Of a stretch of DNA of 64,000 nucleotides, positions 1 to 64,000 are shown piece after piece. Where the stretch lies: the NCBI GenBank assembly GCA_000310025.1, contig FN649728.1:4077077-4141076 (forward strand), given 5' to 3'. The translations under genes were made by a program, and so were the position numbers. Positions within the stretch are counted from its first letter, which is position 1. The number at the start of each line of letters is the position of its first letter. Origin of the DNA: Ectocarpus siliculosus. Lineage: Eukaryota > Sar > Phaeophyceae > Ectocarpales > Ectocarpaceae. The notes beneath the pieces were generated by a model, which saw only the letters and a list, made by a program, of their open reading frames with translations, had not been told where the DNA came from and searched no databases.

Positions 1-161
1 GAGGGGGAGAGTGGGCTACCCGGTTTTGCCTACCTCGCTCTCTTCTTGAATGACAACTAAATGCATGGTGTTCCGGTAGCTCGAAACTCGGGTAGTAAAA
101 CACTGTACTTCAGCGTTTTCAGACTAGGAGTTACCTGTATTCAGGGGTTACGTGTGACCAG

Positions 162-368
162 GCCTTCATCGCCTACGGGGCACCTTTCTGCACCATTTCG
201 CGGCAGGCGCAGCTTGGCTCCAAATCATTCTACGAAAGGGCCAGGAAAAACCTTCGTTGGCAAATGGTTGCCTTATGCGGGACTGGCGCCGCGTATTCGA
301 CCGGGATTGCAGTCTGTGAGCTATGGAACCGCGCAAAACACACTCCTCTCGTTACATCCACGATCCTT
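162..368 (+). CDS. Copy A, 207-nt exon: transmembrane segment of the multi-pass protein
   Basis: This exon is open for 69 codons. It is preceded by a GTGACCAG acceptor and followed by a GTGAGTG donor. The encoded segment reads AFIAYGAPFCTISRQ at the start and WQMVALCGTGAAYSTGIAV towards the end, followed by a positively flanked ELWNRAK motif. The middle part (QMVALCGTGAAYSTGIAVCELW) is hydrophobic enough to cross a membrane. Copies B (18300-18506) and C (55777-55983) have exons of exactly the same length and phase at the same relative place. That shared length, phase and splice signal is the main evidence for the exon. I do not recognise the family. The product is probably an integral membrane protein. 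Confidence 0.6.
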
Positions 369-1402
369 GTGAGTGTCAACCCGTTGCTATCGTTCTTGTA
401 GGAGGGCTGTGGAAATGATACGCTCTTCGTGTAAACCGCGTGCAATAGTTTTTGCGTCGAGCCCACCACCGAGCATATTGTGTAGCGCATCGAGGCGTGT
501 ACATCAGTGGGAGTCGCAAGATTTCCCCAGATCACGTTGTGCCAAGCGTTGTAACCCGTTTGTTCTGCCAAGTACTCCACGGTGTGCGGTGAAGCACTGC
601 CTACTACACCACGGTCGTGATGTAGCCGGGCATCACCCGATCACTCCGTGGTGACGGGAAAACGCACGGAAGTCAATCTCTCTATGACCATATCGTGTCC
701 CCCCCCCATCAGGCGCTAACTTACCGCCCACCCAGGTTGACGATAGCTTAATGCCGTCGAGGGCAACACTGGGTGACTAGCGAATCAATGTGACAACTGC
801 ACGAATATTCACCCATTCCAACGCCACAACAAACGAACAATCACAGTTCCTGGCTAGTCGGGTAACGCAGCGGCAACCGTTTTCACTTTGTCTAGCCTGT
901 CACAATATTTTGTGGTCCAAAGGTCGTAAGCAGTTGTGAATGGATCAATTCGGTCGTACAAATATTGAGGACTTGCGAGGATGAATACAGAAAGCTCTGG
1001 CGAGCACATCGTGCCCTCGCATTGTCCCGTTTCATAGTCTTGACGTAGAATCGTACCCATTTGTAGTTTCACAGGGGCCATTACGTTTGCGTTTGTGCAT
1101 TTGCTCACACGAAGGCGGCGGGGTCAATCACAGCGATACGTAGTAGGTCGACGTGCTCGACAGTTATTTCCCTCGCACAGAAGCAAGGGGTGGATGGCGA
1201 GACTCAAGTACATCCAAGAACAATAGGGATACTGCCCTCTGATATCAAGTTCTGCCTGCAAACGCAATAGGATGTAACTGGAGCGGAGGCTGGGTGGACG
1301 CTGAACGCAAAGCAACACCATTCAACAAAGCTGCAACCTTTCAGCGCACGTCATGGGCGAGCCCCCCCATGGGGAACCGTTTTTGTTTGACAGGTGGTAC
1401 AC

Positions 1403-2590
1403 GCTTCCATGGAAGTCGCTTGGAGCTTCCATGGAAGCAAACGGAAACTCGCCACGCTTCCATGGAGGCCCCATGTACTTCTATGGAAGCCACTTAACTC
1501 CCATGAAAGCTGTATGGAAGTTGCTTGGCGGATTCGCGGGACAGCTTCCGTGCGAAGGTCGATTTTCATGGAAGCAACCACCACCCGTCGCTTCCATGGA
1601 ATTCTCGTCTTCAACTTCCACGGAAGTGCGAAGAGCTTCCATGGACGTGAGAATTTCATGCAAGTCCGTCCATCGATCCCTTCCGCTAAACTGGAAGGTA
1701 TTCTCATGGACGCACAGCTACTTCCATGAAAGCAACTTGATAGAAGCGTTCGTCTCGATTCCTAGGCAACTTCCATGAGAGTCAGTTCTAGCACTTCCAT
1801 AGAAGAAGTGTTCAAGTTAGTCACGCGGGCAGACAACATGAACACCAACTCCCGTCCTAATGAACAGACCGACAAAGCGTGAACCACACATTCACCTATA
1901 CCAACTGGGAAAGAAGGCACGCCGAATTGACCCTGTCCCAAACCTTAGCCTGAATCCAAACAACACAGAGGACTGGTTGTCCCGCAGAAGTGGCAAAGGC
2001 TAGGCTCATCAACCGGGAATGCAGGGTCCCGAATTGGCCCTATTCCCAACCCTAGCCCAAACTCAAACAACCCAGCGGACTACTCTTTCCGTACACGTGG
2101 CAAGCGCAAGGCCCATCAACTGGGAAAGCACTTCCCCGTTGCTGGTCTTCGCTGCCGCAGGATCGAAACATAGCTTATTGTTTCCACGGAAGTCAAATAC
2201 GTTGACTTTCATGGGAGCTGGGTTCGGGTGGTGTACTCCCATGGAAGCAGTCAAATAGTATGCTTTCATGGAGACTGTAATATGCTTTCATGGAGACTGT
2301 CCGAGTATGACCTACTTCCATGGACTTCCATGGAAGTGGGTGTAATCGACTTCCGTGGAAGCGCACCAAGCGACTTCCATGGAAGCTAGCAAACTTCAAA
2401 AAATCTCAATGGAAGTTCAAGCTTCCATGGAAGTTGCGACGGAACCCTCCGCTATTTAAACTTCCACAGAGATTTCGCCCACACTTCCTTGGAAGTCATT
2501 TGCGAGCTTCCACGGAAGTTAAATTCAACCAACTTGCATGGCAGTCAATACTACTTGCATGAAAGAAAATGCGTACTTCCATGGAAGCTA
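1403..2590. repeat. Field of CTTCCATGGAAG palindromes
   Basis: Roughly 25-30 copies of the 12-base perfect palindrome CTTCCATGGAAG or one- to two-base variants of it (CTTCCACGGAAG, CTTCCATGGACG, TTTCATGGAG and similar) are scattered over about 1.2 kb at irregular spacing of some 15-60 bases. The sequence between them is not repeated. The field lies in an intron of copy A, between the block matching 19.3-19.5 kb of copy B and the LKERQ exon; neither copy B nor copy C has it there. It is not a tandem satellite, since there is no constant period. It shares its CCATGG core with the other palindrome fields in this window. Confidence 0.85.
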
Positions 2591-2827
2591 CACACCTTTG
2601 TCACATAACGTTGGAGATCGCCCCCCATACCCAACCAATTCAACCATGCGTCGAAGAATGCTTCGGGACTTGCCCTATCAACAGTTTAGAATGCCGTGAA
2701 AACCCAGCGACGTACCTTGACCCCGCGTCGCGTGGTTCACTCTGGACATGTAGTTTGGCGAAGACGTCAATGTAAAGGGAGACGATCGTGGAGGACAGGT
2801 GGTGCCGAAGGATAACCTCATCTAACG

Positions 2828-2867
2828 ATTGCGAGTTTTGGAAGGTCGCCCTCAAGGAGCGACAAAG
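2828..2867 (+). CDS. Copy A, short exon with the LKERQ amphipathic helix
   Basis: Codons read CEFWKVALKERQR and end at an AGG|GTATCC donor. Copies B and C read PLELWEDTLKERQT and PFELWKDTLKERQG at the same place, each with a GT donor directly after the same codon. Changes among copies keep the W-x3-LKERQ pattern, which looks like an amphipathic helix ahead of the next hydrophobic segment. The 5' border is uncertain; the candidate acceptors differ slightly between copies. Confidence 0.4.
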
Positions 2868-3057
2868 GGTATCCCCTTCTGCGTTTTGGCAGTTTTCCAT
2901 GCTCGACTTACCCTAAAGAAGAGTGTCTTTGAGAAGGGCGAACGATTCGCTACAGACTACAACCAGCCGTGGCGTAAAAATCACGCTCCCCCCACCTGCC
3001 CGCTCCCTCGCACGCTGGTCACGCACGCTCCCGCGTTGAAACTCGTGTTAACCACAG

Positions 3058-3366
3058 GCAATCAACGTGACGCTAGCCTTCGTCTTGGCCGTGCACTTCG
3101 CCAGGCCCCACAGGGTCTCGAACCGAGCCTCTGCTATAGCTTCTTCTCCAATTGCTTCCCGTGATCCTGTAGAAACGCGACCAACTCCTCCTCGTGGTCT
3201 GCCATCGACCACGACTGCGGGAATAGCACCGACACCGACCCGCGTGGTTGCCGTTACCCCGTACGGCCGATCCAGAGCTTGTTTCCGAGGTTTCACACCG
3301 CGCGGCACCATCACCTCTTCGAGTGGCAGGAAAGTGGTCCCTACGGTTGGTGACAACGCGGCGTAG
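3058..3366 (+). CDS. Copy A, last exon: membrane segment plus Thr/Ser/Pro-rich tail
   Basis: The exon follows a CCACAG acceptor and is open to a TAG stop (102 residues). It begins AINVTLAFVLAVHFARPHRV, a hydrophobic stretch ended by basic residues, then continues as a tail rich in Ser, Thr, Pro and Arg that ends GRKVVPTVGDNAA. Copies B (48118-48429) and C (57143-57457) end with the same GRKVxPTVG motif and the same GCGTAG stop, and their acceptors sit at the same base. Shared frame, stop and acceptor across three diverged copies make this the best-supported exon of the family. The tail is probably cytoplasmic, by the positive-inside rule. Confidence 0.65.
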   Translation, partial: AINVTLAFVLAVHFARPHRVSNRASAIASSPIASRDPVETRPTPPRGLPSTTTAGIAPTPTRVVAVTPYGRSRACFRGFTPRGTITSSSGRKVVPTVGDNAA

Positions 3367-6300
3367 AACTTGAGAAAGAAGAGTTGGACAACAGTAGAAA
3401 GCAATGCTACGAGGACCCCTTGGGGTGAACGTCTCTACTCCCACGTGGTTGCAACGGGATCTGTTGGCGTTGCCCAGACGGAGGAAATCGAGCGGTCAAG
3501 ACAACACTAACTGTAAGAGTTGCCAAGCGTGTGGGGGAACGAGGGTGCTAGACTGCACTGTAAAGAGCAGGGGCAACATAAACTCGAAGCAACGGTGCAA
3601 GCGGCTTCGACCGACTTCACGGGCATGATAATTGTTCTTGGGTCCGACTTTTTCCATTTGAATTGTGGTTTGTTTCGTGTTTGTTGTGTACTGTTCTTCT
3701 CCTACGTCTCTAGGCGATGGCGAAATCTGATTATCACAAGGAAACGCTCGCAGACCTCCCCTCTTGAATCAATGTTGAATCAGCGTAACAGACCATTTTA
3801 ATTTGTTCGAATAGTCGTTTCCTTCGTTGAAGACAGGTGGTTTTTGAATACGCAATGTATTCCTTGATGGTTGTGACGCGAAGATTGCCGTGGAGAGGCT
3901 TGCTGTTGCTTCCCCATCAATGTGAGCTTTCAACGAATAAGCATTAGAGAATTTTGCAACCATGACTACGGACTAGGGGGAAGGATTAGCCCCCCGCTCG
4001 CCACATTTGGGGCGGGCGGCCAGTCTGCAAGGGAGTCATATCGCTTCGTACAATTAAACAGCGCAGAAAGAAGATGTGGTCCAGGTGATGGTGATGTGTA
4101 CATCAGCAGTAGTAGGAGGATGACGTGTACATATAAGGGTAGGCAGCCGTGTGTATCAACAAATTTCATGCCTGTGAAGCATGTATGTGGTGTGGAAATT
4201 GTGCAAATTCCGCGGGGGGCTGAAACATTGATTCAAAAGTCTTCGTCTCATTGTTTTGTGTCGTTATGCAATGTCATTAAGTCACTCATGTCCTACGCAC
4301 CACTATTGTAGGGAAGCCCTGCAAAAGAACAAGCTCAGGCTGTTGCTCCGGTTTTGACGTTGCCAGCCATCTTTGAGGATGTTTCGGGTCACAATCCATA
4401 CGGACCATATGTCGAACCAAGCGTTAACTCTCCGCGGTGCTCAGGTAACAGTTTAGAACGCCCCAAACGAAAACTCTTGCGGCGCGCAGGGAAGATAGAT
4501 GCGCCTCCCATCGAGGCGGTTCCGAACGAAGACCAATCTCAACAAAAGTTCCCGCTTGCGCGGTCGCCATCTCCAGCATTACATTCGGCAAGGCGTCTCT
4601 CTACGAGGCTGTTAATGGTCTCTAGAGGTCTCACAGAACGATAAAATAATATGTGAATGGATGAATGAATGAATGAATGATCACGTTCAGTCCGAAGCTC
4701 CGAACCACTCGCGTTTTTGACCCGAAGGCCCGAGGCGCGAGGGATCAGACTATCGGCCGTCCTGGACTACTTTACCCGCCCTCTGCAAGTTTCAGCTTGA
4801 TTGACGCATCCTGCGTTAACGTTTGGATGTGTCGCTGACCGCCCTGCTCAAGCACGAAACACGAGCATTCAGTAAGGTGAAACACGAGCGTGTAGCAGGT
4901 GCTTCCCGCACCGAAAGGCTCCGATCTCGACGAATTTGTGCCTAAACGTTGCCTGTCCTCCGCCAAGTTGAAGCCCCGTCCAATCTACAGCTGGATTGAA
5001 CAGTTCCCCTACGCTGGAATAGCTGTGTGTCCACGAACATTGCCTGCCAACGCGAGGTTCGGGCCACACCGCTGCAACCTTAGGCTTAGTTTATTCCGCC
5101 GCATGTCGCACGCACACAACAAGTTGATGATGGATGATGCATTCTCTCTTTCCTCGTCGGAACATACCCATCTATATATGAATACGTTGCATTGTACAAT
5201 TCACTTCGATCTCGAACAACTAGCGCGTGCATATAGGTATCACCTGGCATCAACTTCCAATCTGCAACGAGACTACGCGCTTCGAGGCTGGGATTAGCCT
5301 GCCAACGACAGGGTCGGGGCACACCTCTGTCACCTACCCCGCGGAGGCTGCTTATTCCGCCGTCGCGTGTGGCGGTTACATTTATTTGTTCTTGATTTTC
5401 GCGCGCGTGAATAGAGGGAATTCGACAACCTTCGCCTTTAGGGAATTTCGCTGGCGGCATAAAAATATGTGCTCTCGGTCTGTAATTTTTTTGTTTGTGT
5501 GTGTTTTTATTTTTCGCATTGACCGCGCTACCCGGCTGACCAATGAAAAGACGCCAGTCTTACCGCGGTTGAAAACACAAAACCAAACTGTCTTGTTGAG
5601 CCTGGTACCCGCAGGGGATATGTCCCTATATGCTGTCCGGGAAACCGAAGACTTACAGGTACTTTCTGATGCTATGAATTCATTGCTAATCTGTCTCAGA
5701 CTCTTTTCTATGATAGAGATGGATTCCTTGTGTCATATTAAGAAAAAAAAAAAACACTTCTACAATATCTGCCATGAACTGGGACCCCGTGAGGGGGCAG
5801 CATGGGGGAGGCTAAACTATCCTTCGGATCAAAGACAGAAACGGTAGCAACACAAGAAACTGCACGTGAGCGTATGCCAATTTGTCGCCGCCGTTTTGAC
5901 AGACCTAAGGTTGCTAGAGGCATATGTAGATGGCAATAGAAACGGTAGACCAAGCTTGGACAGAAAGGAGTGTCTTTCGCGTGATGTTGCGGCATGCGCG
6001 TTCTGTTGTTTGTAGAAAGAACATCCTGCAGGTCAGCTTTGGGGCGACCATTGACAAAAATATATTGTTGTAAGTGATGAAAAAAACGTCCATCTTCAAT
6101 CGTGCATTTACCCACATTAATACAATACCATCCATCTTGCTCTAGGAAGTACCTAACTTCCTCTGTTCCATCAGATGCTCTCATTTAGCACAAAAAACGG
6201 ACTAGCGTGTGCCCATTTTTGGGATTTTTCAAGACGTTTTTTTGCGCTGTTTTCGTGAAGACCTGGAGAGGGACTCAAAACCAAGGTCTTTACCGAGACC

Positions 6301-6950
6301 TCAATTGTGCACAACCTACACCAAACTACATGGTAAGCAGGGGTAGTCGAAGGTGAAAAATTATTATCCACGGGTTGATCGGCCTTAAATGAAATTGGTT
6401 CTCGTGATGTTTCGGAGAACAACGCAAAACGTTCGTATTCTTGATCGCGCTACAACCACGTACTACGTTGTTTCCCTTCCGGTTTGTCTTCCGTATTTCA
6501 CGAAGAATACCCGCGGGGACGATAACATGATAACCCCGGGTCGAAAATTAGAAGTATATTTTCTCAATATTTTTCTCAATCAATCGTGTGTTACAAGCAC
6601 TCTCGTTGGTCACTCCTAAGCAGCCTCATGGCCACATGAGGTTTATTGGCCTTTAAGTGAGCATTTTCGAAGTGAGCTCATCTGGTGGAATTTGGAATTT
6701 GCTACATGAGCTTAGACAATTATCTGATGGAATAGAGGAATGTATGCTTTTTACTTCTAGGAAATGTACGATGTACGACTACAGTACGACGATGCATACA
6801 CATACAAAATCCATGGCTTCCATACTGCAGACGTACGATCTCACACACTACCGGCACACGTCGCTACAAGTGCGTGCGGATTGGGATGGGATGCCACCTC
6901 TGGTTGCGGATTGCATACCATCGCCTCGTCTATACTGAAACGATAACAAT
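3367..6950. other. Tail of copy A and unassigned intergenic DNA
   Basis: Bases 3367 to about 3960 are still part of the tandem unit and match the tails of copies B (48430-48730) and C (57458-58050). Beyond that, no gene is recognised. There is a short (GAAT)n microsatellite at about 4653-4681 and a local imperfect duplication at about 5050-5110 versus 5295-5370 (a TTATTCCGCCG motif in each). An open stretch at 4351-4644 has fairly even composition and could be an exon, but nothing supports it. Several A-rich and T-rich tracts follow. Confidence 0.5.
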
Positions 6951-7349
6951 TGCACCGCGTCACACGACTGCGCGAATGGGGCACCTTTCGGAACACCTCC
7001 CCATAACAAGACGATTCTCCAGGAGTTAAAGTCGACACATCCAATGAATGAGTTACAACGTAGACGTGCCACGTGCGGGAAGAATACCATTAAGACCGCT
7101 CGGCGAAACGCGACGGTTTCCACCCTCATACGATACCGCCCAAAGTTTTACTTTCAAACCGATCTACAGTCCCTATACACGCCAAGACGGCAGTGATCCC
7201 GGTGGCCGCGCCCCTTGGGGCGGGCGGCCGCCATGCTCTACAATTTGTAGTATCTATGACGGCGAAGGAGGACGACCCGAGAATATTCTCTTTCTCCGTT
7301 TTCTTGCGAACGAGAGAATTTCCGATGAGTTGTGTCTTGTGACTGCCCG

Positions 7350-7605
7350 CACCCCCAAATGGGGAGGAGGAGGTGTGTATGTGAGCAACGATGGAGTACC
7401 GCCGTTCTGCCTGTGTGACGCAGGGTTCGCAACACAAGATATCTACGGCGACCCCAGCTGCGTCTTGCGGAGAGCTCATCTAACTATGGTTTTTACAGCT
7501 GCGGTCGACCAATGGGCGGGAGCCTTGTTTCTCGCGTGGCACGTGGTGCATCATCGCAAGCTGCCGGCGCAGATTCGAGGCTCTAGAAGGTTCAACTTCA
7601 CCTAA
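7350..7605 (+). pseudogene. Copy B, exon with EGF-like segment and first transmembrane helix
   Basis: The translation carries PKWGGGGVYVSNDG, then FCLCDAGFATQDIYGDPSCV, a C-x-C-x2-GF...G-x2-C pattern of the EGF-like kind, then a hydrophobic segment (TMVFTAAVDQWAGALFLAW) and a basic loop (HHRKLPAQIRGSRR). Copy C has the same exon at about 51512-51789. Compared with copy C, the acceptor is weak (CCG instead of CAG) and one base is missing near the 3' end, which brings a stop in just before the donor. That decay, together with the mobile DNA further along, suggests copy B is dead. Confidence 0.6.
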
Positions 7606-8106
7606 GGCTCGGTGTATCAGCCAGGTGCGCAAGCGATTACCCTCGAATTCAGTAGCCATTGTAGAAATAGAGAAACAAACACTGAAATGAAACCAACACC
7701 TTAGAACATACGATTTGACGTTTCAAAGGAATGGGGCGGAGCTGTGCTGTAGACACATTATTGGCGGCAATACGGTTAATGGTGCAACAGCTGATGACCA
7801 TTATCGCAAGCAATTGAAACCAAGGGCGCCCGAGACAATTTGAAGCCAAGAGCGCCATATTTAACTCAAGGGTGCCAAGACCTTTCGCAGAGGGAATTGC
7901 AACCAAGGGTGCCAAGAAACGAACAAACTACGGGCAACAACCTTGCTGCGAAATAAAGAAAAGAGACTAGGGCACTGTTGAGTGGCGTTAGCACAGGGTG
8001 GCGAGGAGGTTGAGACGCAAAGCTAATGGAGGGAAGGTCAGGAAAGGAGGGGGCACATGGTCGGTGTCTATTTTCTACTCTTGAAATGGCATCACCGGTG
8101 CAAGCA

Positions 8107-8426
8107 AAACGTGCCTCGGGAATCTTATCCACATGCCAAGCCAGAACCCACAAGTCCGTCTATAACAATGCCTGCGTTGTCACAAGAAGAACTCCCTCCC
8201 TCATTCTGTCTTCTGTGCCCGTATCGCATGTTGTGGCGTCGATGACTATTGCGAAAGCATTGTGAGCACTTTTCTGGCCATCGTCTGTACCATGTGCGTT
8301 GAGCGAAGCTGGAGCAACAATCTCAACGGCCGGATTGTTCCCGCGCTGTTGGTCATCGCCACTCCGCTTAGTTTTTCACCATGCGCGTGCGCCATCTAAC
8401 TTTGGGTGGATAGTCTACCATCGCAG
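8107..8426 (+). pseudogene. Copy B, decayed exon for transmembrane segments 2-3
   Basis: It lines up with the open exon at about 52054-52357 of copy C: ACAATGCCTGC near the start, the SSVPVSHVVAS segment, then the VYHRR end before a CAG|GTGAGCC donor. The reading frame is no longer open across it: the SSVPVSHVVASMTIAKAL stretch ends at a TGA, and further on only scattered matches to copy C remain. Copy C reads SSVPVSYATVVASIYCES and FPVLMVIANLVGFPPCACAI at these places, both hydrophobic. Confidence 0.5.
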
Positions 8427-8691
8427 GTGAGCCTTACTCACAGTTTAGCCATTTTGGTGTGCGCATCTGCTTCTGGGACTTCACATGAAAATTCGTCAGT
8501 GCGGTAGAGAGCGCTACAGTGTTCCCCGAGGGAGACAGGGATGTTTCCTGCAGCAACTGCCCTTTAAACGAACTATGTAGGCGGGAAGCAAACTTGTCAG
8601 TCCAAGAGCATTCCGTTCACGATTCCGCTCTCGATAAAACCGCATCGTAAAATGTTTTCGTTTTGACGCAAATGAGGCACCACGTAGGAAC

Positions 8692-8959
8692 AAAAAGGAA
8701 GGTTTGTTCGTCGAAGCAGATAGAATAAACTGGTGTTTATTTTGTAACAGTCGAATTAGAATTTGGCTTCATTTTCTACCGGAAACCCAGGGTCACGGTG
8801 TTTGGAATTATTAGTCTATAGTTTGGGGGTGTCATTCCGTGATCGAGTCCACGCAGGGGCTGTAGCAAAGTCGGGTAACGGGTGACAGCTACAGAGCGCG
8901 TGAAGCAACGGAAGGACAGCAGCAGCCGCCTAACGCAGTAGCGGCGGCAGTTTAGAAAA
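8692..8959 (+). repeat. Split direct repeat A1
   Basis: This 268-base sequence recurs as A2 at 14637-14904 with only a handful of differences. It starts AAAAAGGAAGG and ends GCAGTTTAGAAAA; flanking sequence differs immediately outside both copies. It forms the left end of the tyrosine-recombinase element. Confidence 0.9.
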
Positions 8960-9202
8960 GGGCGGGACGGGACACGGCGCAAGCATTGGGGAAGTGACCA
9001 GCACGCGACTCTCCATATAAAGGTGTGTACTCGTGTCCAACATCCATCGTGTCGGCCGTGTTCCTATTCGCGTCCCGCTACTCTTGTGACCTCACCGCTG
9101 CGTGCATTTAGCACGAGGGGGGAGGGTGCAGTAAGATAAGCGGCGGCAAGCCAACGCAGTCTCGCTCGCCGCGCCGCTCAGATAGGTCCCTTCCCAAACA
9201 TG

Positions 9203-9292
9203 GGATGCGGTTCATCCCAACCGAGACGTACTCTCGCTGAAGAAAAAAAATGCGGTTCGTCCCAACCAGACGTACTCTCTCTGAAGAAAAAA
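9203..9292 (+). repeat. Two-copy local tandem duplication
   Basis: A unit of about 50 bases (ATGCGGTTCATCCCAACC ... CTCTCGCTGAAGAAAAA) is repeated once with few changes, inside the 5' part of the tyrosine-recombinase element. A smaller one of about 25 bases (GATGGTATTGACAAGTCCC) follows at about 9600-9645. Confidence 0.8.
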
Positions 9293-10109
9293 TTCAACGG
9301 CAAAAAGAAAGAGCGGGGCCTGTTGTATGGTCGCACGCTGACTTGTCGCGGTTGATAGCAGCCATTGTACTGCACGGGGTGGAGGAACCCTGCGGCATCG
9401 GACATAACCAATCGACCCGCGGCAGTAGGGCATGATGCTGTCACGATTATGCACATGAGGCAGGTGCCTTGTTTTCTGTTTCCCCCGGCTTACTAGGGAC
9501 TACTTGCCGGTACAATCTTGTCTGTGCCGCGCACAGAGGGGCATATAGCTGAAGGAATCGACGATAATATGCCCACTCACGTAAGCAATCGTCTCCACGG
9601 ATGGTATTGACAAGTCCCCACTGATGGTATCGACAAGTCCCATGGCATACAAAGCGGCCGCATACGTAATCGGAAAGTGCATTCAACAGCATTCACGGGA
9701 ACGGATAAAAGCAAAAACACATGCATGCGAGAGAAAGACTCAAAGAAAAAGACTGAAAAACAATGAAGACGAGAAAAAAAAAACGAGACAGCGAACTACG
9801 TGCTGTATGCATAAGGAAAAAGAAGATGAGAAAAAAATAGGGGGGGGAGGTGGATGTGACACGCGAGGTTCGAACTCGCGAGGAACGTCAGGTAGCGGTC
9901 CATGTGAGTGCATCACGGTCTCGAGGGGCATCACGTCAAATTTATTTCCGCCGTGACACAAACCTTCTATAAGAATACGTCACGTCCATCGACGATTAAG
10001 CGACCAAAAACGCCCGGACAGCAATTGATGCATGCCAAAAACTCGTCAACCTGCCGTAGGATTGTCTATGCGGAAGTGATCTCAATGAAAATAAAAAAAA
10101 CAAGGACAC

Positions 10110-11860
10110 GCACCAGCACGGGACGCGCCAATAGTGGAAGCACTCGTCCGTGCTGTTGGCGAGTGGAAGTTAACCGATCTCAACGCAACGAAACACGAAG
10201 TCATACATGTATCAGCACGGGATGCGCCAATGAGTGGAAGCACCCGCGCTGTTGGCGAGTAGAGTTAACCGAATTCAACGCAGCGGTAGAAAAATACCAC
10301 AAATCATGCATCAGTACGGGACGCGCCAATGAGTGGAAGCACCCGTGCTGCATATGTGATGTCAGCCTCAGCACGGGACGCGCCAATGAGTGGAAGCACT
10401 CGTGCGGTTGGTGAGTAGAGTTAACCGATCTCAAAAAGAAAGAACAAAACGCCGTACATGTATCAGCACGGGACGCGCCAATGAGTGGAAGCACCCGCGC
10501 TGTTGGCGAGTAGAGTTAACCGAATTCAACGCAGCGGTAGAAAAATACCACAAATCATGCATCAGTACGGGACGCGCCAATGAGTGGAAGCACCCGTGCT
10601 GCATATGTGATGTCAGCCTCAGCACGGGACGCGCCAATGAGTGGAAGCACTCGTGCTGTTGGCGAGTAGAGTTAACCGATCTCAAAAAGAAAGAACAAAA
10701 CGCCGTACATGTATCAGCACGGGACGCGCCAATGAGTGGAAGCACCCGCGCTGTTGGCGAGTAGAGTTAACCGAATTCAACGCAGCGGTAGGAAATACCA
10801 CAAATCATGCATCAGTACGGGACGCGCCAATGAGTGGAAGCACCCGTGCTGCATATGTGTTGTCAGCCTCAGCACGGGACGCGCCAACGAGTGGAAGCAC
10901 TCGTGCTGTTGGCGAGTAGAGTTAACCGATCTCAAAAAGAAAGAACAAAACGCCGTACACGTATCAGCACGGGACGCACCAATGAGTGGAAGCACCCGCG
11001 CTGTTGGCGAGTAGAGTTAACCGAATTCAACGCAGCGGTAGGAAATACCACAAATCATGCATCAGTACGGGACGCGCCAATGAGTGGAAGCACCCGTGCT
11101 GTATATGTGTTGTCAGCCTCAGCACGGGACGCGCCAACGAGTGGAAGCACTCGTGCTGTTGGCGAGTAGAGTTAACCGATCTCAAAAAGAAAGAACAAAA
11201 CGCCGTACACGTATTAGCACGGGACGCGCCAATGAGTGGACGCACCCGTGCTGTTGGCGAGTAGAGTTAACCGAATTCAACGCATCGAAAACGAAGTCGT
11301 ACACGTATCAGTACGGGACGCGCCAATGAGTGGAAGCACCCGTGCTGCATATGTGTTGTCAGTTTCAGCAAGGGACGCGCCAATGAGTGCTGTTGGCGAG
11401 TAGAGTTAACCGATCTCAAAAAGAAAGAACAAAAACGCCGTACACGTATCAGTACGGGACGCGCCAATGAGTGGGCGCACCCGTGCTGTTGGGCGAGTAG
11501 AATTAACCGATCTCCACGCATCGAAAACGAAGTCATACACGTATCAGTACGGGACGCGCCAATGAGTGGAAGCACCCGTGCTCATATGTGTTGTCAGTTT
11601 CAGCAAGGGACGCGCCAATGAGTGGAAGCACCCGCGCTGCGTACAAGTATCATCAGTGCGGGTCGCGCCAATGAGTGGAAGCACCCGTGCTGCATATGTG
11701 TTGTCAGTTTCAGCGAGGGACGCGCCAATGAGTGGAAGCACCCGCGCTGTTGGCAAGTGGAGTTCACCGTATCCAACGCATCGAAAAAAAAAAAAACACG
11801 TATCAGCACGGGACGCGCCAATGAGTGGAAGCACCCGTGCCGATGGCGAACCGGGGTTCA
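10110..11860 (+). repeat. Higher-order satellite built from a hairpin-forming core
   Basis: About 22 copies of a core that begins with CAGCACGGG and ACGCGCCAATGAGTGG and ends CCCGTGCTG. The two ends CAGCACGGG and CCCGTGCTG are a perfect 9-base inverted repeat. In many units CGCCAA is also matched by a following TTGGCG, so a longer nested stem is possible. Cores alternate with three linker types: one with GTTAAC then GAATTC, one with GCATATGTGATGTCAGC, and one with GTTAAC then GATCTC and an A-rich tract. Together they make a repeat of about 250 bases, clear from about 10210 to 11215 and irregular after that. It lies upstream of the gag-like region of the tyrosine-recombinase element. Confidence 0.9.
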
Positions 11861-12164
11861 CCGAATCCAAGAAAATATATATATAAAAAAAAAAAAAAGA
11901 GAAACCATCGCTAGTGTTCCAAAGAGAGAAATATTCGGGATTGGTCGACGTCCGGTGACCGTAGCGTCAGCAGCAATAATCACTCCATTCAATCCACAGG
12001 CGTCGAGAATGAACTAACGCGAGCTCGCGATATAACAACGCGTCGTTCTGGGCCCGACGAAAACCCACGTCAGATAGTTTCGCCCGAAGATAGGATTTGT
12101 AGACCATTCTAACTGCAGATCCAGGCGCGCGATCGACTACCGCCCACGATGAAGAGGAAAAGAA

Positions 12165-13112
12165 GTGTTCCCGCAACGCCGCCCTGACGCTCGCCCGCCG
12201 CCTGCCGCCGGTCCGCTGCTTATACGACTCCCACCGCGACCAGATGCCGACACGGGCCTCCACGCGGAGCGGCAGGGCAGCGGCTGGGCAAGCAGGGCGA
12301 GGTCGGGCGGCGACACCTTCGACACCACGCACGAGAGGTCTACCGCGCGATCGGTGGCGAGCTCGACGGCTCGCCCCTCGACGCGCAGCGGATCACGTAC
12401 TCCCGCGAGGCGTCGAGCGGTATCCTCCTCGCGAGCGCCAGGGACAGGCACCCGCGGCGACCCCCCCGCTGATGAGACTGAGCTCGCTTCTCTCCGCGGG
12501 CTGGTGGACGGCCTGAGGGAGGAGCTGCAGCGGAAGCGCGATGAGGCTGCCGGTGATCGCCAGCAGCTTCAAGCAACGATCGACGACCTGATCGCCACCC
12601 AAGCAGCAGGACCTGGCCTTCCGGGGGGGGGTGCAACTTGTGGGCACAACCGCCCCACCATCGGCCTCTCGGGCCCCCGCTACACCCAGCGCCGAGGCGG
12701 CTAAGGCTACGGCAAAGGATAGAGCGCGGATGTGGGGGGACCTCCGCCGGGTAAAAGCGTGGCTCATCCTGGGGCGGCCCCCGGCAGTTTCAAAACTGTC
12801 GCAGATGGAGTGGCAATCCTTGCTTCGCAAAGGCGTCCTGGTGACAGAGAAAGTGGCGGCATCGCTCGACACGCTCGTGGTTACTGCTTCGCCTTCAACT
12901 CGTCGTCCGGTTGCCATGATCGTAACTGCCCACACATCCACGCCCAGAACCCTTCCCACGCTAGGCGCGGAGCGTCCGAAACTCCGGCAACCGGCGCGCG
13001 CGGCGTTGGCCACGGCAACGGGGGAGGGCGCGGAGGAGAGGCGCGCGCCGCTGGCGAGGGCGGCGCGAGACCCAAGGCCGCTGGCTTCTTCACCCACGGG
13101 AAAGACAAATAG
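12165..13112 (+). CDS. Gag-like region of the tyrosine-recombinase element, with coiled coil and CCCH finger
   Basis: This GC-rich region precedes the recombinase. The first part encodes an Arg/Ser/Pro-rich segment and a likely coiled coil (ETELASLRGLVDGLREEL and following). The later part holds YCFAFNSSSGCHDRNCPHIH, a C-x8-C-x4-C-x3-H finger, followed by a Gly/Arg-rich tail. CCCH- or CCHC-type fingers are usual in the first open frame of YR retroelements, where the product is thought to bind the element's RNA. The region is open over most of its length. I cannot say whether it is still functional. Confidence 0.55.
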
Positions 13113-13205
13113 GGGTGCGGGCTCTCCCGCGTAGCGGGGGGGCCTACCTCGGATGGCAGCGCACCTGCGGCTAAATCGAACGGCAGCACGCCGGTCTACA
13201 CGAGG

Positions 13206-14360
13206 TTGGCTCCAGGGCTATCAGCAGGTTCAGGACCTGGGACAGGCAGGACGGGACTTTGTTACCGACGTCTTGGCATGCAGCTCGTCGAGCACTCAGT
13301 TGCGTCTTCGTCTAGAAGGACTTACACGTCAGGCTTCAACTCTTGGTGCACGTTTCGCAGGCTGACGGAGAAGCCCAAGTTCCTAGGGCAACGTGCCGGG
13401 GACCTTCATGTGTGGGAGTTGATAGACTTCGTAGCCTGGTGTTTCGAGTCTGAGGGTAATCTAGCGAGTACAATATCCGGAAAACTCACGGCTGTACAAC
13501 ATTTTCATAGGCTGGAAGCTTCCGTCGAGCTAGACTTGTCGTCTCCGATGTTGAAATGTGCGCTAAGGGGGATTGCGAGGAACCACGTGGCTGTGGGGAC
13601 GGTACGCCGTGTGCGCCTGCCTGTGTCTTGGCGTATGCTGCTGGACGGGGAAAGCGCAAGCCAGAACTGGGGGGAAGGGGGCAGAGTGATGTGGCTGTGT
13701 CTGTGCTTGTCCTATCTCTTTATCACACGGTCTGATGAGGTGTTCGCGAATGATGCGGGCAGGGTGCATGAGGCACACTGTCTTACGAGGGCGGACGTAG
13801 CATTGTTTGCTGGCGAGACGCAATTAGTCTTTAGTCACTATCGTAGAGCAGACCGTGTCGAAATGAGGTTTAGAGGGCACAAGGCCGATCAAGAGCAGAA
13901 AGGAAACATACGGGTTCGTACGCGAGACGAAGTCACCGGACCGCAGTCAGGTGTGAGAGCACGCGGTGGCGCGGTGGCTCTTGTGGTGGAGCTGTTATCG
14001 TGTCATGCGACGTTCCCTGACTCCGCACCGTTGGCTTCGTACCGTAGTGGAAGAGCAGTGAGAGTAGTGAGGTATACTGCTGCCCTCCGTGCACTCAGAG
14101 AAGTGGTAGCGAGGTCGGGGCGTAACCCCCAGGAGTACGCGTTGCACTCGTTGCGAATTGGAGGCGCGACGGCTCTTGCATCGGGCGGAGACATCGCAGA
14201 ACGAGTGATTCAGAGAGAAGGGAAGTGGAGGTCGGATGCATACAAGCCGTACGCGCGAAACAATGTAGAGGATTCGCGGCGAGTGTCACGGAAACTTACA
14301 GACGGCAGTAGGATCGTATCGAGACAGCCGGGGGAGGGGACCGTCTGGGGGAACGGATAG
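13206..14360 (+). CDS. Tyrosine recombinase of the YR element
   Basis: The gene is uninterrupted for 384 codons. The N-terminal part resembles the SAM-like DNA-binding half (SSSRRTYTSGFNSWCTF; LIDFVAWCFESEGNLASTIS). The catalytic half shows the family signature: an Arg in LFITRSDEVF, then HSLRIGGATALASGG (the H-x2-R box), then a GKWRSDAYKPYAR block that offers the nucleophilic tyrosine. The enzyme would cut and rejoin DNA through a phosphotyrosine link and integrate a circular intermediate, as in DIRS/Ngaro elements or Cryptons. The split direct repeats around it favour the Ngaro/PAT assignment over Crypton. The true start may be slightly downstream of 13206, for example at the GMQLVEHSVASSSRR stretch. 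Confidence 0.85.
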   Translation: MAPGLSAGSGPGTGRTGLCYRRLGMQLVEHSVASSSRRTYTSGFNSWCTFRRLTEKPKFLGQRAGDLHVWELIDFVAWCFESEGNLASTISGKLTAVQHFHRLEASVELDLSSPMLKCALRGIARNHVAVGTVRRVRLPVSWRMLLDGESASQNWGEGGRVMWLCLCLSYLFITRSDEVFANDAGRVHEAHCLTRADVALFAGETQLVFSHYRRADRVEMRFRGHKADQEQKGNIRVRTRDEVTGPQSGVRARGGAVALVVELLSCHATFPDSAPLASYRSGRAVRVVRYTAALRALREVVARSGRNPQEYALHSLRIGGATALASGGDIAERVIQREGKWRSDAYKPYARNNVEDSRRVSRKLTDGSRIVSRQPGEGTVWGNG

Positions 14361-14401
14361 TTGACTTATTCGGTAGTCGTCCAGAAACTGACCTCGATGT
14401 G

Positions 14402-14639
14402 GGTGTTGTAGAATGGTGTGTACCATTTGAGGACTTGGTCAGTTTTGGGACTCCTGCGTTTGCAGTCGTAGTCCCCCGGCTAGTATTTGTGGGGAGAGAG
14501 ATGGATTTGTAAGAGTTGACGCCGGCCTTTGCAGCTAACGCGGCCGGAGAGACGATGAGCGTTTCGTGCGTCTCTCTCCCCAACACGTAGCCTAGAAACC
14601 GAAGAAATAATGAAGCAATTCGAAAGAAAACAAAATAAA
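14402..14639 (+). repeat. Split direct repeat B1
   Basis: It recurs at 14973-15210 (B2), both starting GGTGTTGTAGAATGG and ending ACAAAATAAA. B1 runs directly into A2, overlapping it by about three A residues. Confidence 0.9.
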
Positions 14640-14904
14640 AAGGAAGGTTTTGTTCGTCGAAGCAGATAGAATAAACTGGTGTTTATTTTGTAACAGTCGA
14701 ATTAGAATTTGGCTTCATTTTCTACCGGAAACCCAGGGTCACGGTGTTTGGAATTATTAGTCTATAGTTGGGGGTGTCATTCCGTGATCGAGTCCACGCA
14801 GGGGCTGTAGCAAAGTCGGGTAACGTGTGACAGCTACAGAGCGCGTGAAGCAACGGAAGGACAGCAGCAGCCGCCTAACGCAGTAGCGGCGGCAGTTTAG
14901 AAAA
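14637..14904 (+). repeat. Split direct repeat A2
   Basis: Second copy of A1 (8692-8959), placed between B1 and B2. A 68-base spacer (14905-14972) separates it from B2. Confidence 0.9.
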
Positions 14905-14972
14905 TCCCGCCCTCCCATCCCTTTTCTTTCGAAGGTGGGGGCATAAGTTCGGGAATATTCGGTATCTAGTCA

Positions 14973-15210
14973 GGTGTTGTAGAATGGTGTGTACCATTTG
15001 AGGACTTGGTCAGTTTTGGGACTCCTGCGTTTGCAGTCGTAGTCCCCCGGCTAGTATTTGTGGGGAGAGAGATGGATTTGTAAGAGTTGACGCCGGCCTT
15101 TGCAGCTAACGCGGCCGGAGAGACGATGAGCGTTTCGTGCGTCTCTCTCCCCAACACGTAGCCTAGAAACCGAAGAAATAATGAAGCAATTCGAAAGAAA
15201 ACAAAATAAA
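14973..15210 (+). repeat. Split direct repeat B2 (right end of the YR element)
   Basis: Second copy of B1. Sequence resembling the copy C intron (CATGTGCTGAAAAACATATG here, CATGCTGAACAATAACTG in copy C) begins within a few bases of its end, which fixes the right border of the insertion. Confidence 0.88.
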
Positions 15211-15343
15211 CGTTCCATGTGCTGAAAAACATATGCCGCATTTCGTCTCAAACATTGTAGCTGTTGAAGCTTTGTCACACCCCTCAAAATTGGATTTTTT
15301 GTTGTGAATGAGATATTTCCCCCGGTGGGAACCCTTGATGAGG

Positions 15344-15533
15344 GTGGTGGCTTTGGACAGCCTGGAGGTCAGATTGAAGAAGTTGGCGGAGGAACGTCAC
15401 TTGTTTGTTTGGGCAGGGTTCACCGATACATTTGTCGGGGAAACTGTGGGTGGAACCGGACTCGCCTTCTTCAGAGCTCCAGCAGTCTTGAGGCTGTTGA
15501 ACGCGCTCTCTGCCGCCTGCGCGGCCATACGGT
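15344..15533 (+). pseudogene. Copy B, exon for transmembrane segment 4
   Basis: It encodes VALDSLEVRLKKLAEERHLF, then WAGFTDTFVGETVGGTGLAFF, then APAVLRLLNALSAACAA, ending at a GTGAGG donor. The matching exon of copy C is 52828-53016. Relative to copy C there is one extra G beside the acceptor and one base missing just before the donor (CCATACG against CTACCACG), which breaks the frame into the next exon. The amphipathic LEVRLKKLAEER helix ahead of the membrane segment is kept. Confidence 0.6.
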
Positions 15534-15759
15534 GAGGGTTTTCCTCCAAATGAGCCTCGAGTGCAGGCTGATATTATACGAACCGAGCCAGCACAGGTTC
15601 TCCGAGCCAGACAACAAGTGATCAAGCGACAGGAACACCACCCGCAACAGTTTCAATTGCATCGTCTTGGTTGTATCGGGCATCCTTTACGTATTTTTTG
15701 CCGAGAACTCCCGAGCCATGAAGGCAAATTCGGGGTATGCATGCTATGGATAGTGCCCT

Positions 15760-17110
15760 CTCGACATCCCGTGGGCCGCGCATGGACTGGCATGGACCCC
15801 TCAAGGACCGCCATCGGCCGCCATGGGAGTCCAAGCGTCGTCATGGGCCGCCCATGGGCCACCCCCTCACCATGCGTCAACGGGCTATCCATGGGGTGGC
15901 TTGTGGAATGTTCGTACCGTGGGACGCCTTATGAGTGCAATCCTTGAGCTGTACTCCGTGTCGAGCTCATTGGACGGCAAAAGGGACAAACGCGTCGCCC
16001 TGCGGGCAGCCTAGCACGGCCCTATCATGCGATCCGTTGCGGTCCGAAAGTAGGTGTTCGCCCTACGGCTTTGACGAGTCGTGCTGAGCCGTAAAAAATA
16101 GGTTTGTCACGGGTCGTCATGGGTGTGCCATGGGTTATCGGCCACCGACGGTCCACTCCCTATGGGCCTCTGGGATACTGAAACCCGTCGGACCTGGACA
16201 TACCAGGGTCAGCCCTTGACTGCCCATGGGTCTCCATGAGCCAACCATGTGCTACCCACTGGTCGTCAGGGGAAAGTTGTATAGGAAAGCATGCCCTCAC
16301 TGAATTTGGGAGTTCTTACATCCTATGGCCGGCCAAGGTGTTGCCATTGATATTGGCCGGTAGCTAGTAGCTAGTAGTGTTAGATTCTATCGACCTTTTT
16401 CCATATCTCGTATTGACCTAGCGTATCGGCATCGGTATCGAAAACATATGGCCCTTTCGATATTCGGTATGTTCGATATCGATACGACAAATTGATAAAA
16501 ACTCCGCGGAACCCCCACCGCTGCACATCACAAGCAAAGCAGCGATAGATTGGCTGCAGCTACTATCCGTTCATATGTTTTCTCTTATTTGCGAACTTGG
16601 CTTTCTACATTCTACGACACGCTTGCGATATTGTGTGGCGTGCGATGTCGACCCCACTGAGCTTTGAAGCAATAGCTAATTGATGACTCCATGAAACTCT
16701 TGGTGCATTTTCCGATTTATTTGTTCACCCATACTCTTTTGTTCAAATAGTTGGCTGTACACAACCGGCTTCGGAGTCCAATAATCCGGCAATTGTGATG
16801 GGAAATGAAGCTAAATCGCTCAAACCATTTTGTCTCTGGGGGCGCCTCCAGCGGGGCCCCCTCACCAGCTGGGGAGGGGCGCTGGGGCTCGCTGTGCTCG
16901 CTACTAACGGCTCGCTTCGCTGGCCAATATCGAACCAAACACTAGTAGCTAGGCACGGCCGTTCATTGACCGAAATGTGGGGTTCATTGATACCTTATGG
17001 GGGGGGTCCATGGGGTGACGAACAACGCATCCCCTGTGAACGGCTCATGGAGACGTATGGAACGCCCATAGGCAACCCCAAGCGACCTATGAGCAGCTCA
17101 TGGACGGTCA
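15760..17110. repeat. Field of GCCCATGGGC-type palindromes in an intron of copy B
   Basis: Short motifs centred on CCATGG or ATGGGC (CATGGGCCGCCCATGGG, GCCATGGGAG, TCATGGGTGTGCCATGGG, CCATGGGGTG and similar) recur at irregular spacing. The same intron of copy C (53700-54500) has a homologous field, so it predates that duplication. Between the motifs lie TATCG-rich AT stretches (about 16380-16500) and a GC-rich block near 16840. No gene is seen in it. Confidence 0.7.
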
Positions 17111-18299
17111 ATCGGCTTCTGCAGGCACATTGACATGAGAAAACTTTGACATTTTTGAACGGGAGAAAGGTGCTCGGTGACCTGAAGTATACTATCCGTC
17201 ATTGGGGAATCAAGCCAAACACAATACAAGAAACAACGGAAGCGGTTCCTGTGATCATAGGCCCTGAAACAAGATGAATATCTCTGCATCTTTGCTACAT
17301 GTAGATTAGTAGAATGCAGTTCGAAAATGTTCCTGCCAGAGAGCTTCTAAACCAGCACCGACAGTCGCCTCCCCTTACGCTCTCTACCCCGTACACGCTG
17401 CGCATTTTGGGCCTGACTAGTTTGGCTGGATCTCGCAAGCTTTTTGCTCTTCCTATTTTTAATTTTTTTTAGGTACGTGACGGCGGCGAGAATATCAACT
17501 AGACTACCGGGCGACCTGAACTTACGCTTGATTTTGTGTTCTACATTCCCCTCGTATTGTGCGCACCCACGGCAGGCATGCGGTCTTTGCTTTCTCGGTG
17601 TCCGAATCAGGGGCGTTATCGACCGCGCCGAGGCGAAGATAATGCGATGGGAGTACAAGATATCGAACACATCCCAATCAGGAACTCAAAGACGTACAGT
17701 AGTCAACAATTGAATAGAGCACGGTAGTACCATGCTCGGCCACCATCGTTACTCATCAAGAGTTTTTAGCTGTCCGATTCGCGTCCGCGTCGTCAATAGG
17801 ATTCGTACCGACGGGCGCATCGATAGGCAACGTTTCGTTTCTAGACCCACCAGTCCGAAGACTCGACACAAGGCACGGCAAAACACTTCATCTTGTCCGC
17901 CTTCCGCTCTAGTAGCGCTCTGGGCCATGAACCGAACTTGTTTCAACAGTCCTGACCGACAGAAGAGTACGGCGTCCTAACCCGCTGCAAGTACAATGCA
18001 TATTTGTTGAACGCCCGTGAGACTTGTTTGTGGTGGCCCGTTCTCCCTTTCGTTGGCACACTCCCTTCGCCCAGTAGGTATACCCCCCCCCGGCTGAATT
18101 TCATCTGTTGTTTTGTTCCAGCGACTCCAACCAACCACTCGGGAGGGGAAGAATGGACTACCCTCCTTGTGCCTACCTTGACCTCCTCTTGATTGATAAC
18201 TACATGTAATTCCGGTAGCTCGAAACTCAAGTAGAAATCCAAGCTTCATATTCCAGTTATTTTAGACCAGTGTACCCTGTGCAGGCCCCGCGTGACCAG
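17111..18299. other. Rest of the copy B intron
   Basis: Intron sequence homologous to about 54480-55776 of copy C; for example the CTCTACCCC and GGCAGG blocks near 17380 and 17570 match 54745 and 54880. No coding signal is shared between the two copies here. A T-rich tract lies at about 17455-17471. Confidence 0.55.
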
Positions 18300-18506
18300 A
18301 CCTTAATTGCATGCGGGACACCGTTCTGCACCATTTCGCGGCAGGTGCGGCTTGGCTCCAAAGCCTTCTACGAAACGGCCAGGAAAAACTTCCGATTGCA
18401 AATGGTTGCCCTATGCGAGACTGGCGCCGCATATTCGACTGTGGTTGCAGTCAGTGAGCTATGGAACCGCGCAAGATGCACTCGTGTCGTTTCAATCGCG
18501 ATCCTG
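18300..18506 (+). CDS. Copy B, 207-nt exon: transmembrane segment
   Basis: Open for 69 codons between a GTGACCAG acceptor and a GTGAGTATC donor. It starts TLIACGTPFCTISRQVRLGS, includes RLQMVALCETGAAYSTVVAV and ends before the donor with SIAIL. Length and phase equal those of copies A and C. The exon itself is undamaged, although copy B as a whole is broken elsewhere. Downstream, to about 19500, the sequence continues to match the other copies at about 430-1330 and 56050-56850 and may hold further short exons; a VEHTTEH...ACTSVGVARVP stretch at about 18590-18680 is the best candidate. Confidence 0.55.
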
Positions 18507-19775
18507 GTGAGTATCAACCCGATACTGGCGTTTTCGTTAGGGAGCGGTGGTAATACGCTCTTCGTGTACTCCGATTTCAGTGTTTTTCGCGTCGAGCACA
18601 CCACCGAGCATAGTGTGTGGTGCATGGGGGCGTGCACATCGGTGGGAGTGGCAAGAGTTCCCCGAAACACGTTGCAACCCGTTAGGTCTGTGAAGTACTC
18701 CACGGTGTGCGGCGAAGCACGGCCTACTACACCATGTCCATCATGTAGCCGAGCATCACCCGAATACTCCGTGGTGACAGAAAATCACAAAGAAAGACGA
18801 TATCTCCATGACCATGTCGTTTCCCCTCCCCCACCACTCGTCATCTCCCGCCCAAGCAGTGTTGATGGTAGGATTATGCCGTCTAGGGCGCCAGTTATGT
18901 GATCAGCGAGGTCGTGCGACAACTGCATGAATATTCGCTAAATCCATGTCAATTCAACAACTATCGAACAAGAAAACATCGTGAACAGTTCTTGGGTATT
19001 GCGGGTAACGCACCTGCAATAGGTTCCCCTTTTGGCATCCTGTCGCAATGTTTCGAAATCAACGGGTCGTAAGCAGTTGTTTGAGTAAATCACTCGTTCG
19101 TGGACCAATTGGGATGTACCAACTTGAGGACTTGCGTGGACGAGTGCGGAAAACTCTGGCGAGTACATCGTGTCCTCGCCCTGCCCCGTCTTATAGTTCA
19201 GACGTCGCGGCGTACCCCTGCGGGACGGTGCTCGGAATGGACGAGATTGAAATTTCGCAGTGACCCAATACGTTTGTGCATTTGCCCACACGAAGGCGAC
19301 GGCGACGATCACAGCGACGTGTCGTAGACTAGGTCAACGTTGCTCGACGGTTGTTTCTCTCGCACAGAAGCAAGTGCCGGATGGCGAACTTCAAGGGTAT
19401 CCACGAACAATAGGGATACTGCCCAATGGTTCTAGTTCTGCCTGGAGCGGAGGCTGGGTGTACGCCGAGCGCAAAGCAGCACCATAGAACAAAGTTGCAC
19501 GCAGCGAACGTTATCAGCGACGCCCGTACCCAAACAAATTCAACTACGTAAAAAATTTCTTCGGACTTGTCGTCTAATCAATTCCCCAATTGCAAATTGG
19601 AAGGTTCGTGCCGGGCTCAATAGTTGACTATTCAAATCTGTGACTGCTTTGAATTCTTAAAAACCCTATCAAAACTGTAACCAAATGAATCGTGGCGTTG
19701 TATCTGCAAAACGCGAAGCGGTCAATGCAAGAAGAAGATCATGTAGGAATAGATGATGCCGAAAAGCTACCGCAT

Positions 19776-19817
19776 CCAACCCGCTTGAGCTTTGGGAGGA
19801 CACACTCAAGGAGCGAC
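19776..19817 (+). pseudogene. Copy B, LKERQ helix exon
   Basis: The sequence reads ASNPLELWEDTLKERQT and ends at an ACG|GTATCC donor, aligning with 2828-2867 and about 56908-56952. The old Copia insertion begins about 130 bases downstream, between this exon and the last exon. Confidence 0.4.
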
Positions 19818-20589
19818 AGACGGTATCCCATTCTGCAGTTTGGCTGTTTTCTGTGCCCAAGAAGGGAATGTCCTTGCGAAGGGCTAGCCTTGAACGAAAC
19901 TGCTACAGACTAACAACGTGGCTAACAATGTGGCTTCTATCACGTGTTTGTGGTACTTTGGATATGTGTCCGATCTACATGCGCTGCATGCGCCTGATGG
20001 GGGGTACGTGGATGGGTATGAAGTATATTGGGGGTAGGAGAAGACCCCTGGTGTGCGAGAGAGAAAGAGCCCACGAGCTCAACCTGTCTGTGGGGCTTGC
20101 GTGTCGGTTAACCACCCCTAACTCTAAGCACATAGACATCCGACACCACTTTATGCGGGAGCGGGCGGCGCAAGCAGTTTATGGTGGTCCACGTTGCATC
20201 GACTTAACAGCACGCCGACTTTATGACCAAACCACTGCACAGGGCAGCATTCTGCTTTCACCGTGATTTTTCGATGAACATCAAGTAACGTTTCTTTGTT
20301 GGTCGTTTGCGCGATTTTGCATTTTTTGTTATTTGATGTGAGGTTATTGCGTTAGTTTTTCCCGTACAGATGGCGTTCGCACGTAAGAACTTAGCAGTTA
20401 AGAAATGTAGCCTCGAAAAATTCTAAATGTAAGAACTTGGCCAAAAGAACACGTGCTCAGTTTCGACGTGGAATTAAGAACAAGAATCCGAAGTGTGGTG
20501 TAACAATGCGCGTACAGAAAAGAACAGACCCCCAAAACGGGACAGCTGGAAGATAAAAACTCATGAAGGTGGTGAGGGGCGACTAACTG

Positions 20590-21900
20590 GGTGTCGTGAC
20601 CCCACCCATCGGCAGTTTCAGATCATCAGCGGCGAGGAGGGGAACTCCGTTTCAAATAATACTGGTGCGGAGGGGGGGGGGGGGGGGGCCCTTACCTTTT
20701 GGATGTTTTAACGGCTAAACCATTAACCCCATGTCCCCCAAAGGAAGGAGCATTGCCCCCAAAGGACCGGAAACCGAAGGCCAAACCTTCCTTCCCACTT
20801 TGCCAAAGGGGGCCCAAAAAAGTTTTCCTTAACAAAACCATCAAATTGAAATCACTTCCCCCCCCTTCAACCCAAGTTTTAAGCCCCAAAACAGCTACCT
20901 TCTTCCCCCGGGTATTAAAAAGGCCCCAAAAACCCCCCTGGAACCATGGAACCCCCCTCCACTTTTCCCCGCCCAAGGAAGTATCATTTTCTCCCCCTCT
21001 TGGACAAAAAAAATTCCCCAAATAAAAGACCCCGGGCTTCCAAATTGGAACCCCGTTCACAATCCACCCTGGTCCGTGCGGAAGGGAAGGGGTAATAAGG
21101 GCTTTTAACTTTTTTGCCCAAAGATACCCCCGGGGAAAATGGGNNNNNNNNNNNNNNNNNNNNNNNNNNNNNNNNNNNNNNNNNNNNNNNNNNNNNNNNN
21201 NNNNNNNNNNNNNNNNNNNNNNNNNNNNNNNNNNNNNNNNNNNGTGGGGCCCCCCCCCTTGGGCATTTTCAGATCTTCAGGGGGGGGGAGGGAAATTCCT
21301 TTTAAAATAATATTGGTGGGGGGGGGGGGGGGGGGGGCGCTCTTACGTTTTGCATGTCTTAGCGGCTAGACCATTAACCACATGTCCTCGAGAGGACGGA
21401 GCATTGCTCCAACAGGACCGGAGACCGATGGCCAATCATTCCTTCCTACTTTGCCAATGGTGTCTCAAAAATGTTTTCCTTAGCATAACTATCATATTGA
21501 TATCACTTCCCGCCTCTTCAACCTACGTTCTATGCCCAAGTACAGCTACGTTCTTCTCCTGGTTATTACATAGGCCTCAAAATCTCCCTTGTATCTATGT
21601 ATCTTCCTTCTACTTTTCCCAGCTCAAGTATGTATCATTTTCTCTCCTTCTTGTACAATAGACATTCCCCAACTACATGACCCCGGTCTTCGTACTTGGA
21701 GCCGCGTTCACAATCTACCTTGGTCGGTGCGGAGGGGAGGGGGTAGTAGGTGCTTGTAGCTTTGTTGCACAAGGATACCTCGCGTGATATTGGGGTGCCT
21801 GCCACGCTCTGCGTGCCATGCACGAGAGCCCCTTGAAACATTGAAGGAGCTCGGCCTAACCCTAAGTTGAAAGGAAGAGGTGTCATTCTTGATCGACACC
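20590..21900 (-). mobile_element. 3' end of a LINE-like element (as drawn, duplicated around a gap)
   Basis: Read on the minus strand from about 21886, the translation contains LCNKATSTYYPLPSAP, then CERGSKYEDRGHVVGECLLY followed by KKER. That is the C-x...H-x3-C-x2-Y-x2-ER pattern found at the C-terminus of many LINE reverse transcriptase proteins. Downstream on that strand WQSRKEWLAIGLRS and APSSRGHVVNGLAAKTCKT lead to a stop, then a C-run and a candidate 3' untranslated region. Only the tail of the LINE is visible. The segment between the two G-runs, about 20690 to 21340, is a low-quality repeat of sequence present on the other side of the gap. Confidence 0.5.
21144..21243. other. Assembly gap (100 N) flanked by overlapping low-quality contig ends
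   Basis: Exactly 100 N, the usual placeholder for a gap of unknown size. Sequence right of a G-run at about 21318 (21340-21800) reappears left of the gap after a G-run at about 20675 (20690-21143) in smeared form, with many bases replaced by their neighbour. Sequence left of the first G-run reappears smeared at 21244-21317. The two contig ends therefore probably overlap and there is no real missing sequence. Confidence 0.85.
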
Positions 21901-23082
21901 TACTTCGAGGCCATCAAAGAACATGTCATTCATTGCTGGCAACTGCCCACGAAGTCAGATTGGGAGGCCTTCGAGTCGACGCAGGGGTGGGTGACGAATG
22001 CTTACCGACACCAAATCCTTCGTCGCACCCACCGGTTTTCGAAGTCAAGCGTCTAACTCGCCGCTGTAGCGTGGAGTACTCGTTAAACTGAGCATGGGCT
22101 GGTTAGGTGAGCTGATCACTCGGCAGCCTCAGGAGCCTACCCGCCACCTTTACGACTACCGTGCGCTTTTCGAGCTAGGCCGAAGTACGCGCCGCATGAA
22201 ATCGCCGTTGGACGAGTACAGTGGAGATGCGGGGGCGGTGATAAGGTCATGGGCTTTTGCTTGAGGGGAACGCGGTAGCGCAGGGAGGAGATCCGGCCAT
22301 CGAAGAGCAGAGTGAAGGTCTCAGTGTAGTTTCGACGGGCGTTAGTGGAGCGCGGGGGACAACCACGCCGAACGTGACCCTTGCTTGTGGATCTCTAAAG
22401 GTTCAATGTTTGCTCAGATTCGTCAATGTTTCAGGCGATGCCGCGCCTGTATTTCTACCTTATGGTAATCGCGGAAGCTGCGGTACGCCGTGTTCAGAGG
22501 TATCTGTTGAGCGACGCTCTACTCTGGTACATGAACACACGCTGCTCTCAAGTGTCAGGTTGAATCCACGCAGGAAAAAAAACGGTGTCCTGGGGCCCTC
22601 GGCGTACAAATAAGAACAAGAACCCCGTTTTTCATACAGATATGCCCGGTCGAAATAAGCACTCTGAAAAGAAGAACAGGTGTTCAATTTGAGGCAGCCA
22701 ATAAACATCGAGCCTCAGCCAAAATAAGCGGTTCTTAAGTGCGGGCGCCATCTGTATGTACATTGTTTCGTTTTTTTTTTTTGCAGCAGCAGCAGCAGAG
22801 TTAGTTTTGTCCTTGTTGTGTATGATGCATCTGCAATCATGGCGGGGGTGTCATGTGGGGGGGCTGTTGGCGTAAAGATATATCGTTGGGATGATAGTTT
22901 CTTGGGTGTCACAGGAGGGGGGCTGTTTGCATGGATGGATGTTTTAGCTTCGTTTTCTATCGTTTCTTGGACAACAGCGATAGCACCGATTTGTGGGTGC
23001 GCGCTCTTTTGGGATGGGTACTGGGATACTCTATTCGAAGAAGGGTTTGACGTGTTTGGACGATTAATGGTTGGGGCCATTG

Positions 23083-23379
23083 TGTTATGGAGGAGCAGAG
23101 AAATAAAAGAGGGAAGGGAGCAAGCTCGTTGCTCCTGGCTTCGGGTACTCATAGTTGTTGTTTGATCTCTTGTTTAGCCTTCTTAGACCAGGTCCGCTCA
23201 GCGCCCACTCGGAGAGTGAGGGAGCGGGGCTGGGATTTTGATCTTCCTTCAAGCTACTTCAATACCCCTCAACGTCGCCAAATATCCATATCCAAAGAAA
23301 ATTCAAAATATCCAATAAGCGCTCATAAAACGTTCATGAAACGCTCGTACAATGCAAATACACTAGTTGCTCCATTACA
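23083..23379 (-). repeat. Gypsy LTR (3' LTR of the element)
   Basis: On the minus strand it starts TGTAATGGAGCAACTAG and ends CCATAACA. A G-rich stretch (AGGGTGGGCTAA) just inside it is the likely polypurine tract. It is nearly identical to 40573-40870. Confidence 0.9.
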
Positions 23380-23764
23380 TTAGCCCACCCTGGGAAGTCG
23401 TAGATGCAGATACTTTATCGTCAATCCAATACTCAACCTCAAATAAAGATCGAAGATGCGACTTTCCAAATCAGACAAAATAAGATAAAATAAAAGCAAC
23501 TAGGGTCAGAGAAAATAGTTCATCCCCGACAAATACTCCAAACCATCCCCACACCGCACAGTGATGACTACTGAGAATCACATCGCCAACGACGGAACCA
23601 GTCTGAATCAAAATGGGGTTCGGTCGCGTTGGGCACGCAAAGGTCGGGGTGACTATTGCAACAACAGAAGAAGCTCACACCACCCAAACACGCGCTATCG
23701 CACCACTGCGTACTATGTAGAACAAACCATAAAAAACATGTAGCGGCCCGTAGGCGGCATGATA

Positions 23765-25860
23765 TCAAAGCACAGATCCAGATGGGGCAACAGCTAGCTG
23801 TGCCACAACGCCTGGTGTTCGCGACGTAACGCCATCATCCGTGGAAGGGTTGGTCAAACCACGAGTACGGTGTTTTTGCAAGCACCAAGAACCACAAGGA
23901 GCATCCAAAACCGTGGAGTAACTATACTCCGGGAGAGAAAGCTTTCGAGAGCCGGGGGTGTCCAAAAATCGAACAATGTACTGGCCTGTTACGAAACCAC
24001 TAATCTGCCCAAGCCACCAAAGTCCATCCAAAGCTTTGTACCAAATGTGGGCTCCGACAGGCAAAACAGAAACAGAGAAGCGAGCCAACCAAATGTCACG
24101 CGAAACCAACTCGTACCCAGGAGCAATGAAACGTTCGGCCTGATTCCGAGCAAGTTCTCGGTCGGCCGAAGCTATCCGAGCATTACGGTAAGCTCGGTTT
24201 CCTTGTACGCGCTGACTAGCGTTACCAGACCAGTAAAGCAGAATGTGTTTTCTGTACTCCTGCAAATCAGACTCCCTTTCCCACGACGGTGTCCACAAAC
24301 CAATCCAATGGGTCAGGTACAAGACAGCTACCACACCACCGCGTCCACGTACAATTTGGTGTCCTGAAGTATTCTCAACATCCAGACGACTAGACTCCGC
24401 TAAAATATCATCAGCAGTCAAATTATACGGGGGAGACTTGTTACTATACGAGTGCAAAACATATTTCGACAGATTGGCCGGCATATACTTCGGCAGGTCA
24501 TCCGTGTCGTATGGGTTGGTACACGGTTTGCACCGCAAAACGGAGACACGGTTGCGGGATTCTGGTCCCAGCATGTCTGACGGCAGGTCCAGGTAGAGAA
24601 GTTTGCGCTCCACAGGTTTTCCATCCGGTGAATCCTCCGCTTTGGCCGGGCCAACAGCAAGGATTCTATACGGTCCGGTGTAGTTGAGCGAAAGCTTCGC
24701 TTTGAGCACCGAATCATCGGTGCGTTTCCGCACACCCTGCCGAATAGTAGCGGCAGAGTTGTAGACCCAAGCCCAACCACCACCTTCGTATTTCGGGATC
24801 TGACGCAGACCGTCCAACAGTGCAGAGTTACGACGTTCGACACGCGACACCGTAATCGCATGTTGTTCCCGCACCAACGCGTAAGCTCGTCTCTGGCGTT
24901 CCACCGCAAGATTGCAGAAAGCGAGCTGGTCTCGATCCAAACTTTGATGGCCACCCACGCTAGGGTGGTCCAAAACAGAAAGCGGGAGACGGGGCAACCG
25001 TCCAATATGCACTTCATTCGGCGCCAAACCTGTGGCGGTGTTTACCGAGTTGTTGTATGCAAACTCGACATGGGGAAGATGGACGTCCCAATCGTCCTGA
25101 CGCTCATTGACCACAACAGCAAGCATTTGAGCCATGGTGTGGTTAACACGCTCGGCCCCACCGTTAGTTTGGGGGTGGTACGAACTGGTGGTGACTTTCT
25201 TGATCTTCATCAGCTCGTAAATAGCCATGGATAACTTGGAACAAAATTGCATACCGTTATCCGAAAGAAGAGTCACCGGACAACCCCACAACGCCACGTA
25301 GCGGTTGACGAAAATATTAGCCGTTTAGCGGTAAATTCCGCCTTGGTAGTGGCATACATATCCGCCCGTCGACTGAAACGGTCCGTAAACAAAAGTATAT
25401 ATGCATTCCCACGGGACGTGACCGGCAATGGCCCAAAAAAATCGACGCACACTACAATACCCGGCCCATTCGGGAGGGGCAGAGTGGGCGTAGGCCAACG
25501 ATACGTTTGCCGGGAAGTCTTGCGCGCTTGGCAAATTAAGCAATGCCGAAGCCACCAACGAACGGACAAAATCCATCCCAATCCACCAGAAAAATCGCTC
25601 CAACATACGTAAAGTCCGAGCGGTGCCCAGGTGAAAAGACGCGGTGGCGTGACATGCTTGTAGGACCCAAGGTCGCAATAGCATAGGCACGTGTATGCGT
25701 GGAGTCTTCGAAGGCGGGAGGCGAGTGATACGCCCGCCCGAACTACCGAGAGGCAGTGGGGCAGAATTTCGCACCAACAATCGCGTACCATCGTCTGTAA
25801 TGTGTAGGCATGTTTTAGATGCGAGGGCGACAACATCAGACAACGCCGGCCGTCGCGCAC
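23765..25860 (-). CDS. Gypsy integrase region with chromodomain and a second Tudor/Agenet-like module
   Basis: The integrase catalytic core is recognised by CVDFFGPLP, LLSDNGMQFCSKL and SSYHPQTNGGAERVNHTMAQ, which hold the D, D and E of the DDE triad; a zinc-binding H-x3-H segment (QACHATASFHLG) lies just upstream in the element. After the core comes a GPY-like stretch (YTGPYRIL). Then a chromodomain (about 24225-24420) reads VRGRGGVVAVLYLTHWIGLW and PSWERESDLQEYRKHILLYW. About 60 residues later a third module (about 23900-24056) reads GAHIWYKALDGLWWLGQISG and YIVRFLDTPGSRKLSL, which resembles a Tudor/Agenet barrel. Integrase joins the cDNA to chromosomal DNA; chromodomains of chromoviruses steer it to marked chromatin. 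This region is part of a broken element. Confidence 0.8.
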
Positions 25861-28800
25861 AGGGCAAGCAATCCCAGAATGTATCCGGCAAAACCGCCGG
25901 GAATCCCAAAGACAAAAAATTTATAGCCGCGACACACTCAATTTCTGACAGCTGTTCTCGGGCCCAATCGGCATGCGAGAATGTATGCACACAGTCGCGG
26001 AGGTGAGCTTCCTCAGCGGCCGTGGGCGGCACCACGGAAGTCGCAGGGCTAGTACTTGCGGGCGACAACACTGGCGGCATGGGCGCCGCGGGCGGCGGTG
26101 GCGCCGGGGTGGCGGCAGCAGGCGCGGGCGGCGGCGGCTGCAATTCAGCCGGCGCCGGAGAAGGCAGCGGGCCAGAAGTAGGGCTACCCACGGTTCTCGC
26201 AGACCGCGCAGCACCGGTCGACCGGCCCGGCGTTCGAGGAGGCCGCGGCGTTCTGGGCACCACAACGGCCCGTGGTTGTTTCGGAAAATAATTGGGACGG
26301 CTGTGAGCCAGGCCCGAGGCCGAATTCGTTCTCGCCCGAGTACGAGAAGAAATCAGAGGGCCACGCGAAAACGACAGGACAGCTGAGGAGGTTCCGACGG
26401 TGGACGAGGGAACGACGTCTGGCTCCGCAGAAACGGAAGCCGGAGGAGGTCCATCGGGCACAGAACTCTCGGGGGCTGCATCGCAAACGACAGCGAAAAC
26501 ACCAGACGGCGAAGATTTCGACGAGTCAACTACGGAGAAGGGCGACGGAGCCGGCAGGACCATTTGTGGCCCAAAACGGCGGAAGTCCCCAAAGCCATCC
26601 TCCGTCAGAGGCGCGTGTGCCAACGCGTCTCGTTGATCGTCAATGTCAAGCCCACCCAAGCCGATGTTCGGCGTCGAACTAGAGTGATAACTCCGTCCGC
26701 ACGCACGAATGAGATACACGCCCGCGGCGTCATCGACTGCGATACTGGCGTCACCGTGTCTATCCGCGTCGGTTGCCGGCAAGGGCAACCGCGAAAGAAA
26801 ATCCGGAATGGCGTTGGCAGTGCTATTGCGGTAGACAAGGGTGTAATTGAACGAGGAAAGGAACTCGAGCCAACGTTGGACGCGGGCGTTGTGTTCACCC
26901 ACCTTGACGATGCTCTCCACAGCCTTGTGATCCGAATAAATCAGAAAGTGCGTAGACCAAAAATAACCGCGTAAGCGTTTAATTGCCCACACGATACTGC
27001 CAGCTTCCAAGTCGAGCACTGTCCAATTGCGCTCGGATTCGAGCGTAGCGCGGCTAACGAACAGAATGGGACGGATTGAACCATCGGCCTGTTCCTGTTC
27101 AAGGGCCGCACCAAAACCATCGATACAGGCGTCACAGCAAAAGCCGAAGAGGGCGGCTGCCATCTGCGACAGCGTCCCAATCCGGGAAAGCCAAAACCGG
27201 AGGTTCTGACAGTTTCGCCAAGAGTTCTTTGACGGTATCCGCCTCTGGCGTAAAACAAAACTTCGCGTCCTTACGCAAAAGGTCTGTGAGTGGTTTCACG
27301 CGCATGGCCAAACCCTTGATGAATTTGCGGCAATACGAAAGCCCACCCAGCAAGGAACGCAGCTTTTTGACGTTGTTAGGCAGCGGCATTTTTGTGAGGG
27401 CTTCGACCTTATCGGCACGAGGACTAACACCCGCAGGGGAGATTGTGTAGCCTAAATAAACAGCCTCCTTAGCGCCGACGCGACTCTTGAAAGGAGAAAG
27501 CTTGAGGTTGTACTTGCGCAAACGCTCCAAAAACAACCGTATGTTGGCGACATGGTGGGTGGGGTCGGCGTCAAACACAATCACATCGTCCAGGTATGCA
27601 AGCACATGGTCCAGACCTTTAACCACTTCGTTGATGACCATGGTGAACCACAGCGGTGCCACGGAGCTTCCCTGAGGCATACGGAGCCACTCGAAAAGTT
27701 GCGTGGGCGTACCAAACGCCGTAAGCTGAACCGTGTCCTCTTCGACGGTGATTTGGTGGAAAGTGGAGTTAAGATCGAAAATGGAAAACACCTTGCCCTT
27801 GTGCAGGGAATCGATGATGTGGTCAACTCGCGGCTGCGGTTGTTGACCAAGGCTGCACAATTTGTTAAGCTTTTTGTAGTTCACGGTCAAACGCAGATTG
27901 CCGTCCTTTTTAGGCATGACAACCAGAGGGCTCGCCCACGGCGATTGCGAGTGCTGAATAAGACCGGCAGCAAGGTATTGATCGAGAATTGCATCGACCT
28001 TTTTCTCCACCAGAGGGTTGAGCCTATAGGGACGCGAGGCCAACGGTTTCGTGCCCGGGGGCACTTCCAAGCGAAACGGTTTCACGGAACAGCAACCGAA
28101 ATCGGACGGTGACCGCGAAAACACATCCGAAAAGTCACACTGCACATCCGCCAGGCTGTCGATGGCTTCCGGGGTCCAACCCGAGTCATGTAAATCAAAA
28201 GTCACATCGTGCAAATGTGCAGGCAAACGTTGCCACAACTCGCGAAAACTCACTCGCTGCGCTTCTGAGAGGTGTTCCAACAGATCCGGTGGCGGCGGTT
28301 TCGGCGGCAGTGAGGCCGCGGGAGAATCCGAGATCTCCGGATCCGCAACCGGGATGTTTGAATGCAAAGAATTCACGCGAGACGGCGGTTCATCCGCGAA
28401 ACGGGCTGGCGGCGGAGGGTCACTCAACCCAACACCCTCGGCCGTCTGCGGTGTAGGATCAATCGACGCAAGCGGAATCTGCACAAGTGGGGCAGTCGCC
28501 ACTCCAAGCACCTCACCTGGCTCCAGCTCGGCGCACCCTGTCAATGGGATGTGTTGAGGCCCGTCCGAAACAAACGCGTCCGACGCCGAGAGGCCGCCGT
28601 GTTTCGGTAAAAATGTGACAAGATAGTTGCCGGTGAGAGCGGGGGTGCCAGAGTTGCGAATGAGGTTCACCCTCGTCAAAGTGGGTTTATCGGAAAGGGA
28701 GACACCCTTCCTGCCGGCGTACCGCAGGAAGTAAGATGCCCCGGGGGCGGAGGGTCCAGCGACATACGCGGAAGCTCCCGCCGCAAAATCCGATGACAGA

Positions 28801-28931
28801 GAAAGTTTCTCCATAATGCGTCCACTTGCCGACCGCATGGGCAAAGTAGTGGACAAACGAGAGTTAAAAACCATCCCAACTATCACGTCCAAGAAGGAGG
28901 GCGTGACCCATGGCGGCAGCTGGGACAACAT
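25325..28931 (-). CDS. Gypsy reverse transcriptase and RNase H region
   Basis: Reverse transcriptase motifs in order on the minus strand: VEKKVDAILDQYLAAGLIQ, SPWASPLVVMPKKDGNLRL, FDLNSTFHQITVEEDTVQLT, LRMPQGSSVAPLWFTMVINE and AYLDDVIVF (the catalytic YLDD, at about 27581-27600), then LGYTISPAGVSP and LLGGLSYCRKFIKGLA. RNase H follows with FCCDACIDGFGAALEQ, SERNWTVLDLEAGSIVWAI and LIYSDHKAVE. A long Pro/Ala-rich linker separates RNase H from the integrase zinc-binding segment. The order RT-RH-INT is that of Ty3/gypsy. This belongs to the element that holds the NADAR domain, and I treat it as a fossil. Confidence 0.85.
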
Positions 28932-30819
28932 ACACCCAGACCGCTAACGAAGCGGTGGCACTATCACCATAAAAAAATTGAACGGACAGCCGCACGGATG
29001 AGGTGGTTTCAAGGGCATTGCCAGAGCCAAAACCACCCCACTGCCGAACGGGCACCGAACGACGACTGTGGACGGATGCAGCTCCTGACGCCTCCATGGC
29101 TTCAAGGAAAGCATCACTAATGAAAGATGAAGGTGAGTCCGAGTCCAAAAGGGCTACACCAGGCGCTGTACACACGGCTCCTGTACCACTATGCACGCGG
29201 ACTCGCGTCGTTGAGGTATCGCAATCAACTAAAACATCACCGCTCACCAAATCTGGGCCGTGTTCCGCCAATAGCGGCGGTGGGGAAGCGGCGGCTTCGC
29301 GAAAAGCAGTCGAGGCAATATGCAGCACCTGTTTCGAGTGGTCCGCGGGCGTGTTGGCTGGCACGTCCAGCGGGCCACGCGTGTCCTCGGGCGAGGAATC
29401 ATTGGCCGAAGAGTCCTCACCCGGGGGCGCAATTTCGTGGGTAGTGGGACACACGGGGGCAGGTTGCCCCGAGTGTTCAGGGCGTAAAGGCTTATTGGGT
29501 TCGACCGGGCGCACACGCAGAAGCGTGCGCGTCCCAACAAGCGCTTTGCCCAAAAGGTTTTTACCAGTCCACTTGGAGGGCGACGCCGCACGCGGATCGA
29601 AGGCATCAACACCAATGCCCCACAATCCGTCATAAGGACTGGCCTCCGCTATCTGTCTATCGCCCGTAGCCAACAAACGTTCACGCGCGTCAGCATTTTG
29701 GGCGAATTTTGCATACAAAAGCGAAAAGACAACATCCTCGCGCCGGAGTTCCCATAGAGCATGGTCAAAACCGCGTACCTTGCGACCAAGGGACTTGTGC
29801 TCTCTCGGGTCGGAGGTAGCCATGATTTTGGCATAAGCGGCATCATCGCCGAAAATGCGGGCTTTCTCCGCCATCATGAACTGTTCGCCGCACACGTAGC
29901 GAATGCCATGAACCGAGAACTCACAGGGCGTCCAGTTAGACAGAAACGACGGCGGTTTCCAAAAGAGGAAAACCTCATCGTTATAGTATTCCTGACAACC
30001 GTCAAAAACAGGGGCCTGCCGCGCGGGTGCGCTTACCTTCCCCGAAGAAATATCATCAAGAGAAATGGCACCGGCAACCGGCAGGACAATCTGGGTGCCG
30101 CCCGAAGGCGGGCCGGATTGTGGGTTACGAGGAGAGGCAGGCAAGAGCGGTGAACCAGCCGCAGAAGCGTGCGAAACCAAGCGGTCTACGCGGGCGTGTT
30201 CGCGCAAAACGTCGGCGTAGGCCTGTTCATTAAAAGCGGCCTTCATCGCGGGCGCTCGACCAACATGGTCAGCGGCCGCGGGAGGCTCGGGACCGCTATT
30301 TCGTGACAAAGAACATGAACCTTCCGATTTGGGGAAACCGTTACTTGCGCTCGGCAACGGCGGTGCAGTCAGCACCGTGCGACGTTGGTGGTCCGTAGAG
30401 GAACGTCGCGAGGGGTCCGGAGGGGGCGCGGTGGGTACAAGCGTACTCGAGCCACCGCGGCGGGCCTGCGGTTGTCCCGAAGGTTCCTGTGCTCCAACGT
30501 GGTTGACGAGACCACCCGGAGCCGCCGAAACGGTGGGAGAAGCCGGAGCCATGCCTCCGGGGGGCGTAGACATCGGGGCGAGCGTCCGTGAGACACCCGA
30601 AGTCTGGTCGGCCCCTCGCCCACACCACAAGACTGTATTCGGCGCCGACGAGTCACGTCGGTCATCCAAAACAGGCTGTAATGAGGCGTGAGGCGACATC
30701 TGAGAAATAAAAGGTTGGGAAACTAACATAGGTGAACCCGAAGGCGTCTGTGTGATACGAACATCTTGGGAACTAGTCGTACAGCGCACACCCGGTGCTG
30801 TTGACGGCGATGTGTGCAA
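28864..30819 (-). CDS. Gypsy frame with a NADAR (YbiA-like) domain followed by the aspartic protease
   Basis: This 651-codon frame lies between gag and the reverse transcriptase. Residues 1-280 are low-complexity Ser/Pro-rich. Residues about 282-436 (29512-29976) form a NADAR/DUF1768 domain: FWKPPSFLSNWTPCEF, YVCGEQFMMAEKARIFGD, SLGRKVRGFD, FAQNADARERLLATGDRQ, IAEASPYDGLWGIG and WTGKNLLGKAL follow the family order with its conserved E, W and D positions. Known NADAR proteins are N-glycosidases: YbiA/RibX cleaves riboflavin intermediates, and NADAR partners of DarT toxins remove ADP-ribose from guanine in DNA. Residues about 556-651 are a retroviral-type protease (VALLDSDSPSSFISDAFLEA). The domain assignment is strong; its job in the element is unknown. 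Confidence 0.88.
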   Translation of the reverse strand: MHTSPSTAPGVRCTTSSQDVRITQTPSGSPMLVSQPFISQMSPHASLQPVLDDRRDSSAPNTVLWCGRGADQTSGVSRTLAPMSTPPGGMAPASPTVSAAPGGLVNHVGAQEPSGQPQARRGGSSTLVPTAPPPDPSRRSSTDHQRRTVLTAPPLPSASNGFPKSEGSCSLSRNSGPEPPAAADHVGRAPAMKAAFNEQAYADVLREHARVDRLVSHASAAGSPLLPASPRNPQSGPPSGGTQIVLPVAGAISLDDISSGKVSAPARQAPVFDGCQEYYNDEVFLFWKPPSFLSNWTPCEFSVHGIRYVCGEQFMMAEKARIFGDDAAYAKIMATSDPREHKSLGRKVRGFDHALWELRREDVVFSLLYAKFAQNADARERLLATGDRQIAEASPYDGLWGIGVDAFDPRAASPSKWTGKNLLGKALVGTRTLLRVRPVEPNKPLRPEHSGQPAPVCPTTHEIAPPGEDSSANDSSPEDTRGPLDVPANTPADHSKQVLHIASTAFREAAASPPPLLAEHGPDLVSGDVLVDCDTSTTRVRVHSGTGAVCTAPGVALLDSDSPSSFISDAFLEAMEASGAASVHSRRSVPVRQWGGFGSGNALETTSSVRLSVQFFYGDSATASLAVWVYVVPAAAMGHALLLGRDSWDGF

Positions 30820-30837
30820 AAGGCCGTCACCGGCGTG

Positions 30838-33800
30838 TCAGTTACCCCGCGAGTGCGGGGTTCCTGAATTTCGAGTGTACGGAGTTCCAGCTACGGCGGC
30901 GGGCGCCGGGGTCGCGGCGGCGCCTACGGCCGGCGCCGGAGGTGGTGCGTGTGTAGTTGAGTTACGTTTCCCAGAGCGGCGGCCGTCGCCCTGTGTATGG
31001 CCGCTGCTCTTACCCGGGCCATTTTTATTGTGTACACGCGGGCGGTGCGACTTCATGCGGCTTTGCCAACGTTGAAAAACCTGAACGCTATCAGCATGCG
31101 AAGCAATGGCCGGGTTTAAGAGGCCGGTGTAATTGGTGAAAGCATACGGGCAAGTTTTGAGGCTGTGGCCCGCCTGCCCGCAGTTGAGACATTGGCCAGA
31201 AAATCGCCGCAGAGCTTGCGCTCGGTCGGCAGGGGTCAACAGCGGTGTAAACAAAGGGGGGTCCATCTTAGCCATACTTGCCACAACGCTGTAAACAAAG
31301 CCGTAGTGACCACGCAACGGCCAGCAGTCGTAGTCCTGCTCAAATGGACATGTGTTATCGGACGGCACAGGGTCGATAGCCATCACCCCGGCGGGAAATT
31401 GTGTTCCCGGCGACCACGCGGACGGCTGCAGCGGCGGCGGCGGTGGCGGCCGCTGCTGCCCCACGGTCGCAGTCATGGCTCGTGTGGGCGCCGATAAAAA
31501 CCCAGAGGTGACAGTGGTAAAATAACGGTCGCCGTTGCAGGCGGGCGAGTGTTTTAGTGCTTCCTCCGACGACAAAGCATCCCAAAGCTCATCCTGATCA
31601 CTAAACACCACGTTGTGGAGAATCTTCTCTTTCAACGGCAAAGACGAGAGAACATTCGGGTACTGCTCCAACAAAGCGTCCCGAAGCGCACGCTGTACCA
31701 TGCGCAGATCCGGCGCGAAAGCCCTATGCGAGGCCAACTCCGACATTGCTAACGCCTTAAACTTCGTAACGAATTTGCTGTACGGCGTGCCGTTGGGCAC
31801 ACCAAAATCCTGCAGCTTGTCGATGCCCCGGTTGAAACCTTTCGGTTCCCACTCATCCGCGAGAAGTTTGAGCAGCCGACGGTATGCCGAAGGCCCCGAC
31901 TTGTCCTTCGTCTCCAAGAAACGTTTCACCTGAGAAAACGAAGAATCCACCAATTCGCGGGTTGCGGCATTGGCGCCTTGAGGGTTCGAAATGGCCATGA
32001 GGACACGCTTGTGAAAGGGGGCATACCATCCAGCCACCCATGAGGGCGACTTGATGGTCTGCTTGCCGGAGGGATCGGCGGCCGACAGAATTTCAGCCAA
32101 CACACTTTCGGTCGAACGAGAGAAGGCAGAAAATTCTGCCGGGGGAAGCGGCACTACCGCATACAATTCCTTCACTTTAAGCTTGCCGTATCCTTTGCGC
32201 ACGCTGAGGGCGTACGCCTCTGCGGCGGCAACGGCGTTTGCATCAAGCTGTGCCTGCGCGGTGCGTGCACCGGCAGACGACAGGGGCAGTGCCCGGTCAT
32301 CAGCGGAATCGCTGGCGGCCGCGTGCACGGCCGGCAGCGGTGGCCTCGCTACCGACACCGCGATAGCCGAGACCGGTGGTTCCTGTGGCATAACACGTTG
32401 GGAGAGCGTCGGTACCACCCTGGAAACATGTGTCGTCTCCGTTTTCACAACGGAGGCGGGGGGCGGTACCTCTGTTTTCACAGCGGCAAATGATGTATGC
32501 GATGGCAAAGCGGAGGCTACTGACGGTGGCTCTGACTTCACTAACGGCACGGGCTGTTGTGGCATCACCGGCGGCTGCGGCACCGGCGGCACCGGCGGCA
32601 TCAGCGGTACCGGCGGCTGCAGCACCGACGGCGGCGGCGTCGGCAGCTGCTGCGGCGCCGGCGCCGGCGGCACCGACAGCGGCGACATCGGCGACGGCAG
32701 TCTCGACGACGGAACGTCAAAAGCCGCTACCGACGGCGACGCCGTCGCCGACGGTTGCCGCTGCTGGGGAAAACTCGACAAAGACATGTGGTGCAATAGC
32801 TGTCGTGCACGTTCTAGCTCAGGCTCGGGGTGGTCAACGATGGGTTGGGTCGCTTTGACCGACGTTTCAGCGATGTGAGGCGGCAAAGAACTGACCGGGG
32901 GCATGGCGGCCGCAGACATTTGGGCAGAAGCGACAGTAATCGGGTCCTGCATTGTCACCGGCCACTGTTGACCCCCAGGACCCATGAACGGCGGCTGCAA
33001 CGAGTACGGGTTTCCAAGCGCATCTACGGCCCACGGCTGCTGGAAAAACGGCACATTTTGTCCTGCGATACCATACTGTACTTGCCTGCTATTCGTCGGA
33101 CCATAGTAGGAGAGATGGGTGTGCCCGCCACGGTCAGAAGCGTCTCCCCCCCCGGCATTCCGGCGGCTACCTCCCCCGTCATTCCGGTGGCTACCCCCGC
33201 CGGCACCCGGATGAGCATCCGTGCGTCCGCGGGAGTCATGTCCTCGCGAACGGCCTGCATCCTGCCTGAGGTATTTCTGTGTATGTGGGCGGTCCTGAGT
33301 ACGAGAGGAGTGGTAGGACCCAGCAGGCGCAGAAGTGCCCCACCTGGAAGGTTCCGAGGGTTGCCCCCCCATTTGGGAGCGGCGACCCCCCGAGCCCGCC
33401 GAACCAGACCTCGAACGTGCAGAAGTGTCCACATCCTCCCTCGAACGAGCGGAGATGCCCACATCCGCCGCCCGCACACTACGCAGATCAATCACCAGCC
33501 GCTCAAGCCGCCGACGTTTCTTGGACGACCAAAGGGGGCTGTAAAGCAGACGTCCAACCGTCTGATCACGCAGAGAAGCTAAATCGAACGAGATCTTGTA
33601 CACTAGCGCAAGGCCAGCATCCTTCGCTCCAGACGTCGCAAAAATGCTGGTGTTGACGAACTCGATTAATCCGTCAATGGTGAGACCTAGAAGTCTAGTG
33701 TCTAGAGAACGAGCCTGGAAATCACCTGCTTCAGAAGACGATGAAGACGAAGAAGACGAGCTGGACGAAGAGGTGCTCGAAGAGGACGAGCTGGACGAGT

Positions 33801-34956
33801 TTTTGCGAGGTTTACGCCGTTTCCTGACACGTCCCACTGGTCCACCGGCTGAGATGGTAGTGATCTCTGAGGAACTCCGACTGCGAGTCTTCGTGCCTCC
33901 CTCTTCAACAGGCAGGGTGTTGGTCGCAACCGCAGCAGCATCACTGTCGAAATCAGTCGTATCGGCCGCAGCCACAGCAGCAGAGGCTACTGCAGCAGCA
34001 GCAGCATTGACAGGCGCAGCATCTACACCAGTTGCAACAGGCGCGGCAACAAATACAGGATTCGCAACAGCAGACGCATCAGCTACACCTGTCGCAACAG
34101 AAGCGGCAACAGGTGCAGCCGCAACAACAGGTGGCGCGGCAGCTACTGCAGTAGCTGCAGCAGGAGCAGCGGCAGCTGCAACAGGAGCTGCAACGGCAGC
34201 AGCAGGAGCAGCGGCAGCTGCAACAACAGGAGCTGCAACAGCAGCAGCAGGGGCAGCTGCGGCAGCAGCAGAAACTGCAACGGTAACGTCAGAAAATTCC
34301 GGGAAATTTTCTGCGGCTTGCAAACGTGCTAACTGCTTTTCGAGATCACGGGCCGTCCCAGAAGCAGATGCCATCCATGTCGTGTGCTCACGCTGTGCTT
34401 CCGCGTCTTCTGCCAACAACGCGGTGTACCGCTGAGCCTCCAGCCGTTCCTCTTCTTCCCGTGCTTTGCGCAGACGCTCCGATCTGGCACGCGCAGCCGC
34501 CTCTGCCAAGGCAATTGCTTGTTTCAAACGAGCATGGTGCTCGCGAGCTTTCTGCTGGTCTGTCTCTCTTCGAGACGCACGTGCCTCGAGTTCGGCGGTT
34601 GAAAGCCGAGGGACAGCCACAGCGGCGGTCTCCTGAGAGACAGCGGCAATCTGACGGGAGATGCCGCCGGAACCAGTACCCTTACTGGCTCCAGGCGACA
34701 CCGCGGTACTCGTACTCGGTGTTCCGAGTTGACCCCCAGCGGAGAGAGACAAAGTAGGTGTGCCACCACCATCATTCTTCTCCCTCGGTGCCGGGAGCGT
34801 GCCTGCAGCAGGAGAGTTCCCCTGCTCTCCTGCCGTGACCGGGCTGACAGGCGTGTCAGCCTGAAGGTCCTCCTTCAGTTTCGCCATCCCAGCGGGATCT
34901 GCGGTGGTGTCGAAATCAACCGACATGCATGCACCCTGTGTTGCCATGGGTGACAC
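30838..34956 (-). CDS. Gypsy gag, full-length copy
   Basis: A 1372-codon frame. The N-terminal half is an Ala/Pro-rich low-complexity region with long GCA/GCC codon runs, a Glu/Arg-rich helical stretch (ARSERLRKAREEEERLEAQR) and a Ser run. The C-terminal third has the capsid-like part (RELVDSSFSQVKRFLETKDK; MVQRALRDALLEQYPNVLSS) and one CCHC zinc knuckle (CLNCGQAGHSLKTC, at about 31149-31190), which binds the element's RNA. It ends just before the NADAR-protease frame. The size is large for a Ty3/gypsy gag because of the low-complexity expansion. Confidence 0.85.
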   Translation of the reverse strand: MSPMATQGACMSVDFDTTADPAGMAKLKEDLQADTPVSPVTAGEQGNSPAAGTLPAPREKNDGGGTPTLSLSAGGQLGTPSTSTAVSPGASKGTGSGGISRQIAAVSQETAAVAVPRLSTAELEARASRRETDQQKAREHHARLKQAIALAEAAARARSERLRKAREEEERLEAQRYTALLAEDAEAQREHTTWMASASGTARDLEKQLARLQAAENFPEFSDVTVAVSAAAAAAPAAAVAAPVVAAAAAPAAAVAAPVAAAAAPAAATAVAAAPPVVAAAPVAASVATGVADASAVANPVFVAAPVATGVDAAPVNAAAAAVASAAVAAADTTDFDSDAAAVATNTLPVEEGGTKTRSRSSSEITTISAGGPVGRVRKRRKPRKNSSSSSSSSTSSSSSSSSSSSSSEAGDFQARSLDTRLLGLTIDGLIEFVNTSIFATSGAKDAGLALVYKISFDLASLRDQTVGRLLYSPLWSSKKRRRLERLVIDLRSVRAADVGISARSREDVDTSARSRSGSAGSGGRRSQMGGQPSEPSRWGTSAPAGSYHSSRTQDRPHTQKYLRQDAGRSRGHDSRGRTDAHPGAGGGSHRNDGGGSRRNAGGGDASDRGGHTHLSYYGPTNSRQVQYGIAGQNVPFFQQPWAVDALGNPYSLQPPFMGPGGQQWPVTMQDPITVASAQMSAAAMPPVSSLPPHIAETSVKATQPIVDHPEPELERARQLLHHMSLSSFPQQRQPSATASPSVAAFDVPSSRLPSPMSPLSVPPAPAPQQLPTPPPSVLQPPVPLMPPVPPVPQPPVMPQQPVPLVKSEPPSVASALPSHTSFAAVKTEVPPPASVVKTETTHVSRVVPTLSQRVMPQEPPVSAIAVSVARPPLPAVHAAASDSADDRALPLSSAGARTAQAQLDANAVAAAEAYALSVRKGYGKLKVKELYAVVPLPPAEFSAFSRSTESVLAEILSAADPSGKQTIKSPSWVAGWYAPFHKRVLMAISNPQGANAATRELVDSSFSQVKRFLETKDKSGPSAYRRLLKLLADEWEPKGFNRGIDKLQDFGVPNGTPYSKFVTKFKALAMSELASHRAFAPDLRMVQRALRDALLEQYPNVLSSLPLKEKILHNVVFSDQDELWDALSSEEALKHSPACNGDRYFTTVTSGFLSAPTRAMTATVGQQRPPPPPPLQPSAWSPGTQFPAGVMAIDPVPSDNTCPFEQDYDCWPLRGHYGFVYSVVASMAKMDPPLFTPLLTPADRAQALRRFSGQCLNCGQAGHSLKTCPYAFTNYTGLLNPAIASHADSVQVFQRWQSRMKSHRPRVHNKNGPGKSSGHTQGDGRRSGKRNSTTHAPPPAPAVGAAATPAPAAVAGTPYTRNSGTPHSRGN

Positions 34957-34989
34957 ATGTGTGTTGCCCCAGGGGGAAAAACAGACGAC

Positions 34990-35849
34990 AGAACAGCAGC
35001 AGCGGCATCGTCCGCAATAGGAAAAGAGGACGGCGATACAACATCATCAGCGGGCAAGTCACTGATCGAGTGACTGGTCGAGACCCAATCGAGGAGAGAG
35101 TGCCGGCCCTTGCCATCCAAACTCTTCAAAGCAGCGAGGGCAAAAGGCATGAGCTGATCTTGAAAACACCAAATGCACGATGCAGCAGAAACAAAATCTA
35201 GAAAGGAAAAATCGTGATGCGAATGCGAAGAGCGAATTTTTTCGCCCGACAAAGTGGCCGTGCGCGGCCTTCTCTTCGATCGACCGGCCTTAACCAAACC
35301 GCGGTTCAGCAGACGTAACACACGGTCCGAAACCGGTGCCGGCAGAATGTCCTCCGGCCACAAATCGGTGGGGACAAGCCCCCGATCGAAATGCTCAAAA
35401 ACGGCACCTTTTTCGCGGATTTCTGAGATCCCTGTAAACGATTGTGCAAACGAGCGCAACCCACTACAACCAGACGGCAGCAGATCATGCCAACAAAGCG
35501 GCCATTCAGCAGCCTGTCGCCGCCATGCGGGAGGGTAGCCAAGCGCGTGAGAAGCGTAAGGCTTTCCCCCGAAAGCAGGCAGGAAGGTGTCGTCTTGGGA
35601 GCAAAGGGGCATGTCTTTTGTAACATGCACGTAATGCACAAGGTCGAAGCATTCATGGGTGGAGAGCAATCCTACGCGAGCATGCTTGTTGACCAAATGA
35701 GGAAAGAAAGGCCAGCGTCCACCAAGCCGTCCCTTGATGAACACAAAGCCATGCGAGGGTAAGCCCTCGCGCATGAGGCCTGTACGCCCGTCGCGCGCAC
35801 AACCGGAGCAAACGCCCGTCGCGCACACGACCGGAGCAAACGCCCACAC
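34990..35849 (-). CDS. Pre-gag frame of the Gypsy element, unknown function
   Basis: Between the LTR and gag, the minus strand has a long open frame with HECFDLVHYVHVTKDMPLCS, DTFLPAFGGKPYASHALGYP, WPLCWHDLLPSGCSGLRSFA and SDRVLRLLNRGLVKAGRSKR. The second gag-containing segment has the same frame at about 39603-40400 with mostly conservative differences. No domain is recognised. It may be a gag N-terminal extension or a separate small protein; conservation between the two copies is too recent to decide. Confidence 0.45.
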
Positions 35850-36015
35850 GTCAAAACAAAAAGTGCCCCACCGAGTGAGTCAGAGAGAGCAAAACCGTGC
35901 CCTCTCTAAAACCAGGTAACTAAAAAAAATCGTGAAGACCGAAATGCGAGACGTTCACGCGAACGATGAGCACCGAAGCGAAGGACCGGTGTCCAAATGC
36001 CCGACGACGCCACAA

Positions 36016-36281
36016 TGTTATGGAGGAACAGAAAAATATAAGGGAAGGGAGCAAGCTCGTTGCTCCTGGCTTCGGGTACTCACAGTTGTTGTTTGATCTC
36101 TTGTTTAGCCTTGTTAGACCAGGTCCGCTCAGCGCCCACTCGGAGAGTGAGGGAGCGGGGCTGGGATTTTGATCTTCCTTCAAGCTACTTCAATACCCCT
36201 CAACGTCGCCAAATATCCATATCCAAAGAAAATTCAAAATATCCAATAAGCGCTCATACAACGTTCATGAAACGCTCGTAC
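36016..36281 (-). repeat. Internal Gypsy LTR
   Basis: It matches the outer LTRs from their CATAACA end as far as the ACGCTCGTAC motif at 36281, where the sequence changes to unrelated DNA (36282-36764). No target duplication accompanies it. Confidence 0.85.
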
Positions 36282-36764
36282 GAGTTTGAGCACCAGCTTC
36301 GGCCTCCTGTGACGGACAAGAACACCGGAATTGTCTCGCCATCCGAACAACAGTTGGGCAGTTGAAAAAAAGAGGGTCCGGTCCGCCGAAGATTTGTTTT
36401 TTATGTTCCGGCAGTGCAAACCTCATGGCGCCTCAAGTACGGTTCCGTAGGGAATTGCAAATCGCGACCCCTCCCCGACTTTGAGTATAGCTTCCACCTC
36501 CTGCCGCGGATGAGACCGACGTCAAACCCTAGATTTTTGTCTGTCTGTGTCGCCATGTCGTCGCCATCCACGAACAGCAGTTGGAGAGTCACAATAAAGA
36601 GGGTCCCCTTCGCCACCAAGAAAACAGTGTTTTTTTTCGATTCTTCTACAGCTGGATATGATGCTACCATGTATCGGGTCTGGCTGTGGTGGAGCTTGAG
36701 GAATATAGGGTCTACGGCAGCGTATTCTATGCGAAGCGTTAACACCTTCCTCGCGTAACGATGC
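36282..36764. other. Unassigned segment between the internal LTR and the gap
   Basis: Unrelated to any part of the Gypsy element. It has an internal imperfect repeat: TCGCCATCCGAACAACAGTTG with AAAGAGGGTCC at about 36340-36380, and TCGCCATCCACGAACAGCAG with AAAGAGGGTCC at about 36560-36610. No gene recognised. It may be a piece joined by the assembler. Confidence 0.6.
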
Positions 36765-36864
36765 NNNNNNNNNNNNNNNNNNNNNNNNNNNNNNNNNNNN
36801 NNNNNNNNNNNNNNNNNNNNNNNNNNNNNNNNNNNNNNNNNNNNNNNNNNNNNNNNNNNNNNNN
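36765..36864. other. Assembly gap (100 N)
   Basis: Exactly 100 N. The left flank is unassigned sequence; the right flank enters gag in mid-gene. The order of pieces across this gap is unproven. Confidence 0.95.
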
Positions 36865-36904
36865 TGTGACTCTGACTTTATTAACGGCACTGGCTGTTGT
36901 GGCA

Positions 36905-39745
36905 TCACCGGCGGCTGCGGCACCGGCGGCACCGGCGGCACCGGCGGCACCAGCGGTACCGGCGACTGCAGCACCGATGGCGGCGGCGGCGGCAGCTGCT
37001 GCTGCGGCGGCGGCTGCGGCACCGGCGGCCTCGGCACCGGTGGCGGCGGCACCGACGATTGCGGCTGCGGCGGCTGCGGCACCGGCGGCGTACCTGCGGC
37101 ATCGGCACCGACGGCTGCAGCACCGGCCGCGGCGGCATCTGCAACGGCGGTGCCGGCGGCGACGGCACCGACAGCGGCGACATCGGCGACGGCAGTCTCG
37201 ACGACGGAACGTCAAAAGCCGCTACCGACGGCGACGCCGTCGCCGACGGTTGCCGCTGCTGTGGAAAACTCGACAAAGACATGTAATGCAATAGCTGTCG
37301 TGCACGTTCTAGCTCAGGCTCGGGGTGGTCAACGATGGGTTGGGTCGCTTTGACCGACGTTTCAGCGATGTGAGGCGGCAGAGAACTGACCGGGGGCATG
37401 GCGGCCGCAGACATTTGGGCAGAAGCGACAGTAATCGGGTCCTGCATTGTCGCCGGCCACTGTTGACCCCCAGCACCCATGAACGGCGGCTGCAACGGGT
37501 ACGGGTTTCCAAGCGCATCTACGGCCCACGGCTGCTGGAAAAACGGCACATTTTGTCCTGCGATATCATACTGTACTTGCCTGCTATTAGTCGGACCATA
37601 GTAGGAGAGATGAGTGTGCCCGCCACGGTCAGAAGCGTCCCCCCCCCCGGCATTCCGGCGGCTACCTCCCCCGTCATTCCGGTGGCTACCCCCGCCGGCA
37701 CCCGGATGAGCATCCGTGCGTCCGCGGGAATCATGTCCTCGCGAACGGTCTGCATCCTGCCTGAGGTATTTCTGTGTATGCGGGCGGTCGTGAGTACGAG
37801 AGGAATGGTAGGACCCAGCAGACGCAGGAGTGCCCCACCCGGAAGGTTCCGAGGGTTGCCCCCCCATTTGGGAGCGGCGACCCCCCGAGCCCGCCGAACC
37901 AGACCTCGAACGTGCAGAAGTGTCCACATTCTCCCTCGAACGAGCGGAGATGCCCACATCCGCCGCCCGCACACTACGCAGATCAATCACCAGCCGCTCA
38001 AGCCGCCGACGTTTCTTGGACGACCAAAGGGGGCTGTAAAGCAGACGTCCAACCGTCTGATCACGCAGAGAAGCTAAATAGAACGAGATCTTGTACACTA
38101 GCGCAAGGCCAGCATCCTTCGCTTCAGACGTCGCAAAAATGCTGGTGTTGACGAACTCGATTAATCCGTCAATGGTGAGACCTAGAAGTCTAGTGTCTAG
38201 AGAACGAGCCTGGAAATCACCTGCTTCAGAAGACGATGAAGACGAAGAAGACGAGCTGGACGAAGAGGTGCTCGAAGAGGACGAGCTGGACGAGTTTTTG
38301 CGAGGTTTACGCCGTTTCCTGACACGTCCCACTGGTCCACCGGCCGAGATGGTAGTGATCTCTGAGGAACTCCGACTGCGAGTCTCCGTGCCTCCCTCTT
38401 CAACAGGCATGGTGTTGGTCGCAACCGCAGCAACATCACTGTCGAAACAAGTCGTATCGGCCGTAGCCACAGCAGCAGAGGCTACTGCAGCCGCAGCAGC
38501 ATCAGCACTAACAGGCGCAGCATCAGTTGCAACAGGCGCGGCAACAAATACAGGATTTGCAACAGCAGACACATCAGCTACACCTGTCGCAACAGAAGCG
38601 GCAACAGGTGCAGCCGCAACAACAGGTGGCGCGGCAGCTACAGCAGGAGCTGCAGCAGGAGCAGCGGCAGCTGCAACAGGAGCTGCAACGGCAGCAGCAG
38701 GAGCTGCAGCAGCAGGAGCTGCAGCAGGAGCAGCGACAGGGGCTGCAGCAGGAGCAGCGACAGCTGCAACAGGAGCTGCAACGGCGGCAGCAGGGGCAGC
38801 GGCGGCAGCAGCAGAAACTGCAACGGTACCTTCAGAAAGTTCCGGGAAATTTTCTGCGGCTTGCAAACGTGCTAACTGCTTTTCGAGATCACGGGCCGTC
38901 CCAGAGGCAGATGCCATCCATGCCGTGTGCTCACGCTGTGCTTCCGCGTCTTCTGCCAGCAACGCGGTGTACCGCTGAGCCTCCAGCCGTTCCTCTTCTT
39001 CCCGTGCTTTGCGCAGACGCTCCGATCTGGCACGCGCAGCCGCCTCTGCCAAGGCAATTGCTTGTTTCAGACGAGCACGGTGCTCGCGAGCTTTCTGCTG
39101 GTCTGTCTCTCTTCGAGACGCACGTGCCTCGAGTTCGGCGGTTGAAAGCCGAGGGACAGCCACAGCGGCGGTCTCCTGAGAGACAGCGGCAATCTGACGG
39201 GGGATGCCGCCGGAACCAGTACCCTTACTGGCTCCAGGCGACACCGCGGTACTCTTACTCGGTGTGCCGAGTTGACCCCCAGCGGAGAGAGACAAAGTAG
39301 GTGTGCCACCACCATCATTCGTCTCCCTCGGCGCCGGGAGCGTCCCTACAGCAGGAGAGCTCCCCTGCTCTCCTGCCGTGACCGGGCTGACAGGCGTGTC
39401 AGCCTGAAGGTCCTCCTTCAGTTTCGCCATCGCAGCGGGATCTGCGGTGGTGTCGAGGTCAACCGACATGCATGCACCCTGTGTTGCCATGGGTGACACA
39501 TGTGTGTTGTCCCCAGGGGGAAAAACAGACGACAGAACAGCAGCAGCGGCATCGTCCGCAATAGGAAAAGAGGACGGCGATACAACATCATCAGCGGGCG
39601 AGTCACTGATCGAGTGACTGGTCGAGACCCAATCGAGGAGAGAGTGCCGACCCTTGCCATCCAAACTCTTCACAGCAGCGAGGGCAAAAGGCATGAGCTG
39701 ATCTTGAAAACACCAAATGCCAAATGCACGATGCAGCAGAAACAA
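36905..39745 (-). CDS. Gypsy gag, second partial copy
   Basis: It corresponds to the N-terminal two thirds of the gag at 30838-34956, with the same Ala-rich, Glu/Arg-rich and Ser-rich regions but different lengths of the alanine-codon repeats and scattered substitutions. It is followed on the minus strand by the gap, and preceded by its own pre-gag frame (39603-40400) and LTR (40573-40870). Confidence 0.8.
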   Translation of the reverse strand: MFLLHRAFGIWCFQDQLMPFALAAVKSLDGKGRHSLLDWVSTSHSISDSPADDVVSPSSFPIADDAAAAVLSSVFPPGDNTHVSPMATQGACMSVDLDTTADPAAMAKLKEDLQADTPVSPVTAGEQGSSPAVGTLPAPRETNDGGGTPTLSLSAGGQLGTPSKSTAVSPGASKGTGSGGIPRQIAAVSQETAAVAVPRLSTAELEARASRRETDQQKAREHRARLKQAIALAEAAARARSERLRKAREEEERLEAQRYTALLAEDAEAQREHTAWMASASGTARDLEKQLARLQAAENFPELSEGTVAVSAAAAAAPAAAVAAPVAAVAAPAAAPVAAPAAAPAAAAPAAAVAAPVAAAAAPAAAPAVAAAPPVVAAAPVAASVATGVADVSAVANPVFVAAPVATDAAPVSADAAAAAVASAAVATADTTCFDSDVAAVATNTMPVEEGGTETRSRSSSEITTISAGGPVGRVRKRRKPRKNSSSSSSSSTSSSSSSSSSSSSSEAGDFQARSLDTRLLGLTIDGLIEFVNTSIFATSEAKDAGLALVYKISFYLASLRDQTVGRLLYSPLWSSKKRRRLERLVIDLRSVRAADVGISARSRENVDTSARSRSGSAGSGGRRSQMGGQPSEPSGWGTPASAGSYHSSRTHDRPHTQKYLRQDADRSRGHDSRGRTDAHPGAGGGSHRNDGGGSRRNAGGGDASDRGGHTHLSYYGPTNSRQVQYDIAGQNVPFFQQPWAVDALGNPYPLQPPFMGAGGQQWPATMQDPITVASAQMSAAAMPPVSSLPPHIAETSVKATQPIVDHPEPELERARQLLHYMSLSSFPQQRQPSATASPSVAAFDVPSSRLPSPMSPLSVPSPPAPPLQMPPRPVLQPSVPMPQVRRRCRSRRSRNRRCRRHRCRGRRCRSRRRSSSCRRRRHRCCSRRYRWCRRCRRCRRCRSRR

Positions 39746-40572
39746 AATCTAGAAAGAAAAAATCGTGATGCGAATGCGAAGAGCGAATTCTTTCGCCCGA
39801 CAAAGTGGCCGTGCGCGGCCTTCTCTTCGATCGACCGGCCTTAACCAAACCGCGGTTCAGCAGACGTAACACACGGTCCGAAACCGGTGCCGGCAGAATG
39901 TCCTCCGGCCACAAATCGGTGGAGAGAAGCCCCCGATCGAAATGCTCAAAAACGGCACCTTTTTCGCGAATTTCTGAGATCCCTGTGAACGATTGTGCAA
40001 ACGAGCGCAACCCACTACAACCAGACGGCAGCAGATCATGCCAACAAAGCGGCCATTCAGCAGCCTGTCGCCGCCATGCGGGGGGGTAGCCAAGCGCGTG
40101 AGAAGCGAAAGGCTTTCCCCCGAAAGCAGGCAGAAAGGTGTCGCCTTGGGAGCAAAGGGGCATGTCTTTTGTAACATGCACGTCATGCACAAGGTCGAAG
40201 CATTCATGGATGGAGAGCAATATCCTACGCGAGCATGCTTGCCGAGCAAATGAGGAAAGAAAGGCCAGCGTCCACCAAGCCGTCCCTTGGTGAACACAAA
40301 GCCATGCGAGGGGAAGCCCTCGCGCATGAGGCCTGTACGCCCGTCGCGCGCACAACCGGAGCAAACGCCCGTCGCGCACACGACCGGAGCAAACGCCCAC
40401 ACGTCAAAACAAAAAGTGCCCCACCGAGTGAGTCAGAGAGAGCAAAACCGTGCCCTCTCTAAAACCAGGAAACTAAATAAAATCGAGAAGACCTAACTAA
40501 ATGCGAGACGTTCACGCGAACGATGAGCGCCGAAGCGAAGGACCGGTGTCCAAATGCCAGACGACGCCACAA

Positions 40573-40870
40573 TGTTATGGAGGAACAGAGAAATAAAAGA
40601 GGGAAGGGTGCAAGCTCGTTGCTCCTGGCTTCGGGTACTCATAGTTGTTGTTTGATCTCTTGTTTTAGCCTTCTTAGACCAGGTCCGCTCAGCGCCCACT
40701 CGGAGAGTGAGGGAGCGGGGCTGGGATTTTGATCTTCCTTCAAGCTACTTCAATACCCCTCAACGTCGCCAAATATCCATACCCAAAGAAAATTCAAAAT
40801 ATCCAATAAGCGCTCATACAACGTTCATGAAACGCTCGTACAATGCAAATACACTAGTTGCTCCATTACA
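40573..40870 (-). repeat. Gypsy LTR (5' outer LTR)
   Basis: Nearly identical to 23083-23379, at the other end of the insertion. Sequence continuing the interrupted old Copia (GCACTTTCCGAACTCTCG) starts directly after the ATTG duplication at 40871-40874. Confidence 0.9.
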
Positions 40871-41185
40871 ATTGCACTTTCCGAACTCTCGTTTTGATTG
40901 GTCAAGAAGTTGAGTTTTTGTTTTGTTTGAGGATTTGGTATTCAACTCTTTTGAAGGTGTTTTCCAGTATATGTTTTATTTTCGTTCCAACGCCTTTTCC
41001 GAGAATGATTATTTTGTGTCAAGGGTTTGAGGTTATGTCCAGGGGCGAGTGTATTGGATTCGTGAATAAACTGATGGAGACGCCTCGTGGTAAATGCGTC
41101 GTCAGATTTTGTAGAGGATGAAATGGTTATTTATTTGTGTTTTTGCATTGGTTGGAAGATCGTACGGCATATCAAGTAGGGGGGC

Positions 41186-41445
41186 TGTTTGTGGTACTTT
41201 CGATATGTGTCCGATCTACATGCGCTGTATGCGCCTGATGGGGGATACATGGATGGGTATGATGTATATGGGGGGTAGGAGAAGACCCCTGGTGCGCGAG
41301 AGAGAAATACCCGACGAGCTCACTTGCCTGTGGGGCTTGCGTGTCGGTTAATGATACATGGTCCGTTTCTTCATCTGCTGTTCCTGGGATAGCATAGTAT
41401 CCAGTTTCGACACCAGCCGCTGAGTGCGGCAGAGGACCTCGAATA
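41186..41445 (+). repeat. LTR of the old Copia copy
   Basis: It begins TGTTTGTGGTACTTTCG after the tract AAGTAGGGGGGC and runs 260 bases, the same length as the LTRs of the younger element but visibly diverged from them. TCACG follows. Confidence 0.75.
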
Positions 41446-41683
41446 TCACGCATCCCCACCTGCCCAAGCTTTTATCCCTTCTTGTGATGTGTTTCGCCAC
41501 ACACCCCAGGGAGGACGGCAACCAATGACAGCTCGATCCCCAATCAGAACACGCCTTCCTCCGAAATACGCTCACAGCCTTTCGCACGGTTGGCTGCACC
41601 TCTCGGTGCGGCAGAAACCAATATGCCGGCGCCATGCCCAGCGTTAGAACGCACGACGTACCTTACTACAGTTGGTATTCCCT
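41446..41683. other. Host copy B sequence followed by an unassigned segment
   Basis: The first 20 bases or so (CACGCATCCCCACCTGCCC) match copies A and C right after the insertion point. From about 41465 to 41683, and again from 47717 to about 48055 beyond the younger Copia, the sequence matches neither copy A nor copy C, although host homology returns at about 48058. This looks like another insertion of about 560 bases, itself split by the younger Copia. Its nature is unknown. Confidence 0.5.
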
Positions 41684-41971
41684 GTTTGTGGTACTTTGGA
41701 TGTGTGTCCGATCTACATGCGTTGTATGCGCCTGATTGGGGGTACGTGAATGGGTATGAAGTGTATGGGGGGTAGGAGAAGACCCCTGGTGCTGGAGAGA
41801 GAAAGAGCCCACGAGCTCACTTGCCCGAGGGGCTTGCGTGACGAATATATACAATAAATGGTCCTTTTTTATCAGCTGTTCCTGGGATAACATAGTCCCC
41901 AGTCTCAACACCACACACCGCTGAGGGCGGCAGTGCACTAACACGATATCGTTGGAGCCTAGCTAGGCCAG

Positions 41972-42899
41972 GTGTTGGTGATGACGGAGAGAGAGAGAGA
42001 GTTTGAAGAAGGAATGAAGAAGGCGGAAGCCGAGAATGCGGAGTTGCGGAGGAAACTTGAGGAGGCAGAGGAGTGCATTTCAGCAGGGGATGCTACTAGA
42101 GATAGGGTGGATGGCGCTGGGTATGCGTCGGGGTATTATAGGGGTGGAGCAGCCGGGGGGGCGGACACCTTTGGGGCCGGGGGAGCGGCTACTTCTTTTC
42201 GAGATGGTCCAGTGCAACAGCAGTACAGGGACCGCAAGCCACCAGTGTACGACGGCAACTTCCCGCTCTTCAAGACGATATTCGAGGTCTTCCTCGCCGG
42301 CGAAGATCTTGGGCACATACTCACTCCGCTGGCGAGTCCTGATCAACGCATCTGGCTCATCCACACCTCCAGGAGCGAGAACATCAGATTCCACAGTGAG
42401 AAGCGTGTGCGTGATCACGAGCGTGCTTTCGATTACTTGAGGCGAGCCACGAAGGGGGCGAAATTCCAATCGACAATTCTTGCTGTAGGGAATGTGTCGG
42501 GGGCATGGGAGGCTGCCCAGGAGTTTTGTCTTCCGATGAGTAGCTCTGAGAAGGAGGCCCTGAAGTTGTCTCTCGCTAACATGAAGATGCAGCTCGGAGA
42601 GGACCCGCAAGACTACTTTCTGAGGTTTAACAAAGTGCTGAATACGCTTCGCGCTGTCAACGGTTATGAAATCCCGGAAAGTGAGGTCCTTGCGACTTTA
42701 CGTAGAAGCCTCTCGGCAGACTACGAACAGGTCAAGACCGTGCTCATGCATGATCACACGCTCACACGCAGAAGCTTGGAGATTCTTGTGCGTAGCCACC
42801 ACGTTGAGAAAAATCTCGGTGATCGTGCGCAGCGGACGGCCGCGCCGGCTGGCGACCCGCACGCTCTCCGTTTCGGCGGAAATTCACGGCCCAACGGTA

Positions 42900-42930
<31 letters not shown>

Positions 42931-43430
42931 TCCGCAGCGGAGGACCGGTGGGTTTTCCCAAGGCAGACAACAGGGTAGAGATGGGCAGCAGCAGCCGGGG
43001 TGGGGAGGGGGAACTCAGGGAGAGTACAACGGGGGCTATCGCCCGCAGCAGCAGCAGCCGCAACAGTCGTTTCATCAGCAGGCGCCGCAGCAGCAGTATC
43101 AACGGAGATTCCCTCAGCATTTGCCGCAGCAGTCGTTTCAGCAGCAGCAGCCCCAGCAGCAGCAGCAACCCTAGCAGTTCACTCCCGCGATGGCGATGGG
43201 CTTCGTTCCGGGTGGTCCCAGGGACCCCGGGCGGAACGCAACGTGGCCGCAGGAGGCGTCCCCCATTCCCCCGGGATCACCGATGTGCGCCGTGCCCATG
43301 TGTGGTCGCTGCGGTCATGTCGGGCACACGGCCATCATCTGCCAGGCTCCTCCGCGATTTTATGGTAGGTGTTCTATTTGTGGTGAACCCGGTCACACGG
43401 CGCGCAACTGCAAATTGAACACGTCCAACA
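41972..43430 (+). CDS. Copia gag region with two CCHC zinc knuckles
   Basis: It starts with a short coiled coil (MTEREREFEEGMKKAEAENA), has a capsid-like part (LSLANMKMQLGEDPQDYFLR; YEQVKTVLMHDHTLTRRSLE, in the style of UBN2-type Copia gag), then a Gly/Gln-rich stretch with CAG-type repeats, and ends with two knuckles, CGRCGHVGHTAIIC and CSICGEPGHTARNC (about 43290-43415). It would form the particle and package the element RNA. Confidence 0.8.
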
Positions 43431-43617
43431 ATCTGCAGCAGCCGCCGCGCCAACACGCGGCGGCCAACACGTCTCAGGCACCTCACCTCAACGCCGTAAT
43501 GCCCCCACCTTACCAGCCTTTCTCGCAGCAGCCTTTCCCCCAGCATCCCATCTCAACAGCGCGGAGCCGGGGTATTCGGCAAGTTGTGTAGACGGGTCGA
43601 TAGCGCACCATTGGCCC

Positions 43618-44430
43618 GTGTCGGCGCCTCTTCCGCAGCGGCACCTTGCCGTGGTACATCAGGATGGTTCCAGCGGAGGTGTGCGGCCATGGCAGGGTTC
43701 CGGCGTCAGCGGCTATGGTGGTGTGCCCCAGCAGCAGCAGCCGGAAAAGCAGCTTGGCTCGGTGGGTGGAGCCGGTAGTGGGGTCCGGTTTTCTGTGGGT
43801 ATTGGGCAGCACGAGCCCCAGCAGCAGCTGCAACAGCAGGAGGGCCGCGCGTGGGGGGGTGCTTCCGGCGTGGATACACAGGTCAGTGGCGGTGAGGGTG
43901 AATGCGTTGATGGAGTAGGAAGGGATGGTCATGCCGGTTCGTACGGCACAGTAGAGCCGGTAGGTCCCCCCCCCGATCGTAATGCTCTTCACGTTTTCTG
44001 CCAACACCGTCACCCTGTAGCGTATCCGCCGGCCCCTGTCCCCACTTTGCTGTCGGCGTCTGGACGTCCCGACTGGTGGGTTGGTGATAGTGCCGCGTCT
44101 ACCCACAGCACTAGCAGCACCGACTTCGTGTACAACTTGCGCCCGCCTTCGCTCGCTGAACGATATATCGATGTTGCCACCGGTGACCCCGCTGAAGTCA
44201 TTGGGTGCGGTTCGCTAGACCTAGTGCTGCGTGGAGACCACGGCGACGTTCGTATCACCCTGCACGACGTTGCCGTTGTTCCTCGCCTTGCTTACCACCT
44301 GATGTCGTTTAACGTCATGCAAGAGGCCTTCGAGATCACCCTCTTCGACGCCGGTTCTCGCATGCTAGACGGCCGCATAAAATTCCTCAAGACGAAGCAT
44401 GGAAATTACGCGCAGGCCACCCGTGTTCCC
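43618..44430 (+). CDS. Copia protease region
   Basis: The aspartic protease motif is DWWVGDSAASTHSTSSTDFV, the Copia form of the D-[ST]-[GA] active site, followed by LRGDHGDVRITLHDVAVVP and LAYHLMSFNVM, which are typical of Copia protease. A Gly/Ala-rich low-complexity stretch with an internal duplicated block (about 44640-44835) follows. Confidence 0.75.
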
Positions 44431-45169
44431 CCCCTCGTTGATGCCCGCACTGCCCGCGTCGGCGCCGCTGGCCGCTGGGGTGCCGTTCATTTCGGTGGCG
44501 GTCACAACGGCGGTCACAACGGCGGCAGCGGCGGCGGCGGCCTCACCGGTGGTGGAGGCGTTGGGGGTGGCGGCGGCCACAGCGGCGGGGGTAACAGGGG
44601 CGGCGGTGGTGATGTGGAAACGGTGGCGGCGGCGGCATCGGCGGCGTCGGTAGCGGGGGGGGCGGCAGCAGCGGCAGCAGCAGCGTCGTCCCCGGTCGCC
44701 GCGATGGCCCCGGGCACCTCGACGGACGCAGCGGCGGTGGCGGCGGCGTCGGCGGCGGGGGGGGCGGCAGCAGCGGCAGCAGCAGCGTCGTCCCCGGTCG
44801 CCGCGATGGCCCCGGGCACCTCGACGGACGCAGGGGAGACGGAGACGGCGACGCCCGCGGCATGCATACTTGGGTCCGCGACAGCGATGCGCCCGACCGC
44901 AGCTTCGTCATCGACCCCAACTGGAGCGACCAAGCCCAGCGTCCCCCCCCGCGAGCGCCGCACATGCAGCCTCAGCAGCAGCGCCATCAAGTTACCCCCT
45001 CCGTCACGAGGGCCTCGGCGCGGCGCCTGGCTAAAGGTGGGCCTCTGCCGTGGTCCCCAGGGGTGTTGGCGATGCTTGCAATGGCGGAAGACTTCGACGC
45101 GCGGATGGACGATGAGCGGTGCTTTGGGGGTCCGGAGCTGCCGGATGGGCCTGCATGCAAGCGCGTGAC

Positions 45170-46075
45170 ACCGACGACGTGGGCGGAGGCGCACTCAGGC
45201 GAAGACAGCGACATCTGGTACAGCGCTGAGGACGCGGAGTTCACCGGACTTCTCGAGGGGCGGAGACTTTTTCGCCGGCGGCAGGCTCGTAGCAGCCAGG
45301 GACGAACATCATTTCTGCCAAATGGGTGTACCTTTGGAAGTCCAACGAGTTCGGTGATGTGACGCGTGCAAAGGCCAGACTGGTAGCAAGAGGTTTTAGT
45401 CAGCGGGAAGGGGTTGATTATTTGGAGACTTTTTCGCCGTGACCGTCTGTTACTAGTGTTCGCGTTCTTGCCGCAATTGCTTGTCATCTTGGTTGGGATT
45501 TTGTGCACCTTGATGCTGAGCAGGCGTTCGTTCAATCCAAGCTGGACGAGGATGTGTACATTCGTTTGCCGAAAGGTTGTGGTTGCTCTCTCTCAGGGAA
45601 AGTTGTCAAGCTTGCCCGTAGCCTTTATGGCTTGAAGCAAGCGTCCCGCATGTGGCATTACCATTTGCTCCGAGCAATGGAGCTCCTCCTTGGGTTTGAG
45701 CAGTGTGCTGCGGATACTTGTGTCATGCGTCTGATCGAGAACGGTGTTGTGGCAATGGTAGTTGTGGTGCACGTCGACGACATTTTCTCGATCGGGACGA
45801 AGCGTAGGTGCGATCAGTTTGGAAGAGACTTGAACGCTTTCGTCCCGATTAAGAACCTTGGAGAGCTGAGTTTGTACGCGCGTATTCGGTTTTCTCGCGA
45901 CCGCGCGGGTGGCACGACTACGTTGTCCCAGGAGACGTTTGCGAGGAACTTGGTTGAGAAGTTCGGTGTCACACGCAACAAGGAGACTCCCATGGTAGTA
46001 GGCTTGAAGCTTGAGGATTTTGACGATGCAGAGCCTGATGTTCTTGAGCCTTTTCGGTCTTTGGTAGGACACTTG
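45170..46075 (+). CDS. Copia reverse transcriptase region
   Basis: Motifs in order: RAKARLVARGFSQREGVDYL, HLDAEQAFVQSKLDEDVYIR, LPKGCGCSLSGKVVKLARSL, YGLKQASRMWHYHL and VVVHVDDIFSIG (catalytic Y/V-x-DD). They are characteristic of Ty1/copia. Confidence 0.85.
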
Positions 46076-46077
46076 AT

Positions 46078-46686
46078 GTGGCAGTGCGAGCTGTGGCGAG
46101 GTATGCCCACGCCCCCAAGATGGTGCATTGGCGTGCACCTTTGCATGTTCTCATGTATGTCAGGTTCACGGTCGGGCTTGGTATCACGTATCAGCGGGGG
46201 ACGGAGGACGGTGTCTCGTTGGAACTCTTCGTTGACTCCGATTACGCGAGCAACGCGACGGACCGGCGGTCGGTTTCTGGTGCGGTTGTGATGTGTGCGG
46301 GTGCCTGTGTCTCGTTTTTGTCGCGAACGCAGAAGGGTGTTACACTTTCTTCGACTGAAGCCGAGTATGTTGCGATGGGCGACGGTTTCAAGGAAGCGAT
46401 TTTCTTGCGCTCTCTCTGGAGTTTTATCTTTCCAGATGAACGCATCGGGTGCACTAGAGTTCACGAGGATAACATGGGGGCCCTTCACTTGGCCAACAAC
46501 CAGGTCACCACCCCCAACTCTAAGCACATAGACATCCGTCACCATTTCATTCGGGAGCGGGTGGCACGCAAGCAGTTTAAGGTGGTTCACGTTGCGTCTG
46601 CTTTGCAGCACGCCGATTTTATGACCAAACCACTGCACAGGGCGGCATTCTGCTTTCACCGTGATTCTGTGATGAACATCAAGTAA
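46078..46686 (+). CDS. Copia RNase H region
   Basis: The catalytic residues are in LFVDSDYASNATDRRSVSG, STEAEYVAMGDGFKEAIFL and RVHEDNMGALHLANN, and the end is KHIDIRHHFIRERVARKQF with VASALQHADFMTKPLHRAAF, the usual C-terminus of Copia polyproteins. The same tail, diverged, is seen at 20105-20287 in the old copy. Confidence 0.88.
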   Translation: MAVRAVARYAHAPKMVHWRAPLHVLMYVRFTVGLGITYQRGTEDGVSLELFVDSDYASNATDRRSVSGAVVMCAGACVSFLSRTQKGVTLSSTEAEYVAMGDGFKEAIFLRSLWSFIFPDERIGCTRVHEDNMGALHLANNQVTTPNSKHIDIRHHFIRERVARKQFKVVHVASALQHADFMTKPLHRAAFCFHRDSVMNIK

Positions 46687-46859
46687 CGTTCCTGAGCTAA
46701 TCGATAGCAATTTTTTTGTTTTTTCTTTGCAGCGGCGTTTGTCTCTTCTTGCTGTCTCTGCATCTGCAATCATGGGGGGGAATGTCATGTGTGACTATGA
46801 TTACAGAGTGCGTGCACATCAATTGATATTTTTGTTGTTTCTCCTATGTTTTTGGACAT

Positions 46860-47450
46860 GTCTCAGCAGGGGGGCTGTTCACGTGAAGATATAACGTTGG
46901 GAGGATGGTTCCTTGGGATGGATGTCACAGCAGGGGGGCTGTATGCATGGATGGATGTTTTTTGCTTTGTTTTCTATCGTTTCTTGGACAATAGCGACGG
47001 CATCGATTTGCGGTTGCGCGCTGTTTAGGGATTGGTCCTTGGACATTATCTTGGAGGAGGGGTTTGACGTATTTTGACGATTAATGGTTGGGGTCAATGT
47101 GCTTTCCGAATTCATTCTCGTTTTTGATTGGTCAAGAAGTTGAGTTTTTGTTTTGTTTGAGGATATGGTATTCAACGCTCTTGAAGCTGTTTTTCCAGAA
47201 AATGTTTGTGTCGTTCCAACTTTTTTTCTGATGTAACACGAATAATTGTTGGGTGTTTTTTCCGAGGATGATTCTTTTGTGTCAACGGTTTGAGATTATG
47301 TCTAGGGACGAGTGCATTGGATTCGTGACTAAACTGATGGAGACGCTTTGTGTTAAATGCGTGATCATTTTTTGTTGAGGATGTTTCTCAAGTGGTTATT
47401 TGCGTTTTTGCATTTGTTGGGAGATCGTACGGCATATCAAGTAGGGGGGC
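46860..47450 (+). other. Copia 3' untranslated region with repeated polypurine-tract-like motifs
   Basis: The motif AGGGGGGCTGT occurs three times (about 46870, 46934 and 47443), the last one directly at the start of the 3' LTR. The old copy shows the same two upstream occurrences (about 22855 and 22918) and the terminal one (41178). Otherwise the region is T-rich with no coding signal. Confidence 0.7.
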
Positions 47451-48117
47451 TGTTTGTGGTACTTTGGATGTGTGTCCGATCTACATGCGTTGTATGCGCC
47501 TGATTGGGGGTACGTGAATGGGTATGAAGTGTATGGGGGGTAGGAGAAGACCCCTGGTGCTGGAGAGAGAAAGAGCCCACGAGCTCACTTGCCTGAGGGG
47601 CTTGCGTGACGAATATATACAATAAATGGTCCTTTTTTATCAGCTGTTCCTGGGATAACATAGTCCCCAATCTCAACACCACAGACCGCTGAGGGCGGCA
47701 GTGCACTAACATTCCCCTCTGTTCTGCATGGCCGACCTTGACACATCTTGAAAGCAAATGTCAGAGGAAGTTCTCTTACTCCACCCAACAGGTACCGAGC
47801 GATAGTATCTACTCCCATCGTAGCTCTTCCAAGAGGGCAGCGCCGAGCGATTACGAGCTGCAGGCACGAACGTTCACTACTCAGAAGCGCTTTGGAAGTC
47901 GTAACGAGCCGCCACCAACGAGATTCCGAACACTGATCGGATCGGATCAATCCAGCCAGCCTCCACCCGGACTTGGCCTTGATGTTGACCTTCGTCTTGG
48001 TACGATCGCCTTGCAGATGCGGATCTTCCGACCGTCAACGATTGACTCGTGAGTCCCGCTCGATTGCACGCTCGCACACTGGTCACGCATGTTCCGTTAA
48101 AAATCGTGCTATCGGAG

Positions 48118-48429
48118 GTGACCATCGTGACGCTAGCCTTCGCCTTAGCCGTGCACTTCTCAAGGCCCAAGAGGGTTTCGCCCCGGGCATCTACGATAGC
48201 TTCTTCCCCTATTGCTTCGTTTAGTCCTGTAGAAGCACGACGAGTTCCTGGTGGTTTGACATCGACTACGACGCCGACAGTGGGGATAGCACCAACGCCG
48301 ACGCGCTTGGTTACCGTGACCTCGTGCAGTCGATCCAGGGCTTGTTTCGGAGGGTTCACACCGTCCAACACTAGCACTTCTTCGGGCGGCAGGAAAGTGA
48401 TCCCTACGGTTGGCGACGACGGGGCGTAG
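48118..48429 (+). CDS. Copy B, last exon
   Basis: After a CGGAG acceptor it reads VTIVTLAFALAVHFSRPKRV, then a Ser/Thr/Pro-rich tail ending GRKVIPTVGDDGA and a TAG stop. It is fully open and aligns with 3058-3366 and 57143-57457. In copy B it now lies about 28 kb from the preceding exon because of the nested insertions, so it is unlikely to be used. Confidence 0.55.
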   Translation: MTIVTLAFALAVHFSRPKRVSPRASTIASSPIASFSPVEARRVPGGLTSTTTPTVGIAPTPTRLVTVTSCSRSRACFGGFTPSNTSTSSGGRKVIPTVGDDGA

Positions 48430-50239
48430 AACTCAAGAAAGAAGAAGGTCGACAATTATAGTAGAAAGTAACACGAACACCCCAAGAGGTGCAGTTAATA
48501 CTTCCACGGAGTTGCAACGGGATCTGTTGGCGTTGCCCAGACGGAGGAAATCGAGCGATCATGACCCAAGAGCACTAGACATCTGACTTGGCAAGCGTAA
48601 GAGGGGAACCACGGGCGCAAGATTGCAATGGGAAGAATAGTGGCAACGGACACCTCAAAATAACGGTGACGGGCGCTTCAACAGACTATACGGGCATGAG
48701 AACCTTCATCCGATTCGGAATAGTCCTGTCGATTTGTGGTTGATTCGTGCTCGTTGTGTGAAAACAAGCTTCCCGGACTACGTCACCGCGAGGTACCGCA
48801 AATGGGCCGTGAGCCTCAGCCGGATATTGCTTTATTTCAGTGAATACGTTCCCGAATCTCCACCGAATACCTTGATCAGCGCGGCGCACAACAGGCGTTA
48901 GCCCGCCTCTGTGAGCCGTCACCGTTATCTGGCTTTAATGAAGTGTAGATGGTAGAGTTTCCCAATTTCCGTCATAGACAACAATAGCTCGTTTTTGTGT
49001 TCACCGTGTACAGCCTCTGCCGACCCCTTTGTCTTGGAAGTTGCCATTCCTCAGAAAGTTTCTACAGTGTGTAGGTGTAGTTAACGTCTTAGTGTGTTGA
49101 TTGTCTTTTGACTGCCAAAGGCGTCAGCAGCGTCAGTCGCACGAGCACGGAAGAGTTGGAGGTACTTAAGCGGCGATCATAAACGGTTTCCAATGCGAAG
49201 ACCACTACACTACTACCACTACGATGGCAACAACGTCCACGTGAATCACATCAACAATAAACACGTTCCACGGTGTTTTACCTACGGAGATCCCACGGAA
49301 TTGATAGTTTGACGCTCACCCCGCCAAAAGACGAAGTTGAACGAAGTACAGACGCGAGTGAGTTATTCACTCCCTTAGTTTAGGAGAAGAATTGTGGATG
49401 TAATCAACACGGTGGATGCTTCCGATAGCAAGGTGGCGGTGTATCCATCAATTGTCACCGTTCTTTTTGTTTCGGGGGGCAAAGGGGTGCAATATTTCCG
49501 CAGGTCCCGCCACTACGTAGCAAGTAGGATAGACAATGGCCTTTTGCTGCTACCCGCGAGATATTGTCAGCGTGGCGAGCAAGAGTAGCTGTCAATGACT
49601 GCAGGTGAAAGCTTCTCACCGGAGTGTTACCTGGCTTACAATAAAATAATAGCTTTCACGTGTCCACTTATACCCTGTGGCGCACAACCATATCTTCCAT
49701 CGCGAGTGGTTTTCGATTCTACTTTCATAGCACACGGCGATATGTGGCCGTCGGCTGGGGTGCTAATGGGCGGTGTGAGAGAGAACAATCGCGTCTCACG
49801 CTGAGCCCTATTGGCGACTATTAGGGCCGTTCATATTCTCGTGCCCCCGCACAAGGGACAATCAATGCGTTGTGGCATATGTACCTGCCATGTACACCCC
49901 TCTCCCCGTCGTAGAACCGTCGACCGTGCCATTCGCAGAAACGACATAGATAGCAACGATCGACTGCATGATCGGCTCGGCTTACCAGTCGCGCGCATGT
50001 GAACACCCCACGTCTGTCCAGAGTTCTGCCAGCACAACTGTAGCCGGACTACCTGACCCGGTCGCGTTCGATGTGACAAACAATATTCTACCGTACATTT
50101 TTCTGTCTCCATAACGAGGATCATTTGATGAAAGTTTTGATTTGGATGAGGCCCTTTGCGCCGGCAGGAGGTCCTCGCCTGGCATGTTCTCCTCCCCGCG
50201 GGGTCTCCACACTTCGGTGGTGTTGCTCAACGGCCCACT

Positions 50240-50545
50240 TTCGGCGGTATTGCTCAACCGCCCATGGGCACCGCGTTGTGCCCATGGGCTGCCAATAGAC
50301 AGCCCACGGGCCGCACATGGGCACTTTTGGTATACACACCACGGGCACGAAAGTGCTCATGGGCAGCCTTTGGTGGGCACTTCGTGGGCAGTTCATGGGC
50401 AGCCCATGGGTCGTCAATTAGCGCCTTTCAACCGGAACCAGTTCTACAGTAGGTTGATACGCCGGTGAAGAGTTCTAGGTTGTAGTGCCCACGGTGGGAA
50501 CTTCGTCGGCATGCACCCACCCATGGGTGCCCCATGGGCGGTGTA
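50240..50545. repeat. Dense field of GCCCATGGGC palindromes
   Basis: GCCCATGGGC and close variants (GCCCACGGGC, ACATGGGCAC, CTCATGGGCAGCC, GCAGCCCATGGG, CCATGGGTGCCCCATGGGC) occur about every 15-30 bases. The motif type is the one seen in the introns of copies B and C, but here it is intergenic and tighter. Confidence 0.85.
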
Positions 50546-50807
50546 GCGAAACTGCCAGTAGTGTTCGAAACTGAGCAACAATATCCTAGATTTGTCTCAT
50601 CAGTGCCAAAGTAGCACCTATCCAAGCAATAACAACCTAGAAATTCTCCCATCAATACCGGCGGGTGGAGATCTGCCCGGCGGGAATTAGAAGTTACTCC
50701 ACCGGTGGAACAAGCAGCATTTACCGTAATAAAAGGAGCTACTGCAACCAGCCCTCATCCCCATCCCCACCCCCCGTTGTGAACCAAGTTATGAAACAAG
50801 AAAACAA

Positions 50808-50842
50808 CCACAACAACAACAACAACAACAACAACAGTGGCA

Positions 50843-50874
<32 letters not shown>

Positions 50875-50880
50875 CACGCT
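50808..50880. repeat. Compound microsatellite (AAC)n(AGC)n
   Basis: CACAACAACAAC repeats pass into AGCAGCAGC repeats and back into AACAACAGC. Low complexity only. Confidence 0.95.
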
Positions 50881-51511
50881 TATCGACACAACAACATCCT
50901 GCACGCGTTCCACGGTGGTTCCTCTACGGAGACCGCGGGGTTTTGATACACCCACCCTGTATGTATGTACGTACGTACACAGTACATCAATGTACAGTAG
51001 TACCATTTCCAATGCATTTTCTAGTATTTTTTTTCACGTGACGACATAAGTGTGGCCGTAGGCTCGTGTGTTGGTTGGTGTTGTGCGAGAAAACGAATTA
51101 GCGTCACGCTTGTCTACTTTTTGTGGCGACCGTCAACTTGCTGCGTGACAGGCAAACCCAGATATCGCTCAGCGCTGCCTAGCTAGTACAAATTCCGTGG
51201 CCCCGCACAATGGGCAATCCGTTGGTACCTCTGCCACAGGTATGTACCCCCTCGTGAAACCGTCAACCGTGCCGTTCGAAAATGCGTCACAAAATCATCG
51301 ACTCAAAGCTCTACACTGCTGTGCATACCAACGAAACACCCCACGACTGTTCAAAGGTATACCATCACACCACAGTACCACGGATAGTGCTGAAGCTACG
51401 AAGCGAGGCGAAGAAGTCATCGACGGATTTATAATTGTCGATCTCGCAGCTACCGTGACTCCCTCCTTGCTGTCGAACCATAGGGAGGACGGGTAACTGT
51501 TGATGATGAGT

Positions 51512-51789
51512 TGTGTCTTTGACTGTCAGCACCCACTGTGGGGAGGAGGAGGTGTGTGCTCGAAGAGTAACAGTGAAGTACTGTTCTGCCTGTGCGACGC
51601 CGGGTTTGCAACACAAGACATCTACGGGAATCCCAGCTGCGTCTCGCGGAGAGCTCAGCTCGCAGTGCTTTCAACAGTGGCGATCGTCGAATGCGCAGGA
51701 GCCTTGTTTCTTGGGTGGCACGCGGTGCGTCATCGCAAGCTGCCGGCGCCGATTCGAGGCTCAAGAAGGTCCAACCTTCATCTGAGGCT
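51512..51789 (+). CDS. Copy C, exon with EGF-like segment and first transmembrane helix
   Basis: It follows a CTGTCAG acceptor and ends at an AGG|GTATC donor. The translation reads HPLWGGGGVCSKSNSEV, CLCDAGFATQDIYGNPSCV, then the hydrophobic QLAVLSTVAIVECAGALFLG and the basic loop RHRKLPAPIRGSRR. C-x-C-x2-GF...G-x2-C is the C-terminal half of an EGF-like fold. Such a module next to the first membrane helix points to an extracellular N-terminal domain, whose other exons I cannot find. Compared with copy B the frame is intact to the donor. Confidence 0.65.
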
Positions 51790-52053
51790 TAGGGTATCAA
51801 CAAGGTGCACCGCCAGCGACCTCTGGCACAGCTCGTAGCTGATTTTTCAAACAGGGTGACACCGAAAGAGAGTCCCTATCATACCATGGGATCGACCAAT
51901 TGACGTTTCATAATGACGGTGGACCTGTTATTTTAGACCCGTTCGTTCGCAGCAATGTGCGCACACCAACTGAAAGAGTAAACACAGAGCAAAGGACGAC
52001 GACGAGATTGAGACGTGAATCGAACGGAGGGAGGGTTGGGCGAGAAAGTGCAC

Positions 52054-52357
52054 TAGGAAACACCTCTTGGGAGACTTATCAAAGAAGCTACAAGCGGACA
52101 TGCCTGCATTGTCACAACACCTTCATTTGCTCTTGTCTTCCGTGCCGGTATCGTACGCTACGGTTGTGGCCTCGATTTATTGCGAAAGCATCGTAACCTC
52201 CTGGATGGCGATCAGTCACACGATCGGCGCCGGGCAAATCTGGAGCAACACCATGAACAGCGGTTTATTTCCGGTGCTGATGGTCATCGCCAATCTGGTG
52301 GGCTTTCCGCCTTGTGCGTGCGCCATCGAACTTTGGGTCGACAGCCTACCATCGCAA
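52054..52357 (+). CDS. Copy C, exon for transmembrane segments 2 and 3
   Basis: The likely acceptor is CACTAG at 52053 and the donor CAA|GTGAGCC at 52357. The translation begins GDLSKKLQADMPALSQH, has LLLSSVPVSYATVVASIYCE and FPVLMVIANLVGFPPCACAI as hydrophobic segments joined by a polar loop with GAGQIWSNTMNSG, and ends ELWVDSLPSQ. The copy B counterpart (8107-8426) has lost its frame, but its donor is kept. Confidence 0.6.
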
Positions 52358-52827
52358 GTGAGCCATATCCTCAGTTCAGGTTTGCTCCAATACTCTCTCT
52401 CTCTCATCTGTTTCGAAGAAATATCACGGCGATCGCGGGTGCGGGAGAGAGCACCACAGAACCCATGCAATATCTCGACAGCCCGTATCCCGGAAGGGAA
52501 CGACTGCGTTTCCTACAGCGCCTACCCCTTAGGCGAGCCACAACCGACTACAGTAAGCGGACAAGCTAGGTGGAAAAGAAAACCTGTGAAACCAAGGCCG
52601 TTCACCATTCCCTTCTCCTAGAGGAGAACGTCGTACAAAGTTTGTTATATGGCGCGCGTTCGCGCAGGCAAAAAACCTCGACATGCTGAACAATAACTGC
52701 CACATTTCGTCTAAACTACAGCAGTACGGCCCCCTGAAGCTTTTCCCAGCGCACCTTATTTCTGAACCTGCTGTTGTCAACGAGTGCATAACCCCGCTCG
52801 GTACCGATCACGAACGTCTTACTGTAG

Positions 52828-53016
52828 GTGCTGCCGTTGGATAGCCTGGAGACCAGAATGAAGACGCTGGCGGAGGATCGTCATTTGATCGTTTGGGTGG
52901 GGGCATTTGGTACCGTGGCCATGTCGGCTGTAGGTGGAACCGGCCTTGCCTTCTTCAAAGCATCAGCAGTCTTGAGGCTGATGACCGCGCTCAGTGCTAT
53001 CTACGCGGCTACCACG
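52828..53016 (+). CDS. Copy C, exon for transmembrane segment 4
   Basis: Bounded by CTGTAG and a GTGAGG donor, 63 codons, phase 0 at both ends. It reads VLPLDSLETRMKTLAEDRHL, then IVWVGAFGTVAMSAVGGTGL, then ASAVLRLMTALSAIYAATT. The second hydrophobic stretch continues into the next exon (TFVAYGAPF), which supports joining the two. Confidence 0.65.
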
Positions 53017-55776
53017 GTGAGGATTCTACTCCATTGAAACTTCCAGTGCAGCCTTTCGAAAAACCGAGACCGGGGACAGTTTATTGGTAGAGGACAAGAA
53101 ACGACACCTGCAATAGCTTCGATAGTTGACCGCGTTTCGACCGTTCTGCTCTCGGCACCGAACCGACACGTTCCGCATTATTTCATTTTCACAATACGAA
53201 GAGCATAATAGCCCACAGCTTGCTGTGGTTGTTTTCACGTTGGACATCGCTTCGGTCTCTGCTCAGCACCTCCTACACCCGTACCGGTCCACCTGACACG
53301 GCCGCCTTCGATGTCAGAAACAAAATACAGAACAATTGGTGCACACTTGAATCATAAGGAAAAAAACAGACTCAGTGAATTATCAAACGCCATAGTACCA
53401 GGTCACACCAAACAGAGCGGACAAGGAAACAAGGACTAATAAGTATAGGAAGAAAAAATGGGAAGACCTCAATCCAGACAACAAGGTTAATACTGTACTG
53501 ACACGATGACGTCGTATTTTCTACGCGACGCAGGCGTCGAGAATGCCTTTACAATTCACCGCTGATGGATAGTCTCCGGAATACTACGAGTGACTCGATG
53601 TCAATCCCGAGTGAGAGAATGAATATTGAACGCTTGACACACTTGCGTAGAACAATCTACTGTAGTGCGCCATCTGGGTTATAACGAGTATCCTCAACGT
53701 ATTGTGTGCCGAGCGTTTACGAGCCACTTAGGCGAAATCAGGGTATGTACGTCATGGATGGTGCCCGTGTGATGTCCTGCGGGAATCACGTAAGCACCCA
53801 TCGGACAAGGGTCCATGCGTGGTTCGTGGGGTTGTCGTCCCTTGAGACGTCGCATGAGTGCGGCCCATGCAATGATTTCCGGCTCATAAGCTCCCCTGTG
53901 TGTCGAGCTCTTCGGACGGCCCAAGGTCCCTGAGCCACGGCCCGTGGGCAGCGTATCGCGACCACATTGTTCAAATCGTTGTTCGCCGAGAGGCGGCCGT
54001 GAGTCATCCCTCCCGATTCGTGTTGCGCTTGTCATGGGTCGTCATGGGTGTCTCATGGTTTATCGACCGCGCACTACCCACCCAAAGAGCGCCTTTTTAG
54101 ATACTAGAACCCGTCGGACAACGATGGGTCGCCCAGTGGCCGCCCATGCACCCACAAGCCGTCCGTTGGTCTTCATTAGAGGTCGTTCAGGCAAGCATGT
54201 CGGCTTTGAAATTGGCACTTCTTATATCCCCTATGTTGCCGGCCCAGGTGTTACCATTGATATTGGCGGGCGTAGAGGTGGCCTATGAATTGGCCCACGG
54301 GTGAACCATGGGCCCTAACTGCTAGGCACGGACTTTCGTTGACCCACATGCACGGCCCATCGTTGTCCTATGGGAAGTTCATGGGATGACTACCAACAGA
54401 TCCCTCATGACGGGGGCATCGCGACGTATGTGCCGCCCATCGGCAGCCTAAACCGACCCGTGGGCGGCTCGTAGGCTTTCCATTGGCGGGCGCATGTACA
54501 AAGTTGACGTTTTCCCTGGAGCGACAGAAAGGTAATCGACGATCTGGCGTAACCTATCCGTCAATGGGGAATCAGTTCACACGGAATATACGGAGAAACG
54601 AAAGAATCCTACTCTTTGACCACACGAAGTGAGACGGCGACGTGTTTTCTCTTTATCTTTGCTCGACGCCTAATAAGCTTCAACCCCTGCCCGTGCTAGA
54701 GTTTCTTACTACATGCGCCGAATCCTGCCTTCCCGTTTGCTCTCTACCCCGCACACGCTTGACAGCCTTGCCCCGACTAGTTGGGCCGGGTCTTGGACCA
54801 ATAGGTGACAGCGGCATGGCTACGACACCAGCATCAGTTGCTTGAAATGTGTCACTTTCCCCTCGTGCGATGCACCCGCTTGCAGGCGGTCTGTGTCTGC
54901 ATGCTCGGTGTCCGAATCAAGCGTGTTATCGACCACGCCGAAGCGAAGGTAACGCGATGAGGGAGTACAAGAGCACGAAAAACACTCAAACAGGAAATCA
55001 GAAAGTTAATGATTGGAATGATCGCGGTACGCATCTTTGTACCTGCTCGGCCACCATCGTTACATGTGACGAGTGTTTTCCTGTCGAACACGCGTCCTTC
55101 CCCGATGCTATTTGATTCGTACCAACAGGTGTATGGCTAAGCATCGTTACGCCCCGATGCCTACCTGTACGATATTCCACGATAGTTTCTAGAAGAACGC
55201 AAACCATGTTATATAAATTTGAGAATTGGCTAAGTTCGGTGTGGGATTGGCTCAGGGTTAGGGTTTTGTGTCTGCGTGCCCCGTGCCTAGTCGGTTTCCG
55301 ACATACGCTTTCTTTCTTCTTTGCCTAGGCAGCTTTGCTTGTTGCTGCTCGAAGACCCGATACAAGGCACTGCAAAGCACGTCATCTTGTGCGCCATTGG
55401 CTCTACTAGTGCTCTGTGCCATCAACATTGCTGGGTGTATACTGCACGTGTCTTGAACGAACGCGTGGGGTGTAGCGGCCTGTTCTCCCTATTGCGGGCG
55501 CACCCCCTTCCCCCGTTTGATATATCCGGCTGTATATCATATGTTGTTTTTCCGGTCCACCGACTCCGACCATCCACCGTGGCGTGGAATGAGCTACCCT
55601 TGTGCCTATCGTGACAACCTCTTGCTTGCTAACACACAGATATGATCTCCGTGACTTGAGCATGAAGAAATATCCATAGTAGTTTCGGCAGCTCGAAAGT
55701 CGAGTAGGAAACCAAGCGTCAGGTTTCAGGTTTTTCAGACCAGGGTACCGTGTGACTGAACGTACCGTGTGATCAG
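53017..55776. other. Copy C intron with palindrome field
   Basis: The intron between two well-placed exons, homologous to 15534-18299 of copy B. Bases 53700-54500 carry the ATGGGC/CCATGG palindrome field (see the separate entry). The rest has no coding signal shared with copy B. Confidence 0.6.
53700..54500. repeat. Palindrome field in the copy C intron
   Basis: Motifs such as GCCCGTGGGCAGC, TCATGGGTCGTCATGGGTG, ATGGGTCGCCCAG and ACCATGGGCCC recur. Patches such as GTTCGCC...GTGTTG and the final GACATTT/GACGTTTT stretch match the copy B field at 15760-17110, but the individual palindromes have shifted and diverged. Confidence 0.65.
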
Positions 55777-55983
55777 ACCTTCGTCGCATACGGGGCGCCG
55801 TTCCGTACCACTTCGTGACAGGCACGGCTTGGCTCCAAAGCTTTCTACGAAGTGGCCAGGAAAAACCTTCGATTGCAAATGGTTGCCCTATGCGGGACTG
55901 GCGCCGCATATTCGACCGTGGTGGCAGTGGATGAGCTATGGAACCGCGCAAAACACACTCCTCTCATCACGAACATGATCCTC
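55777..55983 (+). pseudogene. Copy C, 207-nt exon with an in-frame TGA
   Basis: It has the same length and splice sites as in copies A and B (GATCAG acceptor, GTAAGTA donor). The frame reads TFVAYGAPFRTTS, then TGA where A and B have CGG, then QARLGSKAFYEVARKNLRLQ and MVALCGTGAAYSTVVAVDEL. A single C-to-T/G-to-A type change could explain the TGA. Unless it is a sequencing error or bypassed by another splice choice, copy C cannot make the full protein. Confidence 0.6.
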
Positions 55984-56907
55984 GTAAGTAACTACCCCGT
56001 TGCTCGCAAGTAACCACCCCGTTGCTGTCGTTCTTGTCGGAGGGCTGTAGTAATGATACGCCCTTTTTGTACTTGCTTTGAATGGTTTTCGCATCGAGCA
56101 CACCACCACCGAGCATGTTGTCCGGGTCATCGAAGCGTGCACGTCGGTGGGGGTCGCAAGAGTTCCCCTAAACACGTTCCGCCACCTATTACAACCCGCT
56201 TCTGGTGCCAAGTACTCCACGGTGTGCGGTGAAGCACTGCTTGCTGCACCACGACCGTGATGTAGCCGAGCACCACTCGATTACTCTGTGGTGACGAAAA
56301 GCCGCAAGGAAGTCAATCTTTCCATGGCCATATCGTTGCCCTCCACCATTAGTCGCTAACTTCCGCCCACGCAGGTTTACGGTAGGTTTATGCTGTGGAG
56401 GGCACCACTGTGTGACCAGCAGAGCAATGTGACAACTGCACCAATATTTGCCAAATTCCAACGCCATATCAAACGAACAAGCAAACACCGTAAACACTTC
56501 TTGGGTGCACGGGAAAAACACCTGCAATAGTCTTCATTTTGGGCAACCTGTCTCAGTACTGTGTAGTCGATGGGTCGTAAGGAATTGTTTGAGTGAATCG
56601 ATCATTTCGGTTGTACAAAGTTGAGGACTTGCGAGGATGAATATGGAAAGGTCGGGCAAGCACATCATGCCCTCGCCCTGCCCCATCTTCCAGTCCACAC
56701 ATATCGTCGTTCCCCCATGTTGGACGAGATCGGAAATTTTCGTTGGCCCAATACTTTTTTTTGTGCATTCGTGCATTTGCCCACGAACGCGGCGGGGTCG
56801 ATCACAGCGATGAGTAGAAGGTCAACACTGCTCGACAGGTATGCTCTCCCGCACAGAAGAGGCCAATGTCAAGAAGGACGAGCATGAAAGAACAGATAGA
56901 TGACACC

Positions 56908-56952
56908 CATCCAACCCGTTCGAGCTTTGGAAGGACACCCTCAAGGAGCGAC
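56908..56952 (+). CDS. Copy C, LKERQ helix exon
   Basis: SNPFELWKDTLKERQG before a GG|GTACGA donor, aligned with copies A and B. The 5' border is uncertain. A TGA lies a few codons upstream in this frame, so the exon must begin after it. Confidence 0.4.
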
Positions 56953-57142
56953 AGGGGGTACGACCTTTTGCGCTTAGGAAGTTTTCAATGATGGAACTAC
57001 CCCGAAGAAAGGAGTCTTTGCAAAGGACTAACGGTGTGGACGACAATGTTTCAGACTACCAACGCGCGAATAATCACGCCTCCCCCACCCGCCCGGTCCA
57101 TCGCACGCTGGCCACGCACGTTTCCGCGCTAAACAATCACAG

Positions 57143-57457
57143 GCGATGATCGCGACGCTAGCCTTCACCTTGGTCGTGCATTTCTCCAGGCCCAACAACA
57201 GAGTTTCGAACCGAGCATCTCCTCAGGCTTTTTCCGCTCTTGCTTCCTCTGGTGCTTTAGAAGCGCGACGAGTTCCAGGTGGTTGGACATCGACTACGAT
57301 GCGGATGCCGAGAATACTACCAACGCCGACCCGCTTGGTTACCGTGACCGCGTACAACCAATCTAGATCCTGTATCGGAGGTTTCACCCCATCCAACACC
57401 AGCACTTGTTCGGGTGGGAGGAAAGTGGTCCCTACGGTTGGTGGCGACCCGGCGTAG
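57143..57457 (+). CDS. Copy C, last exon
   Basis: The AATCACAG acceptor is followed by AMIATLAFTLVVHFSRPNNR, then the Ser/Thr/Pro-rich tail and GRKVVPTVGGDPA before a TAG stop. It is fully open, with length, acceptor and stop as in copies A and B. Confidence 0.65.
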   Translation, partial: AMIATLAFTLVVHFSRPNNRVSNRASPQAFSALASSGALEARRVPGGWTSTTMRMPRILPTPTRLVTVTAYNQSRSCIGGFTPSNTSTCSGGRKVVPTVGGDPA

Positions 57458-58540
57458 AATTCGAGAGAGAAGAGTTAGACAACAGTAGAAAGCAATACAA
57501 CTAGAACCCCATGGAGTGGACGTTACTGCTTCCAGGTGATTGCACCGGACTCTCATGGCGTTGGGCCCGGACGGAGGGAATCGAGCGATCAAGACAGCGC
57601 TAAATGTAAGAGTTGGAAAGCGTAGAGGCACATACGGGTGCCACATAGACTGCATTGGAAAGATCAGTGGCAACAGAAATTCGAGGCAATGGTGAAAGCG
57701 GCTTTAACCAACTTCACGGGCATGATAACTGTTCTTGTGTCCGTCACTTTCCTTTTGAATTGTGATTGATTTCGTGTTTGTTGTGTTTTCTCTTCAGCCA
57801 TCTCCAGGCAATAACGAAATCGGATCCATCGCAAGGAAAACTCGCAGGCCTCCCGTCTCGAATCAATGTTGAGTCAGCACAATTGGCCATTTTTGTTGTA
57901 CATGGTCGTTTCCTTCGTTGATGACAGCTGGTCTTTGAATATGAAATGTTTTCCTTGATGGTTGTTACGGGAACATTGCTGTGGAGAGGCTTGCCGTTGC
58001 TTGCCCATCAATGCGAGCTTCAAGCGTTTAATGGGGAAATTCGCAAAATCAACTACTGATGGGCGCTGTGGATACAGAATGCGATACGTACACCTGCCTT
58101 GAAACATCGCGAGATGAGAGCATAAACACACAGACAACGGTGGCGGACACACCGAATCCGCCATAACTTCCTACTGCTGTGGTCACCGAAGGAACAGTTC
58201 CGTCTGGCGAGGGTAGTATTTGGTTGAACGATTCAAGCCGTGTCATACGGTGTGTGTTCCACGTATTCCCGTCTCCTTTTTCGCGGCGAGTATACTAACG
58301 TAGGCACAGCTCAGCTCCCGCCTCAATGTATGAGATTGGAGAGGAGCAGAGCGATAGGAGGCGTCCACGACTACTGGGAACCCATTACACAACCGGTTGT
58401 CAACTAGGGAGGTCGATAAGAACAACATAAAGACATCAACGCCTTCGAACACGGTCGTCCAACCCACTCCAAACGGCATCGTGAAAATGCCGTCAACCAT
58501 CGAACATCACCTCAGAGACATCCTGCGCCGCTCCCTAAGC
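57458..58540. other. Tail of copy C and spacer to the minus-strand gene
   Basis: The tandem unit ends at about 58050 (GGGGAAATTCGCAA; compare GAGAATTTTGCAA near 3950). A minus-strand open stretch at 58243-58500 (MVDGIFTMPFGVGWTTVFEG and LSCAYVSILAAKK) is of coding-like composition, but nothing else supports it. Confidence 0.4.
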
Positions 58541-58547
58541 AACACCG

Positions 58548-60005
58548 CTAAGCTCTCATTACCCTCCAATGTGTTTTTTCCGAGTACGCATCCCTTTCTC
58601 TTCCGTCGTCGTCTTTTCTCTTCTCACCACCGAGTCCAATCATCTGTTCGGGTAGCCTCTTCCGGAGAAGGGCATGCCCTGCCGACGTTCTGGTTGGCCA
58701 TTCACGCCGGGAACCCCTCGTCGTGGCTGGACTGCTGCTTTCACCGTGCAGGCCCTCGCGGTCAAGTGTTCTGCCGTCCTTCTGTTGCGCTCTCAGCTGA
58801 TGTCGATCTCGGCGTCTCTTTGTTCTGAGGCCGCCACGCAAGTCGCACGACATTTCGGCGCTCAAACGCCAAGGCGCCCCAGTCTTCCGACTGTCGGCCT
58901 CGCCCGCGCCAGCAATCTCAAACCCCTCCTGCATCACCCTTGATGATACCTCGGAAGCCGTAGTGCAATTCTCATTCCTTCGCCCACTTATACCCCCACC
59001 GGCGCAATGACGGTCGTTACTCGATGCACTGTGAGCTCTGGAATCGCTCTTCTCGTCGTTGTCGCCGTCTTCCCTCGCCGTGAATGTTGTCGGAGACCAC
59101 TCCGGAACCTCGGTCGTCCCTCGACTGCTGCTGCTGCGACTGCTGCTATCCTGCTGGCGCCGGTCGTACCGGCCATCATCGAGCTTCGGTGACCCCTCTT
59201 CGTGTTGCGGATGTCGCTGGCGATCCCCAGCAGGCATCGTGCTCTCGCGAAGCCCTTCGCTGCAGAACGCAAGGAATGGGGTCTCTCCGTCAGCACGACT
59301 CGACGCGCTAGGTTGCAACCTCTTGTCTTGACTTGTTGTGCAGCCTGTAGCAGCACCTGTGCCACCGGACGCTGGGAGATTGGCAGCGCTCCTACTGTGA
59401 AAGTGTGTGAGTCCTGTCTCCTTCGGCCCGTGGCCACCCCTTCGTCTACGGGCGGCGTTGCCGCCCGTGCAGTGGGCAACAACCGTCAGAGTAGAAGGTG
59501 ACGCACAAGGCCGACTGTCTTCAATACATTCCTTTTCACGGCTACGTGTGGAGCCCATCTGTTTCGCATCCACGGCTGGCCTTCCCCGAACACGGCCAAC
59601 GCGTTGGCGACGAAGACACGACCGGGGCGAACGCAGCGCTGGGCAGAGCAGAGGTGCAACCTCCGAGACAGAGTGGCCGGCACCGCCAGAGGTGGGATGT
59701 CGGGTGGAAGGGCGTGGCATGGGCGAAGCCAAGGTGGGACCCGTTGCCAACCGAAACCCCTCGTGCTTCTCTCCTCCCCGCGCCTCACACTCCTGGCTCC
59801 TGTCAGCAAGCCTCTCTTCACGTCGTTGCGGTGCTGTGCATCTCATCTCGGTTAGAGACCCACAAAACAAGTCTTCCCCGGTGACTCTAGACCCCATGGA
59901 TTTTTCCGCTGCTGCTGTCGCTTGACGTTCCCCCTCCTTCTTTTCGTCGCTCGCGACCACCGTCAAGCACGGTGAATGATTTTTCTCAGTGCCGGGACCT
60001 ACCAA
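58548..60005 (-). CDS. Possible last exon of the LRR gene: long disordered region
   Basis: An uninterrupted minus-strand frame of 485 codons, preceded by a TTGGTAG acceptor-like site at about 60001-60006. The product is Arg/Ser/Gly/Glu-rich and low in hydrophobic residues (for example DSSSRSSSSRGTTEVPEW and SRRPCAS-like stretches), with no domain I recognise. It lies downstream of the LRR exons on the same strand. LRRC56 proteins have long disordered C-terminal regions, so it could be the last exon of that gene, but the joins are not proven and a separate gene is possible. A frame this long in GC-rich sequence can also occur by chance. Confidence 0.35.
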   Translation of the reverse strand: MVGPGTEKNHSPCLTVVASDEKKEGERQATAAAEKSMGSRVTGEDLFCGSLTEMRCTAPQRREERLADRSQECEARGGEKHEGFRLATGPTLASPMPRPSTRHPTSGGAGHSVSEVAPLLCPALRSPRSCLRRQRVGRVRGRPAVDAKQMGSTRSREKECIEDSRPCASPSTLTVVAHCTGGNAARRRRGGHGPKETGLTHFHSRSAANLPASGGTGAATGCTTSQDKRLQPSASSRADGETPFLAFCSEGLRESTMPAGDRQRHPQHEEGSPKLDDGRYDRRQQDSSSRSSSSRGTTEVPEWSPTTFTAREDGDNDEKSDSRAHSASSNDRHCAGGGISGRRNENCTTASEVSSRVMQEGFEIAGAGEADSRKTGAPWRLSAEMSCDLRGGLRTKRRRDRHQLRAQQKDGRTLDREGLHGESSSPATTRGSRREWPTRTSAGHALLRKRLPEQMIGLGGEKRKDDDGRERDAYSEKTHWRVMRA

Positions 60006-61190
60006 AGTGGAAGACGCTGACGGGCTTGCGAGGGTGCCGCCGTAGTCTTCTGGCGTGCGGCGGCGGCGAAGCCCGAAAGCAGGATTTCCGGCAAAAGATA
60101 CCTACGAGGCGGTAGCGGTGGAGGCAGCAGAGACGGGTAGGCAATGAACGGCAACGAATCACCCATGGCGGCCTGCTGTCGAAGCATTCACCAAGACCTC
60201 CTTGCGCGGGTTCGAGACCGCTCATAGAAAGGCAGTGTGGTGAACATCAGTTTTTTTGTCGTTGGCTAGGCAAAGGCGGCAAAACGAGTTCCTTCTTTGG
60301 GGTCTGACGTAAACGATATATGATGAACTTCTCAGTATCATTGAGCTGTCAATGCCTTGCTTCATGCCGTAGGTGTTGACGGTGCATCGTATCGTTCTAC
60401 ACCCTTGCTGTACTAGCAATGAAGAAGACGAGAATCCCGGCGTTGGCTTCGAGTCTGACACCAAACGCTCCACCTGTGGCAAAATACGCGCATATAACGT
60501 TTTCTTAAAAACGACCAAGAATGGCATCGGTGCAGAAACAAGTATGCTACGTCTACGTTGGAGTAGCCTTCAACTCTGCCTAGCGCTTGGAGCTACGATG
60601 AGCTGCCACTGTCGCTCGCGTGCGGTATTCTCACCTCCGAGCCATGCGTGAGCACCGATGCGGCATCTTTTCGCCCCTCGGACATCGACTGCTTGCTGAT
60701 CGATGTCGCAGATATTCTCATGTTTTGGAGACTCAGTTCCTGCCGCCACAAGGTGGTAATGTATTAGCCCCACATGTAACAACGCGAACTGCTGCTGGCG
60801 AACCGGGGCGAGAAAAGACAGCAACCATCGCATGTCTGGGCCAAGACTATGAAAATATCCGCGGCCATTTCTTCCTTTTTCCTTTTCTTTGCTCTTTCCG
60901 GTATTTGTTCCGTTGCATTTCGCTCTTTCATCCCTCTTTGACCGAGATCGATCGTCAATACCCCCCGGAAAGCCTTTTTTTGCCTATTTCCTTTGTTTTT
61001 TTCTTTTAGTTTGGGTAGCAATGCAAATCGTGCCTTGCCGGGTGTTTGCTGGTGTCCATTTTTATTTTTAGACGGCGTACACCCCCTTTGGGGGCAGTTG
61101 GCTTGTGACCACGGCCGAAAGAACCCAGCCCTGTCAACTGCTTATGGGCAGACCTGTCGTCAAGATGTGCCCAAGGCAACTTGTTGCTGT
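60006..61190. other. Probable intron or intergenic sequence
   Basis: No convincing coding signal. It includes a C/T-rich tract at about 60870-61015 and a short minus-strand open stretch at 60222-60527 of unknown meaning. Confidence 0.4.
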
Positions 61191-62141
61191 TCACATTACC
61201 TTCAATAGCCAGTCGCTGCCTTCAAATAGATCACGTTCTCCCGATCCTGCCTCCCCTTCACCGATATCATCAGTCTCCCTTTCTGCCAGAGCTCGAGCGT
61301 TAGCACCGGCGGCTGCTTCCTTTTTCCCTTGTTTTTCTTCGCAACTGTTCGGGCGCTGGGACGGTCGACCATTTTCACCGGGCTCTCTACTGGTGTTCCC
61401 GCTGACGGTTGCTCTCGCAGCAGCACTCCTCCTACGGCCCTCCTCCCGACAAGGATAACTGCTGTTGCTACTCGTCCTCTGGCCCTCGTTTGACCCGTGC
61501 CGTGGTGAGCTCGATCTCCAAAGGAGTCGGAAATTCTTGATGGCTTTAGCGACCATCTCTTCCTCGCCCACGACGCCTTCGGCAGAGCTCTCCCATGTCG
61601 GTCTTCGACGAGAACCTTCTCGTGCTGCCTCGAGTTCATCCCCCGTTCTTGCTGCGGTGATACTAAAAAGAGCTTTGTATCCTCCGGCAACTGATGTTCC
61701 TCGTCTTTCACCTGTTGCCATATCTCCACTTCCAATATCGTGCTTTGCAGGTACAAACAAGTGCGCGCGGCCAAGGGAGAAAGCATCCTGCTGACCCCCT
61801 GTTGTCGAAACTGCTGCGTCCCCAAAAGCAACGTCCCCACAACCCTCACGCAATTGGTCATGAATCGGGGACCGTTGTCCTGAACTACCCTCTGCCGTTA
61901 CCGACAGTCGATTTCCTCTGCTTGGTGCAGCATCGGCGTTGGCCGTTGCCGGCATGGTCCCGGCCTCGTTGGTTTCGTTTTCCACGATGGGAGTTTCTTC
62001 CAACCCCAACTCTTGAACGTTTTGTCCACCCTCGTGCCAAGCAGCGGGGAGAGGAGTAACTGCTGTGAGGTTTCCGGACACGTTCGCATTTCGAGCCTGC
62101 TCCCCAAGCGTGGATATGAAAACCTGGTGGCATGGCGGCAT
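61191..62141 (-). CDS. Possible C-terminal exon of the LRR gene, disordered
   Basis: An open minus-strand frame of 316 codons, Glu/Gly/Ser/Ala-rich (for example NNVxGNLTAVTPLPAAW-type and KEAAAGANARALAERE stretches), directly downstream of the last LRR exon. An acceptor-like GAGCTGTCAG lies at about 62165. The phase from the donor at 62481 does not obviously match this frame, so a small intervening exon or another splice choice would be needed. Confidence 0.35.
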   Translation of the reverse strand: MPPCHQVFISTLGEQARNANVSGNLTAVTPLPAAWHEGGQNVQELGLEETPIVENETNEAGTMPATANADAAPSRGNRLSVTAEGSSGQRSPIHDQLREGCGDVAFGDAAVSTTGGQQDAFSLGRAHLFVPAKHDIGSGDMATGERRGTSVAGGYKALFSITAARTGDELEAAREGSRRRPTWESSAEGVVGEEEMVAKAIKNFRLLWRSSSPRHGSNEGQRTSSNSSYPCREEGRRRSAAARATVSGNTSREPGENGRPSQRPNSCEEKQGKKEAAAGANARALAERETDDIGEGEAGSGERDLFEGSDWLLKVM

Positions 62142-62481
62142 CGATGACGTCTTGGACGGCTGACAGCTCTCGATGTGGTTTTGGTCATCCTCCTCCTCAG
62201 ACGAAGCGGGAGGTGGTCGTCTGTCGTCATCTGCGAGACCAGAGATCGAGGAGGCGAAGTTGCCACGTATTTTGAGGTGCTTTGAATGGGTCGCCCACCA
62301 CGCACGCTATGGCAAGTCCATTAGCGTATTGGTCTGGCGGCATTGGGCAGTTTGTTGATATGACAATATCGGGGCAGATGTGGATTGCCGTGTCCAAACA
62401 CATCAAAAAGCCACCGAGGGAAAACACCACTGCGGCGAATGATGGCGATGTACAGCAAAAAGGAAGAAAAAGTTGCATCAC

Positions 62482-62663
62482 CTGAGACATCCTTCTCGTC
62501 GAGGCTGGCCAGCTGCGGCACGGCTTCGACCATCCTCCTCCGGTAGTTATGATCGCGACAAAGCGGGTTGGCGGTCAGAGTGAGCGACCAGAGGCGAGAG
62601 CACGTGCCCAGGTGGATCGCCTGCTCCGCGTCCTTAAGGCAGTTCGACTCGAGATCCAACACC
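62482..62663 (-). CDS. LRRC56: LRRC56/ODA8-like protein, exon with last leucine-rich repeat and cap
   Basis: After a TTCTGGCAG acceptor the frame reads VLDLESNCLKDAEQAIHLGT, then LWSLTLTANPLCRDHNYRRR and VEAVPQLASLDEKDVS, ending at a CAG|GTGATG donor. This is a leucine-rich repeat followed by the NPLC...YRR...VPQL..LD cap usual at the end of SDS22-type LRR domains. The preceding exon ends ...LHDRLE, so the join LHDRLE-VLDLESN restores the LRR consensus. LRRC56 (Chlamydomonas ODA8) helps bring outer dynein arms to cilia and flagella. Confidence 0.72.
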
Positions 62664-63118
62664 TGCCAGAAGAGTGATCTCCCACGAGTAAGCGTGACAC
62701 TCGCGATGCGCAACGATGCCAATGGTGTTGGCTGAATCGTTTGTGCCTAGACCATCCCTCCCAGCAGACCACGCAACAACAAGTCGTAGTAAAACCGAGC
62801 TTGGAGGAGAGTACTGCCGTCACTCGGAGCTGGTAAGTCATGCAAAAACAAATCCGCAAGGTCTCATACCTCAGCACTGCAGGGAGAGAGGCGACATACC
62901 GCACTGTCTTCCAAAGGGTACAAGTGCGAGCAGTGGCGCCTCCCGCGCCGATAGCCTTCGTCATGAACAACTACAACAACAGTTCGTGGGAGAATCTTCC
63001 GACTCAACAGCCCATGTCCATGAACAACTACACCGCTCTTTAAAGAAGAGACCAACGTGCCCCGTCAACAACCTCGAGTTGCTTCTTTAATTCTGGCTTT
63101 AGACCCAATGCCACCAAC

Positions 63119-63358
63119 CTCGAGCCTGTCGTGGAGGGCGATGGACGTAAGGTCTTCCACGTCATTAAACGCCAGATACAGTTCCTCGAGCCCCGTCAGC
63201 GCCCCGACTCCGTCCAGGTGGCAAACTCCGCACGCCGAGAGCCATAGGACTCGGAGATTAGGGAGAGAACTACCCAGATCTCGAAAGGACGCCAGAACGC
63301 TCCCCCGCTCAAGGCGAAGCTCTGTGAGGAGAGGCAATACGGTGCCCAAGTGATCCAC
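63119..63358 (-). CDS. LRRC56: LRRC56/ODA8-like protein, exon with three leucine-rich repeats
   Basis: This 240-base exon (80 codons, phase 0 at both ends) runs from a CCTAG acceptor to a GAG|GTTGGT donor. It reads VLPLLTELRLERG, then LGSSLPNLRVLWLSACGVCH, then LEELYLAFNDVEDLTSIALH. The wording LPNLRVLWLS...GLxxLDGxGAL...LEELYLAFNDVxDLTxxxLHD is close to what I recall of LRRC56 proteins. Earlier exons should lie to the right, but none is recognisable before the window ends. The presence of a flagellar assembly gene fits an organism with swimming cells. Confidence 0.75.
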
Positions 63359-63564
63359 CTAGGCGCAGGAGCGCGAGGAGGGGCGTTAGAGGAAGACACT
63401 CCTTGTTGGTAGAGTGGTGTAGTCGTGCCGGCTAATTGTGCCGGTATCACTCACGCGAAAATGTATAAATTGATGTCTAGAGCTTTGACTGCATGGGCGT
63501 TTTCATTTCGGAGGCTAGGACGAGTCCTCCTTGTGGTTAATCTGCAGTGGGTGCGTGCGGTTAC

Positions 63565-63602
63565 GTAGACCCTATTCCCTAACCCAAACCCTAACCCAAC
63601 TT
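63565..63602. repeat. Short interstitial telomere-like motif
   Basis: CCCTATTCCCTAACCCAAACC and CCCTAACCCAAC contain CCCTAAA/CCCTAAC-type units. It is too short to be more than an interstitial trace. Confidence 0.5.
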
Positions 63603-64000
63603 CCCCGATGGGATGCTTTATCCAACATGTCTACTTATTAGAAAAACCTGACGAAGGCTACTGGGACAACATGTTAACTTAACAGAATAACCCTACCAAG
63701 GCTATTGATGCGTGCAAGCCCGAAAATGTACTGTTATCTCGTTCCGTAAGCTACCATTTTGCATGCGTACGAGATATCATGTGCTGCGGTATGCTGTGCC
63801 GGTGATGTGTATCGCGGAGCACACCATCGAAGACGCCGAGAGGCAGAGAGTACTGAAGCACACGATCGAGCTGGCCGAGAGGATTGTATTTTTTTTTACT
63901 CCAAATCAACGCTCACAGCTTTTGTGCCGTATACTCCAACCCGTGGTCTCATAGAAGGTTTCCTTGCGGAAGGGATTGTTTACTAAAAGTATGTAGAGTA
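63603..64000. other. Unassigned right end
   Basis: A plus-strand open stretch (63712-63954) contains an imperfect 33-base tandem duplication (GAGCACACCATCGAAGAC and AAGCACACGATCGAGCTG), translating as EHTIEDAERQRV / KHTIELAERIVF. No family recognised. Confidence 0.35.

What the first reader, a model, noticed from the sequence alone, without database searches (positions are those of the whole stretch)
29512..29976. NADAR (YbiA-like) N-glycosidase domain carried by a Ty3/gypsy element
Seen: about 155 residues between gag and protease follow the NADAR/DUF1768 pattern from end to end (FLSNW, GEQFMMAEKA, SLGRKVRGFD, FAQNADARERLLATGD, EASPYDGLWGIG, WTGKNLLGKAL). Known: NADAR enzymes cleave N-glycosidic bonds, and some reverse guanine ADP-ribosylation by DarT-type toxins. 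Inference: a retroelement could use it to remove ADP-ribose placed on its RNA or cDNA by a host defence, or to act on an NAD-derived metabolite. I may be unaware of earlier reports of NADAR in retroelements.
Basis: partly seen in the sequence, partly recalled or inferred. Interest (0 to 1): 0.92.

Follow-up and report, generated by a model that had tools for sequence, protein, structure and literature searches.

The report
NADAR enzyme domain in algal retrotransposons
A family of jumping genes in a brown-alga-like genome carries, in its polymerase protein, a well-conserved enzyme domain whose relatives remove ADP-ribose from guanine; its presence in Ectocarpus elements was published in 2025, and here it is found to be under strong selection with its catalytic residues intact.

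The parts
29515..29964 (-). NADAR domain (PF08719), uninterrupted; E34, K41, E114, D119, W122 of the domain (P0001 numbering) present
28864..30819 (-). Pol N-terminal frame of this copy: low-conservation linker, NADAR, linker, aspartic protease motif (LLDSDS, where L009 has LLDSGS)
30838..30840 (-). UGA stop ending Gag, in the same frame as NADAR and followed by C; inferred readthrough site
30838..34956 (-). Gag frame (1372 aa from a GTG) with zinc-knuckle pattern; no Pfam match
27441..27914 (-). Reverse transcriptase (RVT_1, E 1.3e-31), in a frame different from NADAR-PR in this copy
26849..27139 (-). RNase H (RT_RNaseH, E 1.6e-26)
25571..25690 (-). Integrase zinc-binding domain (Integrase_H2C2, E 5.2e-7)
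23765..25297 (-). Integrase core and C-terminal frame; no Pfam hit, assigned by visible likeness to the integrase part of L009 Pol
23083..23379 (-). 3' LTR, 98.3% identical to the LTR at 40573-40870; outer flank ends ATTG
40573..40870 (-). 5' LTR; outer flank begins ATTG (possible 4-bp target-site duplication)
36016..36281 (-). Second, incomplete LTR copy (97%, first 29 bases missing) that starts a repeated leader plus gag stretch; may be an assembly effect near the N gap

Best explanation
A YbiA-type NADAR domain, most probably of bacterial origin (Myxococcota-like is a lead), was captured by the ancestor of a brown-algal Ty3 lineage, between Gag and protease. It has been inherited with reverse transcriptase and kept as an enzyme (supported by sequence, selection and model only). 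Because Pol lies in the Gag frame behind one UGA-C codon, NADAR is made as a minor Gag-Pol readthrough product and enters the virus-like particle with protease, RT and integrase (inferred). There it hydrolyses N-glycosidic ADP-ribose (or related ribosyl) adducts, most likely on guanine of the element's RNA or nascent cDNA, so that reverse transcription is not blocked (inferred from the known activity of the closest solved homologue).
Against: No activity or substrate was tested. No DarT match, one Macro piece and four PARP pieces in the host, so no writer of nucleic-acid ADP-ribose is identified. NADARs outside DarT operons are reported not to act efficiently on DarT1 adducts (PMC11125620, passages), so guanine-ADPr need not be the target. 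dS between families is saturated for most pairs and most copies were picked for long open frames, so omega is approximate; one within-family pair (L009/L024) has NADAR dN/dS 1.2 on very few changes. 2 of 30 copies (L030, L031) keep an open frame through a frame-shifted NADAR middle. Of four junction stretches folded, three have no unusual stability (z 0.42, 0.50, -0.68) and one is -2.21; the L016 piece began about a dozen bases past the stop. In the tree that also holds P0129 the Ty3 rows are one side of a branch only with P0129 inside.
Confidence: 0.45

Rival explanations
1. The domain is an active N-glycosidase, but acts on small molecules or RNA ends (ADP-ribose derivatives from RNA repair, NAD-derived signals, damaged nucleotides) instead of on adducts of the element's own nucleic acid. 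This is close to the suggestion of the Ectocarpus authors that it processes RNA intermediates.
For: NADARs act on riboflavin-pathway intermediates, and viral NADARs are proposed to prefer soluble ADPr derivatives or RNA-processing by-products (PMC9503650, passages). Same catalytic residues. No DarT match in the host.
Against: The same review argues that NADARs of eukaryotic RNA viruses, embedded in polyproteins, primarily target macromolecular ADP-ribosylation. Placement in Pol would put the enzyme beside the nucleic acid.
Confidence: 0.3
2. The domain is kept as a non-catalytic binding module (for RNA, cDNA, ADP-ribosylated protein or Gag) that helps packaging or targeting.
For: In the nematode trans-splicing protein SNA-3, one of three NADAR domains lacks the YbiA catalytic residues (PMC9303266, passages). 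A conserved pocket could bind without cleaving.
Against: All five catalytic or pocket residues checked are the same in 30 of 30 copies. In SNA-3, changes of such residues in the other two domains impaired function.
Confidence: 0.15
3. A captured passenger with no role, conserved only because copies are young.
For: Copies within a family are near identical. Two copies have a frame-shifted middle part.
Against: Between families, dN is about 0.17-0.48 while dS is saturated or above 2; omega 0.094. Flanking linkers have lost likeness while NADAR has not.
Confidence: 0.03

Closest known systems
Ectocarpus Gypsy lineage with NADAR (Gypsy-12_Ec32), PMC12477816
   Same: Ty3 element, YbiA-family NADAR at the N-terminus of Pol; database proteins from Ectocarpus sp. 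CCAP 1310/34 (P0003, P0011, P0124) carry the same domain
   Different: The paper reports the domain and its possible horizontal origin. In its main text 'readthrough', 'stop codon', 'synonymous', 'catalytic', 'active site' and 'myxococc' do not occur, and 'purifying' occurs once, about other elements (section 5 part 1 read; supplements not read).
Oyster Tx1 LINE ORF1 NADAR (PMC12477816)
   Same: Retroelement carrying NADAR
   Different: Non-LTR element, ORF1; known here only from the paper's text
Phytophthora nicotianae NADAR, PDB 8BAU
   Different: 34% identical; non-DarT1-associated protein of an oomycete, not known here to be part of a retroelement
E. coli YbiA, PDB 2B3W
   Different: 30% identical; riboflavin-intermediate N-glycosidase
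NADAR domains in polyproteins of eukaryotic RNA viruses (PMC9503650)
   Same: NADAR embedded in a replicase-bearing polyprotein
   Different: RNA viruses of animals; sequences not compared here
Myxobacterial YbiA (antitoxin of YarT, PMC11125620) and other Myxococcota NADARs
   Same: Myxococcota rows lie in the same cluster of the tree as the Ty3 NADARs
   Different: Free-standing bacterial proteins; whether they pair with YarT was not tested (one ORF list, L118, without a search)

Membership tests
NADAR superfamily (PF08719) | Profile match over the whole domain above the curated cut-off | tested here: met
   157.8 bits against 35.1, profile 2-163 of 163
NADAR superfamily (PF08719) | YbiA fold | tested here: met
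NADAR superfamily (PF08719) | Conserved E and K of the active site (E88/K95 of E. coli C7) | tested here: met
   E34 and K41 in 30 of 30 copies; aligned with E and K of 8BAU
NADAR superfamily (PF08719) | Hydrolysis of N-glycosidic ADP-ribose or ribosyl bond | not testable with these tools
   needs biochemistry
YbiA subfamily | Glutamate in the last strand | tested here: met
   E114 lies in strand 111-114, the last strand of the model; E in 30 of 30; aligned with a glutamate of 8BAU
DarT1-associated BC4488 subfamily | Aspartate instead of that glutamate, DarT neighbour | tested here: not met
   Glutamate present; no DarT match in the genome
Ty3/gypsy LTR retrotransposon | Order Gag - PR - RT - RNase H - integrase | tested here: met
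   Window frames; one open frame in L009, integrase part read by eye; Pfam order in P0121
Ty3/gypsy LTR retrotransposon | LTRs and short target-site duplication | tested here: met
   297/298-bp LTRs, TG...CA ends, 98.3% identical; ATTG at both outer flanks, only 4 bases
Ectocarpus NADAR Gypsy lineage | Same RT clade as Gypsy-12_Ec32 | not tested
   Gypsy-12_Ec32 sequence not held; Ectocarpus sp. CCAP 1310/34 protein P0124 groups with copies L017, L018 and L029 on the NADAR tree

The most novel reading that the evidence does not exclude
NADAR has been captured several times by unrelated retroelements: brown-algal Ty3; a distant Ty3 (P0128); RT- or methyltransferase-bearing giant polyproteins P0127 and P0129; oyster Tx1 LINEs by report. 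In them it is a particle-borne eraser of ADP-ribose on retroelement nucleic acid. That would mean that eukaryotes use nucleic-acid ADP-ribosylation as a defence against retrotransposition that I have not seen described.
Probability: 0.2. Interest if true: 0.87.

Novelty: already known. Interest (0 to 1): 0.5.

Why it matters
The role of eukaryotic NADARs is open. An LTR retrotransposon lineage that keeps one under strong selection, with intact catalytic residues and probably at Gag-Pol stoichiometry, gives a concrete place to test whether nucleic-acid ADP-ribosylation limits reverse transcription in eukaryotes. The presence of the domain is already in print; what is added is evidence that it is kept as an enzyme and that other long reverse-transcriptase proteins carry it.

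Tried and rejected
Single-copy accident: rejected (150 NADAR matches listed).

Host gene beside the element: rejected. NADAR is in one open frame with PR, RT, RNase H and integrase in L009, and in one frame with the PR and RT motifs in 19 further copies of the 21 checked; the window copy is the exception.

NADAR-less sister family: C26:253916 looked like one but is 96-97% identical to the NADAR-bearing copies L008 and L001, and the likeness stops abruptly upstream of protease.

DarT in the host: no match.

Tyrosine recombinase in P0127 and P0129: seen by eye only; Pfam gave no match to the two C-terminal pieces, so 'DIRS-like' is not claimed.

P0128 shares the NADAR-before-RT order, but its RT-RNase H part is only 26% identical to L009 and its NADAR branch is very long; common or separate capture is unsettled. 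P0129 falls inside the Ty3 group on a long branch. Holding P0127 with the Ty3 group gave AU p 0.039, holding the Ty3 rows alone without P0129 gave p 0.1, and the fourth test did not finish.

P0125, a relative, has no NADAR by precomputed Pfam; its record begins inside the protease region, so it says nothing on loss.

Downstream RNA structure as readthrough signal: no consistent support.

Viral contigs: 501 stretches encode NADAR relatives; the 80 kept were not examined for retroelements.

18S identification of the host did not complete; the host is called brown-alga-like from 87 Chloroa_b-bind matches and Ectocarpus and Pylaiella kin of the element.

Foldseek searches 'pdb' and 'viral' were not run; the VIA-align look was.

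Full report
WHAT IS THERE. The 651-codon minus-strand frame 30819..28864 carries PF08719 NADAR at residues 286-435 (window 29515-29964), E 3.7e-46, profile positions 2-163 of 163. Upstream lies a Gag frame with a zinc-knuckle pattern; downstream in the same frame a protease motif; then RT, RNase H and integrase. In this copy the RT and RNase H/integrase parts lie in other frames, so Pol is broken here, while NADAR itself is uninterrupted. LTRs of about 298 bp at 23083-23379 and 40573-40870 are 98.3% identical and flanked by ATTG on both sides. A second partial LTR and a repeated leader-gag stretch lie around a 100-N gap; whether this is real or an assembly effect is open.

THE GENOME. The window lies in a 189-Mb genome of 492 contigs with 87 chlorophyll-binding-protein matches. 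Named relatives of the element proteins include Ectocarpus sp. CCAP 1310/34 and Pylaiella littoralis records. I infer a brown alga near Ectocarpus; no marker gene was compared.

COPIES. The profile search scored 150 of 230 candidates and lists 150 matches, all over the cut-off. An RT search from L009 (E up to 1e-60) lists 138 (529 candidates, 138 scored). Of the 138, 114 have a listed NADAR 0.5-6 kb upstream on the same strand, 24 do not; of 34 in frames of at least 1800 aa, 31 do. The three others: C11 carries a NADAR broken by a frameshift that was not listed; C26 is a copy cut off upstream of protease and 96-97% identical to the NADAR-bearing copies L008 and L001; C396 has its RT at base 1300 of the contig and was not fetched. 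The other 21 without a listed NADAR have shorter frames and were not followed up. 38 of 150 NADAR hits had no listed RT downstream. Both lists are capped.

SELECTION. From 30 fetched NADARs (window, L001-L009, L014-L033), ten whose NADAR and RT domains are both open, from five families, were used. GY+F3X4 gave omega 0.094 for NADAR and 0.040 for RT. Fixing omega at 1 and kappa at 2 cost 183.5 log-likelihood units for NADAR and 443.1 for RT. Between-family dS is saturated by Nei-Gojobori for most pairs, so the omega values are rough. Left out: L001 (in-frame stop), L030 and L031 (shifted middle part), L033 (divergent), seven copies without RT in hand (L002-L008) and nine near-identical ones. 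Most elements were picked for long frames, which biases against stops but not against missense changes. Along Pol, mean identity over ten pairs is 0.54-0.57 in the three NADAR windows (361-540 of L009 Pol), 0.06-0.20 in the linker before it, 0.27 just after it, 0.46-0.54 in 601-900, which includes protease, and 0.61-0.74 in 1021-1440 around RT; values past about residue 1500 are lowered because some of the eight sequences end there.

EXPRESSION. In 18 of 30 copies the first in-frame stop upstream of NADAR is a UGA that ends the Gag frame (open for 106 codons or more before it in 17 of the 18, 41 in L028). In 8 more the same junction was found by likeness to a family member, but a later lesion parts it from the NADAR frame; in three (L032, L001, L008) it was not found and in one (L033) it was not sought. 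All 26 have UGA followed by C; they come from five families, so they are five independent observations at most. The next codon is CAC, CTT, CAT, CAG or CTC: the C stays while the residue changes, which fits selection on the stop context. A UGA between gag and pol, and its possible readthrough, is the subject of a paper on Candida Tca2 (PMC2194720, title and abstract start in the listing). Folding four downstream stretches gave no consistent structure. Readthrough is therefore inferred, not shown.

ORIGIN. The first four of the 80 bacterial loci kept are Myxococcota (51-54% identical). In a tree with 37 rows that I picked from the 80 (43, mostly gut MAGs and near repeats, left out) and without P0128 and P0129, 21 Ty3 rows (including the two short fragments P0002 and P0062, counted as Ty3 by me) form one group, SH-aLRT 89. 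It lies in a cluster (SH-aLRT 86, order inside unresolved) with Nannocystis and other Myxococcota rows and unnamed proteins P0004, P0006 and P0026. In the 63-row tree that also holds P0129, the group is one side of a branch only with P0129 inside (84/95). Three bacterial rows had stops written X. A bacterial donor is likely; its phylum is a lead.

OTHER RETROELEMENTS. Long database proteins with NADAR: P0119-P0124 (Ty3 of this lineage; P0122 has a Ty1-type integrase piece at its N-terminus); P0127 (RVT_1 E 2.1e-15 and NADAR E 3.7e-45) and P0128 (Ty3 set with exonuclease, NADAR E 3.2e-22); P0129 (NADAR E 5.4e-32 and DNA methylase, no RT match). P0127's RT part aligns weakly with L009 (25% over 146 residues), its NADAR at 44%. 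These suggest more than one capture, but P0128 and P0129 have long branches, the test on P0127 is marginal, and the records (ENA, JGI) name no organism.

PRIOR WORK. Searches: 20 of 104 papers listed; 15 of 15; 7 of 7; 1 of 1; 10 of 12. Among the rows listed, the only paper that I found to name NADAR in transposable elements is PMC12477816 (section 5 part 1 and passages read); most other rows were seen as listings only. [quoted passage not shown] PMC9503650 (passages) proposes that NADARs of eukaryotic RNA viruses counter host ADP-ribosylation; 'retrotransposon', 'retroelement' and 'transposon' do not occur in its main text. Supplements were not read and most subscription papers are not held.

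VERDICT. Observation confirmed; headline already published for Ectocarpus; the enzyme is very probably functional; substrate and role are unproved. Best single reading: a Gag-Pol-packaged eraser of ADP-ribose adducts, 0.45.

Noticed in passing
window 30838-30840 and the same place in L002-L007, L009, L014-L031: Gag and Pol of this Ty3 lineage are parted by a single UGA followed by C in all 26 junctions found, in five families, with Pol continuing in the Gag frame: likely stop-codon readthrough.
   Followed up: partly
window 36016-40870: Partial second LTR and a repeated leader-gag stretch about 4.55 kb apart, beside a 100-N gap at 36765-36864; real duplication or assembly effect.
   Followed up: partly
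proteins P0127 (2839 aa, ENA) and P0129 (3333 aa, JGI): Giant polyproteins joining NADAR with reverse transcriptase (P0127) or a C5 DNA methylase (P0129); C-termini look by eye like tyrosine recombinases but have no Pfam match.
   Followed up: partly
protein P0128 (2991 aa, ENA): Distant Ty3 polyprotein with NADAR before RT, plus a 3'-5' exonuclease domain and a weak chromodomain hit.
   Followed up: partly
protein P0122 (EukProt g13940.t1): Gene model fusing a Ty1-type gag_pre-integrase/integrase piece to a NADAR Ty3 Pol.
   Followed up: no
protein P0126 (1555 aa): Large protein with NADAR, ADP-ribosylglycohydrolase (PF03747), PfkB (PF00294) and HTH families by precomputed Pfam; an unusual joining of ADP-ribose-related domains.
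   Followed up: no
L030 and L031: Two copies from different families keep an open frame although the middle third of NADAR is frame-shifted, in about the same stretch; chance, sequencing error or tolerated loss.
   Followed up: no
window 28864-29514: Protease motif reads LLDSDS in this copy, LLDSGS in L009.
   Followed up: no
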